This document shows, one piece after another, positions 1 to 33,522 of a DNA stretch of 33,522 bases. A program made the translations under genes and the position numbers. How positions within the stretch are numbered: position 1 is the stretch's first letter; each line of letters starts with the position of its first letter. Origin of the DNA: a virus; the IMG/VR virus record IMGVR_UViG_3300025164_000338, positions 1-33,522 of that record. One strand, written 5' to 3'. Below the pieces are notes generated by a model, which saw nothing but the letters and a program-made list of their open reading frames with translations, was not told the origin of the DNA and made no database searches.

Positions 1-1928
1 GTCAGACGGTCGATGAGGAGAGTATCAGCGCGCCCAGCCGGGAAAAAGCCTGAGAAGGGCACCACGACCCAACGGCTGAAAAAGCCTTCGGTGGTATCCG
101 CAGTACGGGGCAGTGCATTGAAAGCAGCTACCATAAGCGCGCGACACCTGAAGGTGAAAGGATCCTTGTGCTTATGCTGCGCCATCATGTAGTCACCACC
201 TGTTAATTGCTTAAATTGTTCCGTCGATTTGAATATTCGCGGATCGACGTCACCAACAAGGTTTGCCAAGCGTCCGTATAGCTGTGCACTACTGAATTGC
301 GAAGAGTCGAGAGCTTGAGGGGTAACGGCAGATATATTGTTGTGACCAACCAACATGCGCGCCAAGCGGATAAAGGTACCCTTACCATTGCGGCCCGAAC
401 CGTAGAGAAGAATAGCTTTATGTAAAGGATTGTCGTTATACAGCATATAACCGAGAATCTCATAAGCGAGCTCAATTGCATCACGCGGGAATACCTCGCT
501 GAAGAATTTGTCAATCTCAGGACATTCAGCGTCTTCATCCCATGGAATAGGGATGCGGATAGTGCTTATGATGGATGGGTTGTGGCGGTAGAGTCGCCCT
601 TCTTTCCAGTCCAAAAGGCCATTAGGTAGGTTCAGGTGTTGGGTGTCTTGTCTGTCGTCTGTGATAAGAGGTTCTCTATTGCTAACGACAGAGAGGACAT
701 TGCTCGCATGGCTTGGTCGATATCGCTGTTGTAGGAGAGTTTCAGATCTACGGTAAATCTCGCTTTCTCCGTCTGGCACCCACAATCCGTCCGTGTTTCG
801 ATAGATAAGCTTGCCAGGTCCAACGGCAAGTTTGCCAGTACGTTCAACAGCGGCACGTAAAGATCTTGCCCGAAGTCCATACTTAGGATCAAAGAACCTA
901 TCTGGATTTTTCCCACGTTCGCTCTCCTCAACAATGCAGGGATCGCCCTGCCGTACCCGTTCCACAGCGGTTTTCTCAATGGCGCCTACACAGGCTCTCG
1001 ACCATTCTGTCTCTGCCATACCAGGTTGACGCCTGCCGCATTCTTCGACCTGGTCAATAAAGGCATTCTTGAAACGTTTCAAGACAGCATACCCACCAGT
1101 ATGCCCTAGCGCTACTTCAGCGAGAAATGCCCATACACCATTGACCATAGCGTCATGTAACCCGCCTAGCTCGCCGTACTTTCTTACCAGGCGTAAGTGA
1201 GTGGTAAGAACGCGTCGCATATGCGGGCAGGGCTTGCCTTTGCCATTCTCAGCGATCCATAAGCGACTATCTACGCATGCCCTGTCACGTCGTACATAGC
1301 CATTGCGGCCAGCAACGGCGTACCATTCTTCCGGTAGATCAGTGAATTCATCAGGGGCAGGTAGATACCCATTCATGGGACGGATGACGCTACCGCTGAG
1401 ATTAGCCCATTGGTAAATACCACCATCGGGATGGATGGATGGCGGGAGCACCATGTAGCGGTAATGATTGTAAATGACGTCTAGCCCTGCTCCCAATTTA
1501 CCAGGCCATGTCATGCCGGTAGGGATGGCGAACCACAGATGATAGCGCTCTGGATTACCTCTAAAGCTCATCCATGTCTTGGGCAGTACACCGAATTCTG
1601 TCTCAAGCTCGGTAAGGGTGGCCTGACCGGAAGGACCATCAATGTCGAATACCACAACGCCATCGGGAACAATGGTTCCGATATTGCTAGGGCGGTCACG
1701 TGCCAGATAGGTACCTAGTAGCTCATGATCATAGTCAAGATCATTGGGAACACCTTTAGGTGGTGGTCCTTTGTGCCCTGCCGGCAAAGGCACTGGCATG
1801 TATCCAGCCGCGTAGTAGTCTTCTGCGGCCATATGGAAAGGTGACCAACTATGGGCAATCCTAGGTGGCGTAGCCTCATGATGTGTGCTACCGTCGGCGT
1901 CACGGCGCACTTTGGCCTGTCGTTCCAT
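1..1928 (-). CDS. Phage primase-helicase (prim-pol plus D5/SF3 helicase), 3' truncated by window edge
   Basis: The frame is open from ATG at 1928 to the window edge, giving about 642 residues without a stop. The N-terminal part looks like an archaeo-eukaryotic prim-pol domain, with a DxD-type metal motif in VVFDIDG near residue 94 and HLWF and VLPPSIHP further on. The C-terminal part carries a D5/P4-type SF3 helicase, with Walker A in YGSGRNGKGT near residue 508 followed by LVGDVD and QLTGGD. Such proteins make primers and unwind DNA at the fork. The start is set by GGAGAGGAAA immediately upstream. It overlaps the end of the preceding small gene by 29 bases. The C-terminal end lies outside the window. 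The fold assignment is strong; the exact primase subfamily is inferred. Confidence 0.9.
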   Translation of the reverse strand, partial: MERQAKVRRDADGSTHHEATPPRIAHSWSPFHMAAEDYYAAGYMPVPLPAGHKGPPPKGVPNDLDYDHELLGTYLARDRPSNIGTIVPDGVVVFDIDGPSGQATLTELETEFGVLPKTWMSFRGNPERYHLWFAIPTGMTWPGKLGAGLDVIYNHYRYMVLPPSIHPDGGIYQWANLSGSVIRPMNGYLPAPDEFTDLPEEWYAVAGRNGYVRRDRACVDSRLWIAENGKGKPCPHMRRVLTTHLRLVRKYGELGGLHDAMVNGVWAFLAEVALGHTGGYAVLKRFKNAFIDQVEECGRRQPGMAETEWSRACVGAIEKTAVERVRQGDPCIVEESERGKNPDRFFDPKYGLRARSLRAAVERTGKLAVGPGKLIYRNTDGLWVPDGESEIYRRSETLLQQRYRPSHASNVLSVVSNREPLITDDRQDTQHLNLPNGLLDWKEGRLYRHNPSIISTIRIPIPWDEDAECPEIDKFFSEVFPRDAIELAYEILGYMLYNDNPLHKAILLYGSGRNGKGTFIRLARMLVGHNNISAVTPQALDSSQFSSAQLYGRLANLVGDVDPRIFKSTEQFKQLTGGDYMMAQHKHKDPFTFRCRALMVAAFNALPRTADTTEGFFSRWVVVPFSGFFPAGRADTLLIDRL

Positions 1929-2184
1929 TTTCCTCTCCTCTCTGCTCCAAACAGTCAACCCCCTGGTAAAAACTAGGGGGTTTTCTGCTGTTGAAAGGAA
2001 TAACAGTAGGGAGTGATTGCCACTCCCATAGCTGCTTAGCGAAGTGCCACTTATACCTACCAGGGTAATATGTTTTCGCCTGCATAGATGATTTACGCGG
2101 TATGTTAACTATTCCGTCCCACTCATAAGGTGCTGTCAATTTAACACCGTCAAGTGGTCCGCCGGTCGCCCTACCCTCGAACAT
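1900..2184 (-). CDS. Small conserved phage protein of unknown function
   Basis: This 94-residue protein begins MFEGRATGGPLDGVKL. I chose the ATG at 2184 over a TTG two codons upstream. The GGPLDG segment followed by a PGRYKW segment resembles small actinophage proteins that I recall only as hypothetical. No catalytic motif is visible. Its C-terminal quarter spans a perfect 8-bp inverted repeat (1957-1964 and 1975-1982) and its last codons overlap the primase-helicase start, so the two are probably translationally coupled. The C-terminal tail is low in recognisable motifs and may be constrained by the overlapping start signals rather than by function. Confidence 0.6.
   Translation of the reverse strand: MFEGRATGGPLDGVKLTAPYEWDGIVNIPRKSSMQAKTYYPGRYKWHFAKQLWEWQSLPTVIPFNSRKPPSFYQGVDCLEQRGEENGTTGQSAP
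1957..1982. other. Terminator-like hairpin inside a coding region
   Basis: AACCCCCT at 1957-1964 pairs perfectly with AGGGGGTT at 1975-1982 around a 10-base loop. The run of T that would make a rho-independent terminator follows on the plus strand, opposite to all genes. On the minus strand the hairpin sits about 30 bases before the primase-helicase start, inside the upstream gene. It could block antisense transcription or tune ribosome access; neither is shown. Confidence 0.45.
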
Positions 2185-2211
2185 AATCAATGGATTGTCC
2201 TAGTCTGTAAA

Positions 2212-2257
2212 TACAGAAACCCCCGCCAACGTCGCCTGACCAACGTTAGCGGGGGTT
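2212..2257 (-). terminator. Rho-independent terminator
   Basis: On the minus strand a 15-bp stem (arms 2243-2257 and 2218-2232, one T·G pair) with a 10-base loop is followed by a T-rich stretch (TTTCTGTATTT). It lies 50 bases after the stop of the upstream gene and before the small gene at 1900-2184. It is the clearest classical terminator in the window. Confidence 0.85.
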
Positions 2258-2306
2258 CCTATGTGCGGGTCGCTTAGCGAATGGGAGAAAAGCGACCCTG
2301 TAATGT

Positions 2307-2648
2307 CTATTCTGTTGGGCTCAAGAGCAGCACTCGAATTTGGGCAGTGCCCAACGGGGCATACAGTGCGCCCGTCACGCCACAGTCAGCCGGAGGCACA
2401 AACTTGGCATAGTTCTTGGTATTGCCAGCGGCCACCAGCACCATCGGCGTACGCGTCAGACCCTCATCAGGCGACACGGGAGCAGGCACAGGGGAACTCA
2501 CAGGAGTAGGTACGGCCTTGGTTGCAACAGGCGCAGTCTTGGCACTACCAGGTGTCCGCTTACGCGCCGGACGGGTCACGGGTGGAACAGGGTTAGTTTC
2601 CGGTGCCACTTGGGCGGCAACCTCAGTAGACACTACTTCATCAGCCAT
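2307..2648 (-). CDS. Conserved phage protein with Pro/Ala-rich linker
   Basis: This 113-residue protein starts at the ATG at 2648, preceded by a purine-rich GAGGGAGAGAG site; the in-frame upstream codons lack one. Residues 1 to about 65 are Ala/Pro/Val/Thr-rich with a basic patch (PARKRTPGSAK) and look disordered. The last 45 residues (from VLVAAGNTKNYAKF to the end) look like a compact beta domain resembling small actinophage proteins of unknown role. It has its own candidate promoter (2717-2743) and terminator (2212-2257), so it may be transcribed as a separate unit. Function is not assigned. Confidence 0.7.
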   Translation of the reverse strand: MADEVVSTEVAAQVAPETNPVPPVTRPARKRTPGSAKTAPVATKAVPTPVSSPVPAPVSPDEGLTRTPMVLVAAGNTKNYAKFVPPADCGVTGALYAPLGTAQIRVLLLSPTE

Positions 2649-2716
2649 AATCTCTCTCCCTCTGGTGATGCCTGCCCCGGTATCCAGCCGAGGTAACCGA
2701 GGCAAGCGGCCTTACC

Positions 2717-2743
2717 TTTGTATGCATTGATGCATTCTGTCAA
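2717..2743 (-). promoter_or_regulatory. Candidate sigma70-type promoter with operator-like repeat
   Basis: A perfect TTGACA (minus strand, 2743-2738) is followed 15 bases later by TACAAA (2722-2717). The spacer holds TGCAT-CA-ATGCA, a short inverted repeat that also reads as two tandem ATGCATT-like units. It lies in the 117-base gap upstream of the gene starting at 2648. The short spacer and imperfect -10 make it only a candidate. Confidence 0.4.
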
Positions 2744-2765
2744 GTGTGTTTTATGTCACAGCGCA

Positions 2766-3371
2766 CTATCGAGGGTGGTTGAGGTCACACGGCCAATCGC
2801 TGCCGCCTTCTGAGCATGCGCAATCCCAATACGCATTATGCGATATTTCATCAGACAGTTTCCATGGTTGGTCGATCGATTTCTGTTTTATGCGACGCAA
2901 CCACGTAACCCCGTGTTGCATAGCTGAGAATTCATCCTTGCGAAACTTGCCAGTAAAGCCGAATAGTTGAAGGCGCTGCTTGGTAATCGAGGTACGTAGC
3001 TGCCTAGCCTGCAACTGTAATTCAAGACCCTGCTTACGGCACTCCCAATCTAATACCGCATTAATGCGTACAGGGCTAAGTAGATTCTTACCGCCGATCA
3101 ACTGTGTTAGCTCGAAATCCTCGGCGATGATATCGGTAGTACTGTTGAAAGGCATTTCACCAAAGTGAGCACTCGTTATAAGTGCTACACACTGCGTTAC
3201 CTGCTCATGCTCAGGTCCTGAGAATTCGCCACAATCCCATTCCTTCAAGTAGCGCATCACTTTGTTCTCTGGTCTGGAGAACGCGTGACAGTCGACTACA
3301 AAATGCGACCAACCAATAGTGCCTCCCGGGTCAAAGGCAACTAGGTGGTACTCATTCGGCTGATGCGACAT
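2766..3371 (-). CDS. RuvC-like Holliday junction resolvase
   Basis: This 201-residue protein has an RNase H-like nuclease outline. FDPGGTIGWS near residue 13 supplies the first acidic residue on strand 1, AEDFEL near residue 83 the second, and KDEFSAMQHG near residue 145 the C-terminal acidic cluster of RuvC-type enzymes. Phage resolvases of this kind cut branched DNA before packaging or during recombination. I start at the ATG at 3371, which overlaps the previous gene by 20 bases; a TTG at 3389 is an alternative. The fold call rests on motif spacing only. Confidence 0.75.
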   Translation of the reverse strand: MSHQPNEYHLVAFDPGGTIGWSHFVVDCHAFSRPENKVMRYLKEWDCGEFSGPEHEQVTQCVALITSAHFGEMPFNSTTDIIAEDFELTQLIGGKNLLSPVRINAVLDWECRKQGLELQLQARQLRTSITKQRLQLFGFTGKFRKDEFSAMQHGVTWLRRIKQKSIDQPWKLSDEISHNAYWDCACSEGGSDWPCDLNHPR

Positions 3372-3690
3372 CGCTCGCTGCCGCAGCAATTAGGGTTTCT
3401 GCGAGGTCAACTACACCACATTCTACCGGGCTCATCTCTTTGAATGAGCAGAGCTGCCACTCATTCGCTGCTACTGTCTCATCAGGCACAATGGGAATTC
3501 CCATGAGCATAAGCAACGGATAACCCATGAACGTATTGCAGTACTCCGGCACATTTTCGTCACGCTCGGTTGGACTAAATGCATTCTTGACGCGATCAAT
3601 CAGACCCGGTGACATCGCGAAATAGTGCCTACTGTAGTCGCGTGTGGCGTAGTGGCGCTTAGTAATCTCAGTAATACGTGCGAACGTCAC
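3352..3690 (-). CDS. Hypothetical protein
   Basis: This 112-residue protein begins at a GTG preceded by AAAGGAATAAG. No recognised domain is seen. It is mixed alpha/beta in character with a hydrophobic mid-segment (FMGYPLLMLMGIPIVP) and an acidic, alanine-rich C-terminus. It sits five bases after the stop of the 36-aa membrane protein and overlaps the resolvase start, so it belongs to the same translational string. Confidence 0.65.
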   Translation of the reverse strand: MTFARITEITKRHYATRDYSRHYFAMSPGLIDRVKNAFSPTERDENVPEYCNTFMGYPLLMLMGIPIVPDETVAANEWQLCSFKEMSPVECGVVDLAETLIAAAASDVASAE

Positions 3691-3695
3691 GCTGC

Positions 3696-3806
3696 TTATT
3701 CCTTTTCTTTTTTGTACTGCATGGCTGACTTAATTAGCCCGATTCCTGCCGCCGTTATTCCTATACCTATGAGGATTTCACTTATAGTAGTCTTGCTCCC
3801 TGACAA
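3696..3806 (-). CDS. 36-aa single-TM protein
   Basis: This small frame opens with TTG at 3806 inside the end of the upstream gene. It encodes a polar start, then ILIGIGITAAGIGLI as one membrane-spanning stretch, and ends in a strongly basic tail (KKEKE). Composition and topology are typical of small phage membrane proteins. There is no good ribosome site for the TTG, so the exact start is uncertain. Function is unknown. Confidence 0.5.
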   Translation of the reverse strand: MSGSKTTISEILIGIGITAAGIGLIKSAMQYKKEKE

Positions 3807-4020
3807 ATTTGATGAACATCTTAAGCTTATGCCGCATTGTTGCAGGCGCAGCTAATGTACACTCACCTATACAGCGAGTACTAGCCCACGTAGTACTGAT
3901 AAAGCTATGCGTCCATACTCGCTGATCAGTAACTACCGTATTACCGTAGTGCAAATATGTTAGATATACTCTGCGTATCGGCATGCCGCAATATTTGCAG
4001 TAGTAGTACTCACGCTGCAT
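3778..4020 (-). CDS. Small zinc-binding protein
   Basis: This 80-residue protein has CKYC near its N-terminus and a second pair in CIGEC near residue 52, an arrangement suited to one zinc site. I start at the ATG at 4020 (MQREYYYCKYCG), downstream of GGAATG; longer starts would overlap the previous gene. The C-terminal part is basic. Such small Cys4 proteins are common in phage replication regions, and no specific role can be given. Confidence 0.65.
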   Translation of the reverse strand: MQREYYYCKYCGMPIRRVYLTYLHYGNTVVTDQRVWTHSFISTTWASTRCIGECTLAAPATMRHKLKMFIKFVREQDYYK

Positions 4021-4048
4021 TGTTACATTCCAGCAGCGGCGTACGTGT

Positions 4049-4315
4049 CTAACGATTATCATCAGTATGCAATTGAGCTAGCGTGCGTACTGCCATGCTA
4101 AGCAACTGACGTACTTGTGTCTCATTGAGTGAATCCATGTAGTCGATAACTTGTGCAGGATGGCAGTACCATGCACGGCACCCTGTACCAATGTGCGCCG
4201 CTACATTAAGAACCATAGCGGAAAGTGCTTTAGCTATTTCACGCGAATTGTCTTTTAGTATTTCTTTATCTTGTGCAGTCAATTCATACGCAGGCACATA
4301 GCCTTTGTCTGTCAC
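4049..4315 (-). CDS. Small helical protein, paralogue of the next gene upstream
   Basis: This 88-residue, largely helical protein begins at a GTG that overlaps the preceding stop (GTGA). Its middle holds GTGCRAWYC and its end SLNETQVRQLLSMAVRTLAQ. The same layout (C-x4-C, then a helix ending in an MAV-type core) occurs in the neighbour at 4312-4596, so the two look like a tandem duplication. Function is unknown. Confidence 0.7.
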   Translation of the reverse strand: MTDKGYVPAYELTAQDKEILKDNSREIAKALSAMVLNVAAHIGTGCRAWYCHPAQVIDYMDSLNETQVRQLLSMAVRTLAQLHTDDNR

Positions 4316-4596
4316 TGTTTGCCAGCATCCTTAGCTGCCCTGTCTAGGGCTAGAAATAGCTCTGATAGCGTGTTTACTGCCACCATAAGTGTTGCACGCA
4401 ATTGATCTTCAGTCATCATGTTTAGCATTTGCGCACTGATAGGTATTCCGCATACATCGAGATTACAGCCGTGCGTCTTGCATAGCGTAACAGGTGTCAT
4501 CAAGTCGGTTAGAACGATTGTAATGTCTTCAGCATGCTCCAACACGTACGCGTGATTACTTGCTGTAATCTTTTCAATGTTATCAATAAAATTCAT
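4312..4596 (-). CDS. Small helical protein, tandem paralogue
   Basis: This 94-residue protein starts at an ATG preceded by GGAAGTAGCAA. It contains THGCNLDVCG and the helix MMTEDQLRATLMVAVNTL, which match the C-x4-C and terminal helix of the downstream gene at 4049-4315. A similar terminal helix occurs at 6337-6624 and 6857-7051. The role is unknown; a protein-interaction or membrane-associated helix is possible. Confidence 0.75.
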   Translation of the reverse strand: MNFIDNIEKITASNHAYVLEHAEDITIVLTDLMTPVTLCKTHGCNLDVCGIPISAQMLNMMTEDQLRATLMVAVNTLSELFLALDRAAKDAGKQ

Positions 4597-4599
4597 TTG

Positions 4600-4722
4600 C
4601 TACTTCCTATTATTGAATAGGTTTCTAATTGCGCTGACCATCATCGTAAGTAGTACTGCCGTACCTGCCCCTAGCGCAAAAACGCCTGCAACTATGAGGA
4701 CTGTGTGCACCGCATCAGTCAT
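4600..4722 (-). CDS. 40-aa single-TM protein
   Basis: The frame runs from ATG at 4722 to TAG at 4600. After a short N-terminus it encodes VLIVAGVFALGAGTAVLL as a clear membrane segment, then a basic tail (RNLFNNRK). It overlaps the upstream small gene by four bases (ATGA). It forms a string of tiny genes with its neighbours. Function is unknown. Confidence 0.65.
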   Translation of the reverse strand: MTDAVHTVLIVAGVFALGAGTAVLLTMMVSAIRNLFNNRK

Positions 4723-4862
4723 GATGTACTGCCCTTCTTATCCGCCACTGTGTAGTACAACCACATGATTGTGACTACCGGCGCTAGCATCGTGTAGAAA
4801 AACAAGAGTAGCAATACCTTATGCCACAGTTCCCGCATGTGCTGAACATACTTACAATTCAT
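4719..4862 (-). CDS. 47-aa single-TM protein
   Basis: The frame runs from ATG at 4862 to TGA at 4719. It has a basic N-terminal part (MNCKYVQHMRELWHK), then VLLLLFFYTMLAPVVTIMW as a membrane segment, and a short charged tail. The start overlaps the preceding stop (ATGA), as does its own end with the next gene. Function is unknown. Confidence 0.65.
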   Translation of the reverse strand: MNCKYVQHMRELWHKVLLLLFFYTMLAPVVTIMWLYYTVADKKGSTS

Positions 4863-5029
4863 TCGCTACTTCCACCGTCATATACTGTATTGCAATCTCT
4901 ACACGTATGCACATGTGCCGGCGTACGCTGCCAGCACTCATGCACACCAGTATTTTCTTTGGAAACCGGATTTACCGGGCAATCACTTCCCCAATTAAAC
5001 TCACACAGATTACCTGGTAGCATAGCCAT
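4859..5029 (-). CDS. 56-aa zinc-finger-like protein
   Basis: The frame runs from ATG at 5029 (or a second ATG at 5023) to TGA at 4859. Cysteines fall in LCEFNWGSDC, HECW and HVHTCRDC, enough for one or two metal sites. It overlaps the end of the polymerase palm gene and is coupled to the small membrane genes that follow. The role is unknown. Confidence 0.65.
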   Translation of the reverse strand: MAMLPGNLCEFNWGSDCPVNPVSKENTGVHECWQRTPAHVHTCRDCNTVYDGGSSE

Positions 5030-5867
5030 GCCCCCAACTTTCTCCGTAAACCTTTCCGCTTACGGTAATAGGTACTCCTCTGAAATGAGTAGACATCACT
5101 TGCTCGTAAAGTCTGGCGTACACTTCAGCCCTAGACACAGGTGCTTGCCCTAGCAATTCATCATGAATAGGCAGTAACACTGTACATGACAATTTAGGAT
5201 GCGCCATTACCCGTAGCAAGGCTTCCGCCATGATGTCGCGAGCAGTGCTCTGCACGATGTAGTTGACGGCGGTATACGATTTGTCGGCGTCCACCAATAG
5301 GCGCCTGCCGTAGTCGGTGGTTACGTAGCCATGTCTGCGATAGCACAGGCGCTGCAATTCCTTCTTAACAATAGCTTGAGCCGTCTTGCCCTCTGGTGTA
5401 TCTGACCGGAAATTGAACATGCGAGAGCGCAGCGACTTGAAGGCCCGATATTCCTGTGCACTCAATGCACTGCGTAAGACTGCTTCCTGCTCACGCCGTT
5501 TGTAGGCAGTAAGTGCAGGGAATTGCGTCTCATACTCCCTGATGATTTTGTAGGCTGTAGCAAAAGGAATGCCTGCCTGCTCTGAAAGCGTTTTGGGTCC
5601 GCCACCATACAGCCAACCGAAATTGACATTTTTGGTGTAGCGGTATTGGTCTGGTGAATATTCAGTTCCGAATAGCTTAACGGCGGCAACCTTGTGCAGC
5701 GATTCACCCCGTTTGGCTGCCTCAATCAGTGAGGTTTCACCCGCGTAGGCTGCCGCAACACGTAATTCGATCTGGTCAAAGTCTGCTGAGATAATAAGAT
5801 TGCCAGGATCCGCAATCAGGCAGCGCCGGATAGTGTCTGCGGCAAGCAGATGTAATTTAGGTGGCAT
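5010..5867 (-). CDS. DNA polymerase family A, C-terminal (palm/fingers) half of a split enzyme
   Basis: This 285-residue protein carries the polymerase core of family A enzymes. Motif A is SADFDQIELR with the catalytic Asp near residue 29, motif B is KNVNFGWLYGGG near residue 79, and motif C is IHDE near residue 235. The exonuclease and thumb parts are absent here and are found in the separate gene at 7051-8232. I start at the ATG at 5867 (MPPKLHLLAADTIRRC), which overlaps the upstream stop by 11 bases; a GTG at 5876 is an alternative, and neither has a strong ribosome site. The protein starts just before the conserved stretch leading into motif A, so the break is clean. It presumably works as a heterodimer with the N-terminal half. 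Confidence 0.9.
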   Translation of the reverse strand: MPPKLHLLAADTIRRCLIADPGNLIISADFDQIELRVAAAYAGETSLIEAAKRGESLHKVAAVKLFGTEYSPDQYRYTKNVNFGWLYGGGPKTLSEQAGIPFATAYKIIREYETQFPALTAYKRREQEAVLRSALSAQEYRAFKSLRSRMFNFRSDTPEGKTAQAIVKKELQRLCYRRHGYVTTDYGRRLLVDADKSYTAVNYIVQSTARDIMAEALLRVMAHPKLSCTVLLPIHDELLGQAPVSRAEVYARLYEQVMSTHFRGVPITVSGKVYGESWGHGYATR

Positions 5868-6072
5868 ACGGTTCACGGAATACAGTATCTTTGCATTCTG
5901 CTCCTGGACACGCAGTGCACATAATAACAGTAACGAACAATGAATGTTCGTCCCATAGGTGACCACATAGGTTACACATAATGGGAGTATACGCTACTAA
6001 AGTCTTGACGCTATTCTCAGCGGCCAAGTCTTCCCATACCGGATTACCAGGACCCCACGGCATATCACTCAT
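5857..6072 (-). CDS. Small zinc-ribbon protein
   Basis: This 71-residue protein starts at the ATG at 6072, which overlaps the preceding stop by 8 bases. After a polar N-terminus (MSDMPWGPGNPVWEDL) come CNLCGHLWDEH and CTACPGAEC, a C-x2-C plus C-x2-C arrangement suited to zinc. It overlaps the start of the polymerase palm half. It is one of five small genes between the two polymerase halves. Function is unknown. Confidence 0.7.
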   Translation of the reverse strand: MSDMPWGPGNPVWEDLAAENSVKTLVAYTPIMCNLCGHLWDEHSLFVTVIMCTACPGAECKDTVFREPYAT

Positions 6073-6337
6073 CACTATCACCGTAATCAGTTGGTACAGG
6101 GGAAGCAACTACTACGGCCATAGCGCGTGACGTTAGTATTTCTAATTCGATGGTGGTGATGCATGCGAATATATCCACAAGCACTAGGGCATTACCTCGC
6201 TCTATGCCCATTAGTTTAGTAGCCATACGCCTACGGTCTAGCCAGATGGCATGCCCATATAGTATTCCTGATGCCTGGCAGAATCGCGCGAATTGGCTGT
6301 ATGTATTTGTAAATACGAATATGTTCTTGTATGGCAT
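6065..6337 (-). CDS. Hypothetical protein in the split-polymerase interval
   Basis: This 90-residue protein starts with an ATG overlapping the upstream stop (TAATG). The pattern NIFVFTNTYSQFARFC followed by LVLVDIFACIT suggests a small alpha/beta Rossmann-like fold, and the tail is acidic (DYGDSDE). It is not a recognisable homing endonuclease or intein. Function is unknown. Confidence 0.65.
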   Translation of the reverse strand: MPYKNIFVFTNTYSQFARFCQASGILYGHAIWLDRRRMATKLMGIERGNALVLVDIFACITTIELEILTSRAMAVVVASPVPTDYGDSDE

Positions 6338-6624
6338 TACTCTGCCTTCTGCTCAGCGGCCAGTGATCGCTCTAATGCAGCAATGCGTTCCGCGTAATGT
6401 GTGTGCCACATTTCACCAGCATCGCGCAATGTATCGGCAGCCATGCGTAGTCCAACAAGTATGCCTGCCCTATCGTCTGTCGGCTCACAGGGGAGCATGC
6501 GCGTTATCAATTTCTGAATTAGGTTGACATGCTCGTTAGTAAGCCCTTTGCTCATTGCCTGCATGATGAGCAGTGATTCAATCTGCGCAACGTCATCGTC
6601 AAAGGCAGAATGGTTAGTCGGCAT
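6337..6624 (-). CDS. Small helical protein
   Basis: This 95-residue, mostly helical protein starts at the ATG at 6624, overlapping the previous stop. Its central segment DDRAGILVGLRMAADTL resembles DVRVGVLMGMEMALIII in the gene at 6857-7051 and the terminal helices of the paralogues at 4049-4596. The C-terminal AERIAALERSLAAEQ could form a short coiled coil. Function is unknown. Confidence 0.65.
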   Translation of the reverse strand: MPTNHSAFDDDVAQIESLLIMQAMSKGLTNEHVNLIQKLITRMLPCEPTDDRAGILVGLRMAADTLRDAGEMWHTHYAERIAALERSLAAEQKAE

Positions 6625-6847
6625 CGTTGGTGTTCCCATGCAGTAATCCCCATACGGTGGTAGGGTCTAGCTCTGCTTCCTTGATCATTCTGTGATGCAC
6701 TTCTGTCATGCGCATGCTGATAATCAATTGCTTGAGTGCATCTGTTGTCTGTTGCTGCGCCATTGCACGCTGGTGCATCAGCATTTCTTCAATGAGTTCG
6801 TCTCGGCTCATCTTGCCTATGATCTTGAACCCAATCACCAGCCACAT
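6614..6847 (-). CDS. Small helical protein
   Basis: This is a helical protein of up to 77 residues. The longest form starts at ATG 6847, but GAAAGG lies only one base before it. A GTG at 6838 or the ATG at 6811 (MSRDELIEEMLMHQ) may be the true start. Met- and Gln-rich amphipathic helices dominate. It is part of the small-gene string between the polymerase halves. Function is unknown. Confidence 0.55.
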   Translation of the reverse strand: MWLVIGFKIIGKMSRDELIEEMLMHQRAMAQQQTTDALKQLIISMRMTEVHHRMIKEAELDPTTVWGLLHGNTNDAD

Positions 6848-6856
6848 ACCTTTCGG

Positions 6857-7051
6857 TTAGTCAATCGTAAAATGATCAGTGTCTTCTTTGAGCATGCTTT
6901 CAATGATAATCAGCGCCATTTCCATACCCATAAGTACCCCCACACGCACATCGGGACTACTCCATACCTTGTGCTTGCTCTTGTAAAACTTAGCAAGAAT
7001 TCGCTCATGCGCCTTGCTAAGTAGCTCCATGTCATTAATTGGTTGCGTCAT
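6857..7051 (-). CDS. Small helical protein
   Basis: This 64-residue protein starts at the ATG overlapping the stop of the polymerase N-terminal half (TAATG). The segment VRVGVLMGMEMALIIIES matches the core helix of the gene at 6337-6624. It is the first of the five small genes that separate the two polymerase halves. Function is unknown. Confidence 0.7.
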   Translation of the reverse strand: MTQPINDMELLSKAHERILAKFYKSKHKVWSSPDVRVGVLMGMEMALIIIESMLKEDTDHFTID

Positions 7052-8232
7052 TACTCGTCACTCTCTCGATTCTTAGTGGGTAGCTGCTGGAATGGCGGAC
7101 GGCTCACGCTCATACGGGCAGTCCTGGCGCCTAGAGGATTGATGGAAGCGTGGACCCTATCTGCACTGTCCATCTCACGTAGCATCGCGTCTGTGTAGCT
7201 CTCACGCCGTTTGATGAGCTGCTTGGCTAGCAGCACGCTATGCACGAAATCACGTACGGCAGGATCATTTGATGTATTCATGATCCCGCGCAATACCTTG
7301 TCATCGGTTCTGAAGCTGCCCTTAGGTGTGCGTGCAGTGAGATGCGCACCTAGGCTAAGTAATGTATCGGCTAACTGTTTACCAGAATGCACATTGCGGC
7401 AACCCATACTTTCTGCTACACGCATGGCCTGATCAGCCTGATTGGTGTACCGGTCACTAAGCTGCTGTGTGTACGGCACATCTAATTTCATACCGCGCCG
7501 CTGCAATATGTCACATGCCCCTGCAACAGCGAGGTCAAAATGATAGAGGTCTAGGTGGCGCCTGACCGTCGGCTGGAAATACTGCCATACGCGATAGGTC
7601 AGTATGGGGTCTGCCGCTGCATAGGCAATGTAAGCAGGGTGTCTAGGATCTACCAGGGACCACCCTTCAGCAAGGCGTGCCTTACGCATCTTAGGCATAC
7701 CTTTACGTGGTCCGCTTTTGTAGACCTCTCCACAAATGGGCACTTCAATTGTCTTGAATACTCTATTAAGCTCTTTCTCCCACTTACCTGCCTGCCGGTC
7801 GACATGGGCTATCGCAAGCTCTTTGAGCCCGTGACCCGTACCGCCTTCTTTCTGATTACGGGAATCGTGGTGATGAGAGGGAATGTGTGTTTCGCCGATG
7901 CAAACAACGTTAGTTTCATAATCAAGAAATCTATCAATGCATCGGATATCGTGTGGTCCGTTATGTCCGATCCATTTGACATCTTGAGTCATCACCCATT
8001 CAATTAGCTTACGGAATCTAGCAGGGATCACATAGCTGTCGTAAGCGTCACCCACCTGCACGGTACGCAATTCCCACTCAGGCGTATAGCAATTCAACCC
8101 TGTTGACTCTGTATCAATTGCCAAAGCAGAATGGTTGCCTACGAACGTGCGTAGTTCGGCGATATCTGCCCGCGTGTTCAGGTAATGGAACCTGATGCGG
8201 TCACCCGCGATGTGGTCAGTGATCCGTAGCAA
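7051..8232 (-). CDS. DNA polymerase family A, N-terminal (3'-5' exonuclease and thumb) half of a split enzyme
   Basis: This 393-residue protein has the three exonuclease motifs of Pol I-type proofreading domains. These are Exo I AIDTES (D40, E42), Exo II GHNGPHD (D95) and Exo III YAAAD near residue 208. It continues through the thumb to ARTARMSVSRPPFQQLPT and then stops after NRESDE. The conserved line that should follow (TIRRCLIAD, then motif A) is found in the separate gene at 5010-5867. The start is a TTG at 8232 overlapping the previous gene, with AAAGAA upstream; the start is the least certain part. It probably pairs with the palm half to form the replicative polymerase. Confidence 0.88.
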   Translation of the reverse strand: MLRITDHIAGDRIRFHYLNTRADIAELRTFVGNHSALAIDTESTGLNCYTPEWELRTVQVGDAYDSYVIPARFRKLIEWVMTQDVKWIGHNGPHDIRCIDRFLDYETNVVCIGETHIPSHHHDSRNQKEGGTGHGLKELAIAHVDRQAGKWEKELNRVFKTIEVPICGEVYKSGPRKGMPKMRKARLAEGWSLVDPRHPAYIAYAAADPILTYRVWQYFQPTVRRHLDLYHFDLAVAGACDILQRRGMKLDVPYTQQLSDRYTNQADQAMRVAESMGCRNVHSGKQLADTLLSLGAHLTARTPKGSFRTDDKVLRGIMNTSNDPAVRDFVHSVLLAKQLIKRRESYTDAMLREMDSADRVHASINPLGARTARMSVSRPPFQQLPTKNRESDE

Positions 8233-8404
8233 GAGTGTATTCTTTAGCTTGTGTGTGGCAAGCCTCTAAGTATTCCAACACGTTAAATCCAGGGTCCGTA
8301 ATAGTAGGTAGCTCAATATGTGCTACAAACCCATCATCATCAATTGTACGCACAACTAATTCCCGATCATCACGCGTACGTGATACGTTAGTTACCCGCC
8401 ACAT
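8216..8404 (-). CDS. Hypothetical protein
   Basis: This 62-residue protein starts at the ATG at 8404 (MWRVTNVSRTRDDREL), downstream of GGCGGGGG. It is beta-rich at first and ends in a helix (YLEACHTQAKEYTL). It overlaps both neighbours by about 17 bases. No domain is recognised. Confidence 0.6.
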   Translation of the reverse strand: MWRVTNVSRTRDDRELVVRTIDDDGFVAHIELPTITDPGFNVLEYLEACHTQAKEYTLATDH

Positions 8405-8603
8405 ATTGCACGAACCCCCGCCTATAGGCATACACGTATTCACAGTAATTGTACAAATCAAATCCAGGGCGACGTATCAGGATAACAGGTATTGGTGTCT
8501 GCACGATAAAGTCTCTGTGTGCACTATCCACTATGTTGAATAGCCGATTGCCTGTGCTAGCCGCTAAGCTGTTTTCCTCTGTAACATCAGTAATGATTAA
8601 CAT
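8388..8603 (-). CDS. Hypothetical protein
   Basis: This 71-residue protein starts at an ATG overlapping the end of the winged-helix gene. It has alternating hydrophobic strands (FIVQTPIPVILIRRPG) and an aromatic C-terminus (YNYCEYVYAY). No motif is recognised. Confidence 0.6.
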   Translation of the reverse strand: MLIITDVTEENSLAASTGNRLFNIVDSAHRDFIVQTPIPVILIRRPGFDLYNYCEYVYAYRRGFVQYVAGN

Positions 8604-8856
8604 CGCTGTTACCTTCAGCTAGCACATAAGCAGGGTACGAATGAATAGCACCAAAATCAGGTGAACCACCTTGTATAATAACCAGCAAACCGGCACGCAC
8701 CAGGTACGCTAGCGCTGACTTGACAGCATGATTAGGGTAGTTCCATTTTGTGGAAACTTCAGCCTGAATAGTTGACGCTGCATAGCGTGGGTGCGACGCT
8801 ACAAAGTCGTACACGGTAGTACGTAAATCATTAAGCTGATCTCGTGTAAGTGTCAT
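8587..8856 (-). CDS. Winged-helix-like protein
   Basis: This 89-residue protein shows a helix (LRTTVYDFVASH), a helix-turn-helix-like stretch (AASTIQAEVSTKW...HAVKSALAYLVRAG) and a beta wing (LLVIIQGG...AYVLAEG). This is the order expected of a small winged-helix DNA-binding domain. It overlaps the uracil-DNA glycosylase end by 26 bases. A role in phage gene control or DNA binding is an inference from the fold outline. Confidence 0.65.
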   Translation of the reverse strand: MTLTRDQLNDLRTTVYDFVASHPRYAASTIQAEVSTKWNYPNHAVKSALAYLVRAGLLVIIQGGSPDFGAIHSYPAYVLAEGNSDVNHY

Positions 8857-9481
8857 TAATCCACTCCCCTAATAACTCCCAATCACGTTCAAGAGTCGTC
8901 CGCATAGAAGGTTTACGCAGGCCAACAGATGGATGCAGCATTGGCCATATATACATTATATGGCCATCTTTGTTCCTAGCAGTATGACATTTGCCAGCAG
9001 TGCGTAAGATAGCGCTCTGATCACATTTTCCTAAAACAGCCTCTAATGCGCTACCGCCGACCGGAATGATAATGTCTGGCCGACCAACGGCAACCCATTC
9101 TTGCCGTAAGCTAGCACGTGCTGTTTTGATTTCTTGCTCAGTAGGTTTACGGTTACCAGGTGGCCTGAATTTGACCACATTTGTTAGCCAGCAATTAGGC
9201 GCCACTAGTCCTGCAATTACGGGGTAGTCAGCATGGCTACTAATCCGCTGATCAGTTGCCCATAATCCGGCAACACTCATTAGGTCACGTAGCACTCTGC
9301 CGGCAGGACCAACGAACGACCTACGCTGCATTACTTCCTGTGCGCCTGGTGCCTCGCCAATGATGAAGGCCATAGGATTTCCGCCTTCGCCCGGTACGTA
9401 GATATCGTTTAAGTTAGGGCACATGGCGAGTGTAGCCCAGCAACTATCCTCAACGTTACCTAGTTCGTTGTAGTCAATCAT
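8831..9481 (-). CDS. Uracil-DNA glycosylase, family 4/5-like
   Basis: This 216-residue protein has the landmarks of thermophile-type uracil-DNA glycosylases. These are IIGEAPGAQE (active-site motif), FVGPAGRVLRDLM, TNVVKFRPPGNRKP, IIPVGGSALEAVLG and the C-terminal MLHPSVGLR. Cysteines near residues 14 and 21, NCWL and later Cys residues may hold the Fe-S cluster found in family 4, though the spacing is not standard. It removes uracil from DNA. Its place near the polymerase suggests a role in repair during replication. The start is at 9481, overlapping the previous gene by 8 bases. Confidence 0.88.
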   Translation of the reverse strand: MIDYNELGNVEDSCWATLAMCPNLNDIYVPGEGGNPMAFIIGEAPGAQEVMQRRSFVGPAGRVLRDLMSVAGLWATDQRISSHADYPVIAGLVAPNCWLTNVVKFRPPGNRKPTEQEIKTARASLRQEWVAVGRPDIIIPVGGSALEAVLGKCDQSAILRTAGKCHTARNKDGHIMYIWPMLHPSVGLRKPSMRTTLERDWELLGEWINDTYTRSA

Positions 9482-10061
9482 TACATCCGATTCGGTAGGG
9501 ATTCACAGTGGCTTTACGACCAATTGACACAGTGCACTCTACGATGCGCTCCATGAACTCAGTAATAGTACAGGGTTCCTGTGCTTTCCACTCTTCCGCC
9601 GTCCATCCGTCATTATCAATAATGACGTAATGCAGCGCTGCCACCCAATCGTTCGGAGTAAGTTTGGTTTCTTCGTGCTCAGGTTGTGGGCTAGCATGCG
9701 TGAACATTTGATCCTGAGAGGAAACTACAGTGCGGTTACCTGCGCTGACATCATGGGTTCCACGCGATTGCAGCCAAGTAAAGAACCCAAGAATGAACCC
9801 CTCCCGCGTATGAACTTTGCAATTCAGATCAGGCTCACCGTGGCGGATCCGTCGCTGCCCCTCCGGCATACCGACGTCATCAGGATGCACTACCCACTCA
9901 CACGTGCAGTGGTTGAGTGTCTTGTCTGTCTCGATGATGTCAACATATTGCGTGACCAACGGTGGGAGTTCCACCATCGGTAACAAGAAGGTAGGCTGTC
10001 CGTCGACAGTCCACACGTACGCTTCGCCATTGATTTCAGCGGTAACATACTGGTTAGGCAT
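9474..10061 (-). CDS. Conserved phage protein, probable metal binder
   Basis: This 195-residue protein starts at the ATG at 10061, five bases after the previous stop. A conserved-looking stretch holds HCTCEW and later RHGEPDLNCKVHTREGFILG, where Cys and His residues could bind zinc. This RHGEP...HTREG pattern recurs in actinophage proteins I recall as hypothetical. The C-terminal codons contain one copy of a 21-bp sequence repeated exactly at 10343-10363. Function is unknown. Confidence 0.65.
   Translation of the reverse strand: MPNQYVTAEINGEAYVWTVDGQPTFLLPMVELPPLVTQYVDIIETDKTLNHCTCEWVVHPDDVGMPEGQRRIRHGEPDLNCKVHTREGFILGFFTWLQSRGTHDVSAGNRTVVSSQDQMFTHASPQPEHEETKLTPNDWVAALHYVIIDNDGWTAEEWKAQEPCTITEFMERIVECTVSIGRKATVNPYRIGCND
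9493..9513. repeat. 21-bp exact direct repeat, copy 1
   Basis: The plus-strand 21-mer starts CGGTAGGGATTCACAG and ends GTGGCT. It is identical to 10343-10363, and identity ends at both borders. This copy is inside the 3' end of the gene at 9474-10061, where it encodes ATVNPYR. Confidence 0.9.
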
Positions 10062-10065
10062 AGAA

Positions 10066-10263
10066 TTATCCCACAATCGATGAAGTAAGTAATGCCAGGC
10101 TGGTAAGTCCTACCATAATAAGTGCAACTACTGTACGGAATGCAATATCCGGCGGACGCTTGTGGTGGATGATTGGCGGGTAGCCACGCACAAGGCTAGT
10201 GCTTCGTACAGTCACTTCGCTCGCGTACATGTAGTGTTTTGGAATATAACCAGGTGAACTCAT
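10066..10263 (-). CDS. 65-aa membrane protein
   Basis: This protein starts at the ATG at 10263 with AGGAGTAAGTA upstream. The N-terminal 40 residues are polar and basic (IIHHKRPPDIAFR). The C-terminus is one hydrophobic span (TVVALIMVGLTSLALLTSSIVG), so it is probably tail-anchored. It is the first gene after the non-coding stretch with the tRNA-like element. Function is unknown. Confidence 0.65.
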   Translation of the reverse strand: MSSPGYIPKHYMYASEVTVRSTSLVRGYPPIIHHKRPPDIAFRTVVALIMVGLTSLALLTSSIVG

Positions 10264-10303
10264 TACTTACTCCTAGGTGGTATGGTGTACCTTATTCAAT
10301 TTC

Positions 10304-10380
10304 GTTCCGCAGTAGGATTTGAACCTACGTCCCTACCCGCTACGGTAGGGATTCACAGTGGCTGCACACTGCTATCCCGT
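10304..10380 (-). other. tRNA-like element (3' half of a tRNA, 5' half not found)
   Basis: On the minus strand a perfect T-arm (GTAGG-TTCAAAT-CCTAC, 10328-10312) is followed by TGCGGAA, which looks like a 3' acceptor strand. No matching 5' strand (TTCCGCA) exists upstream in the gap. Before the T-arm lie an 8-bp hairpin (10330-10337 with 10344-10351) and another stem (CAGTG...CACTG). The element contains the second copy of the 21-bp repeat. It may be a tRNA broken by recombination, or a leader RNA that only resembles one. Confidence 0.4.
10343..10363. repeat. 21-bp exact direct repeat, copy 2
   Basis: This copy is identical to 9493-9513, 850 bases away in the same orientation. It lies within the tRNA-like element, including one arm of its 8-bp hairpin. 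Confidence 0.9.
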
Positions 10381-10467
10381 TTTGGCCTTAGCTTTCGCCG
10401 TACTATCTCCGGGCATGACGGATACTGTCGAGGGCACCTATGCTAACTTATCAGCCGGTTGTTTAAT

Positions 10468-10488
10468 GGTCGCTAGCTGCAAGCGACC
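10468..10488 (-). terminator. Hairpin after a stop codon, terminator-like but without T-run
   Basis: GGTCGCT (10468-10474) pairs perfectly with AGCGACC (10482-10488) around a 7-base loop. It lies 12 bases after the stop of the gene at 10501-10779. The 3' side reads ATTAAAC rather than a run of T, so termination is only possible. The rest of the 237-base gap down to 10264 holds the tRNA-like element. Confidence 0.4.
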
Positions 10489-10500
10489 ACCCTCAAGTAG

Positions 10501-10779
10501 TCAGACGTTACGAATTGCGCTACGTACTTGCTCGAACGTGTGGTTGCCCTCTTCATCAGGAAGGGTTTCCGCCAGTGTCAGGATGTACACACAAAAGCGG
10601 TAGGCAGCCTGCCTAGTACGTAAAACGATTGCTCCCGGGAGTCCGACACAGACGAATTTACCTAGGCCGGATTTCCATGATGAGTGATTCGCCATATTCT
10701 CTCTAGCAACAACCAAGTATTCATTGGTTGTATCGATAGGGAAGTTTTCCTCATCTTCATTGATGGTCGAATTAATCAT
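10501..10779 (-). CDS. Hypothetical protein
   Basis: This 92-residue protein starts at an ATG overlapping the stop of the SSB-like gene (TGATG). The N-terminus is acidic (INEDEENFPIDTTNEY). A hydrophobic middle (LGKFVCVGLPGAIVL) and an amphipathic helix follow. It is translationally coupled to the SSB-like gene. No domain is recognised. Confidence 0.65.
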   Translation of the reverse strand: MINSTINEDEENFPIDTTNEYLVVARENMANHSSWKSGLGKFVCVGLPGAIVLRTRQAAYRFCVYILTLAETLPDEEGNHTFEQVRSAIRNV

Positions 10780-11369
10780 CAGAATGGCTCGTCGTCCTCG
10801 TCGTCCTCGTCGTCGGCGTATTCATCTCCGTCGTCTTCATCTTCGTCGAACTCGTCGCTGCTCTCTTCAGCGTCCTCATCATCGTATTCGTCGTCCTCAG
10901 TGACCGGACCCATCCACCCGAGTTCTTTACGCGTCTCGCCTTTGTATTCCTGGCCATCGCGCAACTGACCTTTGATCAGCTGATCACCCGTGTTGCGCCA
11001 TTTACCAATCGAGGTGATGTTTCCATCCTGATCAGTAATGGTCCGCTGCTCGAATGAGCGACCATCCACACCAATAGCATCCAAGAATGGAACATACTTG
11101 AATTGCGTATTTGGTGTCACGTGAATGAACAGCATGAGGAAATAGCCCGCGTAGCGCTTTTCATTGCGATTACGCCGAGGCACCAATTCCAGACCTACGC
11201 GCAATTGGTCGTGAGTGTCTTGGGTGGCTGGCGCGTACTTCAGTGTCTTGATTTTCCACTGATACACAGCGTTCGGCGGAATTGGTCCATCGTATGGGGC
11301 GAATTGCTTGGATCGATCGAAGCTGTCGATGTCACTTGCTGAAATGCTATTCCAGCGTACTTTAGGCAT
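10779..11369 (-). CDS. Single-strand DNA-binding-like protein with acidic tail
   Basis: This 196-residue protein starts at the ATG at 11369, preceded by GAGAGGGCGC. The first 140 residues are beta-rich (AVYQWKIKTLKYAP, RYAGYFLMLFIHV) and resemble an actinophage family I recall next to recombination genes. The last 45 residues are almost entirely Asp/Glu and end in DDEPF. An acidic tail with a terminal Pro-Phe is typical of SSB proteins, whose tips recruit partners. Direct neighbours are a RecA-like ATPase and a nuclease, which supports an SSB role, but an OB fold is not proven from sequence alone. Confidence 0.7.
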   Translation of the reverse strand: MPKVRWNSISASDIDSFDRSKQFAPYDGPIPPNAVYQWKIKTLKYAPATQDTHDQLRVGLELVPRRNRNEKRYAGYFLMLFIHVTPNTQFKYVPFLDAIGVDGRSFEQRTITDQDGNITSIGKWRNTGDQLIKGQLRDGQEYKGETRKELGWMGPVTEDDEYDDEDAEESSDEFDEDEDDGDEYADDEDDEDDEPF

Positions 11370-12195
11370 CTGCGCCCTCTCCATCAATACGTGCAATCAA
11401 TTGCGGCATGGTTGGGTTGTCCACATACGGACCAAGGCAATCGAATTTATCTCCGCAGATATACCTCACTTCATCTTCAGCCCGTGACCGGCGCTCTGGA
11501 CTTTCGAACCATAAGCGCCGGACAATCTTGGATCGGCCGTCTTTAGCCCTCAAGCGGCGCGCCTCATAGTAGCCGGTAGCGTCCATAAGGCCGGAGATGG
11601 CGTTAGCAGTCTCTGTGACCTTTCCCTGAATTCCAGGGAATACCAGTAACTCACCATTGTCTGTCTTATCAGTACGGTACGCGTGAGCTGTGATCAATAG
11701 ATTGACGGGCAAGTCGACCAACTGCGGTACCCAAGCTTTCAAGAAGTTTTGGGTATTGAAGTAGTCGGGTCTGTCTGGCAAATTCCGATGAGCTCTTTTA
11801 GCAGGGTTAAGATCAAATGCCTCGGCAGCATAGGCGAGACGAAACCTGTCTTGCATTGTTGTGAATCCGTCAACAACAAGCCAATCAAGCTTTCGGTATC
11901 TGTCTCGGTCGTACAACCAATCGATTGCGGCCAAGGCTGTAGCTGTGTCAGCCAATCGTCGAATGTGACCGTGTGCACCTTGACGCGCGGCACTCTTGTA
12001 ACCAGGCTCACCAACAAGCCAGAGGACTCTACCAGGGCACGTACCGGCAAGAACAGTCTTGCCAGCATTGGAGTCCCCATATACCAGCAAATTCTTTGAC
12101 TCATTACCTGACTCTAACTTCTCTACCTCACGAGCAAAGTCACTAGCGCTAACATGTGTGCGCTCTGTAGTAGTGCGGTTGCGCTCAGAGACCAT
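11362..12195 (-). CDS. RecA-like ATPase (Sak4 / AAA_24 type)
   Basis: This protein of about 277 residues has Walker A GDSNAGKT at residues 40-47 and Walker B LDWLVVDGFT near residue 105. VNLLITAHAYRTD further on fits a sensor strand. This is the pattern of phage Sak4-type single-strand annealing ATPases. It overlaps the SSB-like gene by 8 bases, matching the common Sak4-SSB pairing. I start at ATG 12195; an ATG at 12207 in the same frame is equally possible, as neither has a strong ribosome site. Confidence 0.82.
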   Translation of the reverse strand: MVSERNRTTTERTHVSASDFAREVEKLESGNESKNLLVYGDSNAGKTVLAGTCPGRVLWLVGEPGYKSAARQGAHGHIRRLADTATALAAIDWLYDRDRYRKLDWLVVDGFTTMQDRFRLAYAAEAFDLNPAKRAHRNLPDRPDYFNTQNFLKAWVPQLVDLPVNLLITAHAYRTDKTDNGELLVFPGIQGKVTETANAISGLMDATGYYEARRLRAKDGRSKIVRRLWFESPERRSRAEDEVRYICGDKFDCLGPYVDNPTMPQLIARIDGEGADA

Positions 12196-12385
12196 AATCG
12201 ATCTCATCGTTGTCCGGATACGTTCCGGCAGCCTCCAATACTTCCTGCAAGTACAGACGCAATACCTTACGGCACATTGGTGTCATTGCCCTAATGTGCT
12301 CCAAGAACATTGGATGATCAGGGTCAAGAATGTACGTATGCCCATTCTCCCTGTCAGTGGCGAATTCCCATGTCAGTTTGATCAT
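12185..12385 (-). CDS. Small hypothetical protein
   Basis: This 66-residue protein starts at an ATG overlapping the previous stop (ATGA). It contains a polar N-terminus with DPDHPMFLEHIRAM and a helix (RKVLRLYLQEVLEAAG), and an acidic end. It lies between the nuclease and ATPase genes. Function is unknown. Confidence 0.65.
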   Translation of the reverse strand: MIKLTWEFATDRENGHTYILDPDHPMFLEHIRAMTPMCRKVLRLYLQEVLEAAGTYPDNDEIDYGL

Positions 12386-12612
12386 TGTAGATGCAACTTT
12401 CGTACTAGGCCAAACACACTTTTGCGCCGTGGGATCATGTGAAATTCCATTACTGACCTAGGCGCGGTAATGTGCTGCACATCCCCCGTTGTTGCCGTAC
12501 GCACCGTGCAGCCATCTGGTTCCACGCTGACAACTACCATTGGCTCTCGATAGCAATTGGTTCCGACGATGGTGCCTACCTCAGGCTGAATGCCCGTGAG
12601 TCGGCCCCACAT
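12382..12612 (-). CDS. Small beta-rich protein
   Basis: This 76-residue protein starts two bases after the nuclease stop, with GGGG upstream. The strand pattern (TIVGTNC, PMVVVSVEP, CTVRTATTGDVQHI) suggests a small SH3-like barrel. It ends in a basic tail (RRKSVFGLVRKLHLQ). Function is unknown. Confidence 0.6.
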   Translation of the reverse strand: MWGRLTGIQPEVGTIVGTNCYREPMVVVSVEPDGCTVRTATTGDVQHITAPRSVMEFHMIPRRKSVFGLVRKLHLQ

Positions 12613-12614
12613 GT

Positions 12615-13631
12615 TTACCCCATCTCAAAACTAGTTGCAGCGTCTGTAGTCTCGCCGTAATCATAGGGATTCTGCCTAACGTACATGCTCCTTTCCATCT
12701 CACTGATGTTTGTTCCCTGCTCTTCCGCCACGCATAGGTCAAAGTATTGACAGAATCTAGGGCAACTCATATGAGGTGTTTTAGTCAGGTACTTATGGGC
12801 ATTGCTGTCTCTGCGCAATTCAGTACCTAGACGGGCTATGTCAATTACCTCCCCTCGAATACGGCGGAGTGCAATAGCCTTAGCCTTGTCAGTCATCTTT
12901 ACTGGATAGCGCAAGAACATACGTTGAGGCTGCCGCTTAGATACGGTTCCATCATTGTTCAAGCTCTTACCGCTGGCATCTACTTCTCGTAAATCAGGAA
13001 ATCCTTTCCGCAAGAAGTTGTACATGATTCCCATGAAACGCTGGCCTTCTCGGAGTATGCCAGCTTTCCGTAATGCTCGTTCCGCCATAGCGCCGTACGG
13101 GCGTGCCTGGTCATCAATTACTAAATGGTCTGTACGAATTGTTGCAGCCGTTTTGTGTTCCACTAGCCAGGCATTACCTGCTGTATCCTCACAAACCAGA
13201 TCAGGCTTGAGCAGGTGTACGGCGTGAATTCCGGGAAACTCAGTATCGATACTGAAGTCTAGAGCAATCTCGGTAGCGAGTACTTTGATCTCAGGATCGT
13301 TGCCGTAGGTCTTCTGGTAGGCGCCTGCCATTGCGGCACCTAAGCACGCTAGCTCTTCTGCTTTCTCTAGCAGGTAATCAGGTATACCCAATTCCTGTGC
13401 TTCCGCTAAGGCTGCATTAGCCTGGTCATTGAACAAGTCAGTGAGGCTAGGTTGCCGTGCATAGCCCGTTCCGTACCATGCTGCTAGGGCATCATGCATC
13501 CATGTACCTAGCTCTAACGGACCAAATGATTTGGCCTTAGGTACTAAGCCTTTCCTCCATTTCCAGTACCATTTCTTAGGGCATCGTTTGTAATCAATTC
13601 GTTCGTGACTTCGCACTTTGATAATGCCCAT
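12615..13631 (-). CDS. Cas4/RecB-like PD-(D/E)XK nuclease
   Basis: This 338-residue protein starts with an RSHERIDYKRCPKKWYW segment typical of RecB-family nucleases. The PD-(D/E)XK core is visible as LKPDLV and then WLVEHKT. One Cys near residue 17 and three C-terminal Cys in CPRFCQYFDLC give the 1+3 layout of the iron-sulfur cluster in Cas4/AddB-like nucleases. With the RecA-like ATPase and SSB-like protein it makes a recombination module. The ATG at 13631 lies one base after the 3' end of the tRNA-like gene, so transcript processing there would leave almost no leader. A GTG six codons in is an alternative start. Confidence 0.85.
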   Translation of the reverse strand: MGIIKVRSHERIDYKRCPKKWYWKWRKGLVPKAKSFGPLELGTWMHDALAAWYGTGYARQPSLTDLFNDQANAALAEAQELGIPDYLLEKAEELACLGAAMAGAYQKTYGNDPEIKVLATEIALDFSIDTEFPGIHAVHLLKPDLVCEDTAGNAWLVEHKTAATIRTDHLVIDDQARPYGAMAERALRKAGILREGQRFMGIMYNFLRKGFPDLREVDASGKSLNNDGTVSKRQPQRMFLRYPVKMTDKAKAIALRRIRGEVIDIARLGTELRRDSNAHKYLTKTPHMSCPRFCQYFDLCVAEEQGTNISEMERSMYVRQNPYDYGETTDAATSFEMG

Positions 13632-13632
13632 G

Positions 13633-13724
13633 TGTCTCTGCCGGGAATCGAACCCAGTTAGCCCGATGACCAGTCAGGCTACGTACATCACCCATATACG
13701 ACTCTTCCAATGAGTTACAGAGAC
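13633..13724 (-). tRNA. tRNA with an extra arm (possible tRNA-Thr GGU, uncertain)
   Basis: The minus strand gives a perfect 7-bp acceptor (GTCTCTG / CAGAGAC), a D-arm ACTC-ATTGGAA-GAGT and a T-arm CTGGG-TTCGATT-CCCGG. Between the D- and T-arms are two stem-loops, each with a 7-base loop. One is CGTATA-TGGGTGA-TGTACG and the other CCTGA-CTGGTCA-TCGGG. The second has the CU start of an anticodon loop and would read GGU; the first lacks U33. Read as a class II tRNA, the second would be a variable arm of unusual size. Length is 92 bases, with no encoded CCA. Amino-acid identity is not safe. Confidence 0.7.
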
Positions 13725-13725
13725 C

Positions 13726-13760
13726 AAAACGGCCGCACCCGTTTTCGCCAGGTGCAGCCG
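13726..13760 (-). terminator. Rho-independent terminator
   Basis: On the minus strand CGGCTGCACC (13760-13751) pairs with GGTGCGGCCG (13739-13730), 10 bp with one T·G, followed at once by TTTT. It lies 15 bases after the stop of the acidic-tailed gene and just before the tRNA. An alternative 7-bp stem AAAACGG/CCGTTTT overlaps it. Confidence 0.8.
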
Positions 13761-13775
13761 TTCGACTAGGTCAGA

Positions 13776-14609
13776 TCAGAACAGAAAATCATCGTCGTTG
13801 ACTGGCGCAGCCTTGGTAGCGGGTGCCCTGGTTCCACGTGCAGGAGCCGTACGCTTGACCGTAGCGGCCTTGGCGGGGGCAGACCTACGTGTGGGAGCAG
13901 GTGCGCGGGTCTTGGCTACCTGAGACTTACCGGCCGGTCGGCCACGCTTGGGAGCAGGTACCGGTTCGTCCTCTGGTTCTTCATCATCGTCTTCATCGTC
14001 GTCATCCGACGTGTCTTCAGCGTCGAATTCATCGCCTTCATCGTCGTCGTCGTCGTCTTCATCGGCATCGTCCTCATCGCCGAATTCGTCATTGCCCTGG
14101 TCGTCATCGTCGTTGTACTCGTCCTCATCGTCGTCAGCCTCGGCATCGTCGTACTCGTCCTCAACCTCAGGCTCTGGCTCTGGCGCACGCCGCGTCCGCT
14201 TGGCGGAGGGTGCATCTTCAGCCTTCTTACGCGGACCCGTCTTGACGATGCCGTTGTTGAGGTACCACTGCTCCAAGTAATCTGAATTCATGAAGTGCGT
14301 ACGCGATACCGTTGCGATGCTCACACCAGCGAGAAATGCAGCGCGCATGCTACGGGCAGTATCGGGATCGTAGCCAACCTCGGTAACAATCCACTTAGCA
14401 AATGCCTTGTGATAGTCGGTCGGCACAGCGGTAGCGTAGCGGGTGACGTCGGGAGTCTTAGCTTTGCGCACGGGCGCCTTACCCTTTCGCACAGGCTGAG
14501 CGGCAGCCTGAGCAGGAGCAGGGCGACGCTTTCGATTGACTGGTGCTGGAGTAGCAGGGGCAGCCTTGCGAACGGTGCCAGTAGTCCTACGCCGTGCAGT
14601 CGGTGCCAT
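13776..14609 (-). CDS. Conserved phage protein with basic and long acidic tracts
   Basis: This 277-residue protein starts at ATG 14609 behind AAAGGGAC. Order: a basic Ala/Pro/Arg/Lys-rich N-terminus; a folded helical domain around residues 55-115 (FAKWIVTEVGYDPDTA, AAFLAGVSIATVSR, LEQWYLNNG); a roughly 80-residue stretch that is mostly Asp/Glu; a basic Arg/Pro-rich tail; and a final DDDFLF. The folded part resembles an actinophage family without known function. Histone-mimic or DNA-mimic ideas are speculative. The Asp/Glu codons create a GTC-rich simple sequence on the plus strand. Confidence 0.75.
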   Translation of the reverse strand: MAPTARRRTTGTVRKAAPATPAPVNRKRRPAPAQAAAQPVRKGKAPVRKAKTPDVTRYATAVPTDYHKAFAKWIVTEVGYDPDTARSMRAAFLAGVSIATVSRTHFMNSDYLEQWYLNNGIVKTGPRKKAEDAPSAKRTRRAPEPEPEVEDEYDDAEADDDEDEYNDDDDQGNDEFGDEDDADEDDDDDDEGDEFDAEDTSDDDDEDDDEEPEDEPVPAPKRGRPAGKSQVAKTRAPAPTRRSAPAKAATVKRTAPARGTRAPATKAAPVNDDDFLF

Positions 14610-14670
14610 CGTGTCCCTTTCACTGAACATCGGGTAAGCCTCGGTAACGTACATGGTGCTGCAATTACTG

Positions 14671-16692
14671 TCAACCGGACGTCGAAGCGATCACGTGCCG
14701 TACGTAATCCACTCCCCTACGGGCATCTAGCAATCGGTGCGAGTCTTGGATCATTTCCTGATTGACCAATGCGGTACCAACATCGACAGTACCCATTGAT
14801 CGGAGGTAGTAGTACATGCATTGCCTAGGGTTACTTACACGGTGAATGCGGTCCTCTGCTTGTTTCTGTTGATCAGGAATGCGGGTCTCACTGACGAATA
14901 TCATACGGTCCGCAGAATCGATGGTAATTGCGGTACCGCCTGCCTTTACATTAAGCAACATTATTTGCTCGTGACCAGGGCGATTAAACCGGTCAATGAT
15001 TTTTCGTCTATCTTGTGAAGGTGTCTTACCAGTGATCGCAGTACACAACGGCCGATTGTGTTTGGTACGAAAGTGCCGCTCTATACCCTGCTGGAATACT
15101 TCCAAGATTCCCGTATAGAAACTAACAATTACTACCTTGGTCAGAGGATTACGCGGGTACCCCCATTCTTCTAGGCTAGACACAATCCAATCGAATTTAT
15201 TCGATGGAAGCGCAGGAAAGTACTTATGCTCAGTCACTATGTGATAACCGTGCTTGCGGCAATCAGGGCACCCGTAGCGGTTATTATGCAGCAAATAGGG
15301 GCAACTATCTGTTGCGTGCATTTCAGCACACCGTTTGCGTTTAGTGACAAGCTTTATCTCACCGTACGAACTAGCTAGCTGCTTTAGGCGTGTCAATTCA
15401 GCTAACGCGGAAACAGCTTCAAGCCTGCCAGAATCCAGATTAGCAATGCTAAGTAGCTCCATCTCGCGGTAGGCCGCTTCCTGCTTACCGTCCATTGGAA
15501 GCCAGATACCGACAGGGCTATTTTCATCACCAGGAATTAATGGCGTACCTACTTCCATTTTAGCCGGGAGATCCTGCGCAACCTCTGCCTTAGTTCGGCG
15601 GAGTGCTACCGCAGACAGCGAGTCCCATAGGAGCGTTTCCCTGTCTTTCCGAAATTCACCAATTTCGAAACCTGTGTACCCGCCCTTCTGCCAGTACAAC
15701 TCAGCCCATCGGTGGAATGCTGAATACGTTACAGGGTCAAGCCAATTGAGCGTACCCCACAACTGATGAGGCTTGCTGTCAAATGGCGTACCACTCATGG
15801 CAATACGCAAGCCATCGCTGCGCAACGGCAGCAATTCAAGTCCTCTCCGCCGCTGAGTAGGTTTGCCCGACCGGCGGATTAGGCTCTCGTGACTCTCATC
15901 AATGACAATCGCACCCCACTCAACGTCAAATATTTGGGGGTAGCTGTGCTGGATTATGTGCTGTGTCTTGCGGGCTTTCATGTGGCCACATTCGAGTTGT
16001 CGCGCTTGCCGGTAGCCTGCCGGCATTAGTTTCCCGCACTCGTGACACTTCAAGTATTCCTTGGTCATAGCTGTTTCAGGGTGAACAATTAACCATGTTT
16101 TAGGTCCATACCTAATGCTCTGTAGCTTACGCTCCCTCTGGTAGCGAAATTGAGGCAAGATCACTGGGCGATGCCCCGGGGGTAGCCACCGTAGGATTTC
16201 TCGTCTCCACACACTGTCTGCGGCCGTTTTAGGTGCCACAATCAGGTACGGTCCGGGTACCTGTGCTTCAAGAATTCCCGCCAAGGCTATCAGGGTCTTG
16301 CCTAAGCCAGGATCATCAGCTACCAGCGTCGCTGTGTTGTCAGCAACGAATCTAGCGCCTACACGCTGGTAGGTTCGAGCATTCATAGCTGCATACAGCG
16401 CAGGTGCCGCAGTAGGCAGAATAGTCAATGCGGCATCATCCGAGGCTGCAAGTGTTGACATGTACTTGCGACTCCGGACAACCCCCGTTGCCCACCTGCG
16501 TAATTCACTTCCCATTTTCAGCCTACGGCCGAACCGCTGACGTAGGAGACAACACGTTTCGTAGCTCAATGGGACGGTCCAATGACCCGCCACCGTTTGG
16601 TACGCACCTGGAATAGTGGTTTTCAATCCCGCTATCGGTTCGTCGGCACGTACCTCGATACGACGGCCTTTCTTTTCAAGGTTAACGCTCAT
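14671..16692 (-). CDS. SNF2-family DEAD-like helicase
   Basis: This 673-residue protein has helicase motif I DDPGLGKT near residue 126, motif II IDESHE near 264, motif III AMSGTPFDS, and the C-terminal SNF2 motifs LLNVKAGGTAI and QAEDRIHR. Cys pairs (CHECGK, later CGH; CPDCRKHG) form zinc-binding insertions. SNF2-type enzymes use ATP to move on duplex DNA; in phages they accompany replication and recombination genes. The start is ATG 16692, overlapping the preceding small membrane gene by 11 bases; a longer in-frame form would intrude further on that gene. Confidence 0.92.
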   Translation of the reverse strand: MSVNLEKKGRRIEVRADEPIAGLKTTIPGAYQTVAGHWTVPLSYETCCLLRQRFGRRLKMGSELRRWATGVVRSRKYMSTLAASDDAALTILPTAAPALYAAMNARTYQRVGARFVADNTATLVADDPGLGKTLIALAGILEAQVPGPYLIVAPKTAADSVWRREILRWLPPGHRPVILPQFRYQRERKLQSIRYGPKTWLIVHPETAMTKEYLKCHECGKLMPAGYRQARQLECGHMKARKTQHIIQHSYPQIFDVEWGAIVIDESHESLIRRSGKPTQRRRGLELLPLRSDGLRIAMSGTPFDSKPHQLWGTLNWLDPVTYSAFHRWAELYWQKGGYTGFEIGEFRKDRETLLWDSLSAVALRRTKAEVAQDLPAKMEVGTPLIPGDENSPVGIWLPMDGKQEAAYREMELLSIANLDSGRLEAVSALAELTRLKQLASSYGEIKLVTKRKRCAEMHATDSCPYLLHNNRYGCPDCRKHGYHIVTEHKYFPALPSNKFDWIVSSLEEWGYPRNPLTKVVIVSFYTGILEVFQQGIERHFRTKHNRPLCTAITGKTPSQDRRKIIDRFNRPGHEQIMLLNVKAGGTAITIDSADRMIFVSETRIPDQQKQAEDRIHRVSNPRQCMYYYLRSMGTVDVGTALVNQEMIQDSHRLLDARRGVDYVRHVIASTSG

Positions 16693-16864
16693 TACGATAC
16701 CAACGGCGCATAACGCTACTGAATTCGCCCCATAGCCACAATAATAATCCAAGGACTATGGGGTCGATGATGCGCCCTACGCTTATCCCGTGCAGACATA
16801 CAACTAGCAGGCATACGTAACCGAGCAGCCTAACCAGTAAGATGGAATCCAGTATTCCCAGCAC
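16682..16864 (-). CDS. 60-aa membrane protein
   Basis: The frame is probably opened by GTG at 16864. Two hydrophobic stretches (LLVRLLGYVCLLVVCLHGI and IVLGLLLWLWGEF) are followed by a basic tail (MRRWYRNER). It overlaps the zinc-protein gene by 35 bases and the helicase start by 11. The start is uncertain. Function is unknown. Confidence 0.5.
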   Translation of the reverse strand: MLGILDSILLVRLLGYVCLLVVCLHGISVGRIIDPIVLGLLLWLWGEFSSVMRRWYRNER

Positions 16865-17036
16865 AGTTGAATTTGGTAGCTTGACCTCTGAGGTAGATGC
16901 CCGATGTCGTCCGCTTATGGCAGTCACAACAAATTTCCTCATCAGGGTCCGCCATATGATGCGGATAACGATTAGGGTTTCGCTGATACCAGCAATTAAT
17001 GCACAGAGTGTGCGTGAGCTTGTTAACAGCTACCAC
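16830..17036 (-). CDS. Small zinc-binding protein
   Basis: This protein of about 68 residues is opened by GTG at 17036 directly after the upstream stop. CINCWYQRN is followed by HHMADPDEEICCDC and then TTSGIYLR, a layout I recall from small actinophage zinc proteins. A last Cys occurs in FNCAG. The likely role is structural zinc binding; function is unknown. Confidence 0.65.
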   Translation of the reverse strand: MVAVNKLTHTLCINCWYQRNPNRYPHHMADPDEEICCDCHKRTTSGIYLRGQATKFNCAGNTGFHLTG

Positions 17037-17037
17037 G

Positions 17038-17964
17038 CTAGCTGCCAATCTTGAGCAACGCACCCAAGCGGAATGCCCGGAAGCCTCCACCGTTCATGGC
17101 AACGAATTTCACGATGCGGTCAGCGGGTGTCTCATCGCCAATACCATTGTATGCGTGTGTGATCTCGATCGTACTAGCTGATGCCACTGCTGACTCATTG
17201 CTTTGAGCAAGCTTGTTCCACCAGGTTACCCGCATGCCAGCGAGAATCTTAACCAATTCGCTGTCCGGAATCTCATCAGGATCGAACGGCAAATCATTGG
17301 CAGGCGTGTTGTTGTTTGCCGGTCGGTCGACATCCCACAACGCGTAGTGCTGCTGCTCAACATTGCCGTTAATCCAGCGCATGATCAGCGTTTCGTCACC
17401 ACGTGTGGCGACAATTTCTGCGTAGCCTGCTTTCGTGACTGCATCGAACCACGCGCGTCCGGCCACAGTCCATCCGAGGTCCGCCAGGCGCGCCTTAGCC
17501 TCATGAGCCTTGGGAACACTAGGGTTGACTCGCGTTGTGACTTCTGCGGTCTTCTTAGGCGCCTTACGCATCGGACCACGCAGGCCGGTCACTCTGCCGG
17601 AATCGTCCTTGACAGTCTCAATCGCGTCAGCCGGATTACCGGCTTGCTTGCTTTGGTAGCGCCGAATCGCACGGCGCAAGTCTGCCGCTTCCGTGAGTTT
17701 GGTCGCGGTACTCATTCCGAGCGAGCGAGCGTAGGCGCGCAACTCAGCGGCGGACATCTGGTCAAGCGTCTTGGTTGGTGACGACCGGCGGAACCCAGTC
17801 TCAACAGCAACACTAGGTGCTGAACTAAATGTCGGAGCGACAGTACCCTTTTTCACTGCCGAACTAGTGCACGGATTTTCAGGTGCACAACTCACAGGTG
17901 GCCTGCCCCTGCGCGGGATTATCTGGAATGTGCCGCCATGCTCACGGCAGGACAGTGTTTTCAC
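17038..17964 (-). CDS. SAP-domain-containing phage protein
   Basis: This 308-residue protein starts at GTG 17964 behind GAAGGG. The N-terminus SCREHGGTFQIIPRRGRPPV with CAPENPC may bind metal and contains an AT-hook-like RGRPP. Residues 67-103 fit a SAP helix-loop-helix DNA-binding domain (LDQMSAAELRAYARSLG, then TEAADLRRAIRRYQ). A C-terminal domain of about 150 residues (GWTVAGRAWFDAV, WWNKLAQ, DRIVKFV) is conserved-looking but unnamed. DNA binding is inferred from the SAP and RGRPP elements. It is followed by the zinc-protein gene. Confidence 0.72.
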   Translation of the reverse strand: MKTLSCREHGGTFQIIPRRGRPPVSCAPENPCTSSAVKKGTVAPTFSSAPSVAVETGFRRSSPTKTLDQMSAAELRAYARSLGMSTATKLTEAADLRRAIRRYQSKQAGNPADAIETVKDDSGRVTGLRGPMRKAPKKTAEVTTRVNPSVPKAHEAKARLADLGWTVAGRAWFDAVTKAGYAEIVATRGDETLIMRWINGNVEQQHYALWDVDRPANNNTPANDLPFDPDEIPDSELVKILAGMRVTWWNKLAQSNESAVASASTIEITHAYNGIGDETPADRIVKFVAMNGGGFRAFRLGALLKIGS

Positions 17965-18001
17965 TGACTATTCCCTTCTGTGATCGCTATATAATTAGCC
18001 G

Positions 18002-18074
18002 TACCCCGAACGGGATTCGAACCCGTAACACAGGACTTTTAAGGTCCCTGTCTCTGCCGTTGGACTACCGGGGT
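18002..18074 (-). tRNA. tRNA with anticodon UAA (nominally Leu) but short variable loop
   Basis: This is a 73-base cloverleaf: acceptor ACCCCGG/TCGGGGT (one wobble pair), D-arm with loop GG, anticodon arm GGGAC-CTTAAAA-GTCCT giving UAA, 5-base variable loop GTGTT, and T-arm ACGGG-TTCGAAT-CCCGT. The discriminator is A and CCA is not encoded. Bacterial tRNA-Leu normally has a long variable arm; this one does not. Confidence 0.88.
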
Positions 18075-18078
18075 CAAA

Positions 18079-18105
18079 GCGCATCGGGTCCGTCCCGCGA
18101 TGCGC
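18079..18105 (-). terminator. Strong hairpin between a gene end and the tRNA
   Basis: GCGCATCG (18079-18086) pairs perfectly with CGATGCGC (18098-18105), with two more G-C pairs inside. On the minus strand it is followed by TTTG and then the tRNA four bases later. It could end transcription from 18143-18331 or mark the 5' processing site of the tRNA. The T-run is short. Confidence 0.5.
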
Positions 18106-18142
18106 CCCTGTTGCATTCAATTATAGGGTTGTGCAATGTTAC

Positions 18143-18331
18143 CTACTTGGTCTTCCCACGGGTAGCCTGCCCGCCACCGTGCCATATCGGAGGCAGACCA
18201 TCCCATTCGCGCATTAGATCTTCAAGGGCAAATGCAGCCGTAGGCGTCATTCGTACGCCTGCACGCATCATTACCCGGCTGACATCTGACAAGCTGATGA
18301 GTTCACACGCTAGCGCATACCGTGTTCTCAT
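18143..18331 (-). CDS. Small hypothetical protein
   Basis: This 62-residue protein starts at an ATG overlapping the previous stop (ATGA). It is helical, with SLSDVSRVMMRAGVRMTPTA and FALEDLMREWDG, and ends in a glycine-rich basic tail (GGGQATRGKTK). A winged-helix or small DNA-binding fold is possible but not shown. Confidence 0.65.
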   Translation of the reverse strand: MRTRYALACELISLSDVSRVMMRAGVRMTPTAAFALEDLMREWDGLPPIWHGGGQATRGKTK

Positions 18332-18570
18332 GTATTTATTCCGCTTCCGAATCGGTACGAATAGAATCTCTCTTCATAGTCGTGATTAAATCCAAGTAAT
18401 TCTAGGTGGGCCAGTTCACCCTCTGTAAACCTTCTTGGATTGGCCATAACTTCTAACGAACCATGGCCGCATTCGCAGCGAATCGGATAAACCTTATCGG
18501 TAGGGTGCTTTGCGAGTAGGGTAAGTGCCTCAATCAGGTTATCCCACGGATTAAGTGTTACGTTAGGCAT
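18328..18570 (-). CDS. Small hypothetical protein with CxCGHG motif
   Basis: This 80-residue protein starts at ATG 18570 behind GGGGTG, five bases after the preceding stop. It has a helix (WDNLIEALTLLAKHP), then IRCECGHGSLEVM and a helical C-terminus. The single Cys pair might bind metal with His. Function is unknown. Confidence 0.65.
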   Translation of the reverse strand: MPNVTLNPWDNLIEALTLLAKHPTDKVYPIRCECGHGSLEVMANPRRFTEGELAHLELLGFNHDYEERFYSYRFGSGINT

Positions 18571-18574
18571 GCCA

Positions 18575-18805
18575 TCACCCCGATGTGGTCGCGTAGCCGT
18601 TAACGAATACCCGCAAGCGGCTCTGAGCGAGTACAGCATCGTTTCGGCGCTCTGCTGTACGCGCCTTAGCAGCTGCATATGACGCACACTCACTAGCAGA
18701 TGTTGTGGCAACACCCCAACAACCGTAGTGACCGCAACCGGAAGTAGTGATTGTGCAGTCGCACCCGATATCGCATATTGAACATTCTACCGTGATGGTT
18801 GACAT
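18575..18805 (-). CDS. Cys-rich small protein
   Basis: This 76-residue protein starts at ATG 18805 behind GAGAGAGG. Eight of its first 42 residues are Cys (ECSICDIGCDC, SGCGHYGCWG, SECASY), followed by a helix and a short tail. The density suggests one or two zinc sites. Its leader is preceded by the 24-bp imperfect stem at 18819-18928, so its translation may depend on that RNA. Function is unknown. Confidence 0.65.
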   Translation of the reverse strand: MSTITVECSICDIGCDCTITTSGCGHYGCWGVATTSASECASYAAAKARTAERRNDAVLAQSRLRVFVNGYATTSG

Positions 18806-18818
18806 AATTTCCTCTCTC

Positions 18819-18928
18819 CCTATCCTCTCAATGCAACAGACACTGTGCCGTTTATGCGTTAACCTATGGCCTATTCCATAGTGATACAGCGCATTACCGT
18901 ACAATGTCTGTTGTATTCAAAGGATAGG
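18819..18928 (-). other. Large RNA stem-loop directly upstream of a ribosome binding site
   Basis: The 24-base arms 18819-18842 and 18905-18928 pair with 21 Watson-Crick matches. Inside lie a 6-bp hairpin (CTATGG / CCATAG) and ATGCG/CGCAT. On the minus strand the stem ends two to three bases before the purine-rich site of the gene starting at 18805. Confidence 0.75.
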
Positions 18929-19740
18929 AAAAACAGCGCACGACGCTAGAACGTGTAGACCCCAACATTACCGGGCGTACGCTGTTTTCCAATAGATTTA
19001 CTGGCCTAACCCCCTACCAGTGCGCCACAACGTTGCAGTTCTTACGCCTGCAATTCACGATTACGTGGCTTCCCAAACTTACTCACAGCGCACAATCGCC
19101 TAACCTCTGCGGGTGTCTACCGGCCTACGTGATTGTGTCTGCGCCTTTGGTCATGTACAGCCCTAACCCACGTACCTAGCTGCTCTCAAGGCGCCCCTTT
19201 ATGGATAACGCTACATGCCTTGATTCCCTCTCCTTACCTTACTACCCAATTACAAATGCAAAGGGACTTATACTCAAGCGTAGGACATACGCTGTATTGT
19301 TGCCGTAAGCACTTGCAATGAAACGGAGAGTCCATCGACTTCATCCGACTACATTGCGTGCATCGATCGTCGAAATACTCACGACTGCACTGTAATCGGC
19401 GTCCTGTTCTGCTCTACTCCTTAGCACCCATACTTGGGTTTATGCCACAAGCCGCACCGGAAGTGATCTCAACCGCGTCTATCCGACACGGACTCTCCGA
19501 GCTAAATTTCTGTGTTACCCGCTAGCGCATCATCTCTTGCGACAAGTCACGGGGGACAAGTCGACCCCTAGCAAGTTTTGTCCTGCTCTCGCGGTATTCA
19601 TTCGGTAACTACTAAGCCCGCCGGAGGTAGACTACCCTCAAGGTTCACGTATCCGGACTTATCTACTAGGCGCGATGCCGTTCGTGCCGGGCGTTTGGGC
19701 CGTTGGTCTGTGCTTCGTGCTGTGGTGATGGGAGAACATT
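18819..19740 (-). ncRNA. Candidate long structured non-coding RNA
   Basis: No gene with a plausible start, ribosome site or protein-like composition fits this stretch on either strand. Inverted repeats are frequent: CGGAGAGTCC (19324-19333) with 19490-19499, a 10-bp perfect stem over 156 bases; 18927-18938 with 18980-18990, 11 bp plus one bulge; 19141-19147 with 19188-19194; 19091-19097 with 19131-19137; hairpins 19277-19293, 19033-19053 and 19427-19440; 19195-19200 with 19260-19265; and the stem 18819-18928. The minus strand is richer in G than C and has GA-rich joints, suggesting the RNA is made from the same strand as the genes. Size and phage setting recall large ornate phage RNAs such as GOLLD or ROOL, but I cannot match it to either. 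The short 6-7 bp stems alone would not be significant. Confidence 0.55.
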
Positions 19741-19763
19741 AGCATCTGAATTTGTTAGTGCAA
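19736..19763 (-). promoter_or_regulatory. Weak promoter candidate for the non-coding region
   Basis: TTGCAC (19763-19758) and TAATGT (19741-19736) are separated by 16 bases on the minus strand. Both deviate from consensus. The placement between the CRP-like site and the structured region is what makes it worth noting. Confidence 0.25.
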
Positions 19764-19774
19764 GCTCCTGTGAC

Positions 19775-19790
19775 TGTGACATGGCTCACA
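19775..19790. promoter_or_regulatory. CRP/GlxR-type operator-like palindrome
   Basis: TGTGA (19775-19779), six bases, TCACA (19786-19790): a perfect match to the CRP-family consensus, also used by actinobacterial GlxR/Cmr. It spans the stop codon of the small membrane gene at the upstream edge of the non-coding region. Confidence 0.45.
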
Positions 19791-19923
19791 TAGCGTCATC
19801 AGGCATGTTTGGCCTGGTCATAGCTGATTTGATCTTATACACAATCAGGGTTCCTAGGATGCCGACCCCCGTAAAGATCACGTTCCACATACTAGGAACC
19901 CTGTGCGTGCCCTTGCGCGTCAT
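19786..19923 (-). CDS. 45-aa single-TM protein, possible dual-start holin
   Basis: The frame opens with ATG 19923, four bases after the endolysin stop, and ends at TGA 19786. The N-terminus is basic (MTRKGTHRVPS). A second Met at position 12 starts MWNVIFTGVGILGTLIVYKI, the one membrane span, followed by a short polar tail. Its place directly after the muramidase suggests a lysis role. A 12-bp perfect inverted repeat flanks the second start (19846-19857 and 19892-19903). Confidence 0.6.
   Translation of the reverse strand: MTRKGTHRVPSMWNVIFTGVGILGTLIVYKIKSAMTRPNMPDDAM
19846..19903. repeat. 12-bp perfect inverted repeat around an internal start codon
   Basis: CAGGGTTCCTAG (19846-19857) and CTAGGAACCCTG (19892-19903) are perfect complements with a 34-base loop. 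The loop holds the second ATG of the small membrane gene. Confidence 0.8.
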
Positions 19924-19927
19924 GCTG

Positions 19928-20857
19928 CTAGCCGTTGGACCCGAGACGCTGCGCGACCTCGGCCACGATGGCATCAGCTACAGCGCTTACCTCGACTCCA
20001 CCTGTTGCCAGCGTATCTACCTTGGCATGCAGGCTGGCCAGCGCCAGGCTCAGTGCCTCTAGACGCGCATCTACCGCCTTCTGCCACTCCTCATCGCGTA
20101 CCCGCCACTCGACAGCACAGATCAGCGTTCCATCTGCCGTGTGTGATATACCTTGTGCCCACTTTTGAATGATTTGGTCGGTTGTTGCCATGAGACTACC
20201 TCCGCGTGTTGTTGCAGCTATTAATTCTTCAATTGATCCGCGATAGGCATTAGCATCACATACTGATTGTGTGCCAATTGTGTTACGTGAACCATATTGC
20301 AGAAACATCGGTGTCAGTCCGCTATAGGCATTCCACCGTGACGAACTATCACCAGGGTAATTGCTGAAGTACCATCCCGCTGGATTGGCACCGTAGTTCG
20401 CATTCCATAGCGGGAACGGGCAGCCTGTTAACGACTCGCCATACTGGCCTTTTGATGCGTACATGGTAATGAATTGATCGGTGTTTTCCGCCAGTGCTGT
20501 AGCAAAACTCAATCCGGTCTCCGGCGTTACGTAATCATACTCCCATCGCTCTAGGTCGATTTGATGAATCCAATTAGGATGGTCACGCCATCCTGGCGCC
20601 TGTGTATCTAATTGCCACAGATAATGAGCTACTTGTGCCTGCACATTCGCCGTACGTACCACGTGATAGGTGCCGATTACCTTAATTCCGGCATCGTGCA
20701 TACGAGTTAGCGTCACACCCGCATTATCATGGATGATGTTGGTACCTTCAGTGATCTTATGCGTAGCAAATTCAATACCGTCATCACGTGCAGCGCGATA
20801 GTTCATCGTTCCACGCATCCAATCGTAATCGGATGCGTCCCAACCATATACCGTCAT
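19928..20857 (-). CDS. Endolysin, GH25 muramidase
   Basis: This 309-residue protein starts with YGWDASDYDW, as in GH25 lysozymes, with D7 at the first strand. The catalytic-type acidic pair is in HQIDLERWEYD (D101, E103). IKVIGTYHVVRT and MFLQYGSR further on also fit the TIM-barrel family. The catalytic domain spans about residues 1-215. A C-terminal region (IIQKWAQGIS, then RLEALSLALASLHAKVDTLA) includes a coiled-coil-like helix that may bind the wall or oligomerise. The enzyme cuts peptidoglycan at the end of infection. Its ATG overlaps the holin candidate stop (TAATG). Confidence 0.93.
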   Translation of the reverse strand: MTVYGWDASDYDWMRGTMNYRAARDDGIEFATHKITEGTNIIHDNAGVTLTRMHDAGIKVIGTYHVVRTANVQAQVAHYLWQLDTQAPGWRDHPNWIHQIDLERWEYDYVTPETGLSFATALAENTDQFITMYASKGQYGESLTGCPFPLWNANYGANPAGWYFSNYPGDSSSRWNAYSGLTPMFLQYGSRNTIGTQSVCDANAYRGSIEELIAATTRGGSLMATTDQIIQKWAQGISHTADGTLICAVEWRVRDEEWQKAVDARLEALSLALASLHAKVDTLATGGVEVSAVADAIVAEVAQRLGSNG

Positions 20858-21138
20858 TACTTGCTCGCTTGAGTTTGGTCGGGAATCTTCGACGTCAACT
20901 CGCTAAGGTGCCCGTTAACCTTGCCGTGTACCTCGGTCAGTTGTGCGTCCACAGTATTGACCCTATTCAATACAGCTACAGTAGACACCAATGTGCTAAG
21001 TGCAGCAATGATGCCCACAACGGCGGTACCGACCATAATGTTTTCATCCGGCACAAGCACCAGAATTGTGACGATAGCGGATAACCCCATTCCAACCATC
21101 ACGGCCAATGGCCACATATTATTACTATTGTTGCCCAT
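20857..21138 (-). CDS. Holin candidate with two TM segments
   Basis: This 93-residue protein starts behind GGGGGAGAGGAA. Two membrane spans are clear, at about residues 9-29 (WPLAVMVGMGLSAIVTILVL) and 35-57 (MVGTAVVGIIAALSTLVSTV). A charged helical tail (VDAQLTEVHGKVNGHLSEL) follows. Position directly before the muramidase supports a holin role, with the smaller membrane protein after the enzyme as partner or antiholin. Confidence 0.78.
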   Translation of the reverse strand: MGNNSNNMWPLAVMVGMGLSAIVTILVLVPDENIMVGTAVVGIIAALSTLVSTVAVLNRVNTVDAQLTEVHGKVNGHLSELTSKIPDQTQASK

Positions 21139-21151
21139 TTCCTCTCCCCCA

Positions 21152-21676
21152 TTACCCTATCGGTATAGCCGTCACATGTGACGACGCTTTGAGCGTGAGA
21201 CTATCAGCTGAACTGGTATTTTGCGACCACATGAGCGTGAACACGCTGTCTGCCGCAGAGGCTACAATCACACGGTCAAGCAGCTGAATACCATGCAGTG
21301 TTGTTGTCACTCCATACGCGACATCTGATGTAGGCGTAGCCGTATCTGCCTGCCTGGCGGCAGCCTCTAAGTCACTGCTTGTGCCTGATGCCACACCAGC
21401 GATCAACCCCTGATCACCCATTACCACACTGGCGGTATTGGTCCATGCCCATCCAAATTTGATATCAGGCGTGGCACTCGCGGCAATGACAAGCAGTGTA
21501 CCAATCAAGTCGTATGTTACTCCAGCCTTCAGCGTTAGCACCAATTCGGCATCGGCATTGTCCGATGTATCCGATGTAATAGCCGTATCTGCGGTTTTCA
21601 AGGCGGTAATCGGGATTCGAAGGTTCAGGCGTGCGGCAGTAAGTTTCTGACCTACACTCCAAGTAAGAGCACCCAT
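21152..21676 (-). CDS. Small tail-tip / minor tail-like protein
   Basis: This 174-residue protein starts LTWSVGQKLTAARLNLRIPI, a pattern I recall from actinophage proteins next to minor tail genes. It continues with beta-rich, Ala/Thr/Ser-rich sequence (LVLTLKAGVTYDLIGTLLVI). It lacks enzymatic motifs and is probably an accessory tail or receptor-binding component. It starts nine bases after the large minor tail gene. Confidence 0.7.
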   Translation of the reverse strand: MGALTWSVGQKLTAARLNLRIPITALKTADTAITSDTSDNADAELVLTLKAGVTYDLIGTLLVIAASATPDIKFGWAWTNTASVVMGDQGLIAGVASGTSSDLEAAARQADTATPTSDVAYGVTTTLHGIQLLDRVIVASAADSVFTLMWSQNTSSADSLTLKASSHVTAIPIG

Positions 21677-21685
21677 TTTCTAACC

Positions 21686-24600
21686 TCACAATCCGACGTG
21701 AGCTTGTTCGGCTACATCGATAACAGCACCAACAGCGTGCGCTACTCCGCGCGCCGTACGCACAACAGTCAACTCTTGCGGACTCACCACGCGAAATTCA
21801 GTAAAATCTACCTGCGCACCAGCGGCGGCACCATTATTGCGTGCCAGACATCCCACGTACGTTCCGGTAGCTAACGCCGTATCTGTATGCACTATTTGCC
21901 AACCGGGTTCAATGCCAGCAACAGGCCATGCTTTCACGCTAACAGTACTACCGGCTACGCGCATCTGCACGTACCACAACTCATTAGCAACGTACGTGCG
22001 ATTGATTGTTACTGATGCACCTAATTGAGTAGCCGTACCGGCGACGCGTTTGACAGCTATAACCTGAATTCCACCAGTGGCGGAAATCAACAGATACCCT
22101 GTATAGAAATTATTGGCATCAGTGCAACGCACCATTAGGCCAGCACGCATAGACACTGTGAACGCCGCGAGACTAGGTAACTTAGTCTGCACACGTACCT
22201 CATGATTGCTGCCACCGTGCAGCACAATACAGCGGCAGTCTGTAGCCAGCGCGATAGGTGCGATGGAGCCATACGGTGTAGCTGTTGAATAGGTAGCGTT
22301 AGACCCAGTAGTATTCCATGCCTCTCCAGTATCTGTGCTTTCCCAACTACTAGCATGCGTACGGTCGAACCCGTCACGTACAGGGTAATTACAATCAGTT
22401 GCGCTTACCAATTCTCCACCCACCAGCACGTTCATAGGGTAATCAGATGCGGACTCGGCATCATCGTCAGCATGGCACCAACGTTGATCACCTGATGTAC
22501 TGAACACATGCAAGGCGGTATCGTTTGCGTCTACCGCGATAGCTAGCGTCATGTCGCTATCAGCACACACTCGCGGAATACCGGCTACTTGAGCGATCTC
22601 ATACGGTCCGGCAGGCGTAGTAATAAATGCGATGGACCACTCAAAATTAGAAAGGTGCTCACTGTAGCCTTGCACAATTGCATGTACCGGCATAGGCGGT
22701 ACCCATACCGGCAAATTTATTACAGATAATGCATCGCCGATATCCAAGTAAGCGATGTCATTGCTCAATTGGTGATCACTGGTGAACGGAGAGCGTGCGA
22801 GATTCACAGGAATAGTAGGCCAGCGGAACTCATCCCACGTACCTAGCAGTAACAGCCAATTAGCTACATTAGGTAGATCAGCATCACTAGCCACATGGGT
22901 AATGTATTTGCCTCTGTCGTATGTGCCTATGCCGTTAGGTGGTTCCGCTGTGTTATTGACTCCAGTAGTGCGCTCTGTGCGGTAACTAGACGCATTGTAA
23001 CGCTCAACAGTTACGTCATTCCATAGCGCCTGATCATCATCGATGGGCAAGAATCCAGCATCACCCGTAGGCTCATGATCTGTGTAATTCAACTCTACCT
23101 GGGTCTGTCCTTGTAAAGCATTCAGTGCACGGTAGGTAAGTGTTCTAGAGCCACGACTTTCGTACATCACTCCTAGATCTGCTGACTGCATATCCTGTAG
23201 TAGCTCTACTAATGTTGCCTTACGCTGACCAGTAAGGCGGGCACTAGTGCCATCATCTTGCACTACTAAATTAACATTATCTTGAGCACTTAAGCGTGCG
23301 CAACGAGTACTAATACTTTCGTCTATGTACCCATCCATTGCCGGATATGTTGAATAGGTTGGTGCTATAGCGTACAAAGCTATGTGTCCTATAGACGTAC
23401 TACTAGCCTCTGTATCGGGTATTCCCCAAATGGTTACATTAGTAATACGCCCAGCCATTCCAGCTGAACCAACTAGGCTATAAAATGTAGAACCATCGGT
23501 AAATATAGATGTATTGATTGTACCGCTGTTGTCAAATACACGTATACCGTAATGATGCCATATGCCATCTGACGCTAAGAATGGTTCTTGAATATATACG
23601 TTAGCACCAGATGCATCATTAGCGGACCCTGTAAGTATGATGAAATACTGCGGTGTATTGTCCCATTGCAACTCAATAGACCACCGCATATGTTCCGTAT
23701 GCCATGTAAACTTGTAAGTAGTGCCAGTAGCTGTAGACTGTCTGTCAATTTTTGCAATAAAATCAATCTGCCATGATATACCGGTATCCGCCGATGGTGT
23801 AACAGTAATGATCGGCTCATATGTCGTCATGGTCGATGCTACCTCAGGTAGGGCATCGCGCGCGCCTACCGGACCTTCCACACGTGATAGCGTGATAGGT
23901 GCTGTAGTTAACGCAGAATAGTACCCTGTACCTCCTGAAACGGAGGCACCTCCACCCACGGCAGCATCAGTACCATCTGTCATGGGTAAGTACATTACCG
24001 GACCGTAGGAGCGTATTAGCCGCTCTAAGGCTGATCTTGCTGTTTTAGTTCCTTGGTTATAGCGGCACAGAACCCCGTATGCACTGATCTTGGAGCGTAC
24101 ATCAGAACCTGTGATATCCCATGTGATAGGCCATTCGGGTACCTCGCCTATAAAGCGGGTAACAATATGCGTGATGCTGATATCATCCCACCTGAACTCA
24201 ATGGGTTTGCTATTGGTATTGCCCACTCCAATACCAGACCTGATCATTACCGAACCAGGCTCAACAAATTGTGTATCTTCAACAGTTACTGACCATGCGG
24301 TAGGCTCAGCTGTTGACGCGTCCCATACCTTATATGAGAATTCATTCCCGATAATGCGTGCGCGCACCTTAACTGATTGACCAGTCCATGCGAACGTGCT
24401 GACAGTGGCTTGCGCTAGCATAATGCTATCGCCGTAATACAGTGTAGCTTTCATTACTTCTGACGCGTCAATATCCAGCCGTGCGAGGTACCCCCTACCG
24501 TCAGAATTGTGACGTAGGAAAATACCCCCTAGCTCGATATTCCCGCCAGCCACTGACGATATGAAGGTGTCTACCGTTGCTGTTACGTCGACATCTAGCA

Positions 24601-25087
24601 AGTTTAGGTTAGTCAGATCACTAGCACGATAACCTAATGCTGCCGGTACATACTGAATACCGTACGTGCCATTAACTTGCCAATCACTTGTCAGGATAGA
24701 GCCACCGTAGCCGGATAAGGCGTATGCACTGGCCGCGCCGCTAGTACTGCCCCAACCGTCTACCACGCTGCGATTGAAGTTATCAGCATCATCAATACCG
24801 GTGCCAGTAGTCCAATGTGGTGTAACATAAATGCGTAGCGGAGTATTGGTTCCGAGCAATCCGTAGTAAATACTACCAGGATTACGTGGGGAGTACTTGC
24901 CTAATGTATTCCTTAATTCCATGGTAGCCGTACCGTACTGCACATTACTCAGGCCATCATCGCGCCCCCTGTGTATATCAATGCTACTGCTAGATCCTTC
25001 CCCTAATACATCAGAAGTGATATCTACCCAATTTCCGCCAACGTATATTTCAACATGATTATCCAGCACTGTAATAGGGAATGCCAC
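21686..25087 (-). CDS. Large minor tail protein (baseplate/tip, lectin-like modules)
   Basis: This protein of about 1133 residues begins FPITVLDNHVEIYVGGNWVD and ITSDVLGEG, then LRNTLGKYSPRNPGSIYYG, a strong match to actinophage minor tail proteins that start the tail tip. I chose GTG 25087 because GGAGGGG lies just upstream; GTG 25162 would add a 25-residue hydrophobic leader. Later parts include a jelly-roll or LamG-like module (WQIDFIAKIDR, WSIELQWDN, IWHHYGIRVFD near residues 450-540) and a C-terminal repeat of a similar fold (FTVSMRAGLMVRCTDANNF). It probably contacts the host surface. Confidence 0.88.
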   Translation of the reverse strand: MAFPITVLDNHVEIYVGGNWVDITSDVLGEGSSSSIDIHRGRDDGLSNVQYGTATMELRNTLGKYSPRNPGSIYYGLLGTNTPLRIYVTPHWTTGTGIDDADNFNRSVVDGWGSTSGAASAYALSGYGGSILTSDWQVNGTYGIQYVPAALGYRASDLTNLNLLDVDVTATVDTFISSVAGGNIELGGIFLRHNSDGRGYLARLDIDASEVMKATLYYGDSIMLAQATVSTFAWTGQSVKVRARIIGNEFSYKVWDASTAEPTAWSVTVEDTQFVEPGSVMIRSGIGVGNTNSKPIEFRWDDISITHIVTRFIGEVPEWPITWDITGSDVRSKISAYGVLCRYNQGTKTARSALERLIRSYGPVMYLPMTDGTDAAVGGGASVSGGTGYYSALTTAPITLSRVEGPVGARDALPEVASTMTTYEPIITVTPSADTGISWQIDFIAKIDRQSTATGTTYKFTWHTEHMRWSIELQWDNTPQYFIILTGSANDASGANVYIQEPFLASDGIWHHYGIRVFDNSGTINTSIFTDGSTFYSLVGSAGMAGRITNVTIWGIPDTEASSTSIGHIALYAIAPTYSTYPAMDGYIDESISTRCARLSAQDNVNLVVQDDGTSARLTGQRKATLVELLQDMQSADLGVMYESRGSRTLTYRALNALQGQTQVELNYTDHEPTGDAGFLPIDDDQALWNDVTVERYNASSYRTERTTGVNNTAEPPNGIGTYDRGKYITHVASDADLPNVANWLLLLGTWDEFRWPTIPVNLARSPFTSDHQLSNDIAYLDIGDALSVINLPVWVPPMPVHAIVQGYSEHLSNFEWSIAFITTPAGPYEIAQVAGIPRVCADSDMTLAIAVDANDTALHVFSTSGDQRWCHADDDAESASDYPMNVLVGGELVSATDCNYPVRDGFDRTHASSWESTDTGEAWNTTGSNATYSTATPYGSIAPIALATDCRCIVLHGGSNHEVRVQTKLPSLAAFTVSMRAGLMVRCTDANNFYTGYLLISATGGIQVIAVKRVAGTATQLGASVTINRTYVANELWYVQMRVAGSTVSVKAWPVAGIEPGWQIVHTDTALATGTYVGCLARNNGAAAGAQVDFTEFRVVSPQELTVVRTARGVAHAVGAVIDVAEQAHVGL

Positions 25088-25145
25088 AATCACCCCTCCA
25101 ATCGATACTAGTAGTAGCGCAAGTACATTCAGTATCGCTAATAGC

Positions 25146-26822
25146 TTACGTAGTACCGCCACTTGTTACCATCATTCTGTCTAGCGATCCGCCACTCTTG
25201 CGAACCCTGATCACTAGTAATTTAATCAATTCACGCATGAATTGCTCGCTAGCACCCGCTTTCGGCTCCACCTCTAATGTAATCGCGCCTGACAAATTGA
25301 GCTGTTGCCCTACTCCGCCAGACATGGCGGCATCGAGCATGGCGGTAGTCTTGGCATTGAGCACTCGTTCGCCCTTGTGCACAACGGCAGCACCAGTACG
25401 TGCTACGTCTCCACCAGTATCCAGCATGGGCAGCCTCGGCATTGCGAAACTATTACCGCCCATACCCGGAATCCAGTCAGGCATAGTGAAGCGTAAGTTA
25501 CCCGCCGTGGAATTCCATGCCCATGAGATTTGATTAAATGCCCAACGGAATGCACCAGCGATAGCGCCTGCAACCCAATTGAATGCATCAGCGATCTTAC
25601 CTGGAATACTTAGTAACCAATTGAATGCATTGACAACAGTGCTTATAGCCCAACTATAAGAGCTAACTAGATAGTTAACGATCCAATTGATGCCAGCGGC
25701 AAGTGTACCCCATACAAAGGCAGCATAATCTTTGATGAAATCAAATGCGCGCTTTACGGGATCGCCTATCTTGTTCCATATCGCGTGCCATATATCCTGA
25801 AACCACGTTGTTTGCGTGGCTACATAGACAATGGCGGCAATCAATAACCCAATCAGCATGATCACAGCACCAATACCGCTTGCGGCAAATGCAGCATTCC
25901 AGAGCCATTGCGCCGCTGTAGCAATACCGGTAGCCGCTGCACTGGCAATAATCGCTGCTTTGGCCGCTACATGTGCGGCAGCATTCTTTATCATGGTGCT
26001 GTTGAGTGCCGCATTAGCCATAATCATCAGGTCGATAGCACCAGTCAACCCCATAATCAGCGGGGTAACTAACTGTGCATTCTCGCCCCACTTCTGCAAT
26101 TCAGTTGGAGGCTTTGCCGCCTTCTGTGCGTCGTTTAAATCTATCTGAGCCTGCTTGGCGTCAATTGACGCCTGTGTCATGTCCTTATGTGCTTGTTCTA
26201 GATCAGCAGCTGATTGATCGCCATCTAGTTGTGCCTGATTGAGGTCAGCTTGCGCTTGCGTCTGATCTAAGTTGGCTTGCTTTAACTCATTGAGCGCCTT
26301 CTTAGCTTCCTGACTGTTCACGCCGTACTTGCTGACTGCCTCGTTATATGCATTTTGCGCATCAGTAGCATCAATCTGTGCAGCCTCTAAATCAATCTGA
26401 GCCTGCACTGCGTCAATAGCTGACTGCGTGCCATCCTGTTCAGCCTGATTGGCATCAAGAATGGCCTGTGTAGCATCTTGTGCTGCTTGTTCACTGTCGG
26501 CGTACGCCTGTGCGACATCAGCCTGAGCTTGCGCCAGACGCTGCGCACGCACACGACCTATGTCCTGGATGGCGGAAAGGCCCGCTACAGCGTCTCCGAG
26601 ATCTCCAATCCCGCTACCTAGTTGCTCTGACGCACCGGAAGCTTGATCCAAGGCGGAACCAAACTTACCGGAAGAGCGGGCGGCAGAATCAAATGCCTCT
26701 TCACTCGATCCCATTGACGTTACGATTACTCGACTAGCCTGTTGTGTGCTAGAGCCAACTACTTTAATAGCATCAGACGCATTTTCTTGTGCGCTTACAG
26801 TTACATTGATTTCATTGGCCAT
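25146..26822 (-). CDS. Tape measure protein
   Basis: This 558-residue protein sits directly after the tail chaperones (TAATG overlap), which is the standard place. Residues 75-235 are a long helical repeat rich in A-Q-A-D/Q-I-D units (for example QAQADLNQAQLDG), likely coiled coil. Residues 245-345 are hydrophobic with membrane-active character (GIGAVIMLIGLLIAAIVYVA), and the C-terminus is mixed. By the usual ratio of length to residue this implies a tail of roughly 80-85 nm, short for a siphovirus. No peptidase motif is visible. Confidence 0.9.
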   Translation of the reverse strand: MANEINVTVSAQENASDAIKVVGSSTQQASRVIVTSMGSSEEAFDSAARSSGKFGSALDQASGASEQLGSGIGDLGDAVAGLSAIQDIGRVRAQRLAQAQADVAQAYADSEQAAQDATQAILDANQAEQDGTQSAIDAVQAQIDLEAAQIDATDAQNAYNEAVSKYGVNSQEAKKALNELKQANLDQTQAQADLNQAQLDGDQSAADLEQAHKDMTQASIDAKQAQIDLNDAQKAAKPPTELQKWGENAQLVTPLIMGLTGAIDLMIMANAALNSTMIKNAAAHVAAKAAIIASAAATGIATAAQWLWNAAFAASGIGAVIMLIGLLIAAIVYVATQTTWFQDIWHAIWNKIGDPVKRAFDFIKDYAAFVWGTLAAGINWIVNYLVSSYSWAISTVVNAFNWLLSIPGKIADAFNWVAGAIAGAFRWAFNQISWAWNSTAGNLRFTMPDWIPGMGGNSFAMPRLPMLDTGGDVARTGAAVVHKGERVLNAKTTAMLDAAMSGGVGQQLNLSGAITLEVEPKAGASEQFMRELIKLLVIRVRKSGGSLDRMMVTSGGTT

Positions 26823-27438
26823 TAACCGCTACCTCTCGCTTCTAAATCTCTCTCCATTCGTTCCATTTTTTCCCGCTCATCTCGTTTATAACCGTATTGC
26901 TCACATTCAAGAAGGTAAATTATACGTGCATCTTCTTTGTATACAGCTGCTAGATTAGGGTAGTTGAACCGTTCCATTAACCCTAGTACTAGCTCAGCTT
27001 GGGCAATGTCGTGGGGTTTTGAAGCTGCCCTAGCATCTGTATCAATTCCTTCTGTGCGCTCTCTCCAAGACTCGAATTCAGCTCTTTTGGGATACTCACC
27101 TGTGTCATTCCCTGAACCCATCCCATGAACAGCTTGGTAATAAATCCAAGGTCAAGGCATTGTAGTCCTGTCAACGAGATATCTAACGGTGCACCAGCAG
27201 GCGAACCGCACACCGTGCAATACTCGTCTAACTCATTCTCCATATCAGGGTGTTCAATATTCCACGAAACCACATTGTCAACGAATACTTTGAATGCCTC
27301 AAATTGCTTAGTGGGATCCGCCGATAGCTGCTGAGTACTTTGCAGCTTACCTAATGACGTTGAAGTACACCGTAATTCAAGTCCTGGTGCGTCCTCAAAC
27401 TCAATTACATACGTCGGTCGTTGCGGTTTATAGCCCAT
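26822..27438 (-). CDS. Tail assembly chaperone, -1 frameshift fusion product
   Basis: Ribosomes that slip back one base at A AAC CCC (27019-27013) leave the first frame after NP and continue as HDIAQAELVLGLMERFNY to TAA at 26822. This gives a fusion of about 205 residues. The second frame has no good independent start inside the overlap, and its upstream codons are not expected to be used. G/GT-type fused chaperones bind the tape measure protein and nucleate tail assembly. The tape measure start overlaps the stop. Confidence 0.85.
26949..26993 (-). other. Hairpin downstream of the slippery site
   Basis: GCTAG (26993-26989) with CTAGC (26953-26949) and TAGGGT (26985-26980) with ACCCTA (26961-26956) form an interrupted 11-bp stem. 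It begins 19 bases after the slippery heptamer and contains the zero-frame stop. The distance is longer than usual for a frameshift stimulator. Confidence 0.45.
26989..27438 (-). CDS. Tail assembly chaperone, zero-frame product (G-type)
   Basis: This 149-residue protein starts behind GAGGAGAGGGAA. It contains YVIEFEDAPGLELRC and a central CTVCGSP, then an amphipathic C-terminus. It lies between the tail tube and tape measure genes, which defines chaperone position. Most ribosomes are expected to stop at TAG 26989, with a fraction shifting frame. Confidence 0.87.
   Translation of the reverse strand: MGYKPQRPTYVIEFEDAPGLELRCTSTSLGKLQSTQQLSADPTKQFEAFKVFVDNVVSWNIEHPDMENELDEYCTVCGSPAGAPLDISLTGLQCLDLGFITKLFMGWVQGMTQVSIPKELNSSLGESAQKELIQMLGQLQNPTTLPKLS
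27013..27019 (-). other. -1 ribosomal frameshift slippery site
   Basis: The minus-strand heptamer A AAC CCC obeys the X XXY YYZ rule in the frame of the first chaperone (codons CAA AAC CCC). Slipping back one base joins it to the second chaperone frame. Confidence 0.85.
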
Positions 27439-27462
27439 TTCCCTCTCCTCAATGCTCAGTAT

Positions 27463-27478
27463 TCAATTATGTAATTGA
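27463..27478. promoter_or_regulatory. AT-rich perfect palindrome
   Basis: TCAATTA-TG-TAATTGA is a perfect 7-2-7 palindrome in the 40-base gap between the tail tube-like gene and the chaperone gene. It could bind a regulator or form a weak RNA hairpin after the stop. Confidence 0.4.
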
Positions 27479-27880
27479 TTATCCCCAGGTAGGTACAGTG
27501 CCATCGGATAGTACGAATGGTGAATTGAATGTAAACTCACCACTGGCAGCACGAGTACCCGCGTAGTCAGTAAGCAGTACCTCATTCGACAGTGTCTTTG
27601 TGCTGACCGCTAAGGCCAGCGTGCGCGCAACACGGAGGTTTCCGCCAAGTACCACATGCGACCGGTCAGCGGCAGGATTGAATACCGTCTTCACTGAGCC
27701 TGAGAAGTCCGCTAGCAGCGCAAGACGCTCCTTGGCGTACTTGTCAACGCCAGTAGTTTCTTGCGTGCCGTAGGGCATCGAGAAATCAAACTCAGTGACA
27801 TCATTCTTGATGTCCTTACCAGCCCCGGCGTCGTTATCCATAGTAAGGGTTGTCCAACCCAAACCAGTCTCTTTGGCCAT
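27479..27880 (-). CDS. Second tail tube-like protein
   Basis: This 133-residue protein starts behind AAAGAGG. It begins MAKETGLG, as does the larger tube gene at 28333-29076, and continues GVDKYAKERLALLADFSGSV and VFNPAADRSHVVLGG. This matches actinophage tail tube or tube-like proteins in the same position. The two may be ancient relatives, one forming the tube and the other a cap or second tube protein. Confidence 0.78.
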   Translation of the reverse strand: MAKETGLGWTTLTMDNDAGAGKDIKNDVTEFDFSMPYGTQETTGVDKYAKERLALLADFSGSVKTVFNPAADRSHVVLGGNLRVARTLALAVSTKTLSNEVLLTDYAGTRAASGEFTFNSPFVLSDGTVPTWG

Positions 27881-27883
27881 TGC

Positions 27884-28336
27884 CTAACCTCTTTCCAGCC
27901 GTGTACGAATACTGTCTAGATTGGTGGCAAAATCGTCCACCCATTGATCATAGCGATCATAGCGTACGGCACGCTGTGGTATATACGATCGACTATCGCC
28001 CCTTCCTGCCACGAATATTTCCGGTCGGTCGATCCGCACAGTATGCGAATCCTCGGCAAAGCAGGGCTGACCAGGATCAAACACCAGATAAGAATCGTTC
28101 TCACCCATTTTAACCACATGGTATTTCTTACCAGCGTGGGTAGCCGCGTAATACAGCGAGGCATCTAGGCTTTCAATGTGATAATTCCAGCCGTTGCGGT
28201 AAGCCTCGCAGCCTGCCTCATCGCAGGTTGCCTTACGGAAATGTGTTGTGTAAGGCGCCAGGATGCTATAGGTGTGGAACGCATGGGTAGGTAGGCGGGA
28301 ACCCGCAATACGGTTAGGCCGCTGTGTAATCCTCAT
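27884..28336 (-). CDS. Conserved phage structural-region protein
   Basis: This 150-residue protein starts MRITQRPNRIAGSRLPTHAF and contains RKATCDEAGCEAYRNGW, DPGQPCFAEDSH and a C-terminus WVDDFATNLDS. I recall this pattern, always between tail tube genes of actinophages, without known function. Cys and His residues could bind metal. The start overlaps the tube stop (ATGA). Confidence 0.75.
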   Translation of the reverse strand: MRITQRPNRIAGSRLPTHAFHTYSILAPYTTHFRKATCDEAGCEAYRNGWNYHIESLDASLYYAATHAGKKYHVVKMGENDSYLVFDPGQPCFAEDSHTVRIDRPEIFVAGRGDSRSYIPQRAVRYDRYDQWVDDFATNLDSIRTRLERG

Positions 28337-29076
28337 AGTGGACTCGTGGTCAAATTGATTGTTGCCGCTACAGCGAATGACGCACTGGTAAACGCACCAG
28401 ATGTCACAACGCGGAGGTAGCGCTCTACTGCCTGAGTACGTGATGTTTCAATACGCTGACCAGCACCAGGCGCGGCAGTAACCGCAGTAAAACCTCCGCC
28501 GGTCACGTCAGCCCAAGCATCGCCTACCCCGTTGTCTGACGAATGTTGCAGCTTGATAGTAATGTCGGTACCCGTGAGAGCAAATACATGCGCGTACGCC
28601 TGCAATCCGAATGATGCACCAGCACCAAAGTCAACACCCGTACCACTAGTATCGTCAGTATCTACTCGAATTCCAGCGGTAAGAGCTAGCCCCCAATCTA
28701 GCCACCAGGCATTAGCGAGCGCCTGCACTTCCCCCGTAAACGCTCCATCTTTGTCTCGCTTAGGATCGTAATTGATTTGCTTAGCCACCATAGAGGCGAC
28801 TGCACTACCTAGCACCGGTCGGTGGTAATAGGATGCCACTACATCAGTACGCGGACGATCCTTCAGCGCCAGATGAGCGTTAGTCGGATTCCAGTATGTT
28901 GCCCAAACAATCTCAGCGTCCAACTGACCGGCTAACCGCTCATAGGCGCTCTTGCTAATTCCCGTCACGGGAATTGGTGCCAGACTCTTGCTGATTTTAC
29001 TGAGTGACCCGGTATCACTGCTAAGGTCATAGCCACCCCAGTAGAAATTAGCACCTAGGCCCGTTTCTTTAGCCAT
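28333..29076 (-). CDS. Major tail tube protein
   Basis: This 247-residue protein starts behind AAAGGAGGAAACACC, the strongest ribosome site in the window, as expected for an abundant product. The sequence GYDLSSDTGSLSKISKS, then GISKSAYERLAGQLDAE and AKQINYDP resembles tail tube proteins. The C-terminal 100 residues (FALTGTDITIKLQHSSDNG, AVERYLRVVTSGAFT) look like an added beta-sandwich domain that could decorate the tail surface. Confidence 0.85.
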   Translation of the reverse strand: MAKETGLGANFYWGGYDLSSDTGSLSKISKSLAPIPVTGISKSAYERLAGQLDAEIVWATYWNPTNAHLALKDRPRTDVVASYYHRPVLGSAVASMVAKQINYDPKRDKDGAFTGEVQALANAWWLDWGLALTAGIRVDTDDTSGTGVDFGAGASFGLQAYAHVFALTGTDITIKLQHSSDNGVGDAWADVTGGGFTAVTAAPGAGQRIETSRTQAVERYLRVVTSGAFTSASFAVAATINLTTSPL

Positions 29077-29296
29077 TAGGTGTTTCCTCCTTTTGGGTAT
29101 CTACTCTTGTGTGCTCCTGAATAGCTAACAGCACCGGAACAATGTCGGTTGAATCTGTATAACTCTGTACATACACAGTTGGTACGTCATGAATATTCAA
29201 GTCAATGATCACCCGTACTGTCTCATTAACAACAATTCCCATCGACTCTAATGCAGCCTGCATTTCTGGAGTAAGCCACCCACGCTGCCTAGCCAC
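29069..29296 (-). CDS. Small hypothetical protein
   Basis: This protein of about 75 residues starts at GTG 29296 with AGGGGGA just before it; a TTG at 29323 has no such site. It has a helix (TPEMQAALESMG), then strands (VRVIIDLNI, PTVYVQSYT) and an acidic tail. It lies between the terminator protein and the tail tube. Function is unknown. Confidence 0.65.
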   Translation of the reverse strand: MARQRGWLTPEMQAALESMGIVVNETVRVIIDLNIHDVPTVYVQSYTDSTDIVPVLLAIQEHTRVDTQKEETPNG

Positions 29297-29304
29297 TGCT
29301 CCCC

Positions 29305-29781
29305 CTAGGGTACTTGTGCCCAAATGTCATTGACAATGCACGGAATGTTTATATCTATGGTCCGGTATTCTTTGTTGTCTTGCTCCATGTAACCGGCAAG
29401 GCACTCAAGAGGTACGCCGAATTCACCTAATAAATCAACATTCCTGATAGCACCAGCAAAGTCAAAGTCATCGTGATAGCGACGAACCAAGTTGCAGGCT
29501 GCCCGCATCATCATCGGGTCAATCATGTCTTGTGGTTCCTTAAGCATGTTGGTGTACATGCGTAGAACAAATAAAACTCTACCCGCTGTGCTGGCTAGGC
29601 CGCTTGCCGCTGGTAGTGGTGTAATTGCCTGAACCCATACGGCGGCAGTAATTCCGTAGCCTGGTGCACGCTTGGGCTCATGTTTGTTGATTTTGCTGAA
29701 ATATCCGCTTGCCTGTGCATCACTCACTACCGCATCGAAAATCGGGTCAATCCACGATTCACTAGCATCGGGTGTTGTCAC
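29305..29781 (-). CDS. Tail terminator / tail completion protein
   Basis: This 158-residue protein starts at GTG 29781 behind GGGAGGG. The pattern HEPKRAPGYGITAAVWVQAI, RVLFVLRMYTNMLKEPQDMI and the end IDINIPCIVNDIW matches a family I recall between the gp10-like protein and the tail tube in actinophages. By position it should cap the tail tube where it meets the head connector. The function is inferred from synteny. Confidence 0.78.
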   Translation of the reverse strand: MTTPDASESWIDPIFDAVVSDAQASGYFSKINKHEPKRAPGYGITAAVWVQAITPLPAASGLASTAGRVLFVLRMYTNMLKEPQDMIDPMMMRAACNLVRRYHDDFDFAGAIRNVDLLGEFGVPLECLAGYMEQDNKEYRTIDINIPCIVNDIWAQVP

Positions 29782-29793
29782 GTGCCCTCCCCT

Positions 29794-30192
29794 CTATGAA
29801 TTCATTTCCCGTATGTATTTGTCTACTAACGGTTTAGCAATGCTCACAGCATCACGGTCAAGTGTCTGCTTGACCATTCGGAATGTGCGATAGCCCTTGA
29901 AGCGTGTCGTTCGGTTGCGAGAACTAACCCCCTCAAGCCACCCACCATAGATTGCATTGTTATCCCAATACCCCCGGTAGATCTGGCGTTTCTGTACTGC
30001 AATCTGTGATTGGTAGTAACCACTTGGGTTCTTGAGCACTCGTTGCAGGCGAGCTAGTACGCGGTTAACCCCTTCCTGCGCAATAGCCTCATTGATGTCC
30101 ACAATCAATCGTCGTCCGGCAGCCTGTGTTTTTGAAGCGTTGAATATTGCACCCTTAGTTTCCACCTTCACATTCACTCTAAATTGCGGCAT
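29794..30192 (-). CDS. HK97 gp10-like head-tail connector protein
   Basis: This 132-residue protein is basic, with INEAIAQEGVNRVLARLQRVL, YYQSQIAVQKRQI and IYGGWLEGVSSRNR. This fits the gp10-like family found between connector and tail tube. I start at ATG 30192 because it overlaps the connector stop (TGATG); a longer form from 30213 would run into that gene. It probably acts at the head-tail joint. Confidence 0.75.
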   Translation of the reverse strand: MPQFRVNVKVETKGAIFNASKTQAAGRRLIVDINEAIAQEGVNRVLARLQRVLKNPSGYYQSQIAVQKRQIYRGYWDNNAIYGGWLEGVSSRNRTTRFKGYRTFRMVKQTLDRDAVSIAKPLVDKYIREMNS

Positions 30193-31256
30193 CAGATTGC
30201 CCCTAAGCGGCACTTACGGCCGTAGGTAGCTACTGCTCTAGCCCTGATGTCTTCTAAGCCCTTACCGGCAGCCTCACGCGCGCTAGAACCCGTTCCCACA
30301 ACCCTAGCGTAGGCAGACGCATTTTGCTCAAGCATCACAACAGTTTCGGCAATGCACAATTCATTGATCAAACCAGGGTAATTGTGCCCATACGCGGGAT
30401 CCGCTGTGGAATGAGCTGCCGCTGTTGTTCCCAGCACACCACGTTTCGCACTGAAGGTGCGTAATGCATAAACTGTAGCAGTGCCCGCGTGGGTGGCCAT
30501 GACCGTGCCATCCCATGCGCGGGTTACAATCAAGTTATTGCCTGCAATATCATCAATGCGCATACGTTCGGCATCAATGAGAATAGTTTCGCCAGTGGCA
30601 AACAGTGTTCCATCGGTAATATCGACAATAACGTCTGACATAAGCGCTGTCATTGCTGATTGCAATGTCTGGCTAGTTGTCGACATACGCCGTTCTACTA
30701 GTTGCAGGCGCTCAGTTCCGATAAGAATAATGGAGCCGACACCGATGTCATACACACCACTTGAAGGGTTCAGCACCAACGTTGTCACAGCGGCATTGAT
30801 TCCTGCACTAAGCAAGGCACTGGCGATGCCGGTATCGGTAGCGCTAAAACCCGCTGTACCAACGGCGGAGATCGCACGCTGCGAGGTAGTGCCAGAGGCA
30901 AATGCCGCAGAAGACGACCGATCAATCTCTATACGGGAGTACGGCGGTTCATCTTTGTCATCGTCGCGCCGTAACCAGTAATCGCTTGACAAAATAACTG
31001 TGCCACCAGCGGTAAGCGTGGTGAGCGAAATAAGCTCATTGTCGCCTAGCTCTAGCATATATGTTGGAGAGTACTGCCGCGATGGCCAATCGAAATACAG
31101 CGTCTTTAGTTCAGGGTAAAATCGCCGATGCAATAACCCTTCCACCGATTCCGAGGCTGCCGCAATCTTCGTATCGATCAATGTATTGGCACGCGCTACA
31201 TTCATTATCTCTAACGAACTCAGCACTTGCTCTCTGGTGGCATACCAGGGTCGCAT
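30192..31256 (-). CDS. Head-tail connector (adaptor) protein
   Basis: This 354-residue protein starts MRPWYATREQVLSSLE and has ASESVEGLLHRRFYPE and YFDWPSRQYSP. These are typical of actinophage head-tail adaptors that attach below the portal. It is longer than simple adaptors because of inserted beta-rich segments (VLNPSSGVYDIGVGSIILI, LFATGETILIDAERMRI). The C-terminus EAAGKGLEDIRARAVATYG is helical. The start lies behind GGGAGTGAGG. A hairpin at 31321-31350 separates it from the capsid group. Confidence 0.88.
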   Translation of the reverse strand: MRPWYATREQVLSSLEIMNVARANTLIDTKIAAASESVEGLLHRRFYPELKTLYFDWPSRQYSPTYMLELGDNELISLTTLTAGGTVILSSDYWLRRDDDKDEPPYSRIEIDRSSSAAFASGTTSQRAISAVGTAGFSATDTGIASALLSAGINAAVTTLVLNPSSGVYDIGVGSIILIGTERLQLVERRMSTTSQTLQSAMTALMSDVIVDITDGTLFATGETILIDAERMRIDDIAGNNLIVTRAWDGTVMATHAGTATVYALRTFSAKRGVLGTTAAAHSTADPAYGHNYPGLINELCIAETVVMLEQNASAYARVVGTGSSAREAAGKGLEDIRARAVATYGRKCRLGAI

Positions 31257-31287
31257 CGTCTAGCCTCACTCCCGATTGCTTTCTACG

Positions 31288-31316
31288 GAACTACGTAAGG
31301 TGTATTAAATTGTCAA
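31288..31316 (-). promoter_or_regulatory. Weak promoter candidate upstream of the connector gene
   Basis: A perfect TTGACA (31316-31311) lies 17 bases from TAGTTC (31293-31288), a poor -10. It follows a strong hairpin, so a terminator-promoter pair that separates capsid from tail transcription is possible. Confidence 0.3.
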
Positions 31317-31320
31317 TAGG

Positions 31321-31350
31321 TTGGGGGAGTACCCGGCAATACTCCCCCAA
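31321..31350 (-). terminator. 11-bp perfect hairpin, terminator-like
   Basis: TTGGGGGAGTA (31321-31331) and TACTCCCCCAA (31340-31350) pair perfectly around 8 bases, seven bases after the stop of the gene at 31358. No T-run follows on the minus strand, so it may attenuate, protect the upstream mRNA from decay, or terminate weakly. Confidence 0.6.
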
Positions 31351-31357
31351 CGTCTAA

Positions 31358-31750
31358 TCAGAAATCGTCGTCAAACTCTGAAGGCGACACACTACGTACG
31401 TTCGCCTGCCGGGGGTTAGTAGGTTTAGGAGCAGGAGTAGGAGTAGGAGTAGCCTTAGCTTTCGCTTTCGCTGGCCTACGTTTATTTGATAGCCGTACCG
31501 GCGTTGCTTGGCCAGGACCACCCGTCAAAGGGGCAGTAGAGTTCGGCACCGGTGCCGCTACTTCTGAGTGGTTCTCCGCAATTGGGGCAGGCGACAGGAG
31601 GTCGGGCGTCAGCGGCGCGCTTGAGTTCTCGTCGCTCGTTAAGGATGGCGATAAGTTGGTCCCAAGACATCTGTCAATCCTCCCTATCCCTGGTCTCCGG
31701 ATAACTACCGGCTCAATTGACGGACCATTGAATCGCGTTGTTTTAGCCAT
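31358..31750 (-). CDS. Disordered MAKTTRF-type phage protein overprinted by a zinc ribbon
   Basis: This 130-residue protein starts MAKTTRFNGPSIEP, an N-terminus I recall from many actinophages. The middle is Ser/Thr/Pro-rich, then comes a basic Lys/Ala/Pro tract (KAKAKATPTPTPAPKP) and an acidic end (SPSEFDDDF). A second gene lies wholly inside it in another frame (31482-31670). The low-complexity middle is what one expects of a frame tolerating overprinting. Function is unknown; position suggests a capsid-associated or assembly role. Confidence 0.7.
   Translation of the reverse strand: MAKTTRFNGPSIEPVVIRRPGIGRIDRCLGTNLSPSLTSDENSSAPLTPDLLSPAPIAENHSEVAAPVPNSTAPLTGGPGQATPVRLSNKRRPAKAKAKATPTPTPAPKPTNPRQANVRSVSPSEFDDDF
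31482..31670 (-). CDS. 62-aa zinc ribbon nested in another gene
   Basis: This protein starts MSWDQLIAILNERREL behind GGGAGG and has CPNCGEPL and then YCPFDGWSW, a Cys-ribbon with three or four metal ligands. The MSWDQL...PPVACPNCG...CPFDGW layout is one I recall from actinophages next to capsid genes, so I think it is real despite full overlap with 31358-31750. Function is unknown. Confidence 0.75.
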   Translation of the reverse strand: MSWDQLIAILNERRELKRAADARPPVACPNCGEPLRSSGTGAELYCPFDGWSWPSNAGTAIK

Positions 31751-31759
31751 CGTCGCCCA

Positions 31760-32263
31760 TTACGCGTTAGGCTGCGCAAGTGAATCGGGCCTCGCTTGAA
31801 TCCTCAGCCCATGCATGATGTACAGACCACACAAAAGCTGAGCATTTGCCACAGTAGCAGCAATATTGAAGGAAATCCATTCGTAACCCGCACTGAGTGC
31901 AGATGCCTCAACCTCGGTCACGATGATGCCCTCAAGCTCAGCTGAAGTCGCATCCGTGTAAGTCGCTGCCGCAGTCTGCGTAGCGCGTGCCCAAGTCTCA
32001 TCGCCGTCAAGCGTGGCTTCCGTCTTGTAGAAAACTTGATCGATGCAAGCCAGACTTGCCGAGGTTCCGCCAGTCTTGGCGTTGTGCTCCTGCACGGTAA
32101 TCACAGGGTCCGCACCAGCAGTGCCAGCACCCTTGTAGAGCACTAAGGCAATTCCGCCGTAGTTGCGCATGTGGACACGGTGACCGGTAGCAGCGTCAGA
32201 CGTATTGAAATCGACTGGAGTGAACGCACTTCCAATGTCAAAAATTCGACCTAATCCATTCAT
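31760..32263 (-). CDS. Capsid-associated protein, possible decoration
   Basis: This 167-residue protein starts behind GAAGGGAG, directly after the major capsid gene. The beta-rich sequence VHMRNYGGIALVLYKGAG, DPVITVQEHNAKTGGTSA and YEWISFNIAATVANAQ fits a family found downstream of HK97-type capsids. A role as decoration or head-fibre protein is inferred from position and fold outline only. Confidence 0.7.
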   Translation of the reverse strand: MNGLGRIFDIGSAFTPVDFNTSDAATGHRVHMRNYGGIALVLYKGAGTAGADPVITVQEHNAKTGGTSASLACIDQVFYKTEATLDGDETWARATQTAAATYTDATSAELEGIIVTEVEASALSAGYEWISFNIAATVANAQLLCGLYIMHGLRIQARPDSLAQPNA

Positions 32264-32284
32264 GGAATTATTCTCCCTTCCTGA

Positions 32285-33522
32285 TCAGGCGTGAGTAGCG
32301 AGGTTAACGAACGGCGAAAGCGCATCACCGTTGTTGTGAGGAGTGATCGCAGATGACAGCCAAGGGCGCCCGTCAAGCCGCTCGATCACGCGGAATGCGG
32401 TAATGTCATTCTGGAAACGGAAATCCTCAGACTGGCGAGCGCTCATGGCCTGCCGGTCGCCCAGCAAATAGAATCCAAAATCGACGAAGTTGATATCGCC
32501 GATGTGCCCAACCGTGTTTGCCTTCTCAGAGACAATGATGGGGGACCCCAACAGAGTCATAGGCGGGTTGGAGCTACCAGTTGGGAAGCTACCTCCACCC
32601 ATCCACACGGCATTGCTGCCAGAGGCGACTGTCATGGTCAGCAGGTTCGGCAGAACATCGGGAGACACAACCCAAACAGCGCGGTCAAGTGATTGCGGAA
32701 GCATCCGAGCGTACATGTTGACAATGTCAACCCACTCCACATTGGCGCCAGCCACAGTGGTGGAGCGGGTAACAGACACAGTTGCAGGTGCGTTGAGGAA
32801 ACCAAGCGGTTCGCCAACACCTCCGCCAATGAAGAAAGCGACGTCCTCAAACCAGGCCATAGCTTCCGGGAAAATCTCACCGATGAACGCTTCCATGGAA
32901 GGGCGTGCGTCACGAATGAGTTCCGATGGCATCTCAGTGTAAAGGACTAACTTGTTAGCCTTGAGTTCGATGCGACCAAACTTGGGTTGCGACTCTGTAA
33001 GCGTCGCGCCCTCTTCAGTCCAATAACCAACAACGCCACCGTAGATACTGGAGACGTTAGATGTACTGTCAATGGTCGGGAACGGCACCGTAAGGCTGTC
33101 CATCGGGATCACGCGGGCACGAGAACGCACAACAGAGCGCTCTACTGCAACCCGCAATAATTCCGCACGGAGCATTTCCGGAATGAGGAAACCACCGTCA
33201 GATGGCTTGATGGAACTCAAATCATTCTTGAGCTCTCCAAGCTTAGTTTGAAGGGAAGCGTCCTTGTAAGAGTGCTCCGAGATCGCATGGAAGAAATCCG
33301 AAGTAGTGTTGAATGCACGATCGTGGCGCGCACCAACGGCAGACTTGTTGTAGATAGTTCCACGGCGCATCGTACTGCGTGCGTTAGGGCTATCCATATT
33401 GAGTCGCCGGGCGGTAGCCTCATCGGTTCCGTTCTCACGTAACCAATCGACCATAAAGCTTTCGGTCTGCTCTTTGACCTGAGCAAGCACATCGGGATCG
33501 GCACCAATTCGCGCCTGAATTG
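32285..33522 (-). CDS. Major capsid protein, HK97 fold, 5' end outside window
   Basis: The frame is open to the right edge with no stop, so the N-terminus is missing; a GTG at 33490 is internal and not needed. Visible parts are a helical delta-domain-like start (VKEQTESFMVDWLREN), then DGGFLIPEMLRAELLR, TVPFPTIDSTSNVSSI, WTEEGATLTESQPKFGRI, LVLYTEMPSELIRDA and a C-terminal A-domain-like segment (LGSPIIVSEKANTVG). These are the standard landmarks of phage HK97-type capsid proteins. The protein forms the icosahedral shell. Confidence 0.93.
   Translation of the reverse strand, partial: IQARIGADPDVLAQVKEQTESFMVDWLRENGTDEATARRLNMDSPNARSTMRRGTIYNKSAVGARHDRAFNTTSDFFHAISEHSYKDASLQTKLGELKNDLSSIKPSDGGFLIPEMLRAELLRVAVERSVVRSRARVIPMDSLTVPFPTIDSTSNVSSIYGGVVGYWTEEGATLTESQPKFGRIELKANKLVLYTEMPSELIRDARPSMEAFIGEIFPEAMAWFEDVAFFIGGGVGEPLGFLNAPATVSVTRSTTVAGANVEWVDIVNMYARMLPQSLDRAVWVVSPDVLPNLLTMTVASGSNAVWMGGGSFPTGSSNPPMTLLGSPIIVSEKANTVGHIGDINFVDFGFYLLGDRQAMSARQSEDFRFQNDITAFRVIERLDGRPWLSSAITPHNNGDALSPFVNLATHA

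Follow-up and report, generated by a model that had tools for sequence, protein, structure and literature searches.

Only a small number of large, ornate RNA types have been described in phages, and to our knowledge none of them has a settled function. Trans action as a stable folded particle has been proposed for GOLLD and ROOL RNAs; traits of these families include a multimeric RNA cage for GOLLD and a discrete, highly abundant RNA for ROOL. RNase III processing hairpins occur in phage early mRNAs, for example in phage T7. Among host promoter elements, TGTGA-N6-TCACA is the GlxR consensus (PMC7999487).

Here, we analyze an IMG/VR virus sequence of 33,522 bases, referred to below, in its whole length, as the window. 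An interval at its lysis/early gene junction probably encodes an RNA on the minus strand; comparison with other phages establishes the conservation, structure, and strand, and transcription is inferred. On balance, we favor the reading that this RNA founds a new family that resembles GOLLD and ROOL in setting but belongs to neither.

Results

The source virus is likely a siphovirus of an actinobacterial host, as inferred from sequence alone; the identity of the host is not known. Late genes of the window (encoding major capsid, tape-measure, and tail proteins, a GH25 endolysin, and a short holin-like protein) and its early genes (encoding an SNF2 helicase, a PD-(D/E)XK exonuclease, a Sak4-like protein, and DNA polymerase A) lie mainly on the minus strand. 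Relatives of the lysin are found in Gordonia, Mycobacterium, Corynebacterium, and Rhodococcus phages, and relatives of the tail protein are found mostly in Streptomyces phages. DNA polymerase A (positions 5010 to 9481, minus strand) is split into three open reading frames (ORFs) (8831 to 9481, 7051 to 8232, and 5010 to 5966) with small ORFs between them.

The RNA interval is bounded by the holin-like gene, which ends at 19786, and by a gene for a Cys-rich protein of 76 residues, which starts at 18805 (18575 to 18805, minus strand) and is outside the RNA. The initial annotation had described a gene-free interval between lysis and replication modules, and both claims held: positions 18806 to 19785 contain no ORF of more than 62 codons wholly inside on either strand, and the interval lies between the lysis genes and the replication and early genes. 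The feature was extended to 19790 so that the operator described below is included and, as a small correction, the next gene is the one starting at 18805 and not a longer ORF starting at 18904. No protein-level conservation of ORFs in the interval was found in the homologues, and short shared ORFs were rejected as genes, given that their protein identity was no higher than DNA identity predicts.

Homologues were sought by protein searches with lysin, tail, and early-gene proteins and by scans with conserved DNA motifs. The RNA was found at the same junction in five other phage lineages (L002, L011/L012, L017, L102, and L108, where L012 is nearly identical to L011 and L108 is the extended form of L103), and it follows lysis genes in every lineage. 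The evidence thus rests on six lineages only, all metagenomic. Neighboring proteins diverge among the lineages; for tail proteins, identity to that of the window is 64, 44, and 25%. When the window and L002 were compared at the DNA level, blocks of the RNA were 78 to 79% identical, versus 66 to 77% for flanking protein genes. RNA length ranges from a minimal form of ∼410 nucleotides (nt) in L102 to an expanded form of ∼930 nt in the window. The gene that comes first after the RNA is in most cases unrelated from phage to phage; only in L002 and L011 is there weak similarity. A DNA search of cultured phages and plasmids gave no homologue of the RNA beyond chance, the loci of 79 tail-protein relatives yielded no additional RNA, and none was found with the lysin relatives L003 to L009.

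A tRNA-Leu (taa) gene lies downstream of the RNA in the window (18001 to 18074, minus strand) and also follows it in L002, L011, L012, and L017; tRNA genes are absent from the short L102 and L103 loci. Other tRNA-like genes in these phages are unusually long or degenerate (window 13632 to 13724, L002:7951-8026, and L017:5876-5960); they include a 93-nt tRNA-Thr, a tRNA whose anticodon is unclear, and a stretch that ARAGORN did not call. A tRNA-like element at L011:1321-1431 has acceptor arms that match each other (GCCTCTG/CAGAGGC); its long insert includes ACCTCCGGCGGGTTTTAGTA, a string similar to TACCTCCGGCGGGCTTAGTA of the window RNA (about 19610 to 19629). Also downstream of the RNA in the window, L002, L011/L012, and L017 is a gene for a protein of unknown function (308 residues in the window, 17038 to 17964, minus strand) with a conserved WW/GGFRAFR C-terminal region. 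Its relatives among viral contigs occur solely in RNA-bearing phages, and none was found in cultured phages.

The initial annotation had also proposed that the interval is highly paired, and the three helices that it singled out are all present: a 10-bp long-range stem (19324 to 19333 with 19490 to 19499; 12 bp with its G-U ends), an 11-bp bulged stem (18927 to 18938 with 18980 to 18990), and an imperfect 110-nt hairpin (18819 to 18928). Folding of the whole region on the transcribed strand is only modestly better than that of shuffled sequence (z about −2.3), and the antisense strand folds as well or better. Folding energy by itself is therefore insufficient support for an RNA, and the homologues decide. 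Comparison of the five further lineages with the window revealed both real covariation and synteny, and it delineates a conserved 5′ domain, a variable central arm, a covarying core hairpin, a long 3′ hairpin, and a palindrome at the start.

The conserved 5′ domain (19594 to 19719, minus strand) carries the motifs CCACA..ACGGC..CAAACGCC, RUAAGYCCGGAUACG, and UUAGUAGUUACCGAAUGA. In leave-one-out nhmmer searches, held-out members were recovered with E values of 3e-11 (L108), 3e-9 (window/L002), 6e-8 (L017), and, weakest, 0.1 (L102); L011 was not recovered by the 5′ profile, which had no other matches in 1.43 Mb. The central arm (19148 to 19606, minus strand) is 459 nt in the window and 26 nt in L102. 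It is closed by the long-range stem, in which 19488 to 19499 (5′ side) pairs with 19324 to 19335 (3′ side), both on the minus strand. Taken alone, the window stem is not beyond chance (equaled in 7 of 100 shuffles); the closing stems of L002 (14 bp), L011 (13 bp), and L108 (11 bp) were each matched in 0 of 100. The L011 stem CAGAGAGUCUCGG resembles CGGAGAGUCCGU of the window with its changes paired, and the remaining stems differ in sequence.

The core hairpin (19081 to 19147, minus strand; models R1 and R2) consists of a stem of 5 plus 7 bp and a loop, CCGGUAGACACCCG..GAGGUUAGG. A covariance model built from three lineages finds L102 (E value of 3e-9) and L103 (2e-8) in 1.2 Mb. Seven of the 12 stem pairs have changed on both sides with 100% of cells paired, a covariation score reached by none of 500 shuffles, and control structures slid along the alignment pair in only 18 to 58% of cells. 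While the stem varies, the loop CCGGUAGACACCC-N2-3-GAGGUUAGG is almost invariant. Seven cells hold G-U pairs that would be A-C mismatches if the other strand were transcribed, which identifies the minus strand as the RNA strand. L102 has a tandem second core hairpin (L102:3182-3253; loop CCGGUUGACACCCUUAGUGGUUAGG), and the hairpin is missing from L017. Four genome-contig matches to the core-loop pattern were all dismissed as chance, with no support from the covariance model; the motif pattern CCTCC..AGTAGTTACCGAA likewise gave only four chance matches beyond the known members.

Two further hairpins lie between the core and the 3′ end. A 6-bp hairpin, ACUGGUAGG..GGUUAGGCCAGU (19000 to 19021, minus strand), is kept in L002 and is a degenerate echo of the core loop. 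The hairpin at 18927 to 18990 (minus strand; stem AAAACAGCGUACG/CGUGCGCUGUUUU) has doubly compensated pairs between the window and L002, such that compensated pairs are seen also in helices beyond the core hairpin. Covariation is solid for one hairpin; for the other helices it is thin, resting on two sequences. The 11-bp stem was considered as a terminator and rejected, its U tract not being kept in L002, and no intrinsic terminator was found that clearly ends the RNA.

The 3′ terminal hairpin (18819 to 18928, minus strand) pairs 10 bp, a mismatch, 3 bp, a mismatch, and 13 bp, a layout like that of an RNase III substrate, and its folding energy is far outside chance (z of −9.8). All six lineages have such a hairpin (z of −5.7 to −8.0 in the other five), with ∼19 to 26 bp and at least one internal mismatch; the sequences differ and the layout is similar. 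The ribosome-binding site of the next gene directly follows it in all six.

An operator-like palindrome, TGTGAGCCATGTCACA (TGTGA-N6-TCACA; 19775 to 19790, minus strand), overlaps the 3′ end of the holin-like gene. The exact TGTGA-N6-TCACA stands at the RNA start in six of six lineages, with one change in strain L012. A stricter form, TGTGAC-N4-GTCACA, was found solely at RNA-bearing loci and was lacking from 100 of 111 fetched loci; the window copy has TGTGAG. The arms are fixed and show no covariation, in contrast to the variable RNA stems; a DNA site bound by protein would be expected to behave in this way. A Pfam search of the records of these phages revealed no CRP-family (cyclic-AMP receptor) protein, and a host factor is thus inferred to be the likely ligand.

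Promoter-like boxes follow the palindrome. The window has a −35-like box, TTGCAC (19758 to 19763, minus strand), and, after a 16-nt spacer, a −10-like box, TAATGT (19736 to 19741, minus strand); L002 has the same arrangement (TTGTGT). In L011 and L108, a perfect TTGACA begins one base after the palindrome, and the TTG box of the window and L002 begins 10 to 11 bases after it, about one helical turn farther. All four have a TAnnGT box 16 bases beyond the −35-like box (TACTGT in L002, TAACGT in L011, and TAGTGT in L108), although these −10-like boxes are weak matches. Clear −35- or −10-like boxes were not found in L017 or L102. Use of the promoter is likely; transcription itself and binding by a CRP-type protein remain inferences.

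A second copy of the palindrome-N-TTGACA module occurs at 2738 to 2760 of the window (minus strand), at L110:13523-13545 (the phage of L002), and at L113:1643-1665 (the phage of L017), in each case preceding a gene for an Ala/Lys/Pro-rich protein. It is exact in L110 and L113 and has one mismatch in the window, and TTGACA abuts in all three. These copies raise the possibility, inferred from sequence alone, of a small CRP/GlxR-type phage regulon. A third TGTGA-N6-TCACA in the L002 phage (G001:715-730, L112) lies upstream of a gene at 804, near the end of the record.

Rfam covariance models, GOLLD and ROOL included, were run at gathering and permissive thresholds (E value of ≤5) on the window RNA and on the loci of the other five lineages; nothing was returned beyond tRNAs and matches at chance level. 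An lncRNA match in L108 was at chance level (E value of 4.9) and on the other strand, and a twister-like string in L108, AAGCCCGGAU, was rejected for lack of Rfam support. A search of open-access titles and abstracts found no description of the RNA element or of phage promoters with this operator; subscription literature was outside its scope. The suggestion of the initial annotation that this may be a new class is therefore supported as far as Rfam and cultured-phage records reach, and the function is still unknown.

Discussion

We lean toward the view that the minus strand of the interval specifies a large, structured, noncoding RNA, which is released and acts in trans, although no transcript data are available. 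In this view, transcription would start at about 19729 from a promoter under a host regulator of the CRP/GlxR type, for which there are no binding data. RNase III would cut the ∼22-bp 3′ hairpin and free the RNA from the downstream early mRNA; cleavage has not been shown. The freed RNA would then act in trans as a stable folded particle, by analogy with GOLLD and ROOL. The identity of the regulator, the processing, and the mode of action are all inferred.

The main rival, which remains possible, is that the RNA is a very long structured cis-acting 5′ leader of the early operon, which would work through antitermination, attenuation, or protection of the mRNA and whose 3′ hairpin would shield the first ribosome-binding site. 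Promoter-like boxes lie upstream, and because no intrinsic terminator clearly ends the RNA, it may be simply a leader. In all six lineages only a short stretch separates the end of the hairpin from the next gene's ribosome-binding site and start codon, the location is at the start of the early block, and the great variation in length is permissible for a leader. Against this, the next gene is mostly not homologous among the phages. This counts against a leader dedicated to one gene, though a general leader is unaffected. The conserved elements are also far from the gene, and a covarying core with a conserved loop, duplicated in L102, exceeds the needs of a leader.

Two other explanations are very unlikely. 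One is a DNA element, either a replication origin or a packaging or partition site, whose palindromes mimic RNA stems. In its favor, the junction adjoins replication genes, the antisense strand folds equally well, and a palindrome of the DNA-binding kind is present (without binding data). However, G-U pairs are kept on one strand only (7 cells), compensated stems with fixed loops are typical of RNA, and neither iterons nor an AT-rich tract was noticed. The other is a far-diverged GOLLD or ROOL RNA missed by the Rfam models. The shared setting supports it (phage genomes, proximity to tRNA genes, a length of several hundred nt, and one part conserved while another varies [PMC12286853]), but searches of the window and of the loci of the other five lineages, run with permissive filters, gave no GOLLD or ROOL match at an E value of ≤5. 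Decayed coding sequence or a chance-folding spacer, for which the mere z of −2.3 of the window speaks, is all but excluded by conservation in six lineages, locally above that of flanking genes, and by compensatory changes, with covariation of the core hairpin largely refuting it.

As an independent family, the minimal L102 and expanded window versions show which parts of a large ornate phage RNA are dispensable. The operator provides a first handle on the timing of RNA synthesis and points to the possibility that phages sense host cAMP signaling. A bolder reading, which can be offered only as a possibility, is that the RNA represents a new trans-acting class with no relation to GOLLD or ROOL and that host GlxR/CRP sets its synthesis; if true, the nutritional state of the cell would control an RNA-based step of infection.

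Comparison with known systems

RNase III hairpins of phage early mRNAs resemble the 3′ hairpin in that a gene lies just downstream of a stem of ∼22 bp that contains an internal mismatch. A double-stranded stem of ∼20 bp or longer, interrupted by mismatches, is present in all six lineages, with cleavage inferred; unlike the known cases, the stem follows a large conserved RNA and not another gene. CRP/GlxR-regulated actinobacterial promoters likewise have the exact TGTGA-N6-TCACA consensus beside −35 boxes (PMC7999487), but here the putative promoter is in a phage and would drive a noncoding RNA, without binding data. ROOL is phage encoded, several hundred nt long, multihelical, and near tRNA genes (PMC12286853), as is the new RNA, which has no covariance-model match to it and, to the extent that the model search can tell, carries different conserved motifs. 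GOLLD, too, is large, is carried by phages or prophages close to tRNA genes, and combines a conserved portion with a variable one (PMC12286853); a phage location near tRNA genes is seen here in the window, L002, L011/L012, and L017. The new RNA differs from GOLLD in lacking a covariance-model match (up to an E value of 5), in being conserved at both ends and variable in the middle, and in lying between lysis and early genes, next to a CRP-like operator.
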